This document shows, one piece after another, positions 1 to 56,718 of a DNA stretch of 56,718 bases (the stretch's first letter is position 1; the number at the start of each line of letters is the position of its first letter). Source of the stretch: Candidatus Methanoperedens nitratireducens (GTDB lineage Archaea > Halobacteriota > Methanosarcinia > Methanosarcinales > Methanoperedenaceae). The stretch spans positions 1 to 56,718 of the forward strand of contig NZ_FZMP01000084.1 in assembly GCF_900196725.1 (NCBI RefSeq). Direction: 5' to 3'. The notes below the pieces were generated by a model that was not told the DNA's origin, did no database searches, and saw only the letters and a program-made list of their open reading frames with translations. Position numbers and translations under genes: made by a program.

Positions 1-213
1 GGAGTCGCCAGATGGCACATTTTTATCTGGATTCTTCAGTCTGAGATCTATGCTTGCTGATTCTAACGAGTTGGTAACTGATGTGGCTGCGTGCAGAATC
101 ACATTCAGTGTGTCTTGAAAACTATACGTTGTACCTTCAGGTAATTTTATTATGTTTGTTTTACTCAATAACTCTGAGGTCATGGCCATTATATCAAGAG
201 GTTGTATATTCAT
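1..213 (-). CDS. N-terminal part of a transposase-like protein (cut by window edge)
   Basis: An open frame of 71 codons runs off the left edge; only the amino end is present. The ATG at 213 has a GAGGT ribosome site seven bases upstream, better placed than the in-frame ATG at 219. The helical start, rich in Leu, Thr and Asn, resembles from memory the beginnings of ISH3-type transposases in Methanosarcinales, but no DDE residues lie in the visible part. No terminal inverted repeat was found in the 150 bases upstream. It could equally be another conserved archaeal protein. Confidence 0.45.
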   Translation of the reverse strand, partial: MNIQPLDIMAMTSELLSKTNIIKLPEGTTYSFQDTLNVILHAATSVTNSLESASIDLRLKNPDKNVPSGDS

Positions 214-367
214 GATCATGACCTCAAATATCAACCGCTTAAAAACATCATCTGAGGATGATTCACTTTAAAATAGATGTGCTGATATTTCATTCACTCG
301 GAAGTAGAGCTATTCGGAAGTACTGCTGATGCCAAAGACTATTTTTACAACTAACCTGAATTAGATA

Positions 368-835
368 ATGATGGTGGAACAAAAGCAACTTAAACTCGAT
401 GACTATATCTCTTTAGATGAAAGGGAGCATTTTCTCTCAGAGCTGCACCGGTTCCTTGTATGGGTTGGCGAACCGCTGCCTGATGAAGTTGAAGTAAACG
501 GGGAGACTATAAAACTCCATGAACTCATCTGGCGCTGCATACATAAAGCAGAGCTTTCCGGGCAGGAGAAAGAGCGCCTGATGGAGCTTGTACGCCTGCT
601 TGAGACAAAAGAAAAACACGATGAGGAAGTCCTGCAAAGAGCCAATCTCACACACGAGGAGGCAAAGAGATTATACCATGAATCCGCTGCCCTTATCCGG
701 GCTATTATGGACTTGAGGGAATGTGAAGCCGGAAAGGTAAAATTGAAAGAGTCCGGCGAGGGGGTCAGGCAGAAGATTGATGATGCAAAAAGATGGCTGG
801 TTTTTTTAAAAGGCGTGGGTAAAAAATTCAGTTAG
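368..835 (+). CDS. DUF5788-like archaeal helical protein
   Basis: A 155-residue, charged, wholly helical cytosolic protein with no signal peptide or membrane segment. The layout (an N-terminal segment with 'PDEVEVNGE', a Glu/Lys-rich middle, and a conserved 'DAKRWLVFLK' end) matches my memory of the archaeal DUF5788 family, whose function is unknown. Two consecutive ATGs (368, 371) are possible starts. A zinc-ribbon gene follows 36 bases later on the same strand and may be co-transcribed. The gene is convincing; the family name is moderately sure. Confidence 0.7.
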   Translation: MMVEQKQLKLDDYISLDEREHFLSELHRFLVWVGEPLPDEVEVNGETIKLHELIWRCIHKAELSGQEKERLMELVRLLETKEKHDEEVLQRANLTHEEAKRLYHESAALIRAIMDLRECEAGKVKLKESGEGVRQKIDDAKRWLVFLKGVGKKFS

Positions 836-871
836 AAAACAATAAGTAAGAGCGCAACAATATATCTAATT

Positions 872-1066
872 ATGGGGGATAATGAAGATTTAGAAAAAAT
901 TGATGAGATGATAAAGGAAGAGGAGAAAAAAAGCCCTGCGAAAAATGTCCTTGTATGTCCTGTATGCAATTCAACCGATGTTGTGTACTATATCGGGGGA
1001 GAACTTGGCTACCAGTACAGGTGCAAGAACTGCGGATACACAGGCGCGTTCATTCTTGAAAAATAA
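872..1066 (+). CDS. Small zinc-ribbon protein
   Basis: A 64-residue protein with an acidic, lysine-rich amino half and a carboxyl zinc ribbon made of two CxxC knuckles (CPVC near residue 29 and CKNC near 51), ending in a short beta strand typical of TFIIS/RPB9-like ribbons. It may help in nucleic-acid or protein binding, but nothing identifies a partner. It lies 36 bases after the DUF5788-like gene and converges with the winged-helix gene, leaving only 12 bases between their ends. The start lacks a strong ribosome site. Confidence 0.7.
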   Translation: MGDNEDLEKIDEMIKEEEKKSPAKNVLVCPVCNSTDVVYYIGGELGYQYRCKNCGYTGAFILEK

Positions 1067-1078
1067 AAGCTCAAAGTG

Positions 1079-1336
1079 CTACACGTGCAGATCCCCCTCC
1101 TTTGCGTCCTGGAAGTTCTTTATACCATACAGGCTCTGTCGCGCATCCTTGAAGTAAAACCGCTCCTCAAGGATATCTTTCTTCTTTAACCTGTCCAGCG
1201 CATATCTGACGGTCCTGGGTGGCAAATAGCTTTCCCTTGTGATATCTTTCTGCGTCAATAGTCCGCCCTTCTCAAGTATCTTAAAAACAAGTTTTGCTGA
1301 GGGAGGGAGGTTCTCGATCCTGATATCTATGTTCAC
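1079..1336 (-). CDS. Winged-helix (MarR-like) transcriptional regulator
   Basis: An 85-residue protein with a single winged helix-turn-helix: helix 'AKLVFKILEKGG', recognition segment 'PPRTVRYALDRLKKKDILEE' and a beta-wing ending 'QSLYGI'. This resembles archaeal MarR/TrmB-type regulators in miniature. The start is GTG at 1336, with no obvious Shine-Dalgarno sequence. The region up to 1452 separates it from the bactofilin-like gene on the same strand. Its target is unknown. Confidence 0.7.
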   Translation of the reverse strand: MNIDIRIENLPPSAKLVFKILEKGGLLTQKDITRESYLPPRTVRYALDRLKKKDILEERFYFKDARQSLYGIKNFQDAKEGDLHV

Positions 1337-1451
1337 AATCGGTACACTTTCTTTTTTAGAGCCGCTTTTCGCGGTGGCAAAGACGATCCCTCATTTGGTA
1401 GTCACCACAGCAGTTAACGGTGTTAACTCATATATAGGTTTCGGAACCACG

Positions 1452-2588
1452 CTATCTTTTCCCTCTCAACTTCAGGTAAGCCTCATAGCCAGTCAGGACA
1501 ATAGCCCCAAGACCGAGCAAAATAATTACGAGATGTATTAATATCCCCAGGATCGGCAGGTTAATCCCGATAACTACTATCAATAGCCCGATAGCAAGTA
1601 TCAGAGCCTTATGCCATGTCTCTTTTTTCAGTCTTCCCAGTACGTACCGTCCTATCCAGAGCCCAACAAAAATCCTGCTCACATATACTGCAATAATCCA
1701 TATTACTATCAATACCAAACCCAGAGGTATCCCGATAATAGTTATCAGGAGTATCACAGCAACTATAGGCGCTATGATCAGGAACAGGATTCCCCATAAG
1801 ATATTTTTTAATGGCTTAATAGAGACGTTATCAGAAATCTTCCGGGTTATCTGCGGAGCTATGGTCAGGAGCACTATCCCTGTCAATAAAAGCCAGAAAT
1901 ACGATAGTATTATGCCGACTATTCCTGATAAGAAACCTTTCCTCTCTGACTCAGGCGTCTCTTTGTGGATAGTCTTCCCGGAAATAGTTCCAGAGATCTG
2001 CGCAGGTCCCGGGGCTGTATATTCAAGATTCCCGCCTATTTTTGCGCCGGGCAGGATTCTCAGTTCATTACTGATATTCACCGTCACATTGCCTGCCGTT
2101 GTACCCTTCATTTCCATATTCGAGGCGCCGCCGTTGATGTTCCCGTTTACCATTCCCTCAATGGCTGCATTGCCGGCGCCTATGGTCAGATCCCTATTTA
2201 CTCTTGCGCCTCTCCCTAATACGAGGTCGCCGCCAAAGACAAGAGCATTATCCCCGACATTCCCGTCAAGTGAAATAGTGCCGCCTGCTATCCTTATATC
2301 ATTTGCGATATTGCCATTGACCAAAACCGAACCTCCGAAAGCCGCAAGACTTCCGTTCACGGTCCCATTTACTCTTATTTCACCTGCAGCAGCGACGAGG
2401 TCTCCATTAATAGTACCTTCCACGATTATTGAACTTCCTGCCAAGTAAAGGTCATCGTTTATTACCTGGTCTTTTGTGATTACCAGTCTCTCCCCTGCCC
2501 TGAATTCTGAGGCGCTCGCTGCTAATGAATATGCAAATAAAATAATAATCAAAGTAACGAAAAACCTGATGGAATATTTTAATATCAT
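1452..2588 (-). CDS. Bactofilin-like polymer-forming protein with C-terminal membrane domain
   Basis: About 378 residues. A signal/anchor segment (residues 8-25) is followed by a beta-helix region (about 30-205) of repeated short strands of the type 'V-NG-VNG-L-A-GG', the pattern of polymer-forming cytoskeletal (bactofilin-like) domains. The carboxyl part (about 220-375) has five or six hydrophobic helices. The architecture suggests an envelope protein whose beta-helix faces outside or polymerises at the membrane. ATG at 2588 is preferred because GGTGAG lies just upstream; ATG at 2600 is an in-frame alternative. It is divergent from the CAP-domain secreted gene. Confidence 0.75.
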   Translation of the reverse strand: MILKYSIRFFVTLIIILFAYSLAASASEFRAGERLVITKDQVINDDLYLAGSSIIVEGTINGDLVAAAGEIRVNGTVNGSLAAFGGSVLVNGNIANDIRIAGGTISLDGNVGDNALVFGGDLVLGRGARVNRDLTIGAGNAAIEGMVNGNINGGASNMEMKGTTAGNVTVNISNELRILPGAKIGGNLEYTAPGPAQISGTISGKTIHKETPESERKGFLSGIVGIILSYFWLLLTGIVLLTIAPQITRKISDNVSIKPLKNILWGILFLIIAPIVAVILLITIIGIPLGLVLIVIWIIAVYVSRIFVGLWIGRYVLGRLKKETWHKALILAIGLLIVVIGINLPILGILIHLVIILLGLGAIVLTGYEAYLKLRGKR

Positions 2589-2783
2589 ACCACTCACCAT
2601 TCAAAATAGGTTCATGATAGTATTAAAAGCTCTGCCATGCCCGTATCTATGAGAAGCCTGTTATAAACAGTAAAAACTAAAATTAAATTTAATAAATCCT
2701 AGTAAACTGAATTAAACCAGAAAAACTCTCGCTATTTTTATATTATCTAACTATTAATATTTCATCAATATATCGGTGGAGAT

Positions 2784-3752
2784 ATGAAAACAAAAACCTG
2801 CAATATCTTTTACAGAGGGAAAGCCCCTGGAAGAGCAATAGGAATAACTATGCTGGTATTATTACTGGCAGGAAATGCAAGTGCGCTGTATGATAGCGAA
2901 GCACAATCCTTTCTCGGCATTATCAATAACTACCGTGCACAGAATAATCTTGGACCTCTCAGTATCGATGCTGCGCTCCAGGATAGCGCAAACTGGATGA
3001 GCAATGATATGCTCACAAGTTGCATCGCCGGAAGGTATACCTGCTCTCATACGGATTCGACCGGGCGCACGTTCGACCAGCGTCTCAGGGACTTCGGTTA
3101 TCCTGCAGGCACAACCGCCTCTGCAGGGGAGAACTTAGCCTGGGGATATAACGGCGGAGCGACTACAGCGCAGCAGGTATTTAATCTCTGGAAGAACAGC
3201 CCCGGTCATAATGCAAACATGCTCGGCAGTTCCTACGTAGCAATAGGGATCTCACGCGGCTGCAGCGGCGGCAATTGCGCATGGGTGACAGATTTTGGGA
3301 GCAAGATCGTGAAGCCTTACAATCCGACACCGACTCCTACCCCATCTCCAACTCAGACACCTGCGCCGGCTCCAACGCCAACTCCAGCCCCGACCCCGAT
3401 TCCAACTTTAACCCCGAGTCCAACCCCCATACCGGCAGCCGGCAGTATCTCCGGGTATAGTATCAACGATATCAACGGGAATGGAAAATGGGATACGGGA
3501 GAAAAAGGTCTGCAAGGATGGACCATCAAATTGACCGGCACAAGTAAAGAAGGCACGTACATCAAAAAAGAGATGCTCACCGATACCGCAGGATTCTATA
3601 AGTTCCAAAATATTCCTGCAGGAAGATACACAATTAGCGAGAGACTTAATGAAGGCTTTGTACCAACCGGCTCTTCCATTTATATAATCTCGCTGGCTGT
3701 CGGCGGGGATTCGGTAAATAACAATTTCATGGCAAAGAATATCAATTTTTGA
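2784..3752 (+). CDS. Secreted CAP-domain protein with Pro/Thr linker and SdrD B-like domain
   Basis: A 322-residue exported protein. A signal peptide (about 15-37) precedes a CAP/SCP-PR1 domain (about 42-180) with the expected 'NNYRAQ', 'CSHTDS', 'AGENLAWG', 'LWKNSPGHNANML' and 'CAWVTDFG' blocks, including the two conserved histidines. A linker of Pro-Thr repeats (about 185-222) leads to a carboxyl SdrD B-like beta domain (about 225-320, 'DINGNGKWDTGEKGL'). CAP domains bind lipids or act as extracellular structural modules; the role here is unknown. The GGTGGAGAT ribosome site fixes the start. It probably sits on the cell surface. Confidence 0.85.
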   Translation: MKTKTCNIFYRGKAPGRAIGITMLVLLLAGNASALYDSEAQSFLGIINNYRAQNNLGPLSIDAALQDSANWMSNDMLTSCIAGRYTCSHTDSTGRTFDQRLRDFGYPAGTTASAGENLAWGYNGGATTAQQVFNLWKNSPGHNANMLGSSYVAIGISRGCSGGNCAWVTDFGSKIVKPYNPTPTPTPSPTQTPAPAPTPTPAPTPIPTLTPSPTPIPAAGSISGYSINDINGNGKWDTGEKGLQGWTIKLTGTSKEGTYIKKEMLTDTAGFYKFQNIPAGRYTISERLNEGFVPTGSSIYIISLAVGGDSVNNNFMAKNINF

Positions 3753-3845
3753 TTTTTTACAATATCTTATGAAAGCGAAAGCTTTTATTACAGAACTGCA
3801 TTAAGAAGAAAACCTTTTAATAACTTATGATCAAAGAGGATTAAT

Positions 3846-4232
3846 ATGAGATGGCAAGGCAAACCAGGACGCAAATATACAGGCGGCAGGATAATACGCT
3901 CAAGAGCCAAAAAGCGATTTGAACTCGGCGGTGAGGATACAAATACCCTTCTTGGCGAAACTAACAGGAAGACAGCAAAAATCATGGGCGGATGTAAGAA
4001 AGTACGGCTTTTAAAGGCGAACACAGCAATAGTTACAGACCCTAAGACAAAAATCTCAAAGACTGTAAAGATACAGACCGTATCGGGAAATCCTGCCAAC
4101 ATACACTACATCAGGCGAAATATCCTGACAAAAGGTGCGATAATCAAAACAGAGCTCGGGAGCGCCCGCATCACAAACAGGCCTGGGCAGGAAGGCAGCG
4201 TGAACGCGGTGCTTATTCCCAGTACTGCTTAA
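3846..4232 (+). CDS. rps8e: 30S ribosomal protein S8e
   Basis: A 128-residue basic protein matching archaeal S8e along its whole length: start 'MRWQGKPGRKYTGG', the central 'GGCKKVRLL' and 'KTVKIQTVSGNPANIHY', and the tail 'SARITNRPGQEGSVNAVL'. It binds 16S rRNA in the small subunit. GAGG eight bases upstream supports the ATG. The 3' end overlaps the convergent flavoprotein gene by 20 bases, so the two transcripts are complementary at their ends. Confidence 0.96.
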   Translation: MRWQGKPGRKYTGGRIIRSRAKKRFELGGEDTNTLLGETNRKTAKIMGGCKKVRLLKANTAIVTDPKTKISKTVKIQTVSGNPANIHYIRRNILTKGAIIKTELGSARITNRPGQEGSVNAVLIPSTA

Positions 4233-5244
4233 AAGTCACCCACAGCTCTGGCAGTTGCTCCTGCAATAACTCGTTCGAGGCGCATGCCTCAAGCTTTTTT
4301 CTTTTTTCAAGAGACCGGGACAGCGGTCTTCCGAGAAGCTTTTTAATTCTTACTTCGTAATCCGCAAGATGCCCGAGATCATCATTTTCAAGCGCTTTTA
4401 TAATCGCCTTACCCGCCATCTCCCCCGCGAGCATCGCGTTATTGATACCCGCGCCCGTGACCGGGTCAGCCATACCCGCACTGTCGCCGACAAGCAGCGT
4501 GTTCCCGAAGCAAAGTCGCTCGCGCAGCCCGCCAACCGGCAGGGCGCCTGTAATATACTCTGTTTTCGTGCCGCCAAGCCGCTTTGCAACTGGCGAATTA
4601 TCGATAAAATCATCCAGATATGAACGAGGGGATTTTCCTTTCGTGATACCAACACCCACTTTCGCTGAGCCCCCCCCTGTGGGGTAAATCCATACATACC
4701 CGCCGGGCGCGTAATCGGCATTAAAAAATATCTCGCACATCCCGGGTATAAGCTCTATCCCTTTTAAGTGGTACTGCGCACAGACCGCGAACCTCTGCTG
4801 CTGCAATCCCAGAAGCGACGCCGTTTTTGAGAAAACGCCATCTGCACCAACGATTATTTTTCCATCTGTAGTTTCATCACGGAACTTAACCCCGTCTGGA
4901 AAATTCCTCTCCAATGGCGAATTCCATTTAATCTCCGCGCCGGACGCTTTTGCTTCCAAAGCAAGGGACATATCAAACCGCGGCCTGTCCACCACGAAGC
5001 CGTTCAGCTCAAAATCGTGGAAAGAAAGGTCGGGAAAATAAGTACGCATTTTTGTAATCTTTGACTGGATAACAGAGTCATCGGGTAAGTCCGTATTAAT
5101 CGTATTGCTGATGTATCCTGCACACGGCGACCTGCACGATGCGTTCTTTTCCAGTGTCAGTATGCGATATCCGGCATGCGCCACTGCTGCCGCGGTAACA
5201 GAACCGGCAGGTCCGGCGCCAACGACAATAACATCGTATTCCAT
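4213..5244 (-). CDS. Geranylgeranyl reductase family FAD-dependent oxidoreductase
   Basis: About 343 residues. An FAD-binding Rossmann motif (GAGPAG, residues 9-14) starts the protein; 'CRSPCAGYIS' and the carboxyl 'LLVGDSAGMADPVTGAGINNAMLAG' block are typical of the geranylgeranyl/digeranylgeranylglycerophospholipid reductase family, which saturates archaeal lipid isoprenoid chains; some members act on other isoprenoids. ATG at 5244 is chosen because it overlaps the lplA stop as TGATG, showing translational coupling. An upstream in-frame start (5259) lies inside lplA. Being downstream of the lipoate ligases is unusual for a lipid enzyme, so the substrate is open. Confidence 0.82.
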   Translation of the reverse strand: MEYDVIVVGAGPAGSVTAAAVAHAGYRILTLEKNASCRSPCAGYISNTINTDLPDDSVIQSKITKMRTYFPDLSFHDFELNGFVVDRPRFDMSLALEAKASGAEIKWNSPLERNFPDGVKFRDETTDGKIIVGADGVFSKTASLLGLQQQRFAVCAQYHLKGIELIPGMCEIFFNADYAPGGYVWIYPTGGGSAKVGVGITKGKSPRSYLDDFIDNSPVAKRLGGTKTEYITGALPVGGLRERLCFGNTLLVGDSAGMADPVTGAGINNAMLAGEMAGKAIIKALENDDLGHLADYEVRIKKLLGRPLSRSLEKRKKLEACASNELLQEQLPELWVTFKQYWE

Positions 5245-5987
5245 CAGCGATAAACCCATTCTGGAGAGTAATACTTCGGCTTGAGGCTGTCAGTGAATTC
5301 TTTTTCTTTCCTGCTGAGGTTCCCCGGTTTTAACCGGACATGGAAGCGCTCCTCGAATTTTCTTTTCATGATATCCCTGACCTCCTCCATATCACGCTGC
5401 TCCCCAAGCTCGCGATCAAGCCATGTAAGCCCTTCCTTGACCGATGCTATCTTTTTATCCATGAACTTCTCCCTGGGTATATTCGATATCCGAAGCATCT
5501 CCTCAATATCAAAATCAAGAAGCAATGTCCCGTTCTGGAGCAGCTTTCCTTCCCAGCGCGTCTGGGCATTGCCCGATATTTTCTTGTTATCCACAACAAC
5601 ATCATTGATCGGGCGGAACGCAGCGTTCAAGCCGTAGTGGATGAGAGTATCTATAAGTACGCCGCATATCTGTTTGTACGATTCGATAATATCAAGCGGG
5701 AAAAGGTCATTGTCTATCGTCCCGACAACTCCGTAATTTATCTGCCTGCACCTGTCATCAGAGAACGCTATCCCGCCCCCGCTTATCCGCCGCGTTATGG
5801 TGTAATCCTTACACATGGCAAGGTTCAATTCCACATCCGCCTTCTGGAAAAACCCCAGGATTATGGATTTTTTCGGCGTCCAGAAAAAGAAGGTATTTCC
5901 TTCATCCCCCTTCAATACGGCTTCGTCCATCGCCATCATGTCGCGTATGTCCACAAGCCCGAAATCTATGAACCGCCATTCTTCCAT
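5244..5987 (-). CDS. lplA: Lipoate-protein ligase A, catalytic subunit
   Basis: A 247-residue member of the biotin/lipoate ligase fold. The lipoyl-AMP motif 'RRISGGGIAF' (near residue 66), 'PINDVVV' and the lysine motif 'KKISGNAQ' are present. It joins lipoate to lysines of lipoyl domains (2-oxoacid dehydrogenases or GcvH). The adenylation accessory domain is encoded separately just upstream, as in the two-part LplA/LplB of Thermoplasma. The start lies one base after the preceding stop with a GGAGGG site, so the pair is coupled. A dihydrolipoyl-dehydrogenase-like gene occurs at 34.4 kb. Confidence 0.9.
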   Translation of the reverse strand: MEEWRFIDFGLVDIRDMMAMDEAVLKGDEGNTFFFWTPKKSIILGFFQKADVELNLAMCKDYTITRRISGGGIAFSDDRCRQINYGVVGTIDNDLFPLDIIESYKQICGVLIDTLIHYGLNAAFRPINDVVVDNKKISGNAQTRWEGKLLQNGTLLLDFDIEEMLRISNIPREKFMDKKIASVKEGLTWLDRELGEQRDMEEVRDIMKRKFEERFHVRLKPGNLSRKEKEFTDSLKPKYYSPEWVYR

Positions 5988-5988
5988 A

Positions 5989-6282
5989 TTATCCCTCCAG
6001 TGCTTTCATTATAGACTCTGTAAAATCAGCCGGGGATGTGCCTGGCGATTGTATCTTCTCTGTTTTATAGGTCTCTTCGATATTTTTCCGGAGATCTTCG
6101 CGGTTTGCAGGAACACCTTTTAACCGCTCGCTCACTTTGAAGATAGCCTCCTCGGGGAACAGGAAAAAATCTCCTGATATCGTAATATCTTTAACAATGC
6201 CATTCTCCATCGTCACAAATGACCTGATAAGCCCGCCTCTTGATTTATGGATGCCTTGTTTTGTTTTTGATAAATCCATCAT
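5989..6282 (-). CDS. lplB: Lipoate-protein ligase accessory (LplB/C-terminal-domain) subunit
   Basis: A 97-residue protein resembling the C-terminal domain of bacterial LplA, encoded on its own in many archaea: a 'GGLIRSFVTMENGIVKDITISGDFFL' type beta sheet (close to this, residues 16-41) followed by helices. In the Thermoplasma system this subunit is needed for activation of lipoate to lipoyl-AMP. It is the first gene of a three-gene minus-strand operon (lplB-lplA-flavoprotein). Start ATG at 6282 or 6279. Confidence 0.82.
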   Translation of the reverse strand: MMDLSKTKQGIHKSRGGLIRSFVTMENGIVKDITISGDFFLFPEEAIFKVSERLKGVPANREDLRKNIEETYKTEKIQSPGTSPADFTESIMKALEG

Positions 6283-6359
6283 AACAATCCTGCATTCGGA
6301 AATGGCATGATGATATAAAAAAATACCGCAGCATGGTTAATCCTTAACGGTGTTTAAAT

Positions 6360-6755
6360 TTACTCTCTCGTTTTCCTCTCCCTCAACCAGCCCACAAGTG
6401 GCGGCACCCAGCAGAGATTCACAGCGATGGTCTCAAGCGCCGTGTATATCTGCGTCGTGGGACTGAACCCCAGCAACCGGGCCCCAAGCAATCCTGCAGG
6501 GGCAATCAGAATGATTTGCAGGCTTGCCAGCATCACCGGATGGCGTGTATATTGTTTGACAGCTTTTAGCCATGAACCTTCTTTTTTCCGGAGAAATAAC
6601 AAGCCTGAGACGCTCGCTCCTATCTGGTCGCTCATGGCATAAAAATAGCGGTATGAACAGTAGCTTGCCCCATCCGTAGGCTTCGGACATTGAACTTTCA
6701 GCCTTGCGTATGCGCTGGCGGATGGAATAGGCTCCTGTCTATATAAAGCAGCCAT
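6360..6755 (-). CDS. Small membrane protein of unknown function
   Basis: Up to 131 residues with two hydrophobic segments, about 73-97 ('[24 protein letters not shown]') and 103-123, and a basic tail. No family was recognised. The start is uncertain: a TATA-like CTTTATATAG lies inside the first codons, so translation may begin at ATG 6635 (91 residues); a second TATA-like TTGTATAA near 6770 would suit a leaderless start at 6755. It is separated from the lplB operon by about 80 bases and is divergent from a small plus-strand gene. Confidence 0.5.
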
Positions 6756-6868
6756 CTAAATGTTCTGTTATACAAGCTATCAAAACCGTAGCCCTGCATG
6801 CTTATTTCGTTCCGAATAGCTTTAATATGCATGCGAACGTAAGTACAGGATGAAGGGGGCATGAATAA

Positions 6869-7027
6869 ATGGATATATTTGAAGTACTGACAGCAATCAT
6901 CAAAAGAAAGATAATACTTATGCGTACGGGTATCAATGAATATGAAGCCCTGATAAAGGCTGAACTTGATATATCCAGCGAATATCACATACCACTGCTT
7001 GATATACAAAAGTTAGTGGGCCAATAA
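6869..7027 (+). CDS. Conserved-looking 52-residue protein
   Basis: A short frame, MDIFEVLTAIIKRK at the start and 'ISSEYHIPLLDIQKLVGQ' at the end, with a strong AAGGGGG site eleven bases before the ATG. The protein is an amphipathic helix pair with no Cys. I have a weak memory of similar stand-alone 50-residue proteins in Methanosarcinales genomes; no function is known. The next gene starts 145 bases later; that gap holds no other frame I would call. Confidence 0.55.
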   Translation: MDIFEVLTAIIKRKIILMRTGINEYEALIKAELDISSEYHIPLLDIQKLVGQ

Positions 7028-7172
7028 GACGTTTGGGATTGAAATCCTGTAGCGTTCTGACCGATGTTCTGGATATAATCGGTATAGGTTGGACTATCCA
7101 TTTAAACCAGGACTTTAAAACACAAAGTTTTATTTCACGGTGAATACATACCTTCATAATGGGGACTGTATT

Positions 7173-9884
7173 ATGGTTACGTTAACACTTGACAAAATTT
7201 TTAATCCCAAAAGTATTGCCGTAGTCGGAGCCAGCAATGAGGAAGGCACCGTCGGGTACATATTAATGAAAAATCTTACAGAACTGGGGTATAAGGGGGG
7301 TGTTTATCCCGTAAATATTCATAAATCTGAAGTGCTTGGAATTAAAGCATACCCTTCAGTAGAGCAGATTCCGGAAGTCGTTGACCTTGCTATTATAGCC
7401 ACCCCGGCTAAAACTGTTCCTGATGTGTTAGAGCAGTGTGGAAAAGCCGCAATTGCAGGAATTATCATTATATCGGCCGGCTTTAAAGAGATAGGACCTC
7501 CAGGCAAAGCATTAGAGGACAGGATTATTGAGATAAAGAAAAAATATGCTTTGCAGATCATAGGACCCAACTGCCTGGGCATAATCCATCCGGATATCAA
7601 CCTTAATGCAACTTTTATACCCAAGACAATAAAATCCGGCAGTATCGCTTTTATTTCCCAGAGCGGCGCACTGGGCTCGGCAATCCTGGACATAGCTACC
7701 CATGAGAACATCGGCTTTAGCAACTTCGTTTCCGTAGGTTCCATGATCGATGTTGATTTCGGGGACCTGATAGATTACTTCGGCACAGACCCGAAAACGA
7801 TGAGCATACTGATGTATATCGAAGGGATAACCAGCGCCAGGAAATTCATCAGCGCTGCAAGGCATTTTGCAAGAACGAAACCTATCATAGTTATAAAGGC
7901 GGGCAGGTTCATCGAAAGCGCAAAAGCAGCAGCCTCGCATACGGGCGCACTTACCGGGGAGGACATGGTTTATGATGCAGCCTTTAAACGTGCAGGGGCG
8001 GTACGTGTCGAAGAAATAGGAGACCTGTTCAACTGCGCTGAAGCCCTTGGCAGGCAGCCGCTTCCGAGGGGACCGAACCTCGCAATAATCACTAACGCAG
8101 GTGGTCCCGGTGTAATGGCGGCAGATGCAACTATAGCCAGAGGGGGAAAGCTGGCAAGATTAAGCTCCATAACAATAGAAACGCTTAATGCGATTTTGCC
8201 TCCCTACTGGAGCCGGAGCAATCCGATAGACATACTAGGGGATGCAAAAGCCGACAGGTACCGGGCTGCTGTGGAAGCGTGCTTCAGGGATGAGAATGTC
8301 GACGGTATTTTGATAATATACACCCCCCAGGGCGGGTCTATCCCGGCTGAGATTGCAGAAAGCATAGTGGATATGTGCAGGGCTGAGGGATTCTGCAAGA
8401 CATACCTGACGTCATTCATGGGTTATGAGGATGTGGAAGAGGCTAACTACATTTTTACTCAAAACGGCATTCCCACCTACTACACACCGGAGCAGGCGGT
8501 CGCGACGTTCATGTATATGTACCAGTACAAGCGCAACCTCGAATTGCTCTACGAGACACCTGCAGAACTGCCTGTCGATAGTGTTCCGCCCAAGCGTCCC
8601 GTAACAATGACCATTAGAAACGCCGCAAGGGAAAACCGCGAAATATTGACCGAAGCCGAAACCAAGCAAATCCTTGACCATTACAATATCCCGGTCGTTA
8701 AAACAATGATCGCAAGGACCGCTGATGAAGCTGTTATCCATGCCTTGCAGATAGGCTATCCTGTAGTCCTTAAAATCCTCTCGCCCCAGGTCATTCATAA
8801 AACAGATGCAGGAGGGGTAGCACTTGGCATAAATTCCGAGACCGGCGTCAGGGAAGCTTTTGATACGATCATCCGCCGCGTCAAGGAATATAATCCCGGG
8901 GCGCAAATCCAGGGTGTTACCGTGCAGCGTATGATAAGGGCGAAGGGTTATGAACTTATTCTGGGCGCAAGGACAGACCCGCTTTTCGGTCCGGTGGTCA
9001 TGTTCGGGAGGGGCGGCATCGACGTTGAGCTTTACAGGGATGTTTCTATCGGGCTCCCGCCGCTGAACCAGACATTAGTCAGGAGAATGATGGAGGATAC
9101 AAAAGTTTACCAGCTCTTAAAAGGTTACAGGGACCTGCCGCCGGCGAATATAGTGCTCCTTGAGGAAATAATGGTGCGCTTTTCGCAGATGCTGGTTGAT
9201 TTCCCGCAGCTTAAAGAGATCGAGATAAACCCGCTGCTGATAGACCAGAAAGAGGCTTTTGCTCTTGATGCCCGCGCTGTGATAGATAAGGGTCGCGTAT
9301 TTGCGAAATTTGAGCCGTATGCGCATCTGGTGATAAGCCCGTATCCTGAAAAGTACAAGACTTTCTGGAAGCTGCGTAACGGGCGGACTGTTCTCCTGCG
9401 ACCGATCAAACCTGAGGATGAACCCCTGTGGCTTGAAATGCTCAGGAATGCCTCCGAAGAGACCATACGTTACAGGTTCTTTGAAACGATCAAGGTACCT
9501 CTGGCGCATGAGTTCAGCGCCCGTTACACTAATATTGATTATGACAGGGAGATAGCAATAGTGGCAGAACTGGAAGAGGATGTACAAAGGAAGATGCTGG
9601 GCGCAGTAAGGCTTTTTGTTGAACCGGACGGGAAGACAGGCGAAATAGTTTTTGCTGTCGCCGATCCCTGGCAGGGGCAGGGACTGGGATTGAAACTCGT
9701 GGACTATATAATTGAGATAAGTAAAGATAAAAATCTTGAAACGATCCATGCGGTAATGCTGCAGGATAACTACAGAGCTATCGGGCTTATGAAGGATATG
9801 GGGTTTAACCTTGAATTCCCGGGTGACGGTACTGTGAAAGCCATCCTCAACCTGAAAGAGGAAGAAAAAGCAGCGAACGAGTGA
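7173..9884 (+). CDS. ADP-forming acyl-CoA (acetyl-CoA) synthetase fused to a GNAT acetyltransferase domain
   Basis: About 903 residues. Order: CoA-binding domain (about 1-130, 'KSIAVVGASNEEGTVG'), succinyl-CoA-ligase-like domains (to about 450) with the phospho-histidine segment 'SHTGALTGED' (His near 254), ATP-grasp domain (about 480-700, 'GYPVVLKILSPQVIHKTDAGG'), and a carboxyl GNAT domain (about 735-895, 'WQGQGLGLKLVDYII'). The layout equals bacterial Pat/YfiQ protein acetyltransferases, but the catalytic His of ADP-forming synthetases is kept, suggesting a working acyl-CoA ligase that makes ATP, perhaps self-regulated by acetylation. ATG 7173 has a GGGGA site; an earlier in-frame start exists at 7140. 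Confidence 0.88.
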   Translation: MVTLTLDKIFNPKSIAVVGASNEEGTVGYILMKNLTELGYKGGVYPVNIHKSEVLGIKAYPSVEQIPEVVDLAIIATPAKTVPDVLEQCGKAAIAGIIIISAGFKEIGPPGKALEDRIIEIKKKYALQIIGPNCLGIIHPDINLNATFIPKTIKSGSIAFISQSGALGSAILDIATHENIGFSNFVSVGSMIDVDFGDLIDYFGTDPKTMSILMYIEGITSARKFISAARHFARTKPIIVIKAGRFIESAKAAASHTGALTGEDMVYDAAFKRAGAVRVEEIGDLFNCAEALGRQPLPRGPNLAIITNAGGPGVMAADATIARGGKLARLSSITIETLNAILPPYWSRSNPIDILGDAKADRYRAAVEACFRDENVDGILIIYTPQGGSIPAEIAESIVDMCRAEGFCKTYLTSFMGYEDVEEANYIFTQNGIPTYYTPEQAVATFMYMYQYKRNLELLYETPAELPVDSVPPKRPVTMTIRNAARENREILTEAETKQILDHYNIPVVKTMIARTADEAVIHALQIGYPVVLKILSPQVIHKTDAGGVALGINSETGVREAFDTIIRRVKEYNPGAQIQGVTVQRMIRAKGYELILGARTDPLFGPVVMFGRGGIDVELYRDVSIGLPPLNQTLVRRMMEDTKVYQLLKGYRDLPPANIVLLEEIMVRFSQMLVDFPQLKEIEINPLLIDQKEAFALDARAVIDKGRVFAKFEPYAHLVISPYPEKYKTFWKLRNGRTVLLRPIKPEDEPLWLEMLRNASEETIRYRFFETIKVPLAHEFSARYTNIDYDREIAIVAELEEDVQRKMLGAVRLFVEPDGKTGEIVFAVADPWQGQGLGLKLVDYIIEISKDKNLETIHAVMLQDNYRAIGLMKDMGFNLEFPGDGTVKAILNLKEEEKAANE

Positions 9885-9905
9885 AAAGCCTGCAAAGAAC
9901 CTGCA

Positions 9906-9921
9906 AAGAGGTTAACCTCTT
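9906..9921. terminator. Palindromic hairpin between convergent genes
   Basis: AAGAGG-TTAA-CCTCTT is a perfect 16-base palindrome located between the end of the acyl-CoA synthetase and the end of the convergent HTH gene. It may end or stabilise transcripts from either side. Archaeal termination depends mainly on T-runs, which are weak here, so the terminator role is inferred. Confidence 0.4.
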
Positions 9922-9932
9922 GAGCTTTCGGG

Positions 9933-10169
9933 TTATCTTACGCCCCTGACTGCATGGCAGACCTGTTTCCCCAGTTCGGTCAGTGAGTATTTTTCACCTT
10001 CGTGTGCCAGCAGCTTTTTCTCCACAAGTTCTTTTATGCTCTTGTCTGTGCCGACAATACGGGTCGTTTTGGCTATGGTCGCGCTATCCATGGGACCTTT
10101 TGAGTCCAGTACGGAAAGTATCTTGTTCGATTTATTGTTGCTTGTAACAAACCCTATTAGTTCTTCCAT
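9933..10169 (-). CDS. Small winged-helix transcriptional regulator
   Basis: A 78-residue single winged helix: 'SNKILSVLDSKGPMDSATIAKTT' forms the helix-turn-helix, 'KLLAHEGEKYSLTELGKQV' the wing and last helix. This is the general archaeal HTH-10/ArsR-like small regulator type. Its 5' end faces the SRP RNA gene, so the two promoters are divergent within about 55 bases. No target can be deduced. Confidence 0.7.
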   Translation of the reverse strand: MEELIGFVTSNNKSNKILSVLDSKGPMDSATIAKTTRIVGTDKSIKELVEKKLLAHEGEKYSLTELGKQVCHAVRGVR

Positions 10170-10225
10170 AGATATTATAACGACCTCAATTGAGATAACT
10201 TTATTGCATCTGAGTGCAATATAAC

Positions 10226-10540
10226 CGCGGCGGACTAGCCCGGGTAACTCGGCGTTACCTGTAACCCGAAACCGTCGATAGCGGGGGGCGAAGCCAAGGG
10301 AAGAAGTTTTAACTGTTGTCCAACCCGCAATTCTACTGTGAAACCCCGTCCTGTGGGGCTGGCGTCGGTACAGAGGCTTTTCTGAAGGAAGGTTTTTGTA
10401 TCTTAATCATGGACAAAGGTCCAGGCCCGGAAGGGAGCACACCGCCCGTGAACAACCATCGCTCACGGGGGCGCGGGGCGGAGGCGAAGCTGCGAACCAC
10501 TGGGCAATGGAAGAAGCTACGACCCGAGGCGTGCCCGCTA
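10226..10540 (+). ncRNA. ffs: Archaeal signal recognition particle (7S) RNA
   Basis: The 5' domain carries the archaeal SRP signature of helices 3 and 4 (ACTAGCCC...GGCGTTACCTGTAACCCGAAACCG, 10234-10269, then GGGGGGCGAAGCC). The S domain has the universal helix 8 motif GGCCCGGAAGGGAGCA at 10424-10439, which binds SRP54. About 315 bases is the usual archaeal length. Ends are approximate: GCGG near 10227 can pair with CCGC at 10535-10538 in helix 1, and CTTTT follows at 10541. A TATA-like ACTTTATT lies at 10197-10204, the right distance upstream. Confidence 0.92.
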
Positions 10541-10694
10541 CTTTTCATCTTATATTCCGGCTGATAGAATATCGTATGTGGCTGTTCCTTCATATGAAAT
10601 AACATGAAACTAAAATCGTGCCAGCAAAACTTTATATGACATAAGTTATTCATTCTATAGTGGGTGAAAATAAATAGATAAAGGGGGGCAGAAT

Positions 10695-11090
10695 ATGACA
10701 TCATATGAAGAAACAATAAAAGATATAGAAAATACAATGGGAACAGTTCCAGGATTTATGAGGGGCATACCGCCGGATGTATTAGTCCATGAATGGCCAG
10801 TATTTAAAAAATATAATCTTGGAGAGACAAAGATACCTGCTAAATACAAGGATCTCATAGGACTGGCAGTTGCAGCAGCAATAAAATGTCCATATTGCCA
10901 GTTATTCCATAAAGAAGCTGCGAAGATGAGCGGAGCCACAGATGAAGAGCTTGCAGAACTTGCATATTTAGCAAAAGACACTGCGGGATGGAGTGCAGCT
11001 ATTCATGCACAGCATTATAACTACGAAACTTTCGAGAAAGAAGTAAGCCGGATGAAGGAATATTTGAAAGCGAAAATGGCAGAGAAGTAG
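10695..11090 (+). CDS. Carboxymuconolactone decarboxylase (AhpD-like) family protein
   Basis: A 131-residue AhpD-fold protein. The redox motif CPYCQLFH (Cys near 61 and 64, His 68) followed by 'AAKMSGATDEELAELAYLA' is characteristic. Such proteins are small thiol peroxidase partners or disulfide reductases. The N-terminal 'MGTVPGFMRGIPPDVLVHEW' region fits the longer archaeal/bacterial CMD subgroup. It stands alone, with a GGGGGCAG site upstream and a pyrimidine-rich tract right after the stop. A related but broken gene sits in the arsenic locus (21.3 kb). Confidence 0.85.
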   Translation: MTSYEETIKDIENTMGTVPGFMRGIPPDVLVHEWPVFKKYNLGETKIPAKYKDLIGLAVAAAIKCPYCQLFHKEAAKMSGATDEELAELAYLAKDTAGWSAAIHAQHYNYETFEKEVSRMKEYLKAKMAEK

Positions 11091-11155
11091 TTTTCAATTT
11101 TCATTTTCCTTTTCATTTTCCTTTTCATTTTCCTTTTTATTTTTCTTTTCTTTTA
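11091..11155 (+). repeat. T-rich tandem repeat after the AhpD-like gene, probable terminator
   Basis: Three exact copies of the 12-mer CATTTTCCTTTT occupy 11102-11137, inside a 65-base tract that is almost only T and C. It begins directly after the stop codon of the AhpD-like gene. Oligo-T tracts terminate archaeal RNA polymerase, so several clustered tracts probably make an efficient terminator. The repeat number may vary between strains by slippage. Confidence 0.6.
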
Positions 11156-11295
11156 AGTTACCAATAATTTATAGCAGATGCTGATAAACCACCAGTACGC
11201 ATCTACCGGATAAGTAAAAAGTGTTATATAGCAAACAGGAAATAAGGAAATACCCCAAAAGCTATTTTTTGGATGCCGATGATCCTGTAATCGCT

Positions 11296-11382
11296 GACGA
11301 GATAGCCAAGCCCGGTATGGCGCAGGGTTGCTAACCCTGTGTTCCCACAAGGAACTCGGGGGTTCAAGTCCCCCTCTCGTCG
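11296..11382 (+). tRNA. tRNA-Ser (GCT anticodon)
   Basis: Acceptor stem GACGAGA pairs with TCTCGTC, discriminator base G at 11382. The anticodon stem is CAGGGTT-GCT-AACCCTG, placing GCT at 11330-11332. A long variable arm (GTTCCC...GGAAC type) and T-arm GGGGG-TTCAAGT-CCCCC mark a class II serine tRNA that reads AGC/AGT. CCA is not encoded. A TATA-like GTTATATAGC lies about 65 bases upstream. Confidence 0.95.
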
Positions 11383-11894
11383 CTTATTTTTCTGACAGAT
11401 AAATGAAACTGTAAATATTGACTGCAACGGTACTAACACCAAAGATTTTGAAAATTTTAAACCAAGAAAGAATGTAAATATGGGCAGTTGGGAGTGGGGT
11501 TGGAGTGTATTAAAAAAAGTTTTTCCCTGCCCATAAGTAGATAGTACAATCTTAATCTATATAAAAGTAACGAGGAGGGGAAGTAAATTTTCCCCCGATG
11601 ATTCCCCACTCCCCAACCTGCTCCCCTATCTAAAATAAACAAGACTCGTCTATTTTTAGACAATTATATGTTATCACTGCTGGTATTTAAAAGTTTCTAC
11701 CTTTTTCGGGTAGAGGCATTGCGAAAGCAGGGGATAAGTGCGGATGCTACCATGTCTTCCATAGTTTTGTTTAAATTTATCAGTGGTGGCTGTTTTACCG
11801 ACTAAGCCCTTGTCCTGCTTTCCATTTGTAATCTGAACCATCAAAGAGCTTAACTTATGCCAGCCGTTTTTTGACAGTTAACGAAATAAGGCAT
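11383..11894. other. Long stretch without a supported gene
   Basis: About 510 bases with low coding quality on both strands. The minus strand has one 58-codon open stretch (about 11690-11865) with no start and an unfamiliar product; it lies downstream of the HNH remnant and could be a decayed part of the same element. No tRNA, repeat array or transposase was seen. The rest is AT-rich with scattered G-runs. Confidence 0.4.
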
Positions 11895-12125
11895 TTAATT
11901 TATCAATGCTTTATATGCTCCTACCTGTAGAAACCTCCCTTGTTTGTATGTTTTATTTTGATAACGCCTCTTTTGCCTGCCCATTCTGCACAGGAATATT
12001 GTATTGTCCTCTATGTGAGTTCCACCTTTCTGTCTTGGAACAAGATGATGTTTTACGAAATACTTTTTGTCCAGTATTCTTTTACAATTTGGGCATTCCA
12101 GTGTTTTTTCGGATAGAGGTTCCAT
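11895..12125 (-). pseudogene. HNH endonuclease remnant
   Basis: A 76-residue frame. Its first half is a good HNH fold: 'CPNCKRIL' zinc knuckle, then 'KHHLVPRQKGGTHIEDNTIFLC' (residues 25-46) with the catalytic HH and the start of the second CxxC. The second knuckle and the carboxyl helix are missing; the frame drifts into an unrelated, basic tail. It is therefore probably a truncated gene left from a mobile element. A perfect palindrome AAAGTGTACACTTT lies 36 bases upstream. Confidence 0.5.
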
Positions 12126-12160
12126 TTTCAGCGTATTTTTAAACGATTTCTTCTATGTTC

Positions 12161-12174
12161 AAAGTGTACACTTT
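12161..12174. promoter_or_regulatory. 14-base perfect palindrome
   Basis: AAAGTGTACACTTT reads the same on both strands and lies upstream of the HNH remnant. It could be a binding site for a dimeric repressor, but there is no regulator beside it and no second copy was noticed. Confidence 0.3.
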
Positions 12175-12405
12175 TTGGGGGTTCACTCCATAATATAATT
12201 ATAACATCCTGTTATTAAATCCTTTACTTCCTGCTCGTTGAATAAGCAGTATTGCCGACAGCCGCCCCGCCACCCGCCCCTCAAGCACGGCACGCAGTGC
12301 GCCCCTGGAATTGTCGATTTTCTATCTCATAATCATCATAATATCATGGAAAACCTTATATCTCCAGAGGGATAACATCTACCACTTGTTTAATATTAGA
12401 TAGAT

Positions 12406-13296
12406 ATGGTCTGGCTTCGTAATCCGAAGAAAAAAATCCAAGATATTCTGATAAAAATCGGAAAGGGTCGAGTAAGTGAGGCTGATATGGCGTCCCTCAT
12501 GGAATTACTCGGTAAGCAACCGTCCGCAGTACCTGAGGTTATAGAGGTGCTTGCTGATATTTTAAAAAGGGAAAATACAGACGCATACAATGCAGCTATT
12601 ACGGGTTTAAGTATAATAGCTGAAAAAGAGCCTGAACTGGTAGCCGGCTACCTGGATGCGATTATGGGCTGCATACGGAGAGGGGAAAAAGAATTCCCCG
12701 ATGACTGGATTCTGGACTCGCTTGATATTCTGATTAAAATCTCTCAAAAATGTCCTGAGAGGATGGGCATTGCGGTACCCGATCTGATTATGTGCCTTGA
12801 AAACATAAGCACGGCTGTCAGGGAGAAGTCTTATTTCCTTCTAGCCCTCCTGGCAATTATGAGACCTGAGGTATTCAGGGGTCACTCAAAAGAACTGGTT
12901 CGAGTTCTCAACGGTCTTAACATAGATGAGAGGATCTACGCATGCAGACTAATAAAGAAAATCGCTGAGAGAGACCCGAAAATAGTAGAGGATACATATG
13001 ATGTTCTGGAGGATATGCACCTTAACCATATAGATAGCAATCTGCGTTCTGAGGCTGCATATGCCGTAGAGAAGTTAAAAGTTAAAGAAAAAATCATTAA
13101 AAAATCAAGGATTAAGGCGAATAAGATATCCGCAGAAAAGAGAGAAAAAATCAGGGCAGGCTATCTCATAAAAGATGAGTCTGGAGCTTCGAATATACCT
13201 TTTTCTGAACTTGCTAACCTTATAGTTCCTAATGAAAAAGATATGAAAGATATACTGAAAGGGCTTGGGCTTAATCATTTGATCAGCAAGAAATAG
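12406..13296 (+). CDS. HEAT-repeat protein
   Basis: A 296-residue cytosolic protein. Residues about 10-230 form tandem pairs of helices of roughly 37 residues each ('VPEVIEVLADILKRENTDA', 'ALLAIMRPEVF', 'YDVLEDMHLNHI'), as in archaeal HEAT/armadillo-like solenoids. A lysine-rich linker (about 228-250) leads to a short helical end. HEAT solenoids act as protein-binding scaffolds; no partner can be named. The gene is isolated, with over 1 kb of sparse DNA upstream. Confidence 0.75.
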   Translation: MVWLRNPKKKIQDILIKIGKGRVSEADMASLMELLGKQPSAVPEVIEVLADILKRENTDAYNAAITGLSIIAEKEPELVAGYLDAIMGCIRRGEKEFPDDWILDSLDILIKISQKCPERMGIAVPDLIMCLENISTAVREKSYFLLALLAIMRPEVFRGHSKELVRVLNGLNIDERIYACRLIKKIAERDPKIVEDTYDVLEDMHLNHIDSNLRSEAAYAVEKLKVKEKIIKKSRIKANKISAEKREKIRAGYLIKDESGASNIPFSELANLIVPNEKDMKDILKGLGLNHLISKK

Positions 13297-13422
13297 AGAT
13301 AAAAATAGAATTATATTTAATAACGTACAATTTATGATACAATGGTATGGGACTCCACAGCATCAAAAACGGACTTAAGCATATAGCAGATGAATGATAA
13401 ATTGAGTATAAGGAGTGATGAG

Positions 13423-13911
13423 ATGAAACAAAGCAAAATTAATAACATCCTGAAGTTAGTAATAAGCGTAATCGTTTGCCTGTTCGCAGGTTTTATTGGT
13501 TCGGTTTTCACATTCCCCTCTATCCCAACCTGGTATGCTGCTCTGACAAAACCATTATTTAATCCGCCTTACTGGATTTTTGCCCCGGTCTGGACGATTC
13601 TCTTTATTCTGATGGGTATATCCCTGTATCTGGTCTGGAATAAAGGGCTGCAAGATAAAAAAGTAAAGATTTCCCTGTTCATATTTGGCGTACAGCTAGT
13701 GTTGAATGTACTGTGGTCGTTCCTGTTCTTCGGGCTGCATTCTCCGTTTTACGCCTTTTTGGAGATAATTATACTCTGGGCAGCAATCGTGCTTACGATC
13801 GTGAATTTTTTCAAGATTTCCAGGACAGCGGGCTTGCTTCTTCTTCCTTATATACTCTGGGTAAGTTTTGCTGCGATTCTCAATTTTTCTATATGGAGGC
13901 TGAATCCTTAA
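13423..13911 (+). CDS. tspO: TspO/MBR family membrane protein
   Basis: About 162 residues with five membrane helices, the length of the TspO family. Visible family blocks are 'WYAALTKPLFNPPYWIFAPVWTILF' (split over residues 43-67), 'LNVLWSFLFFGLHSP' and 'LLPYILWVSFAAILNFSIWRLN'. TspO proteins bind porphyrins and are linked to tetrapyrrole and stress responses. ATG 13423 follows AAGGAGTGATG and gives the normal length; an in-frame ATG at 13390 would add eleven residues. It is ten bases before an ADP-ribosylglycohydrolase gene. Confidence 0.9.
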   Translation: MKQSKINNILKLVISVIVCLFAGFIGSVFTFPSIPTWYAALTKPLFNPPYWIFAPVWTILFILMGISLYLVWNKGLQDKKVKISLFIFGVQLVLNVLWSFLFFGLHSPFYAFLEIIILWAAIVLTIVNFFKISRTAGLLLLPYILWVSFAAILNFSIWRLNP

Positions 13912-13921
13912 TTATGAATTT

Positions 13922-14866
13922 ATGTATGTAAAAAAATCGAAAAACAAATACACCGGCTGTATGCTTGGCGCCGCCATCGGAGATGCCCTTGGCAAGCAGA
14001 ATGAAGGTCTCAGCAGGAAGGAAATCCCCCACAGGGTGACGGATTACGGAAAAACCCCTGAAAGAAGGCCGGGCGGAAAACTCAGGGCGGGGCAATATAC
14101 TGATGATACTGAACAGATGGTTATCCTGTCGCAATCTCTGATCGAATGCGGCAGGCTCGATGTAGATGACTTCGCGGGCAGGATAGCGCGGTGGGGCGCT
14201 GAAGCACAATTAGACCCTGTCAGAAAATCCCTTATCGGACCTTCAAGCTCAGTCGCTATAGCTCAATTGAACTCAGGCGTAAGCTGGAAGGAATCAGGGA
14301 GCGACATCCCATCATGCGGCTCTGCCATGAGGGTTGCGCCTATCGGGCTTTTTTATAAGAAGCTGGATGATGTAGAATCGAACGCAGCATTATCATCGCT
14401 TCCGACGCATAACAGTAAAATGGCAATTGCGGGCGCTGTGGCTGTAGCTATCGGGGTACGGTGTGCGCTGGAGGATATGGATTGCTCTGATATAATAAAA
14501 GAGACTGGCATCAGGGCATCGAAATATGATAAAGGTATTGCAGAGAATATCGAGCTGTCGTTCGTGAAACGAGATGCAGAGCCGGATAAAGTGTTCGCCG
14601 AACTGGGGACTTCGTACCTCGTATATGAAACGGTCCCATCAGCCTTTTATTGTTTCTCAAGACACTTTGAAGAACCGGAGGAGGCGATGATCGAGGCTGT
14701 CAATGCCGGCGGGGATACGGATTCAATCGCCTGTATCACAGGCGCGCTGTGCGGGGCGCGGCATGGGGTTGAGGCATTTCCGGAAAGGTGGATAAACGGG
14801 CTTGAGAACAAAGAAATAATTGAGCATCTTGCGGAGATGATTTTTGAGGCTTCAGCGTCGGTATAA
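13922..14866 (+). CDS. ADP-ribosylglycohydrolase family protein
   Basis: A 314-residue DraG-type hydrolase. The two metal-binding blocks are intact: 'GAAIGDALG' and 'YTDDTEQM' near the start (about 16-65) and 'NAGGDTDSIACITGALCGA' near residues 260-278. These Asp/Thr residues bind two Mg ions and remove ADP-ribose from proteins or small molecules. The start has no clear ribosome site. The tight spacing to tspO suggests co-transcription; there is no DraT partner in view. Confidence 0.9.
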   Translation: MYVKKSKNKYTGCMLGAAIGDALGKQNEGLSRKEIPHRVTDYGKTPERRPGGKLRAGQYTDDTEQMVILSQSLIECGRLDVDDFAGRIARWGAEAQLDPVRKSLIGPSSSVAIAQLNSGVSWKESGSDIPSCGSAMRVAPIGLFYKKLDDVESNAALSSLPTHNSKMAIAGAVAVAIGVRCALEDMDCSDIIKETGIRASKYDKGIAENIELSFVKRDAEPDKVFAELGTSYLVYETVPSAFYCFSRHFEEPEEAMIEAVNAGGDTDSIACITGALCGARHGVEAFPERWINGLENKEIIEHLAEMIFEASASV

Positions 14867-14931
14867 AACCCCATGTTCTTATTAATGTATTCTACAGCAA
14901 CTTAATATTACCCTCAAACAAAACAGAGCAT

Positions 14932-16344
14932 GTGCCTTTAAAAGACAGAGTCAGGAAAACAGCAGTTGAACTCACACCCTGCACCCACGGCGCAAGGATT
15001 GCAGAAAGCGCAGAAGAGTCCGGGAAAAAGCCCGAGGAACTGATAGACTTCAGCGTCAACCTGAATCCTCTTGGACCTCCAAAATTAAAAAAAATCCTTG
15101 CAAACGCCTGCGAATCCATAAGCAGCTATCCTGATAACAGGTATCCGGGTTTTAAAAAAGCGGCGGCGGAGTATCTTAAAGTTGCGCCTGAGAACATAGT
15201 GCCCGGGAACGGCTCATCGGAATTGATCAGGCTCTTTGCAGAAGCTGTTATCGAGCCCGGGGATAGGGTTCTAATACCATTCCCGACATTCAGTGAGTAT
15301 GAATTCCAGTGCAGGTTATTCGGGGCAGAGATTGAACAGGTGGATTATAGCAGCATAACCGAGCTTGAGCCTGATGATAACTGCAAGGCTGTATTCCTCT
15401 GTAACCCGAACAATCCGACTGGTAAACTCCTAAAACGGGAAGAAGTCCTGCAATTGGCTGAGAAGTGCGCCGGCTTAGAGGTCTTCCTGTTCGTAGATGA
15501 AGCATTCATCGAGCTATCAGACCCGGAGCAAAGTATCACCGCATATGCGGCATCGAATGATTTTGTAATTGTGCTCCGCTCGCTTACCAAGACATACGCA
15601 GTCCCCGGGCTGAGAATCGGTTTTGCTGTAGCCTCGCGTGATTTCTCATGTCTTTTGAACAATATCCGCCTTCCCTGGAACCTCAACTCTTATGCGCTTG
15701 AAGTTGGGGATCATCTTCTTAAAAACAATAAAAACTATTTAGACAGGTCGCTTGAACTGATCAAAAAAGAGCGGCAATGGCTGGAATCTCAGCTCGGAGC
15801 TATACGGGGCTTTAAACCATACCCGAGCGACACGAACTTCATTCTTGTTGATATCAGAGACTTCGCGATTAACTCTGCGGAACTGGAAGAACGGATTTTA
15901 AGTCACGGCATCATTATCCGCGACTGCACTTCTTTTGGTCTTGAAAACCACATAAGGATAGCAATCAGGAAAAGAAGCGAGAACCGCAAATTGATAAAGG
16001 CGGTTTCCTCCGTAATATCAGAGTGGGGCAGCGAACTCGCGGAAAAAGAGATAGGAAAAGCCTTAGAAAGGGGAGTTGCTGCCAGAAGCAGGATAGATTG
16101 CGAATACTACCCGTGCCATTTTGAAGGGCAGGACTGCACATTCTGTTTCTGCCCGTTCTACCCGTGCGAAGATAAAAGAACGGGCGGGGAACTCATCCAG
16201 AGATCCACAGGCGGGACCGTGTGGAGCTGTGCCGGGTGCAGGCTGGTACATGAAGGGGAGATAGCGGATAAAGTGCTGAAAGCACTGATGAAAGGCAAAA
16301 AAATCAGGGAAGTTTGGGAGTTAGTAATGGAGCCTGCTCTGTGA
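14932..16344 (+). CDS. cobD: Threonine-phosphate decarboxylase CobD with C-terminal Cys-rich domain
   Basis: A 470-residue PLP enzyme. Residues about 20-365 are a class II aminotransferase fold with the PLP lysine at 220 ('SLTKTYAVPGLRIGF') and 'GNGSSELIR', 'NPNNPTGK', as in CobD, which makes (R)-1-aminopropan-2-ol phosphate for cobamides. A tail (about 390-433) contains ten Cys in CxxC-type clusters. The Methanosarcina mazei homologue with such a tail is reported to bind metal and also to phosphorylate L-threonine. Start GTG. The following cbiB overlaps by four bases, so this is the head of the cobalamin operon. Confidence 0.92.
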   Translation: MPLKDRVRKTAVELTPCTHGARIAESAEESGKKPEELIDFSVNLNPLGPPKLKKILANACESISSYPDNRYPGFKKAAAEYLKVAPENIVPGNGSSELIRLFAEAVIEPGDRVLIPFPTFSEYEFQCRLFGAEIEQVDYSSITELEPDDNCKAVFLCNPNNPTGKLLKREEVLQLAEKCAGLEVFLFVDEAFIELSDPEQSITAYAASNDFVIVLRSLTKTYAVPGLRIGFAVASRDFSCLLNNIRLPWNLNSYALEVGDHLLKNNKNYLDRSLELIKKERQWLESQLGAIRGFKPYPSDTNFILVDIRDFAINSAELEERILSHGIIIRDCTSFGLENHIRIAIRKRSENRKLIKAVSSVISEWGSELAEKEIGKALERGVAARSRIDCEYYPCHFEGQDCTFCFCPFYPCEDKRTGGELIQRSTGGTVWSCAGCRLVHEGEIADKVLKALMKGKKIREVWELVMEPAL

Positions 16345-17264
16345 TAATTATGGATTTCTGGTTCCAGGTGCTGATTCTTGCAGTGCTGTTAGATGTCCTG
16401 TCCGGGGAGCCGCCTGTATTTATACATCCTGTAGTCTGGATGGGCAAACTGACAGGTTTATTCGTGCGCCGCGCACCGGCTCGTCATAGAAAGTTATATG
16501 GGCTTTTCATGGTCGTTTTTTGCGTGGGAGTTGCGGCACTGGTGGGATTGTTAGTAATTTCGCTTGGAGAAAATCTTTTGGGTTTGATCATTGCAGCCTT
16601 TCTCTTAAAATCAACTTTCTCGATACGTATGCTCCTTATCTCGGCGCGCGGGATACGAAAAGACCTTGATGGAGGAAGGATTAAGAAGGTTAGAAGCGAC
16701 CTGAAAACCTTCGTGGGCAGGGATACCTCAAAGCTAAATGAACACCAGTCAGCTTCAGCGGTCATAGAATCTGTAGCTGAAAGCTTTGTTGACGGCATCC
16801 TATCGCCGCTTTTTTATTTCCTCCTGTTCGGTCTTCCGGGCGCGCTGGCTTTTCGCATGATAAACACTCTGGATTCTATGGTCGGCTACAAAAAAGAGCC
16901 GTTCATCGATATCGGTTACGCCTCTGCGCGGCTCGATGACATGGCTAACTGGGTGCCTGCGCGGCTGTCGCTGGTGTTTATTTCCATAGTTTCGGTTTTC
17001 TCCGGTAAACCTCTGGAAGCGATCAAAACCTGCATCCACGACCATGATAAGACAGCCTCGCCAAATTCAGGGTGGTCGATGGCTGCGGTAGCAGGCGCGC
17101 TTGAAATCAGGCTTGAGAAGGTAGGATATCATGTGCTGGGGGCAGAATATAATAACCCGCGACCATTTCATATCAATAAGGCTGTCAAGCTCGTGGGATT
17201 CTCATCGTTTCTTGTGATTGCAGGAATCTTTTTGATAGGGAAGGTGCCTTTAGTTGGATTTTAA
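16341..17264 (+). CDS. cbiB: Adenosylcobinamide-phosphate synthase CbiB
   Basis: About 308 residues, five membrane spans. Family blocks: 'LLDVLSGEPP...HPVVWMGKL', 'ESVAESFVDGILSPLFYFLLFG' (with the conserved Glu/Ser), 'DSMVGYK' and 'HDKTASPNSGWSMAAVAGAL'. It joins adenosylcobyric acid to the aminopropanol phosphate made by CobD. GTG at 16341 has GGAG eight bases upstream and overlaps the cobD stop; ATG 16350 is the alternative. It lies directly before cobZ. Confidence 0.93.
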   Translation: MIIMDFWFQVLILAVLLDVLSGEPPVFIHPVVWMGKLTGLFVRRAPARHRKLYGLFMVVFCVGVAALVGLLVISLGENLLGLIIAAFLLKSTFSIRMLLISARGIRKDLDGGRIKKVRSDLKTFVGRDTSKLNEHQSASAVIESVAESFVDGILSPLFYFLLFGLPGALAFRMINTLDSMVGYKKEPFIDIGYASARLDDMANWVPARLSLVFISIVSVFSGKPLEAIKTCIHDHDKTASPNSGWSMAAVAGALEIRLEKVGYHVLGAEYNNPRPFHINKAVKLVGFSSFLVIAGIFLIGKVPLVGF

Positions 17265-17353
17265 AGAGGAACAAATGAAATTATCATCCATAAAAGGAAA
17301 AAAGAAAAAAGAACCAGCCGAAAGAAGTCAATGATAAGGATGCCAAAAACATA

Positions 17354-17869
17354 ATGTCTGTACTTGAAGAGGCAGGCATCTCCGGGGAACTGCTGGTCTC
17401 TGCAGCCCTGGAGCTCTACGTTCCCCATCCAGGCGTAGAGAACAAAGATATAGCTCAGCAGGTATTTGAAAGAGAGCTGAAACTCGCTCTTTCAGACCCC
17501 AATCTATGCATATTGCTATACGCAGGGCTCCTCCTTGAAAAAGAAGGAGAGAAGGGCGAGCTTCCGGGAATGAGCAAAGAGACATTCAAAAAAGACCTGA
17601 CCTGCCTTATAGTGGATGAAGTGCTTGGCATGAGCATAGCGAAATATATCAGCGGCGACAAGGGTATTTTTGAATACGTGAGATTTGACAAATTAAAACC
17701 GGGCATACTGTCAGAACTCGGGCCTTTCATGGATGATGTGATAGCAGGACTTATAGGAGGGGTATCAGCCAACATGTACTCAAGAGGGAAGAGTGACGGC
17801 GGAAAAGCAGCAGAGGCAAAGGAAAAAAAGACCTTTCCAAGAAAAAATAAAATCGGGATTGCGGGATGA
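17354..17869 (+). CDS. cobZ: Alpha-ribazole phosphatase CobZ (PgpA-like), N-terminus apparently frameshifted
   Basis: A 171-residue protein of the PgpA-like CobZ family ('LELYVPHPGVENKDIA' and 'FMDDVIAGLIGGVSANMYSRG'). CobZ replaces bacterial CobC and removes phosphate from alpha-ribazole-phosphate-containing precursors; its place between cbiB and cobS supports the name. The only well-placed start, ATG 17275 with AGAGGA five bases upstream, is in another frame. Removing one A from the two A6 runs (17298-17310) would join it to this frame with no stop, adding about 26 basic residues. The listed ATG 17354 has no good ribosome site. The end overlaps cobS as ATGA. Confidence 0.8.
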   Translation: MSVLEEAGISGELLVSAALELYVPHPGVENKDIAQQVFERELKLALSDPNLCILLYAGLLLEKEGEKGELPGMSKETFKKDLTCLIVDEVLGMSIAKYISGDKGIFEYVRFDKLKPGILSELGPFMDDVIAGLIGGVSANMYSRGKSDGGKAAEAKEKKTFPRKNKIGIAG

Positions 17870-18633
17870 GTGAATTCCTATCAGCCTTGCGCTCGGGTTT
17901 TGGTTTTCTAACGACCATACCTGTGGGCATAACCATGGAAGGTATCGAAAGGCTGATGAAACACATCTATCTTTTCCCGGTCATCGGCGCGGTTCTTGGT
18001 ATAATCCTTGCTGCCATAGCTTACGGATTCTCGATTCTGTTCCCCCCGATTATTGTATCGGTTGTTATCATTATAGCGATCTATTACCTTACCGGGTTCA
18101 ACCATATCGATGGTCTTGCTGATTTTGGCGACGGCGTGGCGGCGCACGGCACAAAAGAAAAAAAGATAGCAGCCATGCGCGATACTGCGGTCGGGACAGG
18201 CGGGATATTATTTTGTATCGTAGCCATCATCGGTCTATTCTCATCGCTCTTTTCTATAGCTGAAAACAGGTCGTTCCTTCCTTATATTCTTCCTCCGGCG
18301 CTGATCGTTGCGGAAACCAGCGCTAAACAGGCTATGGTCACGGTAGCTGCTTTCGGCAGAAGGCTTCACCAGGGCTTCGGGGCGATAACGGTTGATAACA
18401 CCAGGAAATCAGATTTTATAACCGGGATGATTTTTTCAGGGATAGTCTGTTATCTTTCCCTGGGCGTCTACGGCATTGAAGCATTAATAATATCCCAGTT
18501 AGCAGGTCTCCTCGTCCTTAACACGGCGAATCGCCACTTCGGCGGAGTGAGCGGGGATGTCGTGGGCGCCTCCAACGAGATAGGGCGCCTGGCAGCATTG
18601 CTCTTTATCGGAGGGCTCGCATGGATGCCGTAG
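17866..18633 (+). CDS. cobS: Adenosylcobinamide-GDP ribazoletransferase CobS
   Basis: A 255-residue integral membrane enzyme with about six spans. 'GFGFLTTIPVG', 'TGFNHIDGLADFGDGVAAHG', 'KIAAMRDTAVGTGG' and 'GGVSGDVVGASNEIGR' are the conserved CobS blocks; the Asp residues bind Mg and the nucleotide. It attaches the lower-ligand base to AdoCbi-GDP. The start overlaps the cobZ stop by four bases and the end overlaps cobY by thirteen, showing a coupled operon. Confidence 0.95.
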   Translation: MSEFLSALRSGFGFLTTIPVGITMEGIERLMKHIYLFPVIGAVLGIILAAIAYGFSILFPPIIVSVVIIIAIYYLTGFNHIDGLADFGDGVAAHGTKEKKIAAMRDTAVGTGGILFCIVAIIGLFSSLFSIAENRSFLPYILPPALIVAETSAKQAMVTVAAFGRRLHQGFGAITVDNTRKSDFITGMIFSGIVCYLSLGVYGIEALIISQLAGLLVLNTANRHFGGVSGDVVGASNEIGRLAALLFIGGLAWMP

Positions 18634-18866
18634 TGATGGCAGGCGGGATGGGAAGGCGCCTGGGGGCAGAGGAGAAGCCTCTCACTGCGCTCTGCGGAAA
18701 GCCGATGATATCTTATGTACTTTCTGCACTTCTTGGTTCGAAAAATATCAATCACATCACCGTTGCGACCTCTCCCCGGGTTAAAAAAACAAACCAGTGG
18801 CTTTCGGAATATGTGAAGGCACATAAAACGTGTATGTCATCCAGACAAAAGGAGAGGGGTTTGTAA
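18621..18866 (+). pseudogene. cobY: GTP:adenosylcobinamide-phosphate guanylyltransferase CobY, N-terminal part (frameshifted gene)
   Basis: The first 68 or so residues have the nucleotidyltransferase start 'MDAVVMAGGMGRRLGAEEKPL' without the last residue, then 'GKPMISYVLSALL', as in archaeal CobY, which activates adenosylcobinamide phosphate with GTP. The frame then leaves the family after 'YVKAHK' and stops. One extra A in the AAAA at 18824-18827 would read into the second piece (18830-19255) as 'AHKNVYVIQTKGEGFVND', which fits MjCobY. So this is one gene broken by a one-base deletion, either real or a sequence error. Confidence 0.85.
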
Positions 18867-19255
18867 ATGATATGGCTTCAGCAGTAGAAGAGGCGGGAAT
18901 AAAAGGGTGTGTGCTCATAACGATGGCTGACCTGCCGCTTATTACCCCGCAACTGTTAGACAGGATAATAGAAAAATACGGCAATGTTAACAAGCCTGCG
19001 CTTTCTGTCCACATGAAGCTTGAAGTGTTCACAAGGCTTGGCATCCGCCCGGATACTGTTTTTCACAAGAACGGCGGTTTCATCGTCCCGTGCGGGATAA
19101 ATATCCTTGATGCGGACAGGATACGGGTGGAGCAGGAGGATTATAATTTTATCCTTGATTATGAGGTGCTGGCTCTGAATGTTAATACGCAGGCGGAGCT
19201 GGCTGTGTGCGAGAGATACCTGGAAAAGTTCAGGGTGGCTAAAAATTCTTGCTAA
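18830..19255 (+). pseudogene. cobY: CobY, C-terminal part (frameshifted gene)
   Basis: The remaining 140 residues of CobY: 'YVIQTKGEGFVNDM', 'GCVLITMADLPLITPQLLDRII' (22 residues, 38-59 here; contains the Mg-binding Asp region), 'GGFIVPCGINILDADRI' and the end 'NVNTQAELAVCERYL'. A GTG at 18830 could start translation, but it has no ribosome site and would lose the GTP-binding loop, so the piece alone should be inactive. It closes the cobalamin operon. Confidence 0.85.
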
Positions 19256-19271
19256 ATCTTCCGGTTCATTG

Positions 19272-19622
19272 TTATTTGTTAAAGTTTCCCTTAAAAGTTC
19301 CTAAAAAGTCCGCCGCTGCCCTCTCAACCCTGTAATACTTGTATTTCGACTGGTTATAAGAACCGATAACGCCGTATCGTTTCATTATAGAAAGGTGATG
19401 CGATACGAGGTTCTGTTTCTCTTTCAGTATCGAAACAATCTCACATACGCAGAGGTCTCTTTTGCTCAGTAAGAGTGCGATATTTACCCGTAAAGGGTTA
19501 CTGAAAACCTTACAGAAATTACATATCTCGATTACCCTATCTTTTGGTATGTCGCTTGACTCGCTCTCAAGACTGGTTATCCATTCCCTGTTAATATCCT
19601 TATCCTTGGGGCAGCACTTCAT
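19272..19622 (-). CDS. arsR: ArsR family metalloregulator (arsenic locus)
   Basis: A 116-residue winged-helix repressor. The arsenite-type motif 'RDLCVCEI' sits in the alpha-3 helix region (Cys near 58 and 60), followed by the HTH 'KEKQNLVSHHLSIMKRYGVI' and wing 'KYKYYRVE'. Extra Cys pairs at the start (MKCC, CNFC) may also bind metalloid. The operator ATATCAA-N6-TTGATAT lies between this gene and the divergent gene at 19715, and recurs before acr3, so it very likely represses both. Confidence 0.88.
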   Translation of the reverse strand: MKCCPKDKDINREWITSLESESSDIPKDRVIEICNFCKVFSNPLRVNIALLLSKRDLCVCEIVSILKEKQNLVSHHLSIMKRYGVIGSYNQSKYKYYRVERAAADFLGTFKGNFNK

Positions 19623-19645
19623 GGATTACTTTACAGCTTGAAATC

Positions 19646-19665
19646 ATATCAATTTTTCTTGATAT
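19646..19665. promoter_or_regulatory. ArsR operator (arsR / 19715 divergent promoter)
   Basis: ATATCAA-TTTTTC-TTGATAT: a perfect 7-base inverted repeat with a 6-base spacer, 24 bases before the arsR start codon. The same half-sites and spacing recur at 20042-20061 in front of acr3. Half-sites of the ATCAA/TTGAT kind are known for arsenic-responsive ArsR proteins. Confidence 0.7.
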
Positions 19666-19714
19666 TGGGATTGTATGCTTATTTCATCCAGTTGCATTTT
19701 ATCAATGTGTTAGG

Positions 19715-20011
19715 ATGTACGTTGAAAGAATTGAGCAGGTGCTCCCCTGCCTCTCTGACCCCTGGAAACTCCGCATAATCGCCCATCTGAATAGCCCGCC
19801 GCCTCTTAAGGAACTTGCGGAAACCCCTGGTGCGCGTTATTCCGAAAGCCTAGGTATTGTAATGGTGCGCCTCGGCAGGCGTGAGGTCAATTTTTTTGCA
19901 AGCGGAAAAGTTACTATCAGGGAAGTGGGCGATATTGAGGAGGGGAAGAGACTTGTCAATTCCATACTTGCCATGTCGGCGCAGAAAGCATTGATTAAAG
20001 AACAGGTATGA
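19715..20011 (+). CDS. Small protein of unknown function in the arsenic locus
   Basis: A 98-residue protein. The first half ('YVERIEQVLPCLSDPWKLRIIAHLNSP' region) looks like the first helices of a winged helix, and 'SLGIVMVRLGRREVNFFASGKVTIRE' is beta-rich, ending with a helix. I recall similar stand-alone archaeal proteins but no function. It is divergent from arsR, so it shares its operator region, and it precedes acr3 by 125 bases. It may therefore respond to arsenite. Confidence 0.6.
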   Translation: MYVERIEQVLPCLSDPWKLRIIAHLNSPPPLKELAETPGARYSESLGIVMVRLGRREVNFFASGKVTIREVGDIEEGKRLVNSILAMSAQKALIKEQV

Positions 20012-20041
20012 TGCAAGGCAAAACTGGATTACAGGAGCATC

Positions 20042-20061
20042 ATATCAAAATTTATTGATAT
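20042..20061. promoter_or_regulatory. ArsR operator upstream of acr3
   Basis: ATATCAA-AATTTA-TTGATAT: same half-sites and spacing as the operator in front of arsR. A TATA-like CTTTTATAG follows near 20072-20080, so the site lies just upstream of the promoter core. Confidence 0.7.
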
Positions 20062-20136
20062 TCAAGTATAACTTTTATAGCAGACGAAATTAACACAGAA
20101 TTAAATAATATAAAAGTACATTGGAACGGTGATCTC

Positions 20137-21273
20137 TTGGAGGAAATATCAGGATGCTGCGGTGGAACAGGTAAAGGCGGTCTGGGTATTCTGAGCAGGC
20201 TCCTGACCCTGTGGATTCTCCTGGCGATGGCTGGCGGTATTATCCTTGGCGCTGTGTATCCGGAGATAGCCGGCATCCTGGATGCTGTGCGTATAGAGCA
20301 GGTCTCTCTCCCTATTGCCATAGGTCTTATCTGGATGATGTACCCGCCGCTTGCAGGCGTAAAGTATGAGGAACTCTCTAAAATAAAGAATCAGGGAAAA
20401 GCCCTTGGCGCATCTATCATCCAGAACTGGCTGATAGGTCCTGTTCTCATGTTCGCACTCGCATGGATTTTCCTTCCTGACCTTCCCGAATATCGCATAG
20501 GTTTGATCCTGATCGGTCTTGCACGATGTATCGCAATGGTACTTGTCTGGAATAAACTGGCTGACGGGGATAATGACCTGTGCGCGGTTCTTGTTGCGAT
20601 GAATTCCATTTTCCAGGTAGCTCTTTACTCTGTCCTGGCGTATGCGTTCATAACCGTAATATCGACATGGATAGGCGGCGCAGGAGCAGGCGCTGTCGTG
20701 GATATATCGATCTGGCAGGTCGCAAAAGCTGTTTTCATTTATCTTGGCATCCCCTTTATCGGCGGCATGGTTACGAGGTATGTGCTGCTGAAAAAAAGAG
20801 GGAAGGAATGGTATGATGGTGTATTTATGAAAAAGCTCGGTCCCACAGCGCTTGTCGGTCTGCTCTTCACAATTATTGTCATGTTCTCGCTGAAGGGAGA
20901 GAACATCGTAGCTCTTCCCATGGATGTGTTCAGGATAGCAGTCCCGCTTCTGGCTTATTTCATTATAATGTTCGCCCTGTCGTTCATTATGTCCTACAGG
21001 CTTGGTTTTTCATACGACCAATCCACGACACTTGCATTTACGGCAGCAAGCAATAACTTTGAACTGGCGATCGCTGTTGCTATCGCGGTATTCGGTATCG
21101 GCTCTGGTCAGGCATTTGCTGCCGTAGTCGGACCTCTCATCGAGGTGCCTGTAATGCTGGGGCTGGTCCATGTAGCAAGAAAGGCGGGGACTATATGGTT
21201 TGATAAGAACGGTTTGCCGATAAGAGCAAAAAGCATTGTATCTACAACAAATCCAGGGAAACAGGAGGAATAA
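20137..21273 (+). CDS. acr3: Arsenite efflux permease ACR3
   Basis: A 378-residue transporter with ten membrane spans, the ACR3 (ArsB-II) length. The conserved Cys block '[23 protein letters not shown]' (reads across residues 129-151) holds the transport cysteine, and '[23 protein letters not shown]' the second signature. It exports As(III) from the cytosol. The start is TTG at 20137 with GGTGAT upstream; no in-frame ATG exists nearby. The first residues are Cys/Gly-rich (CCGGTGKGG). It is controlled by the operator at 20042. Confidence 0.92.
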
Positions 21274-21277
21274 AAAA

Positions 21278-21506
21278 TTGTCATGGTTTAGCGAAAAAAC
21301 ACCGGAAGTGGCAAAAGCCTTCGCAGAGATGAGAAATTCTGTCTATGAGATGCGAACGCTGCACTGAGATCCATGCGGAGCGCGCAAAAAAGCACGGCGC
21401 GACCGATGAGCAGATAGCAGAAACGGTTGCGTGCGCTATGTTCGTGGCTGCCGGTTCCCAGTTGTCATGGAGCGATGTGTATGACAGGATTATAAAGGAA
21501 AAGTAG
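21278..21506 (+). pseudogene. Broken AhpD-like (carboxymuconolactone decarboxylase) gene
   Basis: Directly after acr3 with a GGAGG site, a frame starts at TTG 21278 reading 'LSWFSEKTPEVAKAFAEMRNSVYE' (first 24 residues) and then stops. In another frame the family continues: 'CERCTEIHAERAKKHGATDEQIAETVACAMFVAAGSQLSW' (in two halves) to TAG at 21506. The roughly 23 residues expected between them are absent. So an internal deletion removed the segment before the CxxC motif and changed the frame. Arsenic operons often carry such AhpD-like genes. Confidence 0.7.
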
Positions 21507-21595
21507 ATAATAAAAAACTGTGCACAGGTTTTGGAATCTTTATACGCAGTCCGGCAGGTTATATTAAAGGGTAGGCTGAATATTATAAGAGAAGT

Positions 21596-22807
21596 ATGAG
21601 AGATGAAGATAAGACAAAAGAGCAACTTATAGACGAACTGGCAGAATTACGGCAGATCAAAAATATCACCGAACACAGGCGGCTGGAAGAAGCGCTGCGA
21701 GAGTCGGAGATCAGATTCAGCTCTGTAGTGCGGTCGGCGATAGATGCAATTATCATAGCAGACAGCGAGGGGAACATTATTTTGTGGAACAGGGGTGCTC
21801 AAACCATATTCGGCTATGCGGAAGAAGAAGTCCGGGGGAAACCGCTCACAATTTTGATGCCTGAGCGATACAGGGATGCTCATCTAAAGGGACTTGAGCG
21901 TGTGCGCCGCACCGGTAAGAGCAGTTATATCGGAAAAATAAGTGAACTGCACGGGCTGAGAAAAGACGGCAGCGAATTTCCTCTGGAACTTTCCCGTACC
22001 ACCTGGAAGGTAGGGGAGAGGGTATTCTACGGCGGCATCATACGCGACATAACAGAACGGAAACGGGCTGAAGAGGCACTGCGCGCAAGTGAGATGAAAT
22101 ACAGAGGCATTTTTGAAAGCGCTGTTGTGGGTATCTTTCAGATCTCAATCGAGGGAAGCATACTCGCTGCGAACCCGGCACTTGCAAGAATGCTGGGATA
22201 CGAATCGCCAGAGGAACTTACGGCTTCTGTTACCGATTTCCGCCAACTCTTCATCGAGCCCGGCCGCCGCCTGCAGCTTTTTCACTCGCTCCGTAAAAGT
22301 GACACGGTGACTGATTTTGAAGCTCAGTTTCTCCGTAAAGACGGCGATAAGATATGGGTTTTGATGAATGCCCACTCACTGCGCGATCCCGGCGGCAAGA
22401 TCACGGGCTTGCAGGGGATGTGGATGGACATAACCAACCGCAAGCGGGCTGAGAAGAATTTCCAGGAACTTATAGAGTGCATACCCGATGCCATTATAGC
22501 GGTAGATAGCGATTTCAATATTCTCCTGGTAAACGCCCGGACTGAGAAAATATTCGGCTATACAAGAAAAGAATTGCTTGGCAGACCTTACGATGTCCTG
22601 ATACCGGAACGCTTCAGAGATGCGCATGCCAAATACTGCAGGGATTATTTTGCCATGCCTGCCATGAAGATTATGGCTCTTCACCTCGGCGCGCTGGCAA
22701 AGCGTAAGGATGGCAGCGAATTCCCTGTGGAGATTAACATGGGCCCGCTTGAGACTGAAGAGGGAATCATTGTTGTAACCGACGTTCACGAGATCACACG
22801 GAAATGA
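21596..22807 (+). CDS. Triple PAS-domain sensory protein without kinase
   Basis: A 403-residue protein: a short coiled coil (1-30), then three PAS domains (about 30-150, 158-278, 285-400), with 'LREDITERK'-type PAC ends ('GGIIRDITERKRAEEAL', 'MWMDITNRKRAEK'). The first and third share the block 'LMPERYRDAH'/'LIPERFRDAH'. It ends after the third PAS domain with no histidine kinase or output domain. It may pass signals to a separate kinase. A remnant of a related gene is at 38.6 kb. Confidence 0.85.
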   Translation: MRDEDKTKEQLIDELAELRQIKNITEHRRLEEALRESEIRFSSVVRSAIDAIIIADSEGNIILWNRGAQTIFGYAEEEVRGKPLTILMPERYRDAHLKGLERVRRTGKSSYIGKISELHGLRKDGSEFPLELSRTTWKVGERVFYGGIIRDITERKRAEEALRASEMKYRGIFESAVVGIFQISIEGSILAANPALARMLGYESPEELTASVTDFRQLFIEPGRRLQLFHSLRKSDTVTDFEAQFLRKDGDKIWVLMNAHSLRDPGGKITGLQGMWMDITNRKRAEKNFQELIECIPDAIIAVDSDFNILLVNARTEKIFGYTRKELLGRPYDVLIPERFRDAHAKYCRDYFAMPAMKIMALHLGALAKRKDGSEFPVEINMGPLETEEGIIVVTDVHEITRK

Positions 22808-23413
22808 TTAAGCGGTAGCAGTCTTTGGCACTTCGATCCCTGGAAACAGCCTTCTGGTTCTCATAAATTCCCTTGCTTCCTTAAGTTTTATCGCGTATTC
22901 GAACATCCATCCCTCATTAATGAATATAGTTCCGTCCCTTATTGTTTCTTTGCTGAGGGTTCCCATACCGGACTCCATAAGCAACTGGATCGTGGCAATG
23001 CACGCTGCACTGTATTCATCGATATCCTTATTTTCAGTCGCAACGTCGTGGAGCAGCATTTTGAACAGGCTTCTGAATTTGTTCGAAGGCAAGAATTGTC
23101 TTTCACCTGTTTTTACAAGAACATTAATCTCAATAAGGTCGCCAGCCAGCTTATCGATCATATCTTCTCCCCAGTTCTCTGTGGGATAATCCGTATATTC
23201 ATACACATCCCACACGTTTTGCAGGTTCTCCTCTATCTCTTTCTTGTTCTCAATCCTCCTCAGAGCATATTCCGAGGACTTTAACTCAGGCAGGGTATGG
23301 ATATAAAACCTCAAAAGGTTTTTCAGCTTCTCTCCATCATCTCCCTCGACTATAGTCAGCTTTTTAAGTATACCATATTCAATCTCGCTGAGATCTGCGC
23401 AAACTTTTGGCAT
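22808..23413 (-). CDS. Helical protein with ribbon-helix-helix-like start (paralogue A)
   Basis: About 201 residues. The first 40 ('LSEIEYGILKKLTIVEGDDGEKLKNLLRFYI') look like a ribbon-helix-helix DNA-binding unit; the rest is acidic and helical with 'DEYSAACIATIQLLMESG' and 'ETIRDGTIFINEGWMFEYA'. It is a clear paralogue of the protein at 43227-43835 (about half the residues identical by eye). ATG 23413 aligns with that start; ATG 23425 is possible. The 3' end abuts the PAS gene. Function unknown. Confidence 0.7.
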   Translation of the reverse strand: MPKVCADLSEIEYGILKKLTIVEGDDGEKLKNLLRFYIHTLPELKSSEYALRRIENKKEIEENLQNVWDVYEYTDYPTENWGEDMIDKLAGDLIEINVLVKTGERQFLPSNKFRSLFKMLLHDVATENKDIDEYSAACIATIQLLMESGMGTLSKETIRDGTIFINEGWMFEYAIKLKEAREFMRTRRLFPGIEVPKTATA

Positions 23414-23476
23414 TTTACCATTCATCTAAAGACTTCTTACGATTAATAGATTGTTCATTCAAGATCAGACAGATAG

Positions 23477-23794
23477 TCAGGAGGACTCGCTTGCCTCTTT
23501 AGATAAAAAGTATCCCATTGCTATCCTTATGCCGACGGTCATACCGAGAAAGAGTATCTCTTGCTGACCCGGGGCAACAATCGTCCTCAGGATATCACTG
23601 GCAACAAGAAAGTCCAGACCGAATACTATCTTGTTTGTGAAATACCTGCGGATATCATGATTATTGATGCTTGCAGGCGTTCTAACCTCCTGCTTTAAGG
23701 TTCTGATTACGGTCACCGCTCCACCGTAAAGTATGATGGTTGCGCCGACGTATGAAAAAATAAGAGATGAGATATCGATGAATCCGGCAGCCAT
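23477..23794 (-). CDS. DUF1622 family membrane protein
   Basis: A 105-residue protein with three membrane helices: an N-terminal one at about 8-30 ('ISSLIFSYVGATIILYGGAVTVI'), 'KIVFGLDFLVASDILRTIV' and 'GMTVGIRIAMGYFLSKE'. This matches the DUF1622 family, widespread and uncharacterised. It lies on the same strand just upstream of paralogue A (about 60 bases), perhaps one transcript. Confidence 0.8.
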   Translation of the reverse strand: MAAGFIDISSLIFSYVGATIILYGGAVTVIRTLKQEVRTPASINNHDIRRYFTNKIVFGLDFLVASDILRTIVAPGQQEILFLGMTVGIRIAMGYFLSKEASESS

Positions 23795-23994
23795 GATACT
23801 AAACTATCTTTGTATCTAAAAAGGGTTACTGGTGTACACCCGGCTTATTGTTCGCTCCGGCAGGGTCTTGTCTCAGTTCAGTTCGAGCAAACTCCATTTG
23901 GTTTATTAACAGGTTTATCCCGCAATCCGGTACAACTGAAAAAGATATATATATAAAAAAGGACTAACAGTAATATAACTGTGGAGGTTAAAAA

Positions 23995-24504
23995 ATGGTA
24001 AAGGTAAAAAATCTTGCGTACACAGTATTGGTTATATTTCTTGTGTCAGTCCTTTTGGGCTGTGTTGGTACAAGAGAAACTAAATTAGAGCCCAAAGCCG
24101 AGGGTAAACCTCTTTACGACTACATAACGAAAGGAAATAACTACAAGAGCTGGAATAAGTGGCCAGGTACGGGTGAATTATATTCCAGAAGCCCTGGAAG
24201 CCCGCACGGTGATTTCCTCACGACATACGTATCGGACAATGCCTTCTCTGCGATCCAGAGTAAAAAAGGAAGCCTGCCTGATGAAAGCATAATAGTAAAA
24301 GAGAACTACGATGCTAACAAGACGCTTGCGGCGCTTACAGTTATGTACAAGGAAGATGGCTACGATCCGGGAAATAACGACTGGTTCTGGGCAAAGTACG
24401 GTACAGATGGCTCGGTACAGGTTGAAGGTAAAGTGAATGGATGTATTGACTGCCATGTCAAGCAAAAAGAAAATGACTACACATTTTCAGGTCCTCTAAA
24501 GTAG
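23995..24504 (+). CDS. Cytochrome P460-like haem-c lipoprotein (copy 1)
   Basis: A 169-residue exported protein. A signal peptide with lipobox 'SVLLGC' (Cys 23) predicts a lipid anchor. The P460-type fold follows: 'YDYITKGNNYKSWNKWPG', 'SPHGDFLTTYVSDNAF', 'LTVMYKEDGYDPGNNDWFWAKYG', and one haem-binding CIDCH at residues 150-154. P460 cytochromes oxidise small N compounds or bind NO; the substrate here is unknown. A near copy is at 39838, with a matching leader (TATA, TGGAGG). It lies upstream of an ArsR-controlled operon. Confidence 0.88.
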   Translation: MVKVKNLAYTVLVIFLVSVLLGCVGTRETKLEPKAEGKPLYDYITKGNNYKSWNKWPGTGELYSRSPGSPHGDFLTTYVSDNAFSAIQSKKGSLPDESIIVKENYDANKTLAALTVMYKEDGYDPGNNDWFWAKYGTDGSVQVEGKVNGCIDCHVKQKENDYTFSGPLK

Positions 24505-24507
24505 AGG
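24493..24507 (+). terminator. Hairpin at the end of P460 copy 1
   Basis: CCTCTA-AAG-TAGAGG overlaps the stop codon and can form a six-pair hairpin. A T-run (CCTTTTTTC, 24543-24551) follows 36 bases later and is the more likely archaeal stop signal. Confidence 0.35.
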
Positions 24508-24584
24508 TTCAGCAAGAGTGAAGGACATTCTCCGCTCTATATCCTTTTTTCACAGAAATGGAAATTTTGTTCAACCAAAATTTA

Positions 24585-24620
24585 TTTATAATAGAATGTA
24601 TGAACATATGTACATATGTT
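24585..24620 (+). promoter_or_regulatory. TATA box and palindromic operator overlapping the start of the ArsR-type gene
   Basis: TTTATAAT at 24585-24592 is a good TATA box. Twenty-five bases on lies the perfect 18-base palindrome AACATATGTACATATGTT (24603-24620), which contains the proposed ATG (24616). This spacing implies a leaderless transcript and an operator that covers the transcription start, the classic layout for autorepression by an ArsR dimer. Confidence 0.65.
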
Positions 24621-24954
24621 AAATGGAGATTTGACTACAGCAAAAAAGTATTTCTTCAGCGCGTTAAGCGATGAGACCAGGCTATCTATACTCTATGCCC
24701 TTAAAGAGAACGGCAGCATGTGCGTGAGTGATATCTGCGAGGTAACAGGAAAAGACCAGAGTCTTGTCTCACACCACATGGCATGTCTCCGGAATTGCGG
24801 GCTTGTCAACACTGAGAAAAAAGGGAAATTTGTGGTTTACTCTATAAAGAACGAAGCTATTTCGGAAATCCTTGACCTTTCGGACAGGCATGTCAGGGAA
24901 ATGCTTGAAGGAATCCTTTCCTGCGAGTTTGTCAACAGCAAGAAGAAGGGTTAA
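24616..24954 (+). CDS. ArsR family regulator of the AtwA-like/MerB-like operon
   Basis: A 112-residue winged-helix protein: 'SALSDETRLSILYALKENGSMCVSDICEVTG', then recognition helix 'DQSLVSHHMACLRNCGLV' and wing 'KGKFVVYSI'. Cys at about 36, 41, 58 and 62 could form a thiolate metal site different from the CVC type of the arsenic ArsR. It is the first gene of a tight operon (two bases to the ABC gene) and its start lies inside a palindrome, so it probably senses a soft metal such as Hg or Cd and controls the downstream genes. Confidence 0.85.
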   Translation: MLNGDLTTAKKYFFSALSDETRLSILYALKENGSMCVSDICEVTGKDQSLVSHHMACLRNCGLVNTEKKGKFVVYSIKNEAISEILDLSDRHVREMLEGILSCEFVNSKKKG

Positions 24955-24956
24955 AA

Positions 24957-27068
24957 ATGGTGGCTTTAATCGAGATACGGAATTTGAACATAAATGTTAA
25001 CGGTAAACAGATTCTCAAGAATATAAATCTTGACATAAATGAAGGGGATAGCATAGGTATAATTGGAAAAAGCGGTGCAGGGAAAAGTACACTTCTTCAT
25101 TTGCTCCGCGGCTTTGAGGAATTTGAGAATATTACTGGCGAGATAATCTTCAACATATCTTACTGTCCTGAATGCGATAAAGTAAGCCCTCCGAGCAGTG
25201 CAGGCAGTGTATGCTCAAAATGCAATATAAGGACTGAACTCCAGAAGGTGAATTACCTGAACTCAAACGGCATGCACAGGAAAATCATGGATAGAACTGC
25301 TATCATGATGCAGCGAACCTTTGGATTATACAGCGACGAAACGGTTCTGGAAAACATCCTGCACAGCTTCGAATATTCCGATATTCCTAAGGAGAAGCGT
25401 CCCTACATTGCAGCGGAACTTATCGAAAAAGTGAAGCTCAGCCACAGAATGATGTACACAGGAAAAGAGCTGAGCGGAGGAGAAAAACAAAGAGTGGTTC
25501 TTGCACGCCAGCTTGCAAAATACCCTATGCTTTTACTTGCAGATGAGCCCACCGGAACCCTTGATCCAAGAACTGCGAAACTGGTGCATGAGAGCATATT
25601 AAAAGCAAAGCAGGAACACAACATAACCATGCTTGTTACCTCGCACCTGCCTAACGTTCTGCATGACCTGACAAATAGGGCGATTCTCCTGGACAGGGGA
25701 GAGATCATTGAGACAGGAAAGCCGGATGAGATTATTGAAAAGTTTTGCGCAACGACAGGAGTGATAGGTGAGAGGAATGTAGAGGAGGGCAAACCGATTA
25801 TTAATCTTAAAGATGTGAAGAAGAAATATTACTCCTACTCTAAAGGTACGATTCCTGCGGTTAACGGCGTGAACTTCGAGGTCAATGAAGGTGAGATATT
25901 CGGGGTAATAGGTATAAGCGGAGCAGGAAAGACAACGCTCTCCAAAATCATAGCAGGCATTATGGAAAGAGACAGCGGGAAAGTGGATGTGAGGATAGGG
26001 GATATATGGGTTGATATGACCGAGAGGGGAACAGATTTCAGGGGACGCGCAAAACCGCACATTGGCTACCTGCATCAGGAATATTCGCTTTACCCTCACA
26101 GGAATGTATTGTATAACCTCACAGAATCGATAGGTTTAAAGCTTGAGCCCGGACTTGCAAGAACAAAATCAATAAACACGTTAAGAGCAGTGGGCTTTGA
26201 TGAAAACACAGCGCATGAGGTTCTGGAGAAGACATCATACGAACTCAGCGTGGGAGAACGCCAGAGGGTGACAATGGCACAGGTTCTGACCAGAGAGCCG
26301 AGGGTTGTTATCTTTGATGAACCTACGGGGACAATGGACCCGATCACTAAGAACGAGGTCGCAAACTCAATCCTGACAGCAAGAAAAGAAACAGGGACGA
26401 CGTTCGTTATAGTTTCTCATGACATGGAGTTTGTCGGGAACGTGTGCGACCGGGCTGTGCACATGAATCTTGGCAAAATCACGGCAATGGGTGATATTGG
26501 TTCGGTACTTGACGATATCAAAAGCGAAAAACCGGAACGGGAAAAGACTCCTGAAGACAGAAATAACGACCTCGGCAGGTATCTTGAAAGAGCAAAGCAG
26601 TGTGCAGAGCATGGGAATTTGTGCGATATCGATTTTTATACGTCTAAGGCAAAAGAGATTGCAACAAAACTCAATAAGGATATAAGCGGCGAGCTTGAAA
26701 AACTTAAGCCGGCATATGAAAAAGGCATCTCTGAAATGCTGAAAGATGCTGAAAGATATGCGCAGGATGGACAAATATACGGAATGGATGTTTATGTAGA
26801 AAAAGTAGTGAAATACGCAGCGTGCGCTGGTATTGATATTTCAGGGGAACTTTTGAAGTTCATGCCTGCATATGAAAAAGGTCTTGAAGAGGCATTACAA
26901 GAAGCCCAGAAGCATGAATCCAAAGGTTTCCTCGGCATGTCGTACCAATATATACACAGGGCAGGCAATTATGCTTCAAAACTTGGAAAGAACATAGACG
27001 AAATATTAAAATCACTGCCGTGGTATGAGAGATGGACGCTAACAGATATACACATGAAATTGAGGTGA
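24957..27068 (+). CDS. AtwA-like (methyl-CoM reductase component A2 family) double ABC ATPase with C-terminal repeats
   Basis: A 703-residue soluble protein with two ABC ATPase domains: Walker A 37-45, signature LSGGE 172-176, Walker B 191-198; second Walker A 319-327, signature variant LSVGE 430-434, Walker B 450-456. A zinc knuckle (Cys 70, 73, 86, 89) interrupts domain 1, and 'HQEYSLYPHRNVLYNLTE' follows in domain 2. Both features are hallmarks of AtwA, which helps reactivate methyl-CoM reductase with ATP. Unlike standard AtwA (about 530-550 residues), it ends in three helical repeats of about 52 residues (540-700). No membrane partner is nearby, so it is unlikely to be a transporter. Confidence 0.85.
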   Translation: MVALIEIRNLNINVNGKQILKNINLDINEGDSIGIIGKSGAGKSTLLHLLRGFEEFENITGEIIFNISYCPECDKVSPPSSAGSVCSKCNIRTELQKVNYLNSNGMHRKIMDRTAIMMQRTFGLYSDETVLENILHSFEYSDIPKEKRPYIAAELIEKVKLSHRMMYTGKELSGGEKQRVVLARQLAKYPMLLLADEPTGTLDPRTAKLVHESILKAKQEHNITMLVTSHLPNVLHDLTNRAILLDRGEIIETGKPDEIIEKFCATTGVIGERNVEEGKPIINLKDVKKKYYSYSKGTIPAVNGVNFEVNEGEIFGVIGISGAGKTTLSKIIAGIMERDSGKVDVRIGDIWVDMTERGTDFRGRAKPHIGYLHQEYSLYPHRNVLYNLTESIGLKLEPGLARTKSINTLRAVGFDENTAHEVLEKTSYELSVGERQRVTMAQVLTREPRVVIFDEPTGTMDPITKNEVANSILTARKETGTTFVIVSHDMEFVGNVCDRAVHMNLGKITAMGDIGSVLDDIKSEKPEREKTPEDRNNDLGRYLERAKQCAEHGNLCDIDFYTSKAKEIATKLNKDISGELEKLKPAYEKGISEMLKDAERYAQDGQIYGMDVYVEKVVKYAACAGIDISGELLKFMPAYEKGLEEALQEAQKHESKGFLGMSYQYIHRAGNYASKLGKNIDEILKSLPWYERWTLTDIHMKLR

Positions 27069-27073
27069 AATAT

Positions 27074-27241
27074 ATGTGCATGGTAGCAGACATACCTGGA
27101 TTCGATATAGAAAAAATAGAAATGGACTTAAAAGAATACGTTTGCCTGGACTGCGAAAACAAATTTAAGGGACTTGGAAATAGCGTTATCTGTCCTGCCT
27201 GCAAATCCAGCAATGTTGAAATAGTGAGCGCAGGGAAATGA
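27074..27241 (+). CDS. Small rubredoxin-like zinc-ribbon protein
   Basis: 55 residues with two CxxC knuckles ('CLDCENKF' and 'CPACKSSNVEI'), a typical zinc ribbon or rubredoxin-like metal site. ATG 27074 follows GAGGTGA five bases earlier, which overlaps the end of the ABC gene; longer in-frame readings start inside that gene and are less likely. The stop overlaps the next start as ATGA. It is the third gene of the ArsR-controlled operon and may deliver or trap metal. Confidence 0.75.
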   Translation: MCMVADIPGFDIEKIEMDLKEYVCLDCENKFKGLGNSVICPACKSSNVEIVSAGK

Positions 27242-27747
27242 AAGATAGTTGCTGTGAAATTGATGATGTTGCTTGTTGCGATATCAAAGTGAGTGAAGAT
27301 ACCGCCATTTGCAAAGAATGCGGCGGCAAAGGGAAATCTGTCGGTGAAATAACACTGAAAAGTCTTGTCAAAGAACCAGTGCTTGAAGCTATTGAGAGTC
27401 TGAATGGATTCTATTATTGCGAAACACCCACCTGCGGGGTTGTTTATTTCAACAATGAGCAACAGGTCTACTTGCATAAAGAAGATTTGAAAATCAGAGT
27501 TGGCATAAAAGAAACAGAAAGCCCTATCCCTGTATGTTATTGTTTTGGATGGACGAAGGAGAGGATTTTCGAACAGATTAAGCAACCGGGGAATAGTACC
27601 GCTGTCCGGGAAATCAGTGCCAGAGTAAAAGCCGGGGAATGCGAATGCGAGATAAAAAATCCTTCCGGAAGATGCTGCCTTGGTAATGTTAATAAAACGG
27701 TTAAAAAAGGGCTGGAACTATATGGTAAAAACAAAAGAAAAGAGTAA
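27238..27747 (+). CDS. CopZ-like metallochaperone with zinc and [2Fe-2S] domains
   Basis: A 169-residue Cys-rich protein. The start holds CC pairs (residues 5-6, 13-14), then a zinc domain 'CKECGGKGKSVGEITLKSL' and 'YYCETPTCGVVYF', and a BFD-like [2Fe-2S] domain 'CYCFGWTKERIFEQI...CECEIKNPSGRCCLGNV'. This is the N-terminal module of archaeal CopZ, without the carboxyl Atx1 domain. It overlaps its neighbours on both sides, so it is translated with them. Its probable job is redox-linked binding of a soft metal, here perhaps mercury or copper. Confidence 0.82.
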   Translation: MKDSCCEIDDVACCDIKVSEDTAICKECGGKGKSVGEITLKSLVKEPVLEAIESLNGFYYCETPTCGVVYFNNEQQVYLHKEDLKIRVGIKETESPIPVCYCFGWTKERIFEQIKQPGNSTAVREISARVKAGECECEIKNPSGRCCLGNVNKTVKKGLELYGKNKRKE

Positions 27748-28273
27748 GGAAGACAAATTTATTGAAGAAACCGTGAAAGATCGGATATCCAGGGCAAAAT
27801 TAAGTCCTTTAGAGGATGAAATACGAAAATATATACTAAAGGAGTTTGCGAGGAATGGGAAACCTCCCTTTCCCGAAGAGATTATGAAGAGGTTAAGGCT
27901 GTCTTCTTTAGACGCAGTCAACCAGAGTATCGAAAAATTGGAGAAAGCCGATATCCTGTCGAGGAAGGGAGACAAGATAGCCTCTGCTTATCCATTTTCT
28001 GCCGCGAAGACGCGCCATAAAGTAGTTTTTGAAGACGGGCATGAGGTTTACGCCCTGTGCGCTGCGGATGCCCTGGGCATCCATTTTATGCTGGAAAAGG
28101 ACATAACCATCCTGTCAAGATGCCCCGGATGCGAAAAAGAGATTAGAATCGTGGTTAAAGGCGACAAAATCGATTCCTGTAATCCTGACGGGATAATAGA
28201 ATTTGTGAGCAACCGGGAAAGAGGCGTATGTACAGTAGAGGCTCTATGTCCATTTATCAACTTCTTTTATTAG
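27722..28273 (+). CDS. merB: Organomercurial-lyase-like (MerB family) protein, C-terminus clipped
   Basis: 184 residues: an N-terminal winged-helix-like part (about 30-85) and the MerB core. The catalytic residues are recognisable: 'LCAADALGI' matches the C96/D99 site and 'ALCPFINFF' the C159 site of MerB, which cleaves C-Hg bonds. The frame ends one residue after 'FINFF', where homologues run on for tens of residues, and a merA fragment begins at the same place. So a deletion removed the tail. ATG 27722 lies inside the CopZ-like gene; a longer reading starts at 27680. Activity of the clipped form is uncertain. Confidence 0.72.
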   Translation: MVKTKEKSKEDKFIEETVKDRISRAKLSPLEDEIRKYILKEFARNGKPPFPEEIMKRLRLSSLDAVNQSIEKLEKADILSRKGDKIASAYPFSAAKTRHKVVFEDGHEVYALCAADALGIHFMLEKDITILSRCPGCEKEIRIVVKGDKIDSCNPDGIIEFVSNRERGVCTVEALCPFINFFY

Positions 28274-28356
28274 TCCTTGGCAGCGGCTCTGCTGCTTTTG
28301 GAGCTGCAATAAAAGCAGTTAATATGGGAGCAAAGGTGGCGATGATTGAGACTTAA
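28258..28356 (+). pseudogene. merA: merA N-terminal fragment
   Basis: The frame 'LVLGSGSAAFGAAIKAVNMGAKVAMIE' (28273-28353, read in parts) is nearly identical to residues 10-35 of the MerA at 40442, and the DNA is also about 85% alike over 75 bases. It has no start and stops at once (ACT TAA). It is thus a piece of a second mercuric reductase gene that once followed merB; the rest was lost in the rearrangement that joins it to the zinc-finger remnant. Confidence 0.8.
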
Positions 28357-28411
28357 ATGTTGCACCACATATACCACATATATGACACTTGTATTGCTTT
28401 TCTTCAGCCAT
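28319..28411 (-). pseudogene. Truncated C2H2 zinc-finger gene
   Basis: With a GGGAGG site upstream, ATG 28411 opens 'MAEEKQYKCHICGICGATFKSQS', clearly related to the intact 43-residue finger at 34092 (MAQQYKCPMCGATFGSQS). A 9-base duplication (ATATGTGGT twice) adds 'GIC' in the knuckle. After 'KSQS' the family sequence ends at the merA fragment and the frame stops ten residues on, losing the His-His half. The join contains bases common to both parents (TGATTGAGA). Confidence 0.65.
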
Positions 28412-28505
28412 ATCTTTGTAACCTCCCTTTATTAATAGTCGCTTTTCAATGTAATCATTTATTCCCTCACTGAAATTTAACGCAGGTTTGCATTAAATCC
28501 TTTTT

Positions 28506-28724
28506 TCATGGTGCTTTCCCAGTGTCACAGAAGTACATGTCCTTCAGATTATATCTGGCATAGACCAGACAGACCGGACATTTGCAGCCTTTTCTTACTA
28601 TTTTTTCAGGTGATTTACCCCTTGCGCAGAACAGCATTGGCTGTGGGGGATACGGCAGGCTTGGACAGGTTCCGCAGTAATTCATGCAGATACTCAGATT
28701 CTCTTTTGTATCATCTACCGGCAT
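28506..28724 (-). CDS. DUF2769 Cys-rich protein
   Basis: A 72-residue protein with seven Cys in the DUF2769 arrangement: 'CMNYCGTCPSLP', 'LFCARGKS', 'GCKCPVCLVYARYNLKDMYFC'. The family is common in methanogens and probably binds metal or Fe-S; the function is unknown. ATG 28724 has GGAGGT six bases upstream; a longer reading to 28739 is less likely. It is flanked by the rearranged mer region. Confidence 0.75.
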   Translation of the reverse strand: MPVDDTKENLSICMNYCGTCPSLPYPPQPMLFCARGKSPEKIVRKGCKCPVCLVYARYNLKDMYFCDTGKAP

Positions 28725-28758
28725 TTTATACCTCCGCAAAAATGAATAAATAAGCTAA

Positions 28759-29271
28759 TCACATTAGCATTTTCTTGAACATATTCCTGACCATCATTCT
28801 CTTAAGTATAAAATAATCCTGCGTAGCAGCCATCACTGCACGTTTTTCCATCATCTTCCTGTCTTCTGGCCAGGCAGACATTATTTTCTTCAAAGATCCC
28901 ATCAGAATTTCTCTTTTATCTTTTGGAAGTTTCGTCATAATGTCGGTCCTTGTTTTAACAACCTTGATCCTGTCTTCTTCTGATAGTTCCGCTATGCCAT
29001 CGAGCATGTCGGTTATGGCGGCAATTCTTTTGTCTTCCGGCATGGTAGAGAATGCATCCATCCGCGCAGCCAATATCTGACGCCTGTCTTCTTCAGGTTT
29101 TGATGCCAGCATTTGCATCATTTCCATTATCTGAGTTAGCTTTTCAGCTTTCGCTTTGCGTTCCTGGCAAGCCGGGCACTTTTCAAAATGTTCTTCATAA
29201 GACTCTTTGTCTTTGCCTGCGCATTCTTCACATTCCTTTGCTAACTTTTCTAACTCCTCTCTTGCAGTCAT
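28759..29271 (-). CDS. Helical protein with an N-terminal CxxC pair, unknown family
   Basis: About 170 residues, all helix. The first 45 residues carry 'CEECAG' and 'HFEKCPACQER', a possible zinc site like an anti-sigma-type finger. The rest repeats a motif around 'MPEDKRIAAITDMLDGI', 'LSEEDRIKVVKTRTDIM', 'LPKDKREILMGSLKKIM' and 'WPEDRKMMEKRAVM', about 22 residues per copy. ATG 29271 follows TAGGAGTGA. I know no function. It is divergent from the flavodoxin gene, with an inverted repeat between. Confidence 0.65.
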   Translation of the reverse strand: MTAREELEKLAKECEECAGKDKESYEEHFEKCPACQERKAKAEKLTQIMEMMQMLASKPEEDRRQILAARMDAFSTMPEDKRIAAITDMLDGIAELSEEDRIKVVKTRTDIMTKLPKDKREILMGSLKKIMSAWPEDRKMMEKRAVMAATQDYFILKRMMVRNMFKKMLM

Positions 29272-29386
29272 AAAATAATTCACTCCTAAATGATTGATTG
29301 TAGCTTTGATGGTATATACTTTCTTATATGATAACTCTCTGGAGGTAGTGAGTAAAATAAGCACAAGCGATCAGGGTTTTTTTTAA

Positions 29387-29408
29387 AGTCTATACATAAA
29401 AATAGACT
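29387..29408. promoter_or_regulatory. Inverted repeat between divergent genes
   Basis: AGTCTAT-N8-ATAGACT, perfect 7-base arms, lies between the minus-strand CxxC helical gene and flavodoxin. A TATA-like TATATTTTTATAAC follows (29411-29424). It could be an operator for one or both directions; no regulator is adjacent. Confidence 0.4.
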
Positions 29409-29499
29409 AACTATATTTTTATAACGACTAAGTATATGCCGACAAACTGTTAAACAATACACTAACAAACGCGAAATAAACATTATTCGGAGATAAAAT

Positions 29500-29952
29500 A
29501 TGACGGAGCCAAAAATATTAATAATATATGCATCGAGAACAGGTAACACGGAAAAACTTGCAAATGCTATCGCTGAAGGAGCAAAGAGTGCTGGAGGGAT
29601 GAGGGTGGAGTTGAAGAGAGCAAGGGATACTAAACCGTCTGACGCTGATGCTGCTGCCTTCGCATTTGGGTCCTATTCGGCTTTCGAATATATGGCAGGC
29701 GAACTTAAAAGCCTATTTGAAGATCTTTATCCTGTAAAGGATAAACTTGTGGGTAAACCTGTATTGCTTTTCACCACAGGGCAGGGAGGGCAGAGTTCGG
29801 TTCTGGCATCAATAGAGAAGGTCGTGGGCATATTCAATCCCAACCTGGTTAAACCGGGCGTAGCTGTGCAGGGAGCGCCTAATGATACAGATAAAGCAAG
29901 AGCCAGAGAGATGGGCAGGAAACTGGGAGAGGCAGGAAAAAAAGCTAAATAA
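29500..29952 (+). CDS. Flavodoxin
   Basis: A 150-residue flavodoxin-fold protein. The FMN phosphate loop 'YASRTGNTEKLANAI' (residues 10-24), 'FAFGSYSAFEYMAGEL' and 'VLLFTTGQGGQSS' are clear. It carries electrons by FMN in the cytosol, perhaps in place of ferredoxin, or modulates a redox partner. A DsrE-like gene follows 12 bases later and is likely co-transcribed. Confidence 0.88.
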   Translation: MTEPKILIIYASRTGNTEKLANAIAEGAKSAGGMRVELKRARDTKPSDADAAAFAFGSYSAFEYMAGELKSLFEDLYPVKDKLVGKPVLLFTTGQGGQSSVLASIEKVVGIFNPNLVKPGVAVQGAPNDTDKARAREMGRKLGEAGKKAK

Positions 29953-29964
29953 TGAGCATGTAAC

Positions 29965-30321
29965 ATGCTAAAGGTAGCAATCGTAGTTCTAGCGGACACA
30001 GAAACGCATGAGGATCTGGCAAGAGTTCACAATGCGCTTCTTGCAGCTAAAGAGTTCAAAGACGCAAAAGATGAATTCAAGCTCATCTTTGACGGGGCTG
30101 GAACCAAGTGGATCAGAGAACTTTCCAAGCCGGACCATATGTTCCATGAATTGTTTGATTTATTAAAGGGTAAATCCACTTTAGTTTGCAGCTTTTGCGC
30201 AGGGGCTTTTGGTATCAAAGAGAGGGCACTGGCATCCAGCATTCCACTCATGGAAGAATATGAGGGACACCCAAGCTTCAGGGATTTGATATCAGAGGGT
30301 TACCAGATAATTACATTTTAG
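29965..30321 (+). CDS. DsrE/DsrF-like protein
   Basis: 118 residues of the DsrE fold: 'KVAIVVLADTETHEDLARVHNALLAAKEF', 'FKLIFDGAGTKWIREL' and 'TLVCSFCAGAFGIKERAL' with a CSFC pair at about 74-77 where DsrE-family proteins have their active Cys. DsrE proteins handle persulfide sulfur. Pairing with flavodoxin suggests a sulfur or thiol redox role. The 3' end overlaps the convergent membrane-protein gene by 30 bases. Confidence 0.82.
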   Translation: MLKVAIVVLADTETHEDLARVHNALLAAKEFKDAKDEFKLIFDGAGTKWIRELSKPDHMFHELFDLLKGKSTLVCSFCAGAFGIKERALASSIPLMEEYEGHPSFRDLISEGYQIITF

Positions 30322-30615
30322 GTTCTTCTTGTGCCGTACAACAGGAAGTTTATGCCTGATTGCTGCATCCTTTTCGTTCATTTCTTTGGGAATAATTGTT
30401 GGTAACAATGATATCGCTGCGGCAGGAGGAAAGTCAAATTGCATCCGGCGGAATAAAAAGTGAGTAACTTCAACCCACAGTATCCCTGAAATGGACGCAA
30501 GTAAAAGCAACAAGAGAAGATGTGCCGGCTTTTGACAGACCTGACCGGACGGATTGGCAAATTCAATAAAAACCACTAACAAAACTGCAGCAAGGGGCGC
30601 TGCCATTCTTTTCAT
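30292..30615 (-). CDS. Possible small membrane protein
   Basis: A 107-residue frame with two hydrophobic helices (about 5-21 and 30-55) and a basic cytosolic tail. A TAGGAG site lies eight bases before the ATG, favouring a real gene. The last third, which overlaps the DsrE-like gene end, reads like non-coding sequence, so the frame may be longer than the true protein or shifted. No family is recognised. Confidence 0.4.
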   Translation of the reverse strand: MKRMAAPLAAVLLVVFIEFANPSGQVCQKPAHLLLLLLLASISGILWVEVTHFLFRRMQFDFPPAAAISLLPTIIPKEMNEKDAAIRHKLPVVRHKKNLKCNYLVTL

Positions 30616-30764
30616 TTTATACTCCTACATAAGTCGTAGCTCCTGACCGAGAATAGCTTGATAGATGCATCTGCCGTTCTTAAGCTGTCCAAACAATACG
30701 TTGCGCATCATCATCGAAAGCTATTTATCCCGCTTAATCTAACTTTCTGGTGAGGAGTGATAAT

Positions 30765-31187
30765 ATGAAAGTTAGTGAAAGAATGATAACAAACCCGATT
30801 ACCGTAGAGCCATCAGCTACGGCTAAAGATGTTGCTGAAATTATGAAAAAAGAGAATCTGGGAACAGTACTTGTTGCAGAAGGGGATCGTCTGAGAGGCT
30901 TAGTAACTGATAGGCAGATTGCTACAAAGTTAGTATCTACCGGAAAGGATCCTGCCGGAACCAGGGTGAGCGAAATCATGACAAAGAGCCCTGTTACAGC
31001 CAGCCCTGATATGGAAATGGAGGATGCTTCACGGATCATCGGGGAGAATGGCATCAGAAGGGTTCCTGTTGTACAGGGTGAAAGGCTGATGGGAATAGTA
31101 TCGGCTGCTGACATTGCTGACCATGCAAGGACATGTAACATATGTATGAATAACTTATTCAATGAGATTTCAAAAGCCAGGAGATAG
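30765..31187 (+). CDS. Two-CBS-domain protein
   Basis: 140 residues: two CBS motifs, 'MITNPITVEPSATAKDVAEIM' to about 60 and 'MTKSPVTASPDMEMEDASRII' to about 122, then a tail with 'CNICMNNLF' (CxxC). A CBS pair binds adenosyl ligands and usually senses energy state. The CxxC tail could add a metal or redox input. ATG 30765 follows GAGGAGTGA; a GTG at 30750 is in frame. It stands alone. Confidence 0.85.
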   Translation: MKVSERMITNPITVEPSATAKDVAEIMKKENLGTVLVAEGDRLRGLVTDRQIATKLVSTGKDPAGTRVSEIMTKSPVTASPDMEMEDASRIIGENGIRRVPVVQGERLMGIVSAADIADHARTCNICMNNLFNEISKARR

Positions 31188-31357
31188 AGAATAATTACCA
31201 CTAAAAGGAAGGGGACAGAGGATATAGCACCTGAGCGATGGTGGAACAATGGGGTAAAGCTGTATCTCCGGGGTTAAAAAACTATAATTCCTGTACAATA
31301 TCATAATATTCTGGAGAGATGCTTACCCTAAAGGCATAAACTTAAAGGGGTGGGGAG

Positions 31358-31519
31358 ATGACAAAATATCAATGCACGATCTGCAATTTTATATTCGATA
31401 CAGAAACAGAGGAGCCCCGTAAAATTAAACCAAGGACCGCCTTTGAAACTCTACCGGCGGACTGGGTATGTACTTCGTGCGGTGTTTGTGGAAGGGGCAT
31501 ATTTGTAGAGATAGAGTAA
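31358..31519 (+). CDS. Rubredoxin-like protein
   Basis: 53 residues, 'MTKYQCTICNFIFDTETEEP' start and 'LPADWVCTSCGVCGRGIF' end. The two CxxC knuckles, the 'P.DWVC..CGV' block and the length are those of rubredoxin, a one-iron electron carrier. An extra Cys (CGVCG) replaces the usual Gly/Ala after 'CGV'. GGGGAG lies close to the ATG. It precedes the PHA-type hydrolase and sits in a redox-rich island. Confidence 0.8.
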   Translation: MTKYQCTICNFIFDTETEEPRKIKPRTAFETLPADWVCTSCGVCGRGIFVEIE

Positions 31520-31638
31520 GAATGATACTCTGGAAAGGATGGCGGCTTATATCAGGTAATGAGGGGAACGTCTCTGGGTATCTGAAAGATAGCCTTATGG
31601 AAGAAAATGAGAGATTTAAAAATAGAGGGGATGTCAGT

Positions 31639-32766
31639 ATGGTTAAGAGCTCTGAAATTAGGAATCCGTTTCTACTGCCATATGAATTTAATATAGAAAA
31701 TATGGAGAAAATCATAGGAGCTGTGAACGAGAGCGGAAAAGCTTTCAGTGATTATCTTGAATTTTTAGAAGTACTTGAAAGGACACAGACCGAGATGCCA
31801 GCATGGGTAACAGAAAATAGAGTAATATTAGATTTGAATACATTGAAATTGAGGGATTTTTCGAAAGGAGGAGATGGAATCTACACACTCCTGGTGCCTC
31901 CCTATTCGGGTCATACCTCAACAATAGTTGATTTCGCTCCTGAACAGAGCCTGGTTATAACTCTTCTTGAGAACGGAATTAATAAAGTATGTTCCATAGA
32001 CTGGAAGAGCGCAACCGAGTATACGAAATACTACGATATAGATAATTATCTTAGTGAATTAGATATCTGCATCGATGAATTAGGCGGCAGGGTAAACCTT
32101 GCCGGGATGAGCCAGAGCGGATGGCTTATTGCCATGTATGCTGCAAGATTTCCGAATAAAGTAAATACACTTACTATAGCAGGAGCTCCTATAGATACGG
32201 ATGCCGGAGAAACTAAAATTAAGGACTATGCTAATAAATATCCTATGGAGTTCTTTGACGGGCTTGTGGCTGCAGGAGGGGGAATTATGAGGGGTGATTT
32301 TGTGCTTGCCGGCTATAAGAGCATTTACCCGAATGTACAATACTTGAATAAGTACGTGAGCCTGTACGAGAATATCAATAAACCACCATGCATTAGAATG
32401 TTTGAGATTTTTGAGAGATGGTATGAGCATACCATCGACCTGCCGGGTAAGTGGTACCTTCAGGTAGTTAAAGAGATCTTCAGGGAAAACAGGTTTTTTA
32501 AAGGTGAGTTTGTTGGGCTCGGGAAAAAATTAAGCCTGGGTAACATAAAATGCCCTGTATATCTTCTTGCCGGGGAGAGAGACGTTTTAGCCCCGAAAGA
32601 GCAGGTATTCAACGCTGAAGAACGCCTTGGGACCAGTAAGAGCGAGATTGTAAAGGATATAGCTAATGGAGGACATATCGGACTTGTTATGGCTAAAGTG
32701 CCTCTTATGGAGAACTGGCCAAAGATTATTGAATGGATAAAGGCACATTCAGCATCAAGGCTTTGA
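31639..32766 (+). CDS. PHA synthase/depolymerase-type alpha/beta hydrolase with Ser in place of Cys
   Basis: About 375 residues of the alpha/beta hydrolase superfamily related to polyhydroxyalkanoate synthases and depolymerases: 'LLVPPYSGHTSTIVDF', 'SLVITLLENG', 'CSIDWKSAT', 'VNLAGMSQSGWLIAMYAARFP' (split 151-170), and a late 'GGHIGLV' His. The nucleophile position, Cys in PHA synthases (G-x-C-x-G), is Ser158 here, and the fifth Gly is Ser, so hydrolysis is more likely than polymerisation. ATG 31639 with GAGGGG is preferred; the frame is open upstream to 31468, overlapping rubredoxin. Confidence 0.72.
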   Translation: MVKSSEIRNPFLLPYEFNIENMEKIIGAVNESGKAFSDYLEFLEVLERTQTEMPAWVTENRVILDLNTLKLRDFSKGGDGIYTLLVPPYSGHTSTIVDFAPEQSLVITLLENGINKVCSIDWKSATEYTKYYDIDNYLSELDICIDELGGRVNLAGMSQSGWLIAMYAARFPNKVNTLTIAGAPIDTDAGETKIKDYANKYPMEFFDGLVAAGGGIMRGDFVLAGYKSIYPNVQYLNKYVSLYENINKPPCIRMFEIFERWYEHTIDLPGKWYLQVVKEIFRENRFFKGEFVGLGKKLSLGNIKCPVYLLAGERDVLAPKEQVFNAEERLGTSKSEIVKDIANGGHIGLVMAKVPLMENWPKIIEWIKAHSASRL

Positions 32767-32926
32767 GCTTGAGTTAACCCTGTCACTTTCGAATGTTACA
32801 GCAGGGTTCTATGGATTTTTTTTAGAATATGTAGGTCAGCAGTGCGGCTGGGACAAGGTGGATTCGATTTCCAGAGCCCTTTTCAGGGAGCTGGGTAAAT
32901 TAAAAACAAAAGAGGCACTTATTTAA
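32762..32926 (+). pseudogene. C-terminal remnant of an unknown gene
   Basis: An open stretch without a start reads 'LTLSLSNVTAGFYGFFLEYV' then 'CGWDKVDSISRALFRELGKL' to TAA 32926, of good coding quality. It overlaps the last codons of the hydrolase in another frame. It looks like the end of a helical protein cut by a deletion. I do not recognise the family with confidence. Confidence 0.35.
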
Positions 32927-33242
32927 TTTGATGCTGGAGACATGGGAGAATAGCAGGAGTATGTAGCAGGAGACTATTATTACATCCCTATCTACATCTT
33001 TTATTCCAGATGGATTATTTGCCAGATAATTGGCCCTGGTTAACAGAAGTGGCAGGGGTTAAGTTTAAATATAATGCCCAGCCAAATTATGTTTAGGGGA
33101 GCATTATGCTTACATGATAATCTTAGCTGCATTAGCTTTCAGTATCTGACAGATATTCAGAGTTATGCGGATGATTGCATCTTTTGTCATAGCGTGGTGC
33201 TTTTTCTATGCTGTTAGTGTTATAAATAAGGGGGGTGAGAAA
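32927..33242. other. Intergenic stretch before the secreted protein
   Basis: No gene is supported. It holds two TATA-like elements (TTTAAATATAAT near 33063 and TTATAAATAA near 33219) and ends in the strong GGGGGGTGA ribosome site of the next gene. An in-frame extension of that gene to 33165 exists but lacks a ribosome site. Confidence 0.4.
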
Positions 33243-33938
33243 ATGGTAAGAACGCAAAGAAAGAATCTAACTATATGTTTTAAATTGCTTGCCACATTTA
33301 CCTTGCTGGTAGCGGTTGTATTCTCAAGCCAGACTGCGATCGCTTCAAGCACTGTCCAACAAAGTACCGGTGATGTAAGTTTAAGTGCCAGTGATTTCAT
33401 CAGTATAAGCAGCAGCGATGTACGCACGATTTCAGATGGCTCAGTTATACCCGGTGCCGGATCCAAGCTCATAAGAACCGATGAGGGAGTAACAATGGAA
33501 CTCCATACATCAGAGCTGCCAGCCAAGAACGCAGTTACGACCTGGTGGGTTATCTTCAATAAGCCTGAAAATTGCACCGAAGGTCAGGCTCCGCTCCGCT
33601 GCGGTGAAGGAGATCTTGGAAACCCTGATGTACAGGCGTCTGTAATGTTTGCAGCAGGCAGTATCAGCAGTGCTAATGGTAAAGCTACTTTCGGCTCGCA
33701 TCTCTCGGTGGGCGACACAGAAGGATGCCAGACCGGTCTGCCGTGCAGCCAAGGACTGACTGATCCGAAGGGGGCGGATATACATCTCATTGTCCGCGAC
33801 CACGGTCCGATTATTCCGGATATGCTGGATGAACAGATAAGCACATTCGGCGGCGGATGTAACAACGCTCCGCCTGATACAGGCAAGCCCGGACCGAATA
33901 CATGCGAAGACCTGCAGTTCTCAGCTCATGAGGGGTAG
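33243..33938 (+). CDS. Secreted protein of unknown function (Cys-paired extracellular domain)
   Basis: 231 residues with a signal peptide (about 8-37, cut near 'AIASS'). The mature part has 'TTWWVIFNKPENCTEGQAPLRCGEGD' (two thirds shown by ends), 'VMFAAGSISSANGKATFGSHL', 'GADIHLIVRDHGPIIPDMLDEQISTFGGGCNN' region and 'NTCEDLQFSAHEG'. I recall this domain in bacterial secreted proteins, with no known role. Paired Cys suggest disulfides. GGGGGTGAGAAA fixes ATG 33243. Confidence 0.75.
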   Translation: MVRTQRKNLTICFKLLATFTLLVAVVFSSQTAIASSTVQQSTGDVSLSASDFISISSSDVRTISDGSVIPGAGSKLIRTDEGVTMELHTSELPAKNAVTTWWVIFNKPENCTEGQAPLRCGEGDLGNPDVQASVMFAAGSISSANGKATFGSHLSVGDTEGCQTGLPCSQGLTDPKGADIHLIVRDHGPIIPDMLDEQISTFGGGCNNAPPDTGKPGPNTCEDLQFSAHEG

Positions 33939-34091
33939 AAAGGGACAGGGAGAACAAGTAAGGTACCTTACCTGCGGTAGGGTATCCTGCTTTATCGAAG
34001 TAGAAATCGAAAGCTATGTATTATAGATAATATGGTTTAAAAGGTATATCGGTTAAGGGTAAATTGCCTTTAATAGGGGGTGAAAGAGGAT

Positions 34092-34223
34092 ATGGCTCAG
34101 CAATACAAATGCCCAATGTGTGGTGCAACATTCGGTTCTCAATCAGAACTGGAGGAGCACTCAAAGAAAGAGCATGCGAAAGAAATGCAAAAAAAATCTC
34201 AAAGTGAAATGCGTAGCCAGTGA
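34092..34223 (+). CDS. Small C2H2 zinc-finger protein
   Basis: 43 residues: 'YKCPMCGATFGSQSELEEHSKKEH' form (Cys 7, 10; His 23, 28), a classical C2H2 finger followed by a Lys/Gln tail. AGAGGAT precedes the ATG. Stand-alone C2H2 fingers occur in many archaea and may bind DNA. A damaged relative lies at 28319-28411, next to a merA fragment; here the next gene is another merA-like oxidoreductase, so finger and oxidoreductase seem to travel together. Confidence 0.72.
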   Translation: MAQQYKCPMCGATFGSQSELEEHSKKEHAKEMQKKSQSEMRSQ

Positions 34224-34403
34224 TAAGATATTGGCTATGGTGGTATGGAAGGAATATATTAGCCGGGTATGTTGCAGCGTCTGTTGCAGCAATCCGGCAT
34301 CTTCCGTCCCGTGTGACCGCCTGATAAGTACTCAAGATCAGAATATGGTAGAAATGATAAATGATGTATTGATAAGATACTTTCCTTCTTAAGGGGTTAT
34401 AAA

Positions 34404-35828
34404 ATGAAAGAGTACGATGTTATTATAATAGGTACAGGTTCAGCAATGGGCTTTGTTAGTCCGATAGCGGATAAGAACCCGGAAACGAAGATCGCGATTA
34501 TTGATAAAGACGAGCCGGGAGGGATATGCCTGACAAGAGCCTGTATACCCTCTAAACTACTTATCTACCCGGCAGATCTTGTGAGGCTGGTGGAGAGCAT
34601 AGGGAAATTTGGTATTGATATTGAATTAAAAAGAGTTGATTTCAAAAAGATAATGGAGAGGATGAGGGGCATAATCTCTGCGCATATAAATAATATTCGT
34701 GAGGGACTATCCAGCAGCCCGAACATAGATTATTACCGTGAAGTTGCGGAATTTATTGCCCCTTATACGATGAAGGTAGGTAATGAGACCATAACCTCAA
34801 AAATGATATTCCTCGGTACCGGTTCAAAGCCAATGATACCGCCGGTAAAAGGGCTGAATGATGTGGATTACCAAACAAGCGATACGTTATTAAAAATGAC
34901 CGAACTTCCGGAGAGCATGGCGATTATGGGTGGTGGGTTCATTTCGGCAGAATATGCCCATTTCTTCTCAGCCATGGGCACAAAGGTAACTATCATTGGC
35001 AGAAATCCCCGGTTATTGCCTGATGAGGAACCAGAGGTCTCAGAGCTGGCTAAGAAAGAGATGTCAAAGCACATGGATATTATCACAAACCACGAGGTTG
35101 TTGAAGTGCAAAGCGCCGGCGGTGGAAAGAAAAAGGTTATTGCAATGGATAGGATTAATGGTAAAAAGACCGATATCGTCGTAGAGGAGATCCTTGTTGC
35201 TACAGGCAGGGCTTCCAATACCGATATACTGCATCCTGAGAAGAGCGGAATAAAAACCGATAAGAAAGGCTGGATTGTTGTAAATGAATATTTTGAAACT
35301 TCACAGCCAGATATCTGGGCTTTTGGAGATGCTCATGGAAAATTCCTTTTCAAACACGTGGCAAACTATGAAGCCCGGATTGTTTACTACAATGCATTCC
35401 AGAATAAAAAGATCAGATCTGATTACCATGCTATCCCGCATGCGGTCTTTTCACACCCTGAGATAGCCGGTGTGGGATTGAGGGAAAAGGAAGCCATTGA
35501 GAAATATGGGGAAAAGAACGTGTTGATAGGCTTCTATAGATATCAGGATACTGCCAAAGGTCAGGCAATAGGAGCGAAGGATGGTTTTGTAAAGGTAATC
35601 GTAGAAAATGGTACCAATAGGATTCTGGGTGCGCACATAATCGGTCCCAGCGCCTCGGTTCTCATCCAGGAGGTAATAAATCTCATGTACACGCCTGAGC
35701 AGAGCGCAACTCCTATCAGTCGGGGGATGCATATTCATCCTGCACTGAGTGAGGTTGTAGAGAAGGCGTTCGGTTCACTAATGGAGCCTGCACACTATCA
35801 TCATGTTCTGGAGGAGCACCTGCATTAG
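34404..35828 (+). CDS. Pyridine nucleotide-disulfide oxidoreductase (dihydrolipoyl dehydrogenase/mercuric reductase family)
   Basis: A 474-residue FAD enzyme. Redox-active Cys 42 and 47 ('GGICLTRACIPSK'), NAD-binding 'MAIMGGGFISAEYA', second FAD motif 'DIWAFGDA' and the carboxyl His-Glu pair 'HIHPALSEVVEKAF' are all present, so it should be active. The first FAD loop is unusual (GTGSAMGF rather than GxGxGG). It lacks the CC tail of MerA. It may serve lipoyl proteins (lipoate ligases at 5.2-6.3 kb) or another disulfide such as CoM/CoB derivatives. The His-rich end (HYHHVLEEHLH) could bind metal. Confidence 0.85.
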   Translation: MKEYDVIIIGTGSAMGFVSPIADKNPETKIAIIDKDEPGGICLTRACIPSKLLIYPADLVRLVESIGKFGIDIELKRVDFKKIMERMRGIISAHINNIREGLSSSPNIDYYREVAEFIAPYTMKVGNETITSKMIFLGTGSKPMIPPVKGLNDVDYQTSDTLLKMTELPESMAIMGGGFISAEYAHFFSAMGTKVTIIGRNPRLLPDEEPEVSELAKKEMSKHMDIITNHEVVEVQSAGGGKKKVIAMDRINGKKTDIVVEEILVATGRASNTDILHPEKSGIKTDKKGWIVVNEYFETSQPDIWAFGDAHGKFLFKHVANYEARIVYYNAFQNKKIRSDYHAIPHAVFSHPEIAGVGLREKEAIEKYGEKNVLIGFYRYQDTAKGQAIGAKDGFVKVIVENGTNRILGAHIIGPSASVLIQEVINLMYTPEQSATPISRGMHIHPALSEVVEKAFGSLMEPAHYHHVLEEHLH

Positions 35829-35856
35829 AGGCACATGCTGAACTCAAAAATAAAAA

Positions 35857-35874
35857 TCCTGCCCGCAGGCAGGA
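35857..35874. terminator. Hairpin between convergent genes
   Basis: TCCTGCC-CGCA-GGCAGGA: seven-pair perfect stem between the end of the oxidoreductase and the end of the minus-strand secreted gene. Probable bidirectional transcript end. Confidence 0.55.
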
Positions 35875-35894
35875 CCTTATTCTCTGAAAGCTTA

Positions 35895-36473
35895 CTATCC
35901 ACCAGAGGGATAAGGAGTCAAACCGTTCGGGATGAACTCGTAATCTATCCCCGGCGTAACATCGTGGGCAAATTCAGGATGCGGACCTCCATCCAGTGTA
36001 AAACTCGTCCTTGCGATGTGCTTGAGCCACACCACCTTACTGGGGTGCAGCGTTCCGCTGTCAGCCGAAACCAGTTCGTGATAGTGGACATATCCCCTTA
36101 AAGCGTACGTCTCAGCCTTTTCTTGCGACCATGTGTCGATAACCGCCTGCACAATATAGATAAGCTCACCGTCTCCGGCATCCGATGACCACCAGTTCGG
36201 TGCACCGAAAGGTCCGGTATTATAGTGCCGTCCTACCATCCTGTCTTGACCCGCTATCACCCAGTAGTGCCCGGGAATATCCCTGGCTCCTCCCGGTCCA
36301 TCCGGAGGACCTTCAAGATAATAGTCCACTCCGTCCACATTGATTACAATACCGTGGACGAATCCCGCAGGTACTTTTTTGTCTTCCGGGGCGGCAGACA
36401 CAAGAGTAGAGCCCAAAGCTGCCACCATTAATACTGCTACAGTGCATGTTAGTTTACTGACCCTATCTTTCAC
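35895..36473 (-). CDS. Secreted protein of unknown function
   Basis: 192 residues with a signal peptide (about 5-28, 'VSAAPEDKK'). The mature part is aromatic- and Gly-rich ('VDYYLEGPPDGPGGARDIPG', 'GHYWVIAGQDRMVGRHYN', 'HYHELVSAD') and has no Cys; many His could bind metal. No family is recognised. GGTGAAAGAT lies before the ATG. Expression would be outside the cell. Confidence 0.65.
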   Translation of the reverse strand: MKDRVSKLTCTVAVLMVAALGSTLVSAAPEDKKVPAGFVHGIVINVDGVDYYLEGPPDGPGGARDIPGHYWVIAGQDRMVGRHYNTGPFGAPNWWSSDAGDGELIYIVQAVIDTWSQEKAETYALRGYVHYHELVSADSGTLHPSKVVWLKHIARTSFTLDGGPHPEFAHDVTPGIDYEFIPNGLTPYPSGG

Positions 36474-36685
36474 CTTCCACTTTTTATCAAAAGGTTAGAA
36501 GGATGCCATCAAAATGGGTTCTGCCGCATTATTTAAAGCAGTCCCTGTGAAAACACATCTAACCCGATAGACATGTTTATTAAAACCCCTATAAAAAATT
36601 ATCTCGTGAACCTCTTGAGCACCTGCGGGTTTTTATCTGATCAATCGGGAAAGTAAAAGAAACAGTATGGCGTAGCCATTTAAAT
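36474..36685. other. Intergenic stretch, promoter side of the secreted gene
   Basis: No gene is supported. The 12-mer ACCTGCGGGTTT occurs at 36621 and again at 36832, on both sides of the phased inverted repeat. TATA-like sequences face both ways. Confidence 0.35.
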
Positions 36686-36760
36686 TAACAACGAACTGGT
36701 ACGAACTGAAACGAACTCTTGCCTCGAAGTTCGTACGAGTTCGTATTGAGTTCGTTGTTA
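36686..36760. repeat. Phased inverted repeat (ACGAACT x3 / AGTTCGT x3)
   Basis: Three direct copies of ACGAACT (36691, 36701, 36711; exact 10-base steps) are followed by three inverted copies AGTTCGT (36728, 36738, 36749). The outer arms extend to TAACAACGAACT / AGTTCGTTGTTA. The 75-base unit could fold into a long hairpin, or give six half-sites on one DNA face for an oligomeric protein. Confidence 0.7.
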
Positions 36761-36932
36761 TTTTCGCATTGCTTCTGGAGGGAGAATGAAATTAAAATGT
36801 TGTTTATCCCTGATTGATTCCAGGAGAACTCACCTGCGGGTTTCTCCACAGCAGGCGGCGAAATTAAATTGAGACGGCATTATTGACAAAGGTTTATTAA
36901 GGCGAAACCGAAATAATTACTTGCGGAGCGGT

Positions 36933-38027
36933 ATGGTAAGCAAGATAACCTGGGGTATTGCATTGCTTGTTTTGATCAGTCTCTTATTTGTATTTTCGAA
37001 TTTTGTCCAGGAAAAGGAGGTTATTGAGCCTGAACTGAAGGATAAAGAGCTTGAATCCAGATTGAACGAATTCGCAAAAAATATTGTCAGCGGGGGACCT
37101 CCGAAAGACGGCATACCTCCAGTAGACAGACCAAAATATGTTCCTGTGCAGGATGCGGATAACTTCCTGGATGAGAAGGATGTGGTTTTTGTAGTTGAGA
37201 ACATCGATACGGAAAAAATCTACCCCCAGAAGATACTTGTCTGGCATGAGATCGTAAATGATGTAATAGGTGGAGAAAGGGTTTCAATAACGTACTGTCC
37301 ATTGACGGGATCAACTGTAGGTTTCAAGGGTAAATTCGACAGCAACGAGACCACTTTTGGAACATCGGGAAAATTACTGAACAGCAACCTGGTGATGTAC
37401 GACAGAGCCACAGACAGCTACTTTCCTCAGATCCTCGGTATGGCTGTGAAAGGCAGCCAGAAGGGGAAAACATTAGAAGAGTTCCCTGTTATCTGGACAA
37501 CGTGGGATAGGGCAAAAGCAAAATACCCCGGTGCCCTGGTTTTATCTGCAGATACGGGATTTCTCAGACAGTATGGTACGGACCCTTACGGCTCTTATCA
37601 GGAAAAAGGAACATATTATGATTCCGGAGATCCGTTTTTCCCTGTTATGGTGACCGACAGCAGGCTTGCTGCAAAAGAGGTTGTTATCGGTATAAGGATA
37701 AATAACTCTGCGCTTGCCATAGTTAAAAATAAACTTGTAGAATCCAGGGTCGCTAATTTACGTATGGATAACAGGTCCATCGTTGCGTTCTATGACGAAT
37801 CTTTGGACACAGTTAGGATCTATTCGGGGCATATCGGGACAGATATTTTGAATTTCGAAACAAGAGGTGGAAAAATATTTGACAGGGAGAGCAATTCGGA
37901 GTGGTCAGTGCTTGGCGAATCTACAGGCGGAGAGATGCGGGGAACTAAATTGAGACCGATTAATTCATTTGACGTGATGTGGTTTGCCTGGTTCTCTTTT
38001 TACCCTCAAACCGAACTCTACGGATAG
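36933..38027 (+). CDS. DUF3179 domain membrane-anchored protein
   Basis: About 364 residues: an N-terminal membrane anchor (7-24), then a DUF3179 domain from about 45 ('YVPVQDADNFLDEKDVVFVV', 'VSITYCPLTGSTVGF', 'TFGTSGKLLNSNLVMYDRATDS', 'YFPQILGMAVKG') with the conserved Cys. The family is exported and uncharacterised. It lies six bases before a membrane-protein gene, so the pair forms an operon. ATG 36933 has GGAG upstream. Confidence 0.82.
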   Translation: MVSKITWGIALLVLISLLFVFSNFVQEKEVIEPELKDKELESRLNEFAKNIVSGGPPKDGIPPVDRPKYVPVQDADNFLDEKDVVFVVENIDTEKIYPQKILVWHEIVNDVIGGERVSITYCPLTGSTVGFKGKFDSNETTFGTSGKLLNSNLVMYDRATDSYFPQILGMAVKGSQKGKTLEEFPVIWTTWDRAKAKYPGALVLSADTGFLRQYGTDPYGSYQEKGTYYDSGDPFFPVMVTDSRLAAKEVVIGIRINNSALAIVKNKLVESRVANLRMDNRSIVAFYDESLDTVRIYSGHIGTDILNFETRGGKIFDRESNSEWSVLGESTGGEMRGTKLRPINSFDVMWFAWFSFYPQTELYG

Positions 38028-38033
38028 GTAAAT

Positions 38034-38624
38034 ATGGAAAAAATCTTCGTAATATTGAAAGATAAAAAGGCAAAAAGGATAGGTCTGCTGGTGGGAATTA
38101 TTTATTTCCTTTTTTACCTGTACAGTATAGGCAATATCACCATTATAGAGATGCCCGAAATGCTGTCTTTTAGGGTCATTGAGGACTGGCAGGATAAAAT
38201 ATTCAAACCAATTGCCCCGTTTCTCTGGGAAGCGATTGCGGTTCTTTATGTATACAGGGGATTAACGATCTTTCTTTCCGTTCCTAACCTTATACTGGCA
38301 TTTCTCCTCGCTTCCCTTGTTCTCTTAAATATCGCTGTTGCTGTGTACAGCTATTCCCTCTCAAGAGTGTGCCAGCTCCGCCCCGGATATAAAGGAATAC
38401 TCGGTTTTATACCGAGTCTCTTTAGCGGTCTTACATGCTGCGTTCCGACATTTCTGATCACTCTGGGGCCCGCCCTGGCAAGCTTTACAGTTCTCTTTAT
38501 TGAAGTAAGGCAATTTCTAATACCTGCCAGTTTTATTCTAATGATACTGGGATTAATATGGGGTATTAAAAGAATTCCCCCTGAATTTATACAAATATAT
38601 GAGGAAAGCAAAAATAACAGATAA
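38034..38624 (+). CDS. Membrane protein with a Cys-Cys motif
   Basis: 196 residues, five hydrophobic spans (about 16-33, 62-80, 84-106, 123-147, 155-174). The fourth contains 'GLTCCVPTFLITLGP', a vicinal Cys pair in the membrane, recalling MerT-type metal channels or redox membrane proteins. A further Cys ('SRVCQLRPG') precedes it. No family name is certain. It is co-transcribed with the DUF3179 gene and lies in the mercury/redox island, so metal transport or thiol relay are both possible. Confidence 0.7.
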   Translation: MEKIFVILKDKKAKRIGLLVGIIYFLFYLYSIGNITIIEMPEMLSFRVIEDWQDKIFKPIAPFLWEAIAVLYVYRGLTIFLSVPNLILAFLLASLVLLNIAVAVYSYSLSRVCQLRPGYKGILGFIPSLFSGLTCCVPTFLITLGPALASFTVLFIEVRQFLIPASFILMILGLIWGIKRIPPEFIQIYEESKNNR

Positions 38625-38706
38625 GACAAAACTGGAAAAAGCTCTACAAGAATCGGACATCAAGTTCCGCTCTGTTGTGCAGTCGGCAACAGACGCAATA
38701 ATGTAA
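38614..38706 (+). pseudogene. Remnant of a PAS-domain gene
   Basis: In a frame overlapping the previous stop, 'LEKALQESDIKFRSVVQSA' followed by TDAIM and a stop matches residues 23-47 of the PAS protein at 21596 (LEEALRESEIRFSSVVRSA). Only the start of the first PAS domain is left. This is a fragment of a second, related sensor gene. Confidence 0.65.
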
Positions 38707-38786
38707 GGTTATGCTATATATAAGGTTATAAAGTAATATGATTTGGCATGGCGCCATTTAGATGTATAACAAGGAGGGAAATTGAA

Positions 38787-39182
38787 ATGGGTTTTCTCGG
38801 AACAGCCGCAAGTTCGTTTGCAGATACAGTCTTGATTATTCAAACAATCGGTTTTATTGTACTGCTTTCTGGCATTATATATGTCAAAAGGAGGGATTTT
38901 TTAAAACATTTCAGAATGACAAGGATTACCGTCTTTTTAGGGGTTTTATCTTTTATATGGATGGGCTATTCCCTGATATCCTATTTACAAATTCTCGGCA
39001 CTGTCGAGGTTCTGCTTGTTTCCCATGTGATTACTGGATCGGTGGCACTGTTCGCGGGCGTGTTATTAGCATTTGACAGGCTGATAAAAAAGACTAAAGC
39101 CCCTATGAGGACGGTTTTTCTTTTATGGGCGCTGGCACTGGTCCTGGGGATCCTGTTTTATAATAATTATTATACATCTTAA
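38787..39182 (+). CDS. Four-helix membrane protein, DUF420-like
   Basis: 131 residues with four membrane spans (about 10-32, 45-65, 72-95, 108-127) and a His in span 3 ('LVSHVITGSVALFAGVLLAF'). The pattern recalls DUF420/CtaM-like haem-associated proteins, but the match is weak. AAGGAGGG eight bases upstream fixes ATG 38787. It converges with a cupredoxin gene, and together they suggest membrane electron transfer. Confidence 0.62.
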   Translation: MGFLGTAASSFADTVLIIQTIGFIVLLSGIIYVKRRDFLKHFRMTRITVFLGVLSFIWMGYSLISYLQILGTVEVLLVSHVITGSVALFAGVLLAFDRLIKKTKAPMRTVFLLWALALVLGILFYNNYYTS

Positions 39183-39226
39183 ATCAGTCTGAGCGACCCT
39201 CATCATAGTTCTCGGGCAGGTGCAGA

Positions 39227-39607
39227 TCACCTAACTATGAATTGTCCCTCCATACCCGCGTCCCTGTGACCTGGCACCTCACACCACATATTAAATATTC
39301 CTGTTCTGTCGGCAACGAATTCCATAACCTGGGTAGTTCCGGAGGATACTACCCTGACTCTTTGATCATATCCTTCAATGAACAGGTTGTGCGTCCCCTG
39401 GTCGTTTATTACAGTTATCCTTACAGTATCTCCTTTATTCACGGTTATGTTCGCCGGGCTTAATTTGAAATTAGTTTCTCTTATTGTGAATTCTTTAGCA
39501 TCTCCTGCCGGCACGACAGGAGTTGTTGTCTGGGCAGGTTGCTGATCTATGCATCCGCCTATAAAAACAATCCCAGCCAGCAGTAAAAATTTGCCGGATA
39601 ATTTCAT
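39227..39607 (-). CDS. Cupredoxin (blue copper) lipoprotein
   Basis: About 126 residues. A signal peptide with lipobox 'FIGGC' (Cys 18 or so) predicts a lipid anchor, followed by a Thr/Pro linker. The cupredoxin domain has all type-1 copper ligands: His ('GTHNLF'), then Cys-x4-His-x4-Met in 'CEVPGHRDAGM'. It should carry electrons outside the membrane. ATG 39607 gives a standard signal peptide; 39619 is in frame. Confidence 0.88.
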   Translation of the reverse strand: MKLSGKFLLLAGIVFIGGCIDQQPAQTTTPVVPAGDAKEFTIRETNFKLSPANITVNKGDTVRITVINDQGTHNLFIEGYDQRVRVVSSGTTQVMEFVADRTGIFNMWCEVPGHRDAGMEGQFIVR

Positions 39608-39837
39608 CTCGATACCCATGTATTGATGTTTTGCATGTTATGGCATATATCTCTATTGTTCACCGCGAGACCATACAATAATTCCAACATCTGATACGAC
39701 CTGAGCATATTGAGCGTATAAACGAGTCGCACGGAGGCTGAGGAACAAAAGCTACCTTAACTTTAATCTCTGTGTTCAACTGAAAAAATTATATATACCA
39801 ACATACAAACAGTTGTATCCAGAGTGGAGGCTAAAGA

Positions 39838-40347
39838 ATGGTAAAAATAAAAAATGTTGTATATACAATATTGGCTATATTCCTTGTATCGGTTCTTTTA
39901 GGCTGTGTTGGTCAAAGAGAGGCAGGATTAGAACCCAGGGCAGAAGGTAAGGCACTCTACGACTACATAACCGCAGGCAATAACTATAAAAATTGGAACA
40001 AGTGGCCCGGTCTGGGCGAGTTTTATCCAAGAAGCCCGGGAAGCGCTCACAGTGATTTACTTACGACCTATGTATCAGGTAATGCTTTTTCCGCAATCCA
40101 GGGCAAAAAAGGGACACTTCCTGAAGAGAGCATAGTAGTAAAAGAGAACTACGATTCTAACAGGACGCTCATGGCACTTACAGTTATGTACAAGGAAAAA
40201 GGCTATGATCCGCTGAACAATGACTGGTTCTGGGCAAAGTACGGTCCCGACGGTACGGTGCAGGCAGAAGGAAGGGTAGAAGACTGTATCAACTGCCATG
40301 GGCAGAGAAAAGATAACGATTACATATTCTCAAGCCCTCTTAAGTAA
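39838..40347 (+). CDS. Cytochrome P460-like haem-c lipoprotein (copy 2)
   Basis: 169 residues, the same length as copy 1 at 23995 and about 75-80% identical by eye. Signal peptide and lipobox 'SVLLGC', P460 blocks 'NNDWFWAKYGPDG', and a single haem site CINCH at 150-154 (CIDCH in copy 1). The leader is also alike: TATATATA about 45 bases upstream and GTGGAGG before the ATG. It should be exported and haem-loaded. merA follows 95 bases later. Confidence 0.88.
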   Translation: MVKIKNVVYTILAIFLVSVLLGCVGQREAGLEPRAEGKALYDYITAGNNYKNWNKWPGLGEFYPRSPGSAHSDLLTTYVSGNAFSAIQGKKGTLPEESIVVKENYDSNRTLMALTVMYKEKGYDPLNNDWFWAKYGPDGTVQAEGRVEDCINCHGQRKDNDYIFSSPLK

Positions 40348-40441
40348 AGGGCAGGAACCAGGATAGTTTCTGCTCTTCAATCATTTTCATGTATTCTCAG
40401 AAGTATTAAAAATAAACGAATATACAGGGAAAAAGTAAGGT

Positions 40442-41839
40442 ATGAGTATGGATAAATATGATCTAATAATCCTCGGCAGCGGCTCTGCTGCTTTCGGGGC
40501 AGCGATAAAAGCAGTGGAATTGGGAGCAAAGGTGGCTATGATCGAGAAAGGTACGATCGGAGGCACCTGCGTTAATGTCGGTTGCGTGCCAAGCAAGCAC
40601 CTGCTAAGGGTCGGGGAAATCAGCTATTATAAAAATCATGGTTACACCGGATTGGACATTACCTCTTCCCTTGACTTTGCTGGCACAATAAACGATAAAA
40701 GAGAAATTGTAGAAGGGTTGAGGAAGGGCAGGTACATCGATGTGATCGATGCTTTAGGGATAACTCTGGTAAGAGGGCAGGCTGTTTTTGATTCCAAAAA
40801 CGAAGTAAAGGTGAACGGCAGGACTCTACATGCCGATAAGTTCGTTATAGCCACTGGTTCTTCCTCACATATCCTTCCAATAGAAGGTATAGACAGTGTA
40901 GATTACCTGACCAACATAGAGGCCATGGAGTTATCCGAACTCCCCGAATCGATGATAGTTCTGGGTGGAAGAGCTCTTGGTCTGGAATTTGCGCAGATGT
41001 TCGCTCATTTTGGAACAAAAGTAACCGTACTCCAGAGAAGTCCCGGGATAATACCTGAAGAGGAAAGCATGATCTCAGATTATCTCAAAGCCTATCTTGA
41101 AGAAGAAGGAATTAATATCCAGACCGGGGCAGGCGTGAGAAGTGTCAGGAAAGAGAACGGTAATGTCGTTGTAACCGCACTTTTTGGAGAAGAAAAAAGA
41201 GAATTTAAGGCTGAAAAACTATTGATGGCGACAGGCAGGAAACCCAATACAAGGGATCTGCACCTGGAAAAAGCAGGTGTTAAGACCGATGAAAATGGTG
41301 CAGTAGTCATAGATGGGGAATTTAGAACCACATCACCTGATATCTGGGCAGCAGGCGATGTTCTTGGGGAACCGATGCTTGAGACTGTTGCAGGTAAAGA
41401 AGGCTCAATCGCAGCCGATAACGCCTTAACTGGCAGAGGGAAAAAGATGGATTTCTCAGCAGTGCCCCATGCAATATTCACCATACCGCAGGTAGCCAGC
41501 GTAGGCTTGACTGAGAAGAAAGCAGAAGAAAAAGGCATTATCTGCAGATGCAGCACCATTCCGATGGAGGCTGTTCCAAAAGCTGTGCTGGCAAAGGATA
41601 CGCGCGGGCTTGTTAAAATGGTGATTGATGCGGAAACTGAACGCATACTCGGCGTGCATATACTGGCTTCACTGGCTGCTGATATGATCCATGAAGGGGT
41701 TCTTGCTGTAAAATTTGGTATGACTATTGATGATATTATAGACACAGTGCATGTTTTCCCCACAATGACAGAAGCGGTTAAGCTGGCGGCGCAGTCATTC
41801 AGGAGAGATATCAGCAGGATGAGCTGCTGCGCTGAATAA
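40442..41839 (+). CDS. merA: Mercuric reductase
   Basis: A 465-residue FAD/NAD(P)H disulfide oxidoreductase: 'LGSGSAAFGAAIKA' FAD loop, redox Cys 43 and 48 ('GTCVNVGCVPSK'), 'IVLGGRALGLEFAQMFA', 'DIWAAGDV', and the diagnostic MerA tail with vicinal Cys 462-463 ('MSCCAE') that hands Hg(II) to the active site. There is no N-terminal NmerA domain. It reduces Hg(II) to volatile Hg(0). No merR is adjacent. A fragment of a second copy lies behind the merB-like gene at 28.3 kb. Confidence 0.92.
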   Translation: MSMDKYDLIILGSGSAAFGAAIKAVELGAKVAMIEKGTIGGTCVNVGCVPSKHLLRVGEISYYKNHGYTGLDITSSLDFAGTINDKREIVEGLRKGRYIDVIDALGITLVRGQAVFDSKNEVKVNGRTLHADKFVIATGSSSHILPIEGIDSVDYLTNIEAMELSELPESMIVLGGRALGLEFAQMFAHFGTKVTVLQRSPGIIPEEESMISDYLKAYLEEEGINIQTGAGVRSVRKENGNVVVTALFGEEKREFKAEKLLMATGRKPNTRDLHLEKAGVKTDENGAVVIDGEFRTTSPDIWAAGDVLGEPMLETVAGKEGSIAADNALTGRGKKMDFSAVPHAIFTIPQVASVGLTEKKAEEKGIICRCSTIPMEAVPKAVLAKDTRGLVKMVIDAETERILGVHILASLAADMIHEGVLAVKFGMTIDDIIDTVHVFPTMTEAVKLAAQSFRRDISRMSCCAE

Positions 41840-41896
41840 AATTACCCCCCCCAGAAGGCTTATAAAATAACAAAGGTATGTTAAATACGTGGTATC

Positions 41897-42055
41897 GTGA
41901 CAAAAAAAGATCCATACATAGCCCTTATCTGCACACATTGCGAGTTCTTCAAGGAAGACGATATAGACCTTGAATGCGCTGCGTTCAAGGTCTTAAAAAG
42001 CATGCTCCAGAGAGGCGTTATTACGCCGGAAGAGATAAAAGATGTCCTCGGTTGA
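41897..42055 (+). CDS. Small Cys-containing protein paired with a radical SAM enzyme
   Basis: 52 residues, GTG start. 'ICTHCEFFKEDDIDLECAAF' has Cys 12, 15 and 27; the rest 'LKSMLQRGVITPEEIKDVLG' is a helix. It overlaps the radical SAM gene by 14 bases, so the two are translated together. It may be the peptide substrate of that enzyme or a small Fe-S/zinc helper. The conserved look of the carboxyl helix speaks against a throw-away leader. No other paralogue is in the window. Confidence 0.65.
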   Translation: MTKKDPYIALICTHCEFFKEDDIDLECAAFKVLKSMLQRGVITPEEIKDVLG

Positions 42056-43232
42056 GTTCTTTCCTGCACTGTCACCCGATTTTGTGCTCCGTAAGCTTGA
42101 GAAACCGTATGTCTATAATATATCCGATGACCAGTTATATGAGCTGGACGATGAAGCGTTTGAGTTCTTAAAGAAATGCAACGGAACAACTCCTTCTTCC
42201 AGCCTGGTTCCGGACACTGGCGAAGACAGCCGGGAATCAATCGAATACATGCTGGACGAAGGTATAATCCGGCGGCAGGAAAAAGCAGCTTCGAGAAAAA
42301 TCAAAGCGCTGCATTCACCTGTTCCATCGCTTCGCTATCTTTTGGTGAATATAACGAACAAATGTAATCTTAAATGCAAACACTGCTATCTTGGAGAATC
42401 AGGAGATAAAGAGGTCGGAATAAGGTCATTCGAAAAAGCAGTTTCGCAATTCGAGGATATGGGCGGTTTAAAGCTTATGATCTCGGGAGGCGAACCTCTT
42501 CTTCATTCAAAATTCCGGGAACTGCTGGATATCCTGCCTTCCTACGAGCTTCGGATGGTGGTTTTGTCTAACGGGACACTGATACATAAAAAAGAAGCGG
42601 AAAAACTATCAAAGTACGTCGATGAAGTCCAGGTCAGTATCGATGGCATTAAGTCGCATGACCTTTTACGCGGGAAAGGTTCATACGATAAGGCTATACG
42701 AGGGATCTCTGCCCTCCGGGGTTCGGGTGTTCCGGTCTCTGTTGCCACAATGGTGCACAGATATAACGCCGGTGAGTTCGGGGCTATGAAAAAGCTTTTC
42801 TCCGGGCTGGGAGTACTTTCGTGGAGCGTGGATGTGCCGTGCACCGCCGGGAACATGAGATCCAGCAAGGACTATATGCTTTCCCTGGAAGAGGCAGCCC
42901 CGCTCTTAAATTATGGCTTCGGCGCCGGGGCGCATGAAAGCACCGGCGATTATACGTGCGGTTCTCACCTGTGCGCGGTATCACCCGATGGCGCAGTAAG
43001 TAAGTGCGGGTTTTTTGATGATGAGCCGGTTGGGGATGTAATTGACCTTGAGGCAGCCTGGGCAAAACTCTGTAAAAATTATCTCTGGAAGCTTGATGAA
43101 CTGGACTGCCACAATTGCAAAGTTATCAAAGACTGCAGGGGAGGGTGCCGCTTCAGGGCGAAGCAGTATAAAGGGATACTGGCTCCCGACCCCCTGTTAT
43201 GCCATGCCAATGGTGTTCTGGCATTCCTATGA
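42042..43232 (+). CDS. Radical SAM/SPASM enzyme with PqqD-like N-terminal domain
   Basis: 396 residues. Residues about 5-75 ('FPALSPDFVLRKLEKPYVYNISD' region) look like a PqqD/RRE-type peptide-binding domain. The radical SAM core has CNLKCKHC (CxxxCxxC, near 108-115), 'ISGGEPLL' and 'VQVSIDG'. A SPASM tail carries many Cys ('CGSHLCAVSPDGAVSKCGFF', 'CHNCKVIKDCRGGCRFRA'), enough for auxiliary [4Fe-4S] clusters. Such enzymes modify peptides or mature cofactors. The overlapping 52-residue gene upstream is the natural candidate substrate. Confidence 0.85.
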   Translation: MSSVEFFPALSPDFVLRKLEKPYVYNISDDQLYELDDEAFEFLKKCNGTTPSSSLVPDTGEDSRESIEYMLDEGIIRRQEKAASRKIKALHSPVPSLRYLLVNITNKCNLKCKHCYLGESGDKEVGIRSFEKAVSQFEDMGGLKLMISGGEPLLHSKFRELLDILPSYELRMVVLSNGTLIHKKEAEKLSKYVDEVQVSIDGIKSHDLLRGKGSYDKAIRGISALRGSGVPVSVATMVHRYNAGEFGAMKKLFSGLGVLSWSVDVPCTAGNMRSSKDYMLSLEEAAPLLNYGFGAGAHESTGDYTCGSHLCAVSPDGAVSKCGFFDDEPVGDVIDLEAAWAKLCKNYLWKLDELDCHNCKVIKDCRGGCRFRAKQYKGILAPDPLLCHANGVLAFL

Positions 43233-43835
43233 GATCTCAGCGGCTGCTTCTTCAGGTTCCGGGAACAACTTTTTTGTTCTCATGAATTCCCTGGCTTTCT
43301 TCATCGCTGTGGCATAAGCGAACAGCCATCCCTCGTTAAGCAAAATAGTCCCGTCCCTTATCGTCTCTTTTTCGAGCGTACCGCCGCTGAACTCCTTCAG
43401 CAACTGGATAGTTGCGATGCATGCTGCACTGTACTCATCCATCTCCTTTGATTCGGTCGCAATATCATGAAGCAGCATTTTGTAAAGGTTCCTGAACTTG
43501 GAGGTGGGAATGAACTGTTTCTCTCCTGTTTTTACAAGAACGTTGATTTCAACAAGATCGCTCGTCAGTTTATCGATTTTATCTTCTTTCCAGGTTTCAG
43601 TCGGATTATCCGTAAGCTCATATGCTGCCCAGACGTCCCTCAGGAGGCTATCGATCTCCTCCTTATTTTCTACCCTTTTCAAAGCATACTCAGATGATTT
43701 TAATCCGGGGATAGTGGATATATAGAGCCTCAGAAGATTCCTTAACTTATCACCATCCTCGCCCTCAACGACTTTTATCTGTTTAAGGATCTCATATTCC
43801 ATGTCACTGAGGGTCACAGTCAGATTTTTTGGCAT
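43227..43835 (-). CDS. Helical protein with ribbon-helix-helix-like start (paralogue B)
   Basis: 202 residues, a paralogue of the protein at 22808. The start 'MPKNLTVTLSDMEYEILKQI' fits a ribbon-helix-helix strand and helix, so DNA binding is plausible; 'DEYSAACIATIQLLKEF' and 'KETIRDGTILLNEGWLFAYA' are shared with paralogue A. It overlaps the convergent radical SAM gene end by six bases. Function unknown. Confidence 0.7.
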   Translation of the reverse strand: MPKNLTVTLSDMEYEILKQIKVVEGEDGDKLRNLLRLYISTIPGLKSSEYALKRVENKEEIDSLLRDVWAAYELTDNPTETWKEDKIDKLTSDLVEINVLVKTGEKQFIPTSKFRNLYKMLLHDIATESKEMDEYSAACIATIQLLKEFSGGTLEKETIRDGTILLNEGWLFAYATAMKKAREFMRTKKLFPEPEEAAAEIS

Positions 43836-43914
43836 TTCACACCTTTAACGAAAGATAATCGCTCACCGCTGGGAGGATTCTAATGCCCCGGATTTCTGTT
43901 TTCCATGCCTGGAT

Positions 43915-44291
43915 TCATTCTATCAGCTCCGCAACGAAAGTGCATTCTTCAACTCCTTCCAGGACGCATTCCGCACCTTTTTTACAATAGAACCTGTTAT
44001 CAATATGTTTTCTGGCAATCCCTCCGAAAAACCCTCTTAATATATCACAGTACGTGCATTTTTTCCCTTTTAACGGCAGCCCTTTTACCTTGAACAGGAT
44101 TTTTTTTCAGATATCTCGAAAGTTACTTTTACCCCGTCTTTCTCGAATTCCTGCTGGATATCCTCAATTTTTGATGTTTTAATATCCATTGCAGCCTGCT
44201 CTCCGGCTTCGAACATCAGAACAGCGTTCGCTGCATTCGTTACGACATTATTACAGACATCGACATAAGCTTCCAAAAATCTTCTGAACAA
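43915..44291 (-). pseudogene. Cys-rich archaeal protein gene broken by a frameshift
   Basis: The first 64 residues ('FLEAYVDVCNNVVTNAANAV', 'DGVKVTFEISEKK') end in a false 'SCSR' stop at an A8 run (T8 on the plus strand, 44100-44107). With one more A the frame continues 'ILFKVKGLPLKGKKCTYCDI', 'FYCKKGAECVLEGVEECTF' to TGA 43915, giving about 125 residues with six further Cys. The last part resembles the Cys-rich end of V4R-type domains, but I am not sure. Start TTG at 44291. Confidence 0.65.
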
Positions 44292-44386
44292 TCACTCACG
44301 CCCTTTATTCATAAATATCAATCTTGTTTCATACATCATAATTCTTTGCTCTGATAAAATACAGACCCGTAAGCTTTAAGTATTTT

Positions 44387-44404
44387 GTTCGCGTATATAC
44401 GAAC
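44387..44404. promoter_or_regulatory. Palindrome upstream of the Cys-rich gene, related to the one at 51526
   Basis: GTTCG-N8-CGAAC with centre GTATATAC. The context AAGCTTTA...TGTTCG...ATATACGAA recurs at 51512-51541 in front of the DUF1858 gene. It may be a shared operator. Confidence 0.4.
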
Positions 44405-44438
44405 CAATAGTGGGCTTGTAAAACTATTTTTATCCCTC

Positions 44439-44892
44439 CTATCCAACCTGCCCACTATGATTTTTCTTCGGAATTATATGTCTCATCAATGTCTGTTTAC
44501 ATATATCGAACCTGTCGCACTCAGCGCAGTCCTTCCAGATAGATTTTTTCTCATCATCCTTAAGTCTCCGGAACCCCTTTTTTCAAAAAGACCGGCGATG
44601 TCGTACGTAGATAGACCGTTCCGGTCAGTTCGGCAGCGCGGGTTAATATGGAATCAACAAGTTTTGACCCGATGCCCTTATTGCGATAATTCGGCAATAC
44701 TGCAATCGACCGCAGCTCCACAATATCACTTATATCCAGGCAGGCACAGCCGACGATCTTTTCTTCCTGGACAGCCACTATAAATTCAGGGAGGTTTTTT
44801 TCTACACTTCCGGTATCCAGGCAATAAAAAGAAAGGATTCTCTTTATGTCCTTAATATCCGATGAAGTCGCCTTTCTGATTTTAATATCCAT
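44439..44892 (-). pseudogene. GNAT family N-acetyltransferase gene with a frameshift
   Basis: The first 105 residues are a GNAT domain ('IRKATSSDIKDIKRIL', acetyl-CoA loop 'LPNYRNKGIGSKLVDSIL', 'LRTTSPVFLKKG'). The frame then ends falsely at 'VPET'. Removing one base of the G4 run (C4 on plus, 44574-44577) restores 'GFRRLKDDEKKSIWKDCAEC' and 'ICKQTLMRHIIPKK', the usual end with a CxxC, to TAG 44439. The part up to 44560 is an open frame as it stands. Substrate unknown. Confidence 0.78.
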
Positions 44893-44947
44893 GCTGCTCT
44901 AATAGAATAGTTCTTTATAATATATTTGCTTATAAAGAGAAATATTC

Positions 44948-46135
44948 ATGAAAGTCATTAGAGACCCTATACATGATTACATTGAGCTTGACGAGCTGGC
45001 GCTCTCCCTGATAGATACCCCTCTTGTCCAGAGGCTTCGAAGAATACGGCAGCTGGGTTTCTCCAACCTTGTTTATCCGGGAGCGAACCACACGCGGTTT
45101 GAGCATTCGCTGGGCGTCTATCACCTTGCGATATCTTTAACAAAACAGGTGGACGAACACCAGCAAAATGAACTGCAGGCTGCTGCACTGCTCCATGATG
45201 TCGGGCATGGGCCTTTCTCGCATGCGACTGAAAACCTGATTGAACGATATACAAAAAAAGGCCATGATGAAGTAGGTGGATTATTAAAAAAAGGAGCTGT
45301 TGCCGATGTGCTCAGCGAGCATTCATTATCTCCGTCATCGATTGCGAAGCACATAAAGGGCGAGACATACCCGGGTCAGATAATTAACAGTGAAATAGAT
45401 GTGGACAGGATGGACTACCTCGTACGCGATGCCCATTATACAGGTGTGGCTTTCGGTCTCATAGATCACGTACGGTTGATCCACGAATTGAGGTTCAATG
45501 AGAATAAACTTGTCCTGGGCGTCGGGGGATTGCAGGCTGCCGAATCGCTGCTCGTTTCGCGGTTCCTGATGCACCCTACTGTTTACTTCCACCATGTCAG
45601 CAGGATTGCGGAGTCGATGTGCACACATGCAGCCGGGTATATGATAGAGAATGAAGGGCTAAAACCCGGATTGCTCCTGAGAATGGATGATGTAACTTTT
45701 ATGATGGAGTTACGGAACTCAAAGGGGTTTCCGGCTGATATTGCAAAACGGCTTGATGAAAGGAAGTTGTTCAAAAGGGCGCTCTATACTGGTTTTGAGT
45801 CTTTTGAGACGGATATATTAAAACACAGGAAAAAGATCAAAAGGGTTGAGAATGAGATAGCCGAAAATGCCGGTGTGGAACCGGAGTATGTAATTGTTGA
45901 TATCCCGGAAAAACCCCGGATTATTGAAATGAAAGCAAGGGTCATGATAAACGGTAAGATGACACCGATAGATAAAGCCTCAAGCCTTGTAGCTACGCTG
46001 GAGAAAGCGCAGCTTGATAATTGGCGCATCGGGGTTTTCACGCCTGCCGAATACAGGGAAAAGGTAGGCAAAGCTGCGAGGGAATTTTTTGAAGTGAAAA
46101 AGGATGTAAAGCAGTTCAAACTGACCGAGATATGA
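44948..46135 (+). CDS. HD domain phosphohydrolase (dGTPase/SAMHD1-like)
   Basis: 395 residues. The HD metal site is complete: His in 'HTRFEHSLGVYHLA', His-Asp in 'LLHDVGHGPFSHATE' and the later Asp in 'EIDVDRMDYLVRDAHYTG'. The start 'MKVIRDPIHDYIEL' is typical of this archaeal/bacterial family of dNTP triphosphohydrolase-like proteins. It may control nucleotide pools or act in defence. The 3' end overlaps the convergent cofE by 20 bases. Confidence 0.9.
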   Translation: MKVIRDPIHDYIELDELALSLIDTPLVQRLRRIRQLGFSNLVYPGANHTRFEHSLGVYHLAISLTKQVDEHQQNELQAAALLHDVGHGPFSHATENLIERYTKKGHDEVGGLLKKGAVADVLSEHSLSPSSIAKHIKGETYPGQIINSEIDVDRMDYLVRDAHYTGVAFGLIDHVRLIHELRFNENKLVLGVGGLQAAESLLVSRFLMHPTVYFHHVSRIAESMCTHAAGYMIENEGLKPGLLLRMDDVTFMMELRNSKGFPADIAKRLDERKLFKRALYTGFESFETDILKHRKKIKRVENEIAENAGVEPEYVIVDIPEKPRIIEMKARVMINGKMTPIDKASSLVATLEKAQLDNWRIGVFTPAEYREKVGKAAREFFEVKKDVKQFKLTEI

Positions 46136-46874
46136 GCGCCCGTCGTACCATATCTTCTTCTTCGGGTCTGTACAGCTCTTTTATGCTGCATGGTTCCTGA
46201 TAAAAGTCCAAACCCCGGATTATTACAATAGGCGTCCCGCCGTTCCCCTCACCCATCAGGATATTCGCAAATCCTGCGAACTCATCTATAATAGCTTCGT
46301 TTTTTACCTCAAGGACTCTTCCGAAAAGGTCTTTTGTGCCCCGCCAGTCCCTCGTGGGCATTATCCCTGCAATGCCGATGGCAGCACCGGTTTGCCCCAT
46401 CCTGAAAGCCCTGCCATTGGTGTCGGTGATGATAACACTCACTTTTTTTCCGGTCAGTTTAAATACTGTATCTTTTACTCTTTTTGCACTCTCGTCAGGG
46501 AATTCCGGGAGTAAAAGAACATTTCTGGAGCCGCTTACGTTCGAGCGGTCTATGCCTGCGTTAACGCATATGCTGCCGCTCTTTATGCGCACAAGCAGGA
46601 AGGGCGATTCGATAAGTACCTCGCTGCTCTGATCGAGAACAGATTGCACGAACCTGGGGTCATTGTCGTTACTCTTTGCGATCGCTTCGGCTCTCCTGCT
46701 CACTTTCACTTTATCCAGCGAAAGTATCCTGTCCTCGGATTTTGATACGATGGTTGAAGAAATAACGATAATGTCGTGCTCCTCCAATTCCGCTCTTTCA
46801 ACTATCATGCGTCCGATATCGTCTCCGGGTTTGATCAGGGGGATATCCTCAATAGTAAATGTGGTTGCTTTCAA
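46116..46874 (-). CDS. cofE: Coenzyme F420-0:L-glutamate ligase CofE
   Basis: 252 residues matching CofE: 'IPLIKPGDDIGRMI', 'DIIVISSTIVSKSEDRI', 'SICVNAGIDRSNV', 'VSVIITDTNGRAFRMGQTGAAIG' (split) and 'ANILMGEGNGGTPIVIIRG'. It adds glutamates to F420-0 using GTP. The start is TTG at 46874 with GAGGAAA upstream; it gives the family's normal beginning, and no ATG fits. Overlaps the HD gene at the 3' end. Confidence 0.95.
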   Translation of the reverse strand: MKATTFTIEDIPLIKPGDDIGRMIVERAELEEHDIIVISSTIVSKSEDRILSLDKVKVSRRAEAIAKSNDNDPRFVQSVLDQSSEVLIESPFLLVRIKSGSICVNAGIDRSNVSGSRNVLLLPEFPDESAKRVKDTVFKLTGKKVSVIITDTNGRAFRMGQTGAAIGIAGIMPTRDWRGTKDLFGRVLEVKNEAIIDEFAGFANILMGEGNGGTPIVIIRGLDFYQEPCSIKELYRPEEEDMVRRALISRSV

Positions 46875-47026
46875 AGGGTTTCCTCATCCTCTTAAAATGT
46901 GGATGTAGTAATAATGCTTTCTAAACGAATAGCTTCTGTACCTGAGTTCTTGTTGTTTAGTTTCACCCCGCTCGCATGAACCATATATAAGAGGGTATCA
47001 TCTTCCGTACTACAGGAGCGTGAATT

Positions 47027-47257
47027 ATGGAATTGACATTTGAAAGAACAGAATTGACCAGGGATTGCAGATATGTACAGGATACGAATGGATGTGATTC
47101 ATTTGTTATCAGAGAAGCAGGCAGTCTGGATTATAGTTCAGCTGTTGTGTTATTGAGCAACCTGGCAGAGAAGAAAGATATCACTCCGCTTGAGAGAGAA
47201 GCCCTGGCAGCCGCCATCCGGATTATCCGGCAGCTGATGGAGATAGAAAGAACATGA
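47027..47257 (+). CDS. Small protein of unknown function
   Basis: 76 residues, acidic, with a beta-like first part ('LTFERTELTRDCRYVQDTNG') and two helices at the end ('LEREALAAAIRIIRQLMEI'). GGAGCGTGA lies nine bases before the ATG, and a TATA-like CATATATAAG is at 46981. No family recognised. It converges with the substrate-binding-like gene, leaving four bases between. Confidence 0.55.
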   Translation: MELTFERTELTRDCRYVQDTNGCDSFVIREAGSLDYSSAVVLLSNLAEKKDITPLEREALAAAIRIIRQLMEIERT

Positions 47258-47261
47258 TAAT

Positions 47262-48194
47262 CTACAATCTTGGATTGTAGTGAGGCGGTTCTTTATGGGT
47301 CTCATCGATAAACTTTCGCTTGAATATCTCGTTTTCGGATAAGTCCCTTGAGATATACCCTAACCTGTGAAGCACAGGCACAAAAGCCATCGTGGAGCCA
47401 ATAAACTCCGGGGATAATGCAGCACAGTATTTCGGTGAGACCCTGTATGCATCCAGGACAAAATCTTTATCCACTATACCCGTCAGCCTTGAGACTATCC
47501 CTGCCGCGTCCTCCGGTCTTGTGCGTATGAAATTGCTGGCTCTCTCGTGCATCGCAAGGAAATCCAGGATAACGTCCGGGTACTGCATCAATTCCTCCCT
47601 GATAACAATCCCGTAGCTCGGGTTGTTCTGCCACAGGGAGTGCGGCGGAACGATTATTTTTGCCCCGCATGCCCGTGCAGCTGCCACCGCAAGCGCTGGA
47701 GTCCCGACTGCAGCGCTGATCTCACCGTCCGCCAGCGCCTCCAGCACAAAGTCTGTCCAGGCGAAGTTCTTAACTTTAATTCTAAGCCCTGCCTTCAAAA
47801 TAGCGTCGTTGATGATGACATCATGGATAGAGCCCCTGGGAGGTGAGCCGATAACCTCACCCTTGAACTGGGCCAGCACGGCTTTAATGTCTCCGAGTTC
47901 ATCAAGCGTACTATACTCTTTTTGGGCTATCAGCACCGTTCCTTCAACGTGCCCGCCTGCTACGCATATGATCGGAACGCCGCGGTCGATGCCGATGATA
48001 GCTGGGGGAAGACCTATGTATCCGATGTCGGTTTCCTTGTTCGCGAAAGCTTTTACGATATCGGGACCGGATGCGAATAGCTTCCAGTCTGCATGGATGC
48101 CTGCTTTTTCCAACCAGTCGGTGCCCATTAAAATGAAGGATGTATGGTAGACTGTGGAGAGGTGAGCGATATTGATAATGTTTGAAGTGAGCAT
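47262..48194 (-). CDS. NMT1/SsuA-type periplasmic-binding-fold protein without signal peptide
   Basis: 310 residues with the type-2 binding fold of SsuA/TauA/NMT1 proteins: 'GPDIVKAFANKETDIGYIGLPPAIIG', 'GSPPRGSIHDVIINDAILKAG' and 'ALADGEISAAVGTPALAVAA' (read by blocks). Such proteins bind sulfonates, nitrate, bicarbonate or thiamine precursors for ABC import. Here the protein starts directly with the fold; there is no signal peptide or lipobox, and no permease or ATPase is adjacent. It may work in the cytosol, as a sensor or an enzyme. Confidence 0.78.
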   Translation of the reverse strand: MLTSNIINIAHLSTVYHTSFILMGTDWLEKAGIHADWKLFASGPDIVKAFANKETDIGYIGLPPAIIGIDRGVPIICVAGGHVEGTVLIAQKEYSTLDELGDIKAVLAQFKGEVIGSPPRGSIHDVIINDAILKAGLRIKVKNFAWTDFVLEALADGEISAAVGTPALAVAAARACGAKIIVPPHSLWQNNPSYGIVIREELMQYPDVILDFLAMHERASNFIRTRPEDAAGIVSRLTGIVDKDFVLDAYRVSPKYCAALSPEFIGSTMAFVPVLHRLGYISRDLSENEIFKRKFIDETHKEPPHYNPRL

Positions 48195-48233
48195 GATTTT
48201 ATATATTTTCTTAAATCCTTGTTTAATTTAATT

Positions 48234-48785
48234 TCAAATTTTAGATACTTCTTTTATGACCTTCTTGTAGCTCTCATTAACTTTATAAACTTTAGAATGC
48301 TTCGTTAAATAATTATAATCCAGTTTTTCTTTTTGCCTCAATAAGATCCCTTTTGCGTCCAAAATATCCTTTGGACTGCCATATGCAAGCTTTGAGATTA
48401 TAGAATCTTCTGGCGTACATAACCAGATTTTTCTATTAAAAAATTCAACTTGTGTCCGTCTTAAGAAAGACTGTTGATCGAACTCATTATAAATCCCCTT
48501 AACATCTATTCTGAAAGGCGACTGGTCATCAAAAACCCCGAAATGGCTCTTTTCATTGAAAGCCGCTATAATATCCTCAGCAGGACAAAAGAAATCTTTA
48601 GACTTAAAGTACTCGGCAAATTTCTGTATCTTATCCTGCGGAATCACGATAACAACATCAATATCTTGAGTTGTTCTGGGTATGCCATAGTAGCCTATGG
48701 CTATCGCACCGACAAACATATACGGAATTTTTTCTAAGTTTAAGAAATCGGCGGTTAATTCTATTATTTCTTCGAATTTTCTCAT
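48234..48785 (-). CDS. Nucleotidyltransferase-fold protein (AbiEii/DUF6036-like)
   Basis: 183 residues. 'YMFVGAIAIGYYGIPRTTQDIDVVIVI' region holds the G-x-A...DxD signature of minimal nucleotidyltransferases, and a third acidic residue lies in 'FRIDVKG'. Proteins of this kind are often toxins or antitoxins. The gene overlaps the preceding 70-residue gene by four bases (ATGA), a typical toxin-antitoxin layout. Confidence 0.78.
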   Translation of the reverse strand: MRKFEEIIELTADFLNLEKIPYMFVGAIAIGYYGIPRTTQDIDVVIVIPQDKIQKFAEYFKSKDFFCPAEDIIAAFNEKSHFGVFDDQSPFRIDVKGIYNEFDQQSFLRRTQVEFFNRKIWLCTPEDSIISKLAYGSPKDILDAKGILLRQKEKLDYNYLTKHSKVYKVNESYKKVIKEVSKI

Positions 48786-48994
48786 AATCTAATTCCGTAT
48801 ATTTTTTTAATACTTTTAATCAGTTCTTTTTCTGATATCCCCGGATGCTCTGATTTAACTGAGCTTATGCATATATTAAGTGCCGTATCTATCATATCAA
48901 CCATAGATTCAAGAGACTCAGAGCCTTTAATCCTGCGAAGTTGGCTGACTGAAACTAAAAGCTTCTGGGATTCATCAGCTTCGTTAAATATCAT
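48782..48994 (-). CDS. Small helical partner of the nucleotidyltransferase
   Basis: 70 residues, all helix ('SQLRRIKGSESLESMVDMID', 'ISEKELIKSIKKIYGIRL'). It is translationally coupled to the nucleotidyltransferase gene, so it is probably its partner, perhaps the antitoxin or a helper. No DNA-binding motif is visible. Family not recognised. Confidence 0.65.
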   Translation of the reverse strand: MIFNEADESQKLLVSVSQLRRIKGSESLESMVDMIDTALNICISSVKSEHPGISEKELIKSIKKIYGIRL

Positions 48995-49086
48995 CTTGTA
49001 TCACCCGGTATCTTTAACTATGTTTTATATAATACCTATACTGTTCTGATATGTTTTATTAGTTTTGTTTTTTGGGAATATTGAAA

Positions 49087-49106
49087 ACCTGCCCACTCCG
49101 GCAGGT
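49087..49106. terminator. Stable stem-loop
   Basis: ACCTGCC-CACTCC-GGCAGGT, a perfect seven-pair stem. No gene ends here in either direction (it lies upstream of two divergent genes), so a terminator role is doubtful; the nearly same stem sequence occurs at 35857 between convergent genes. Confidence 0.35.
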
Positions 49107-49177
49107 CAGCATAGAATCTATAGAGAAAAAGGTGAAGAAGTTATCAGGAGGTAGATTTTGATCCTCTCCCTTTGATC

Positions 49178-49195
49178 TATAGTTTTAAAACTATA
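49178..49195. promoter_or_regulatory. 18-base perfect palindrome upstream of winged-helix gene
   Basis: TATAGTTTTAAAACTATA is a perfect palindrome about 30 bases upstream of the TATA-rich segment of the gene at 49304. It could be the operator for autoregulation by that winged-helix protein. Confidence 0.45.
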
Positions 49196-49303
49196 AATCC
49201 ATTGATTTAATGAATAAATATATATATACTATAGAGTAATAACAAGTATGTCAAAATACAATGCAGCGAACAAATAGACCAAAATCTTAACTTAGGAACT
49301 GAT

Positions 49304-49720
49304 ATGCCACTTGAAAAACTCTTCACCGGCTCTGCAACCGCCAAAATAATAGATGTCCTCTGGGAGAACCAGAAGACGGACCTCACGCTCACGGAAATAG
49401 CGAACAAGGCTGGCATCCATTACACCTCTCTCATGAAGGCGCTGCCTTTACTTGAGAGGCTGGGCATGGTCACAATGACGCGGCAGGTCGGAAATGCCAG
49501 GCTGTATAAAATAAACAAGGGCGACGCTATGGTTAAAAGGCTTATCAAGCTCCTGGACGAGCTTAATGCACGCCTTGCAGAACGCAAGCCTGTTAAAAAA
49601 GTAATACCTGTTCCTAAGAAGATAAGTAGTTCCATCCCGAAAAGTCCCAGACCCGGGCTGGAGATACGCAGGAACCTGGATACGGCTGTTTCGCGCATTA
49701 GCGAAAGCGATCAATCCTGA
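49304..49720 (+). CDS. Winged-helix transcriptional regulator
   Basis: 138 residues. The winged helix spans about 5-80: 'GSATAKIIDVLWENQKTDLTLTEIANKAG' with recognition helix 'HYTSLMKALPLLERLGMV' and wing 'NARLYKINK'. A basic tail with Pro/Ser follows (about 95-138, 'KPVKKVIPVPKKIS'), probably disordered and DNA-contacting. A palindrome upstream suggests self-regulation. The 277 bases after it hold no gene I would call. Confidence 0.78.
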   Translation: MPLEKLFTGSATAKIIDVLWENQKTDLTLTEIANKAGIHYTSLMKALPLLERLGMVTMTRQVGNARLYKINKGDAMVKRLIKLLDELNARLAERKPVKKVIPVPKKISSSIPKSPRPGLEIRRNLDTAVSRISESDQS

Positions 49721-49997
49721 GCCGTGATGTGGTCAGAATTGAGTCAGATAAGACTAAATAAAATTGGTGATTTCATATCTATTATTTAAATTCGCTATGA
49801 TATGCCGTGCAGCTATAGTTAGATATAGTAATCTATAATAGCCTGTAGCAAATCTGCAACCTGTGATTAAAATTTGCCATGGCGATCCAGGTTAAAGGAA
49901 CCGGCAAAAATGTATTTGACAGGATAAAACTCTACCATAGCATCCAAATAATAAACCCTTATATCCCCCTTCCGCCAATCCATACCCCAGTGATCCC

Positions 49998-50474
49998 ATG
50001 AAACCGATAGAAACATCAGAAGGCATAGGCGGCTTGCTCACCGCATTTCGCAAGCTTGCGCGCGGCAGGAAAAAGATAACCTTCATCGGCTGTCCCGGCT
50101 GGTGCAACCCGTTTGCCGAGCTTCTGGGCTATGTTCTGCGCGATGCAGGAAAGGAAATGGTCTTTATCCCCAACCTGAGAAAGGAGCTGGCTGCAAAGGT
50201 CGAAATGACAGAATACGGGATGCAGCTTGGTGGAAAAGCCGACCCCGCCTCGGATACGATCGTACTGCTCGGGGGTCTTGCAATGCCTAAGATGGAAGTG
50301 GATGTGAACGGTTTGATAAGATTGATCGATGAAATAGCTGACAGGCATTCCGACAGGCAGATACTTGGGGTCTGCGTTGGTGGGGTTTTCCAGAAAGCAG
50401 GATGGGATAAGTTGATAGATTTTGACTATCTTGTGGATGCGGACATGAAGGCTACAACATACGGGTTCAAGTAG
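49998..50474 (+). CDS. DUF2124 family protein
   Basis: 158 residues of the archaeal DUF2124 fold (Rossmann-like): 'KITFIGCPGWCNPFAELLGYVLRD', 'KEMVFIPNL' and 'DTIVLLGGLAMPKM', ending 'DADMKATTYGF'. A CPGWC motif near residues 35-39 could be redox active. The family is methanogen-specific or nearly so, with known structure but unknown role. The upstream DNA has little promoter signal. Confidence 0.85.
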   Translation: MKPIETSEGIGGLLTAFRKLARGRKKITFIGCPGWCNPFAELLGYVLRDAGKEMVFIPNLRKELAAKVEMTEYGMQLGGKADPASDTIVLLGGLAMPKMEVDVNGLIRLIDEIADRHSDRQILGVCVGGVFQKAGWDKLIDFDYLVDADMKATTYGFK

Positions 50475-50485
50475 CGCTATAAATG

Positions 50486-50818
50486 CTATAATACACCTAA
50501 CGCCTCAATGTTTGCAAGCAATATCAAAAGTATTCCACCCGGCTCCGGAGGTACGGCACCGTTAATAACGCTCATATTGGAATAAATTCCCATAAACCCG
50601 CCTGCTATGATAGCAAAAAGAACGCCGTTTACGGTCCAGTACCCGTTGCTATAGGATTTTACATATATCGCAAGCAGCATCATAAAAGTGATCCAGAGCT
50701 TAAACATCACCATCCCATCACCTATGCCGAAAGCAAGAAATGCCAGACAATACAGCCCCCGCTGCAGGGTTATATTTTTTAATATGATTATAACCAAAGC
50801 CTTTAGTACCCTGAACAT
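50486..50818 (-). CDS. Small membrane protein
   Basis: 110 residues with three or four hydrophobic helices ('ITLQRGLYCLAFLAFGIGDGMV', 'KLWITFMMLLAIYVKSY', 'TVNGVLFAIIAGGFMGIY', 'GGILLILLANIEALGVL'). The Gly-rich third helix and 'NGAVPPEPGG' loop are notable. No family recognised. It converges with the DUF2124 gene, 11 bases apart. Confidence 0.6.
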   Translation of the reverse strand: MFRVLKALVIIILKNITLQRGLYCLAFLAFGIGDGMVMFKLWITFMMLLAIYVKSYSNGYWTVNGVLFAIIAGGFMGIYSNMSVINGAVPPEPGGILLILLANIEALGVL

Positions 50819-50958
50819 AAGTAATATATATCAATAAAGGAAAACACTATCATATATACAAATTTGTGAAAAGTGTGTGAACCCTTAATGAAATCTTGAA
50901 TCCCTGACGGATTCGTATGGTACCTTTATGCCATTTCTACAAAATGAATGTGATAATA

Positions 50959-51462
50959 ATGGACTGGAAACCTGAAGCTGCAAAGGAACTTGAAAAAATA
51001 CCGGATAGTGTTCGCAAAATGGCGAAAATGGGTATAGAGACATCAGTAGAGAAAAAAGGCAGGAGCACCGTTACTGCAGAGGATGTTAAAGAAGCGGTAG
51101 AGCGCGTTGGCGCCCTGATGGAAAAAGACGAAAAGACCACGAAGATCGCGGTCGTCAGGTGCGATATCGTAAGCGAGACCTGTCCCGGAGTTGCGTGCTT
51201 TAAAGCGTTCAATAAAAGGAAGGTGTGTTTTGGCGAGTACGGCAAGAATACCGAGATCATTGGTTTTTTCACCTGCGGCGGATGCCCGGGAAGGAGGGTT
51301 TTCAGGCTTGTGGATAGCCTCCAGAAGCACGGTATTGATGCGATCCACCTGAGCTCATGCATGCTGATGGACACGGGTTATCCCAGATGCCCCCATATCG
51401 ATGAAATCAAGCAGATGATCCTTAAAAAAGGCGTGAAGGTCGTGGAAGGGACGCACCATTGA
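50959..51462 (+). CDS. PCP_red-like domain fused to a CGGC (Cys-rich) domain
   Basis: About 167 residues. Residues 1-45 ('WKPEAAKELEKIPDSVRKMA' and 'TVTAEDVKEAVERVG') match the small PCP_red module found at the end of BchB/ChlB-type light-independent protochlorophyllide reductases. The rest is a CGGC domain: 'RCDIVSETCPGVACFKAF', 'FFTCGGCPGRR', 'LSSCMLMDTGYPRCPH', with eight Cys, likely metal binding. This fusion suggests a corrinoid/tetrapyrrole or metal-handling role. ATG 50959 is the domain start; 50944 and 50917 are in-frame alternatives. Confidence 0.75.
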   Translation: MDWKPEAAKELEKIPDSVRKMAKMGIETSVEKKGRSTVTAEDVKEAVERVGALMEKDEKTTKIAVVRCDIVSETCPGVACFKAFNKRKVCFGEYGKNTEIIGFFTCGGCPGRRVFRLVDSLQKHGIDAIHLSSCMLMDTGYPRCPHIDEIKQMILKKGVKVVEGTHH

Positions 51463-51525
51463 GAGGAACATTTTAAGTGCAGAGAAAACAATTTTACTTT
51501 AGAGTTTTAGAAAGCTTTATTACTG

Positions 51526-51541
51526 TTCGTAAATATACGAA
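51526..51541. promoter_or_regulatory. Palindrome in the promoter of the DUF1858 gene
   Basis: TTCGTA-AATA-TACGAA between a TATA-like AGCTTTATTA (51513-51522) and the start codon at 51556. The related site at 44387 shares the AAGCTTTA and ATATACGAA elements. Confidence 0.5.
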
Positions 51542-51555
51542 TAATCAGAGGTATT

Positions 51556-51762
51556 ATGACCATAACAAAAGATATGACAATAGAGGAAGTAGTCGCCAAG
51601 TATGAAGGTACCACAAATGTGTTCATAAGACACGGGCTGCATTGCGTCGGATGCCACATATCAGCATTTGAAACTATCGAAGAAGGCGCATTGGCGCATG
51701 GGATTAACGTTGATGCTCTTGTAGACGACCTGAACAAAGTCGCCTCATCCAGGAAAAAGTAA
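51556..51762 (+). CDS. DUF1858 redox-disulfide domain protein
   Basis: 68 residues: 'MTIEEVVAKYEGTTNVFIRHGLHCVGCHISAFETIEEGALAHG' core (in two parts), the DUF1858 or 'hybrid cluster protein-associated redox disulfide' domain with its CVGC motif. Likely a small thiol-redox or nitrosative stress helper. CAGAGGT precedes the ATG. It follows the CGGC-domain gene and converges with arcC. Confidence 0.85.
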   Translation: MTITKDMTIEEVVAKYEGTTNVFIRHGLHCVGCHISAFETIEEGALAHGINVDALVDDLNKVASSRKK

Positions 51763-51767
51763 ATACA

Positions 51768-52691
51768 TCACGCAACGATCCTGGTGCCTGTTCCGCCTTC
51801 AAGCGCAGGCACAGCCTTTTCAAGGCTTGAGATGATCGCTGTTTTTCCGCCTGATCTTATGAATTTGATCGCTGAGAGCACCTTTGGCTCCATGCTGCCT
51901 TTTCCGAAATGTCCTTCTTTTAAATATCGTTCCGCTTCTGAGACAGTTATTTCATCAAGGTCTATCTGGTTTTCTTTTCCGTAATTCAGCGCTGCCTTTT
52001 CTACATCTGTAAGGATAAGAAAAGTTTCAGTTCCGAAAGCCGACGCCATTAAACTTCCTGTCAGGTCTTTATCGACCACAGCCTCAATACCCACAAGCAA
52101 GCCGTTCCTATGTATAACCGGAATCCCACCGCCGCCTGCTGCGATAACTATAGCACCATCCCGAATAAGATTTTTGATGATATCCTCTTCAACGATTTTT
52201 TCAGGTAAGGGTGATGGCACAACCCTGCGGTAGCCCTTTTTGTTCTTTATCATTTTCTTCCCCTGCTCCATTATCCTGCGCGCTTTAAATTCTGAATAAT
52301 AAAGACCTATGGGCTTCGTGGGGCTCTCAAAAGAGGAACACGATTCATCGACGATTACCTGCGTCAGCACCGTGACAACCTGCTTTTTTATCCCGCTTTC
52401 CCTGAGCCTGTTATCGAGCGACTGCTGAAGCAGATAACCCAGCATCCCCTGCGTTTGCGCCCCGATGACATCCAGCGGCTGCGCCATCACCGAGCCGCAC
52501 TCCTCCTGCATTGCAAGGAGATTCCCTACCTGAGGACCGTTGCCGTGGGTCAGGACGACATCATGCCCCATCTGGATTATCTGCACAATTTCCCGGCAGG
52601 TCTCATCTATCATTCGCTGCTGCTCAACAGGGCTGCTTCTTGTTGGGTTTAATATTGCATTGCCGCCGATTGCGATTACGAGCAGGGTCAT
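51768..52691 (-). CDS. arcC: Carbamate kinase
   Basis: 307 residues with the full carbamate kinase pattern: 'AIGGNAIL', 'LTHGNGPQVGNLL', 'QPLDVIGAQTQGMLGYLLQQ', 'VIAAGGGGIPV', 'AVVDKDLTGSLMA' and 'FGKGSMEPKV'. It interconverts carbamoyl phosphate + ADP with carbamate + ATP; in archaea it may supply carbamoyl phosphate or ATP. There are no arginine deiminase genes nearby. The HEPN gene lies 13 bases upstream on the same strand. Confidence 0.95.
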   Translation of the reverse strand: MTLLVIAIGGNAILNPTRSSPVEQQRMIDETCREIVQIIQMGHDVVLTHGNGPQVGNLLAMQEECGSVMAQPLDVIGAQTQGMLGYLLQQSLDNRLRESGIKKQVVTVLTQVIVDESCSSFESPTKPIGLYYSEFKARRIMEQGKKMIKNKKGYRRVVPSPLPEKIVEEDIIKNLIRDGAIVIAAGGGGIPVIHRNGLLVGIEAVVDKDLTGSLMASAFGTETFLILTDVEKAALNYGKENQIDLDEITVSEAERYLKEGHFGKGSMEPKVLSAIKFIRSGGKTAIISSLEKAVPALEGGTGTRIVA

Positions 52692-52704
52692 GTTCCCCTA
52701 TGCT

Positions 52705-53100
52705 TCAATCATGCTCCTTAATTCTCTTTTTTGCCCAGTTGAAGACTTTCTTAGCGATTTTAAGAGCCTCCTGATATTCTTCTTCGTCTACAGGTTCAAA
52801 GTCTCCAGGATAACGTGTACTGACTGCGTACGCTGTGAGTGAAATTGATTCTTTGATTTCATCTGGTACTTCTATACCATTATCTTCAATGAGTTCAATA
52901 AGACTGGAAATAGAATGGGTATGCGGAAAAGCAACGCTAATATGAACGAGTAAAGCTTTCAAAGATTTTTCAACTGCTTGCTCGCAATCGAAGCAAAGGT
53001 CTTCGTACAATATTTCTTCTGAGATTTTTCCAATCCGCGCTCTTCCCAGATTGCTTTTTGCCCTTTTTAACCACTCTTCAACCAGAGATTGGTTTTTCAT
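52705..53100 (-). CDS. HEPN domain protein (probable toxin of HEPN/MNT pair)
   Basis: 131 residues, helical HEPN fold: 'WLKRAKSNLGRARIG', 'CFDCEQAVEKSLKALLVH', 'HTHSISSLIELIEDNG', and the carboxyl motif 'AYAVSTRYPGDFEPVD'. The active RNase motif R-x4-6-H is not obvious; the 'TRYP' variant is common in this subgroup. It overlaps the upstream nucleotidyltransferase by 23 bases, the standard HEPN/MNT toxin-antitoxin arrangement. Confidence 0.85.
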   Translation of the reverse strand: MKNQSLVEEWLKRAKSNLGRARIGKISEEILYEDLCFDCEQAVEKSLKALLVHISVAFPHTHSISSLIELIEDNGIEVPDEIKESISLTAYAVSTRYPGDFEPVDEEEYQEALKIAKKVFNWAKKRIKEHD

Positions 53101-53398
53101 AAACCACCTTTCCGTACTTTGAAATCTCTCTGTATATCATGAAAGGATTATCTTTAAGTTCTTCAAATCGTTCTGGTGTTTCAACTATAATATCAATAGG
53201 TACTCTAACACCGTAAAGGAATTTGTAGATTTTCTGAGCTAGTTTTCTCCTGTGTCCAACCCCTTTTTTAATCACACATATATCGTAATCGCTTTCTTTT
53301 TTGTAATTTCCTCTGGCGCGGGAGCCAAATAGAATGATTTTATCTGGATCAACTGATTTGATTATGATTTCTATTGCTTTTTCAAATGAATTTCTCAT
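53078..53398 (-). CDS. mntA: MNT-type minimal nucleotidyltransferase (probable antitoxin)
   Basis: 106 residues. The motif 'LFGSRARGNYKKESDYDICV' (GSx10DxD, residues 24-43) is intact and a third Asp lies in 'PIDIIVETP'. In known HEPN/MNT pairs this protein inactivates the toxin by adding AMP to it. It is the first gene of the pair. Confidence 0.87.
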   Translation of the reverse strand: MRNSFEKAIEIIIKSVDPDKIILFGSRARGNYKKESDYDICVIKKGVGHRRKLAQKIYKFLYGVRVPIDIIVETPERFEELKDNPFMIYREISKYGKVVYEKPISG

Positions 53399-53516
53399 CC
53401 AAATTACCTTTTATATGCTTACGATTTCTTATCTCTTTTTAATGCGATTATGTTAATTATTAGTACTTCCATAATATTTGAATCGTTGGGTATGCGCTAT
53501 GGTTAGTAGAATTAAA

Positions 53517-53915
53517 TTATTCTTCAGAGAAGTAATCTGAATCTATTTTTTTAGTGTCGAACGTTTTTAGTTTTGAGACGCCAACATCATAATCAATCAT
53601 AAGTTCTGCAAGTTCCTCTCCATCAATTAACCTAATCTTGGCATCAATGCTTTCAGCATATTCTTTAGCATCTTTAGAAAAATTTGATGTAGTTATAAAA
53701 ATTCCTTTCTTTGCTCTTTGCCCTATTAAAGCTCCTACAAATTTATGAATTTCTGGTCGCCCTACTGTTCCATCCCATTTTTTTGCTTGAATATAAATAA
53801 CATCCAATCCTAATTTGTCTTCTTTAATTTTACCATCTATGCCCTCATCCCCACTTTTTCCTGTAATTTCTCCAGCGTCTGGTAGATATCCTCCATATCC
53901 CATTTTCAATAACAA
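53517..53915 (-). pseudogene. mrr: Mrr-type restriction endonuclease, catalytic part (frameshifted gene)
   Basis: 132 residues: 'LLKMGYGGYLPDAGEITGKSGDEGIDG', 'VIYIQAKKWDGTVGRPEIHKFVGAL' (given in blocks) form the Mrr catalytic domain with the D-x(n)-QxK motif. It lacks its own start context; it is the continuation of 53921-54430. One more T in the T4 run of the coding strand (A4 on plus, 53935-53938) joins them as 'TPPEFFEKLVIDLLLKMG'. As intact Mrr it would cut modified DNA. Confidence 0.82.
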
Positions 53916-53920
53916 ATCTA

Positions 53921-54430
53921 TTACCAGTTTTTCGAAAATTCTGGCGGTGTGTTTTTAACTGAATTCAATAATTCCTGAGCTAGATTGCGTTTAATTTCTC
54001 GATATGCAGATTCTAGTAACTCTTGTGGCGTCAACTGATTATATTGTCTTCCACCTTCTTGCTTGTAGTGTTCAGTTTCCTCCTTCTTTAATGTTATAAA
54101 CTCAATAAATTCTGGGAATTGTTCAAGGTATTCCACATTAATGTCAGGAGGATTCTTTTTTAAAACTTCGAGCCCTCTCTTAGTACTTCTAAAATATGAC
54201 CTTTTAGTTGATTCTAAAAGTTTTGCCTTTTTAAGATATGTTCTTGCCCAGCCAGTCCTATTATTAATAATTGGTTGTTGTCCACTTGGTAATAGTTTTC
54301 TTTTTTCTTCATCGCTTAAATTAAACAGTTTGGAGATATAATCGATAGCTTCACTTATTGAATGTTCTTTTTTATCTTCTGCAAACTTCAATAATGGAAG
54401 CATTATGCTTTGATAATCAGGGATTGTCAT
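53921..54430 (-). pseudogene. mrr: Mrr-type restriction endonuclease, N-terminal part (frameshifted gene)
   Basis: 169 residues of the Mrr N-terminal winged-helix module ('IPDYQSIMLPLLKFAEDKKE', 'LPSGQQPIINNRTGWARTYL', 'STKRGLEVLKKNPPDIN') and the linker up to 'NTPPEFSKNW', where the frame is lost. With the downstream part the total is about 303 residues, the normal Mrr size. Base use is more AT-rich than the neighbouring lysS, suggesting acquisition. Confidence 0.82.
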
Positions 54431-54518
54431 ACAATACTATTAAATTTTTAAAATATTTAAACCCTTGTTCGTTATTTACGCGTATTTTCTTTGAAACATG
54501 CGAATCTCTAATTCTTAT

Positions 54519-55910
54519 TTACCCGCTCGCCTCTTTAAATCTCTTCACCACAAAATCCCGATCCAGCGATGCCAGGAAATGCCCGGCGCGCGGTCCTGAT
54601 TTAAGCCCGAGCAGCGCCAGATATACAGCCTCGAACACCTTCTTCCCGTCAATCCCGATATCCTGCGCAATTTTGTACATATTATCATGTATATCCTGAC
54701 CGCTCATGCCGCGTTCCAGTTCATCAGCCAGTATCGCAAGCGCGCGCTTCTGCTCTTTCGTTAAGCTCTTCGCCTGCGGAGGAAGCGTCTCCTGCACCTT
54801 GAATTTCACCATAGGCGGCGCATACTTGTCAAGCCAGTTCCTGGCATTGGTTGCCCTTTGCCTGATAGCCTCAACATCCGGGGTATCATATCCGCTGCGC
54901 TTAAGGACCTTAAGCAGATAATCAAAACCCTGTTCATCGGCTATCTGTATGGCTGTCACCATATGTCTGAACGGGATATTTGTGGGTTTTGTGCCCTCGG
55001 TCCGGGAAAGCTGGTATGCCCGCTTATCACCTTCTACCTGGTCGTACTCATCAACAAGGTTGAGCAGTGCAAGCCCGGGGTCAAATTCAATATGCTTATC
55101 AGGTCTCTGTCTGATGATCAGGTAGCGAAGTACCTCTGGCGGCACTATCTCAAGCATATCATTGATAGATATCGCAAGACCTGTGGATGAATGCATTGCA
55201 CCTTTGCCTTTCAGCATGATCCACTCGTACACTATCGGATACGGGGGCTCGTAATCGTATATCTCGCGGCTTATCCGTTTTCCCGTATCATATGAACCGC
55301 CTGCTGTAGCATGGTCTTTGCCGAACGGCTCAACCGTTGTCCCGAATATAGGCCACCGCGCAGGCCAGTCCACGCGCCATGTAAGTTTACCTCCCCCTTT
55401 CATGGACACCGTACCTTCAGAGCCGCATTTGCACACATAGTCCACAGTTCCTTTTTCAACATCGAATCCTGTGACTTTTGTTGTGCTCAATCGTCCGCAT
55501 TCGCTGCATATGGGATTGAAGGGGTTCCACTCAGGCTCCAATTCCCTGCCTGAGACCTCAGTAAGTATGCGGGCTATGGCATCCCTGTTGATAAGCGCTT
55601 TCTTAATTGCATCAATATATTTCCCCTCTTTATAAAGTTCATCAGCCCTGTAAACATCAGGCTTGATGCTGAGCGCATGCAGCGCATCGATGAACGGAAT
55701 CAGGAAATGCTCTGCATAACTCTTATGAGAGCCACAGGGACACGGGATTTCAGAAAGGGGCTTCCCGATATGGTCCTCATAGCTCTTCGGAAGGAAAGGG
55801 TATACTTTGCGGAGGGGGTCGTAGGTATCTGCTATATAGATAAGACGCGCATCTGCGCCTTTATCCCTGAGCGCCTTGTAAACTGTATCCGCCGTGACCA
55901 CCTCTCTCAT
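54519..55910 (-). CDS. lysS: Lysyl-tRNA synthetase, class I (main part; N-terminal frameshift)
   Basis: 463 residues covering nearly all of archaeal class I LysRS: 'IPCPCGSH' and '[13 protein letters not shown]' zinc sites, '[22 protein letters not shown]', the KMSKS-like '[15 protein letters not shown]' and '[14 protein letters not shown]'. It charges tRNA-Lys. The listed ATG lies after the HIGH-like motif, which is encoded just upstream in another frame (PSGAIHIGN). One more A in the A6 run (T6 on plus, 55962-55967) restores a 502-residue enzyme starting at 56026. An intact version must exist if this is the only LysRS. Confidence 0.9.
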
Positions 55911-55951
55911 ATTGCCTATGTGGATAGCTCCGGATGGCGTTATCCCGGAGG

Positions 55952-56026
55952 CTACGGTATGTTTTTTCCGCGTTCAAGCACTTTTTCCGCTATAGCATCT
56001 GCCCAGTGTATTGTCTCGTCATTCAT
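55952..56026 (-). pseudogene. lysS: LysRS N-terminal piece (frameshifted gene)
   Basis: The true start of LysRS: '[20 protein letters not shown]' followed by a lost frame ('KNIP' stop). With one added A it reads '[20 protein letters not shown]' and enters the main part. Longer readings to 56206 run through a strong hairpin and are not protein-like. Confidence 0.82.
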
Positions 56027-56053
56027 AAACCGATGTCCCGCTTTACTTGACTT

Positions 56054-56076
56054 AGGGGTATGCTTCGCATACCCCT
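56054..56076. other. Nine-pair hairpin in the lysS/coaD divergent region
   Basis: AGGGGTATG-CTTCG-CATACCCCT, 28 bases upstream of the LysRS start. A second inverted repeat (AAACCTTT-CTT-AAAGGTTT) follows at about 56086-56104. They could act in the lysS leader or mark promoter sites for the divergent genes. Confidence 0.45.
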
Positions 56077-56178
56077 TCATTTGATAAACCTTTCTTAAAG
56101 GTTTTTCATTGCTCCCTAAAACCGCACAAGAGATATTAAAAGATACTCTTATCGCTCTTGCCCTCCAATTCTGGGGGT

Positions 56179-56640
56179 ATGGCGTGCGTAGTAGTCGGAG
56201 GGACATTTGACCCGTTACATGACGGTCACAGGGCGTTATTGAAGAAAGCCTGTGAATTAAGCAACGGCGGTGGGCTACTTATTGGGCTGACATCAGATAG
56301 GATGGCTAAAAACAAATCTCATAAAGTGGATGATTATCGTACACGATATAATGCGATCATGGAATTAACATCTGCGCAGGGAATAAAGCCTGAAATAATC
56401 AAGCTGGACGACCCTTACGGGCCTACCCTGCGTGACGATTTTGATTACATCGTTGTCTCCCCTGAGACGTACCCTACCGCATTAAGGATAAACGAGATAC
56501 GTGAAGAAAATGGCATGAGGCCGATAGAAATAGTTCTTGTCGATTATATCCTTGCTGATGATGGTCTGCCCATATCGAGCTCGCGCATCAGCAGGGGAGA
56601 GATAGACGAGCATGGAAGGGTATTAAAACAGCCTCAATAA
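56179..56640 (+). CDS. coaD: Phosphopantetheine adenylyltransferase, archaeal type
   Basis: 153 residues of the nucleotidyltransferase fold: 'VVGGTFDPLHDGHRALLKKA' with the HxGH site (HDGH), 'IGLTSDRMAKNKSHKVDDY' and the carboxyl 'PISSSRISRGEID' (KMSKS-like ISSSR). It joins ATP and phosphopantetheine to make dephospho-CoA. ATG 56179 follows a GGGGGT site; a TTG at 56158 would add seven residues. Divergent from lysS. Confidence 0.93.
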   Translation: MACVVVGGTFDPLHDGHRALLKKACELSNGGGLLIGLTSDRMAKNKSHKVDDYRTRYNAIMELTSAQGIKPEIIKLDDPYGPTLRDDFDYIVVSPETYPTALRINEIREENGMRPIEIVLVDYILADDGLPISSSRISRGEIDEHGRVLKQPQ

Positions 56641-56718
56641 AGGGAGTGTAACCTTTTTTGCTGAAACTATCCATGTGAATATCCCTTCCTATTTATAAAT
56701 ATGTATCAACCCTTTCGC

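Follow-up and report, generated by a model that had tools for sequence, protein, structure and literature searches.

Several described systems combine a small protein or polypeptide with a radical SAM enzyme, and they differ in what becomes of the small partner. SCIFF peptides carry six Cys in 45 residues, and their N-terminal leader is bound by the RRE (PMC8326336). CteA/CteB, a SCIFF precursor with its ranthisynthase, comprises a small conserved Cys protein, with no obvious antimicrobial role, and an RRE-radical SAM-SPASM enzyme; in CteB, the bound peptide supplies a Cys that occupies an open cluster site (PMC6231123, PMC8326336). For AlbA, the count of seven SPASM Cys had likewise led to the suggestion that a cluster site is open (PMC6231123). 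The sactisynthase SkfB and the Lys-Trp cyclase SuiB are built from an RRE, a radical SAM core and a C-terminal twitch/SPASM domain, and act on leader-core peptide precursors. In the system formed by QhpC, the gamma subunit of quinohemoprotein amine dehydrogenase, and its crosslinking enzyme QhpD, a small Cys polypeptide is tied to a radical SAM enzyme and its product stays as a subunit; QhpC has a 28-residue leader and is accompanied by the QhpE protease, the QhpF exporter and dehydrogenase subunits (PMC7876137). Finally, PqqD/PqqE and the mycofactocin proteins MftB/MftC associate an RRE-like module with a SPASM radical enzyme, the small separate protein being a subunit and not a substrate.

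The gene pair presented here was found in a 56,718-nucleotide contig (NZ_FZMP01000084.1) of Candidatus Methanoperedens nitratireducens, the whole of which is referred to as the window. As for CteA/CteB, a small conserved Cys protein is encoded with an RRE-radical SAM-SPASM enzyme, no antimicrobial role is obvious, and CteB ranks with the best structural matches of the enzyme. Unlike SCIFF, the small protein has only three Cys in 52 residues, no leader and, beyond the Cys motif, a predicted helical tail; fusions with the enzyme exist in relatives. SkfB and SuiB are the best full-length matches (E about 1e-15), but they share only 15-18% identity with the enzyme and differ from it in acting on leader-core precursors. 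The tie between a small Cys polypeptide and a radical SAM enzyme recalls QhpC/QhpD, although counterparts of the QhpC leader, QhpE, QhpF and the dehydrogenase are not conserved. In contrast with PqqD/PqqE and MftB/MftC, the RRE-like domain already lies inside the enzyme, whose additional partner is a Cys module rather than an RRE. No paper on this gene pair was found in the literature searched, in which the pair, common to anaerobic methanotrophs, Archaeoglobi and Desulfobacterota, is undescribed.

The gene pair and its surroundings

All features of the pair lie on the forward strand. The small open reading frame (41897..42055) consists of 52 codons and starts with a GTG, the sole in-frame start codon ahead of the Cys motif; its product, as read from the window, is VTKKDPYIALICTHCEFFKEDDIDLECAAFKVLKSMLQRGVITPEEIKDVLG, with Cys at positions 12, 15 and 27. 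The CxxC formed by Cys12 and Cys15 (41930..41941) is invariant in 56 aligned homologs, as is Glu26-Cys27 (41972..41977) in the 56 aligned single-module homologs. The second gene (42042..43232) has an ATG start and encodes a 396-residue enzyme with RRE-like, radical SAM and SPASM parts. Both frames have 14 bases in common (42042..42055), read in different frames, and the same 14 nt are shared in most Methanoperedens loci. A preliminary sequence-only reading of this DNA had reported a 52-residue protein with these three Cys, overlapping the enzyme gene by 14 bases; its coordinates, lengths and overlap were all exact.

Directly 5' of the pair, the product of a forward-strand gene (40442-41839) scores above the curated cut-off for MerA mercury(II) reductase (587 bits vs 454), and a second pyridine nucleotide-disulfide oxidoreductase is encoded at 34404-35828. 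A functional link between MerA and the pair was considered and rejected: the direct upstream position is found only in the window and its sister, and was judged a coincidence. Near other pairs, more distant members of MerA's large superfamily are found.

On the reverse strand, 43227-43835 and 22808-23425 encode two similar proteins of about 202-205 residues, of which the 43227 copy was scanned and gave no Pfam or NCBIfam family above cut-off. The window also encodes two cytochrome P460-like proteins that closely resemble each other (23995-24504 and 39838-40347), one in the vicinity of each of these genes, which suggests that a segment was duplicated. In 11 loci, the enzyme keeps as neighbours the 43227 gene and the next one (44085-44291; homologs of about 125 residues).

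The assembly also contains a second copy of the pair, on another contig (C76:1-1006), nearly identical to the copy of genome G017. It was rejected as a paralog: given this near identity to the copy of another species and an assembly contamination of 5.18%, the contig is probably a mis-binned one from another Methanoperedens.

The enzyme

The N-terminal domain (residues ~7-79, 42060..42278) is conserved, with L10, L16, Y25, D30 and L32, among other positions, near-invariant, yet the Pfam PqqD model does not recognize it (one match among 35 homologs, at E=0.14). For structure prediction with AF2, the two proteins were joined into one chain by way of a +1 frameshift word placed in the overlap, which carries no claim about an interface; the positions of the secondary-structure elements given here are those of this fusion minus 48. 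The resulting single-chain model (pLDDT 89, pTM 0.85) displays, ahead of the barrel, the strand and helix order of an RRE, with four short strands, helices at residues 37-45 and 61-72, and a strand at 76-79. The top Foldseek matches are SkfB, SuiB bound to SuiA, and CteB (E about 1e-15 over 410-457 columns). By predicted fold, and not by sequence, the N-terminal domain would thus be an RRE/PqqD-like winged helix.

The radical SAM core (residues 102-250, 42345..42791; Pfam Radical_SAM, E=1e-22) contains the motif CNLKCKHC (42363..42386), whose CX3CX2C provides the invariant SAM-cluster ligands C108, C112 and C115. It is followed by the SPASM domain (42957..43202), with C306-X10-G317-X4-C322, C356-X2-C359-X5-C365-X3-C369 and C387, in agreement with the seven-Cys definition CX9-15GX4C-gap-CX2CX5CX3C-gap-C (PMC6231123). 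Exactly seven Cys of this domain are invariant family-wide in a diverse alignment, and in many homologs the CX2C of the SPASM motif is shortened to CXC. The RRE-order fold and the matches to SkfB, SuiB and CteB place the enzyme, by its modelled architecture, with the RRE-radical SAM-SPASM peptide maturases. From the letters alone, an N-terminal peptide-binding-like domain, auxiliary-cluster Cys and a likeness to peptide-crosslinking enzymes had been proposed; the first holds as an RRE-like predicted fold, the second as the complete signature, and the third in that the closest solved structures are radical SAM enzymes of this kind.

Family assignment goes no further than the core, for which only Radical_SAM and Fer4_12 are above cut-off in Pfam and NCBIfam. 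No NCBIfam family reaches its cut-off with the enzyme, the best score being that of ScmE (109.5 bits vs 400), and MftC giving 92.5 vs 265; the PqqE, NirJ/AhbC/AhbD and WgkB equivalogs also stay below theirs, and neither a SCIFF precursor nor a SCIFF maturase model is among the NCBIfam matches listed. A viperin-type defence role (pVip) was rejected, as the PADLOC match (E=7e-21) spans the radical SAM core only (residues 103-245).

The small protein

Modelled alone with AF2 from 56 sequences, at moderate confidence (pLDDT 83), the small protein is a predicted small helical domain, as the sequence-only reading had supposed, with helices at residues 6-11, 28-38 and 44-51. Its Cys fall in the loop that connects the first helix to the second. 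The PDB holds nothing like it by sequence or by fold (Foldseek on the AF2 model). No Pfam or NCBIfam family is above cut-off either, the matches to SHOCT, MarR and L33 being sub-threshold. Several mixed alignments were dropped, in which MAFFT had matched the small protein to the radical SAM CxxC.

The N-terminus is the least conserved region of the protein. The first Cys occupies position 7 in one homolog (L098), where a stop codon lies 9 residues ahead of it, and position 8 in another (L064). With as few as 6-9 residues before the first Cys, a classical N-terminal leader is absent, and the leader-core layout of a precursor, with the leader at the N-terminus, is not found in the small protein.

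Conservation and co-occurrence

The first survey covered 60 genomes, comprising the organism's own genome and relatives, and the enzyme was found in 28 of them. The small gene directly precedes the enzyme gene, in the same order, in all 27 Methanoperedens-type loci for which upstream DNA is available. The same adjacency is found in all 19 Archaeoglobi-type and other loci, and in 12 out of 12 single-module loci from Desulfobacterota. Homologs of the small open reading frame in 27 other loci share 38-92% identity, with C12, C15, F17, E26 and C27 invariant. The mean pN/pS of the small gene is 0.17 (37 core codons, 23 genomes), a sign of purifying selection, and its variability is highest at third codon positions (0.075/0.072/0.301). 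Together, the conservation and the pN/pS rule out a chance open reading frame.

At the scale of the phylum, a profile of the small protein retrieves 24 of 393 genomes (E<1e-10), and an independent enzyme profile retrieves 25, namely the same 24 and one more (G319), in which the contig ends within the enzyme gene. This co-occurrence gives a Fisher p-value of 2e-37, not corrected for phylogeny. Three extra matches of the small-protein profile (E about 0.005-0.01) come from genomes without the enzyme and are taken as noise. Outside the genus, the pair is held by one other family of the order, by Archaeoglobaceae (16 of 55 genomes) and by two further families; the Desulfobacterota holders were added by a genome-contig scan and phylum searches. 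Among named records, the relatives of the small protein belong to Ca. Methanoperedens and related uncultured archaea. The conservation of the pair in relatives had been chosen beforehand as the check on which the proposal depended, and the pair survived it; strict adjacency, in archaeal as well as Desulfobacterota loci, marks a dedicated, co-inherited gene pair. One bacterial genome (G449) yields no enzyme of the family at full-family score, and what remains there of the small gene is a truncated copy without the first Cys. By sequence comparison, this appears as a case of co-loss, in which the small gene decays where the enzyme is gone.

No third gene is conserved beside the pair across the family, and the neighbours that recur are clade-limited. 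In particular, neither a protease nor an exporter is conserved in about 60 neighbourhoods of the pair, or in the double-module loci described below, which extends to relatives what had been noted for the window. A mobile element was rejected as the carrier of the pair: plasmids and phages give no match, and viral contigs hold only distant radical SAM proteins.

Within a Desulfobacterota clade of single-module pairs (L154-L164), an ATP-grasp-like protein is encoded after the enzyme on the same strand in seven loci (ATP-grasp_3, E=1e-5), and IscS/IscU-type genes lie divergently upstream in three loci. At one locus of this clade (L161), the N-terminal part of the enzyme is disrupted and the small gene is intact; the same genome (G549, contig C81 for this locus) also has an intact pair (L164).

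Double-module, fused and stand-alone variants

In some Desulfobacterota (for example, L167-L169), the enzyme is preceded by a two-module protein of ~120 residues instead of the 52-residue form. Its motifs are CX2-3CX[FY]...C and CX2CX6CX13CGG, with three and four Cys, respectively. A double-module profile retrieves 28 of 237 genomes, four of which are single-module pairs already known. The double module occurs in three arrangements. A separate double-module gene precedes the enzyme in 13 loci. In six genomes, module and enzyme form one uninterrupted open reading frame of about 500-520 residues, in which the module is N-terminal and the module, radical SAM and SPASM Cys are all intact. One of these fusions (L238, 505 residues) lies on a 3.28-Mb contig, so that an assembly join is unlikely. 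All known fusions are of the double-module form, not of the single-module form of the window. In the enzyme tree, all enzymes that go with a double module, fused or not, are united in a single group with 97% support, distinct from the single-module archaeal enzymes; five fusions fall in one clade, and the long-branched sixth (L241) stands apart.

In the third arrangement, found in five loci, the double module is present without the enzyme alongside. Two of these stand-alone proteins (L230, L233) keep seven Cys, and the other three (L235-L237) are similar. Their pattern is CAEHCR[FL]FKPW...CxRCxxxPxxCxxR...PCG[GA], in high-GC Desulfobacterota and with no radical SAM gene alongside. For one of these genomes (G614), a search of the whole assembly gave no family enzyme at E<=1e-25, a provisional result given that no completeness values accompany the Desulfobacterota genomes.

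Other features of these loci can be noted. At L230, an RluD-like reading frame follows the stand-alone double module. In genome G548 (L244/L267), the double module runs in frame into the first RRE-like residues, then meets a stop, with no enzyme found behind, which probably reflects either a disrupted fusion gene or a fault in the assembly. A small cupin-like protein of ~115 residues is encoded after the enzyme in five loci of the double-module or fused type (weak Cupin_2 match).

Possible functions of the pair

The favoured reading, which is given an even chance of being correct, is that of a two-part radical SAM/SPASM enzyme, of which the Cys module, probably metal-binding, is an obligate subunit, and whose substrate is probably a protein. 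The module would be a domain or subunit rather than a consumed precursor: it always accompanies the enzyme, degenerates where the enzyme has disappeared, forms a single chain with it in some genomes and has related stand-alone forms. Its conserved Cys and its position fused to, or always beside, the enzyme are also those expected of a Cys/metal-binding accessory domain. The spacing of the module Cys, above all the four of the second module, and the domain-like behaviour suggest metal or Fe-S binding.

In such an enzyme, the gene overlap would probably couple the translation of the two proteins. The small helical domain would most likely use the Cys of its CxxC...EC motif to hold a metal or Fe-S centre, or to give a Cys ligand to a cluster of the enzyme, and may dock on or near the RRE-like domain. 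With the subunit in place, the enzyme would cleave SAM to yield the 5'-deoxyadenosyl radical, then modify a third partner, probably a peptide or protein, while the SPASM clusters, by analogy with the family, would take an electron or bind the substrate. The seven SPASM Cys of the enzyme may leave one cluster site open, as proposed for AlbA, and a Cys of the small protein could fill it as the peptide Cys does in CteB. This open-site precedent and the domain-like behaviour of the module are among the reasons for favouring the two-part enzyme. Nevertheless, in known enzymes the RRE domain binds the peptide substrate, and all of the closest structures are those of peptide maturases, which would suit a substrate role just as well. 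Besides, a substrate fused to its own enzyme is not impossible, and no candidate third partner is conserved nearby.

A related possibility, to which rather less than an even chance is given, is a RiPP-maturase-like system that has no free peptide, the Cys mini-domain being a radical-made protein cofactor or bringing an extra metal cluster to the active site, in trans when separate or in cis when fused. The proposal of a peptide modification system, made from the sequence alone, is retained in part: the pair, the RRE-like domain and the maturase-like fold stand, but the small protein as the modified peptide agrees less well with the missing leader, the predicted helical domain, the fusions and the stand-alone modules. 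The better match is now the alternative raised at the same time, a protein cofactor or Fe-S helper, with a putative metal-binding role.

That the small protein is itself the substrate is nonetheless the strongest competitor, though a rather unlikely one. The RRE-like domain would hold it while C12, C15 and C27 are crosslinked to carbons of neighbouring residues, for example E26/D21/D22, with ranthipeptide or QhpC-like thioethers, and the product would be a rigid intracellular mini-protein for which a protease and an exporter are unneeded. The adjacent and overlapping genes, the invariant Cys and acidic residues, the RRE-radical SAM-SPASM architecture and the top folds (SkfB, precursor-bound SuiB, CteB) are consistent with such a role, and the Cys-Thr, Cys-Asp and Cys-Glu thioethers of SCIFF and QhpC offer precedents (PMC8326336, PMC7876137). 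However, the protein has neither a leader, its first Cys being as early as residue 7-8, nor a variable core, and neither a leader protease nor an exporter is found. Moreover, the double-module form of the partner is fused to the enzyme in six genomes, and is there not a separate consumable chain, and related modules exist where the enzyme does not.

An intermediate case is a single modification of the small protein, which would afterwards be retained and serve the enzyme or a third protein as a protein-derived cofactor or carrier; the fusions would modify themselves in cis. It covers the fusions, the strict pairing, the missing protease and exporter and the RRE-like fold together, and QhpC does turn into a subunit after crosslinking (PMC7876137); but the stand-alone double modules would then have to be unmodified or the target of another enzyme, and this case is considered improbable. 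In the least probable reading, the product of the enzyme would be a small molecule or a tetrapyrrole, the N-terminal domain would be otherwise used, and the small protein would donate electrons or act as a regulator. This reading draws on a core that scores highest against ScmE, NirJ2 and AhbD-type families, on NCBIfam core matches to NirJ2, AhbD, NirJ and AhbC in 26 of 26 homologs, and on a weak association with multiheme-cytochrome domains in Archaeoglobaceae (12/17 vs 8/38), but all the NCBIfam scores are far under the curated cut-offs and concern the core only, the N-terminal domain is conserved, and the multiheme association (p=7e-4 by genome) is gone when counted by genus (p=0.59), which makes it a lead only.

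Significance

The enzyme resembles those that make crosslinked peptides, and its constant partner behaves as an enzyme domain. If this holds true, finding a short Cys protein encoded with an RRE-radical SAM enzyme would not justify calling the two precursor and maturase, as is commonly assumed in genome mining. The fused forms unite partner and enzyme in a single chain and so allow the two to be studied jointly. An uncharacterized enzyme system would also be added to Ca. Methanoperedens, Archaeoglobi and Desulfobacterota.
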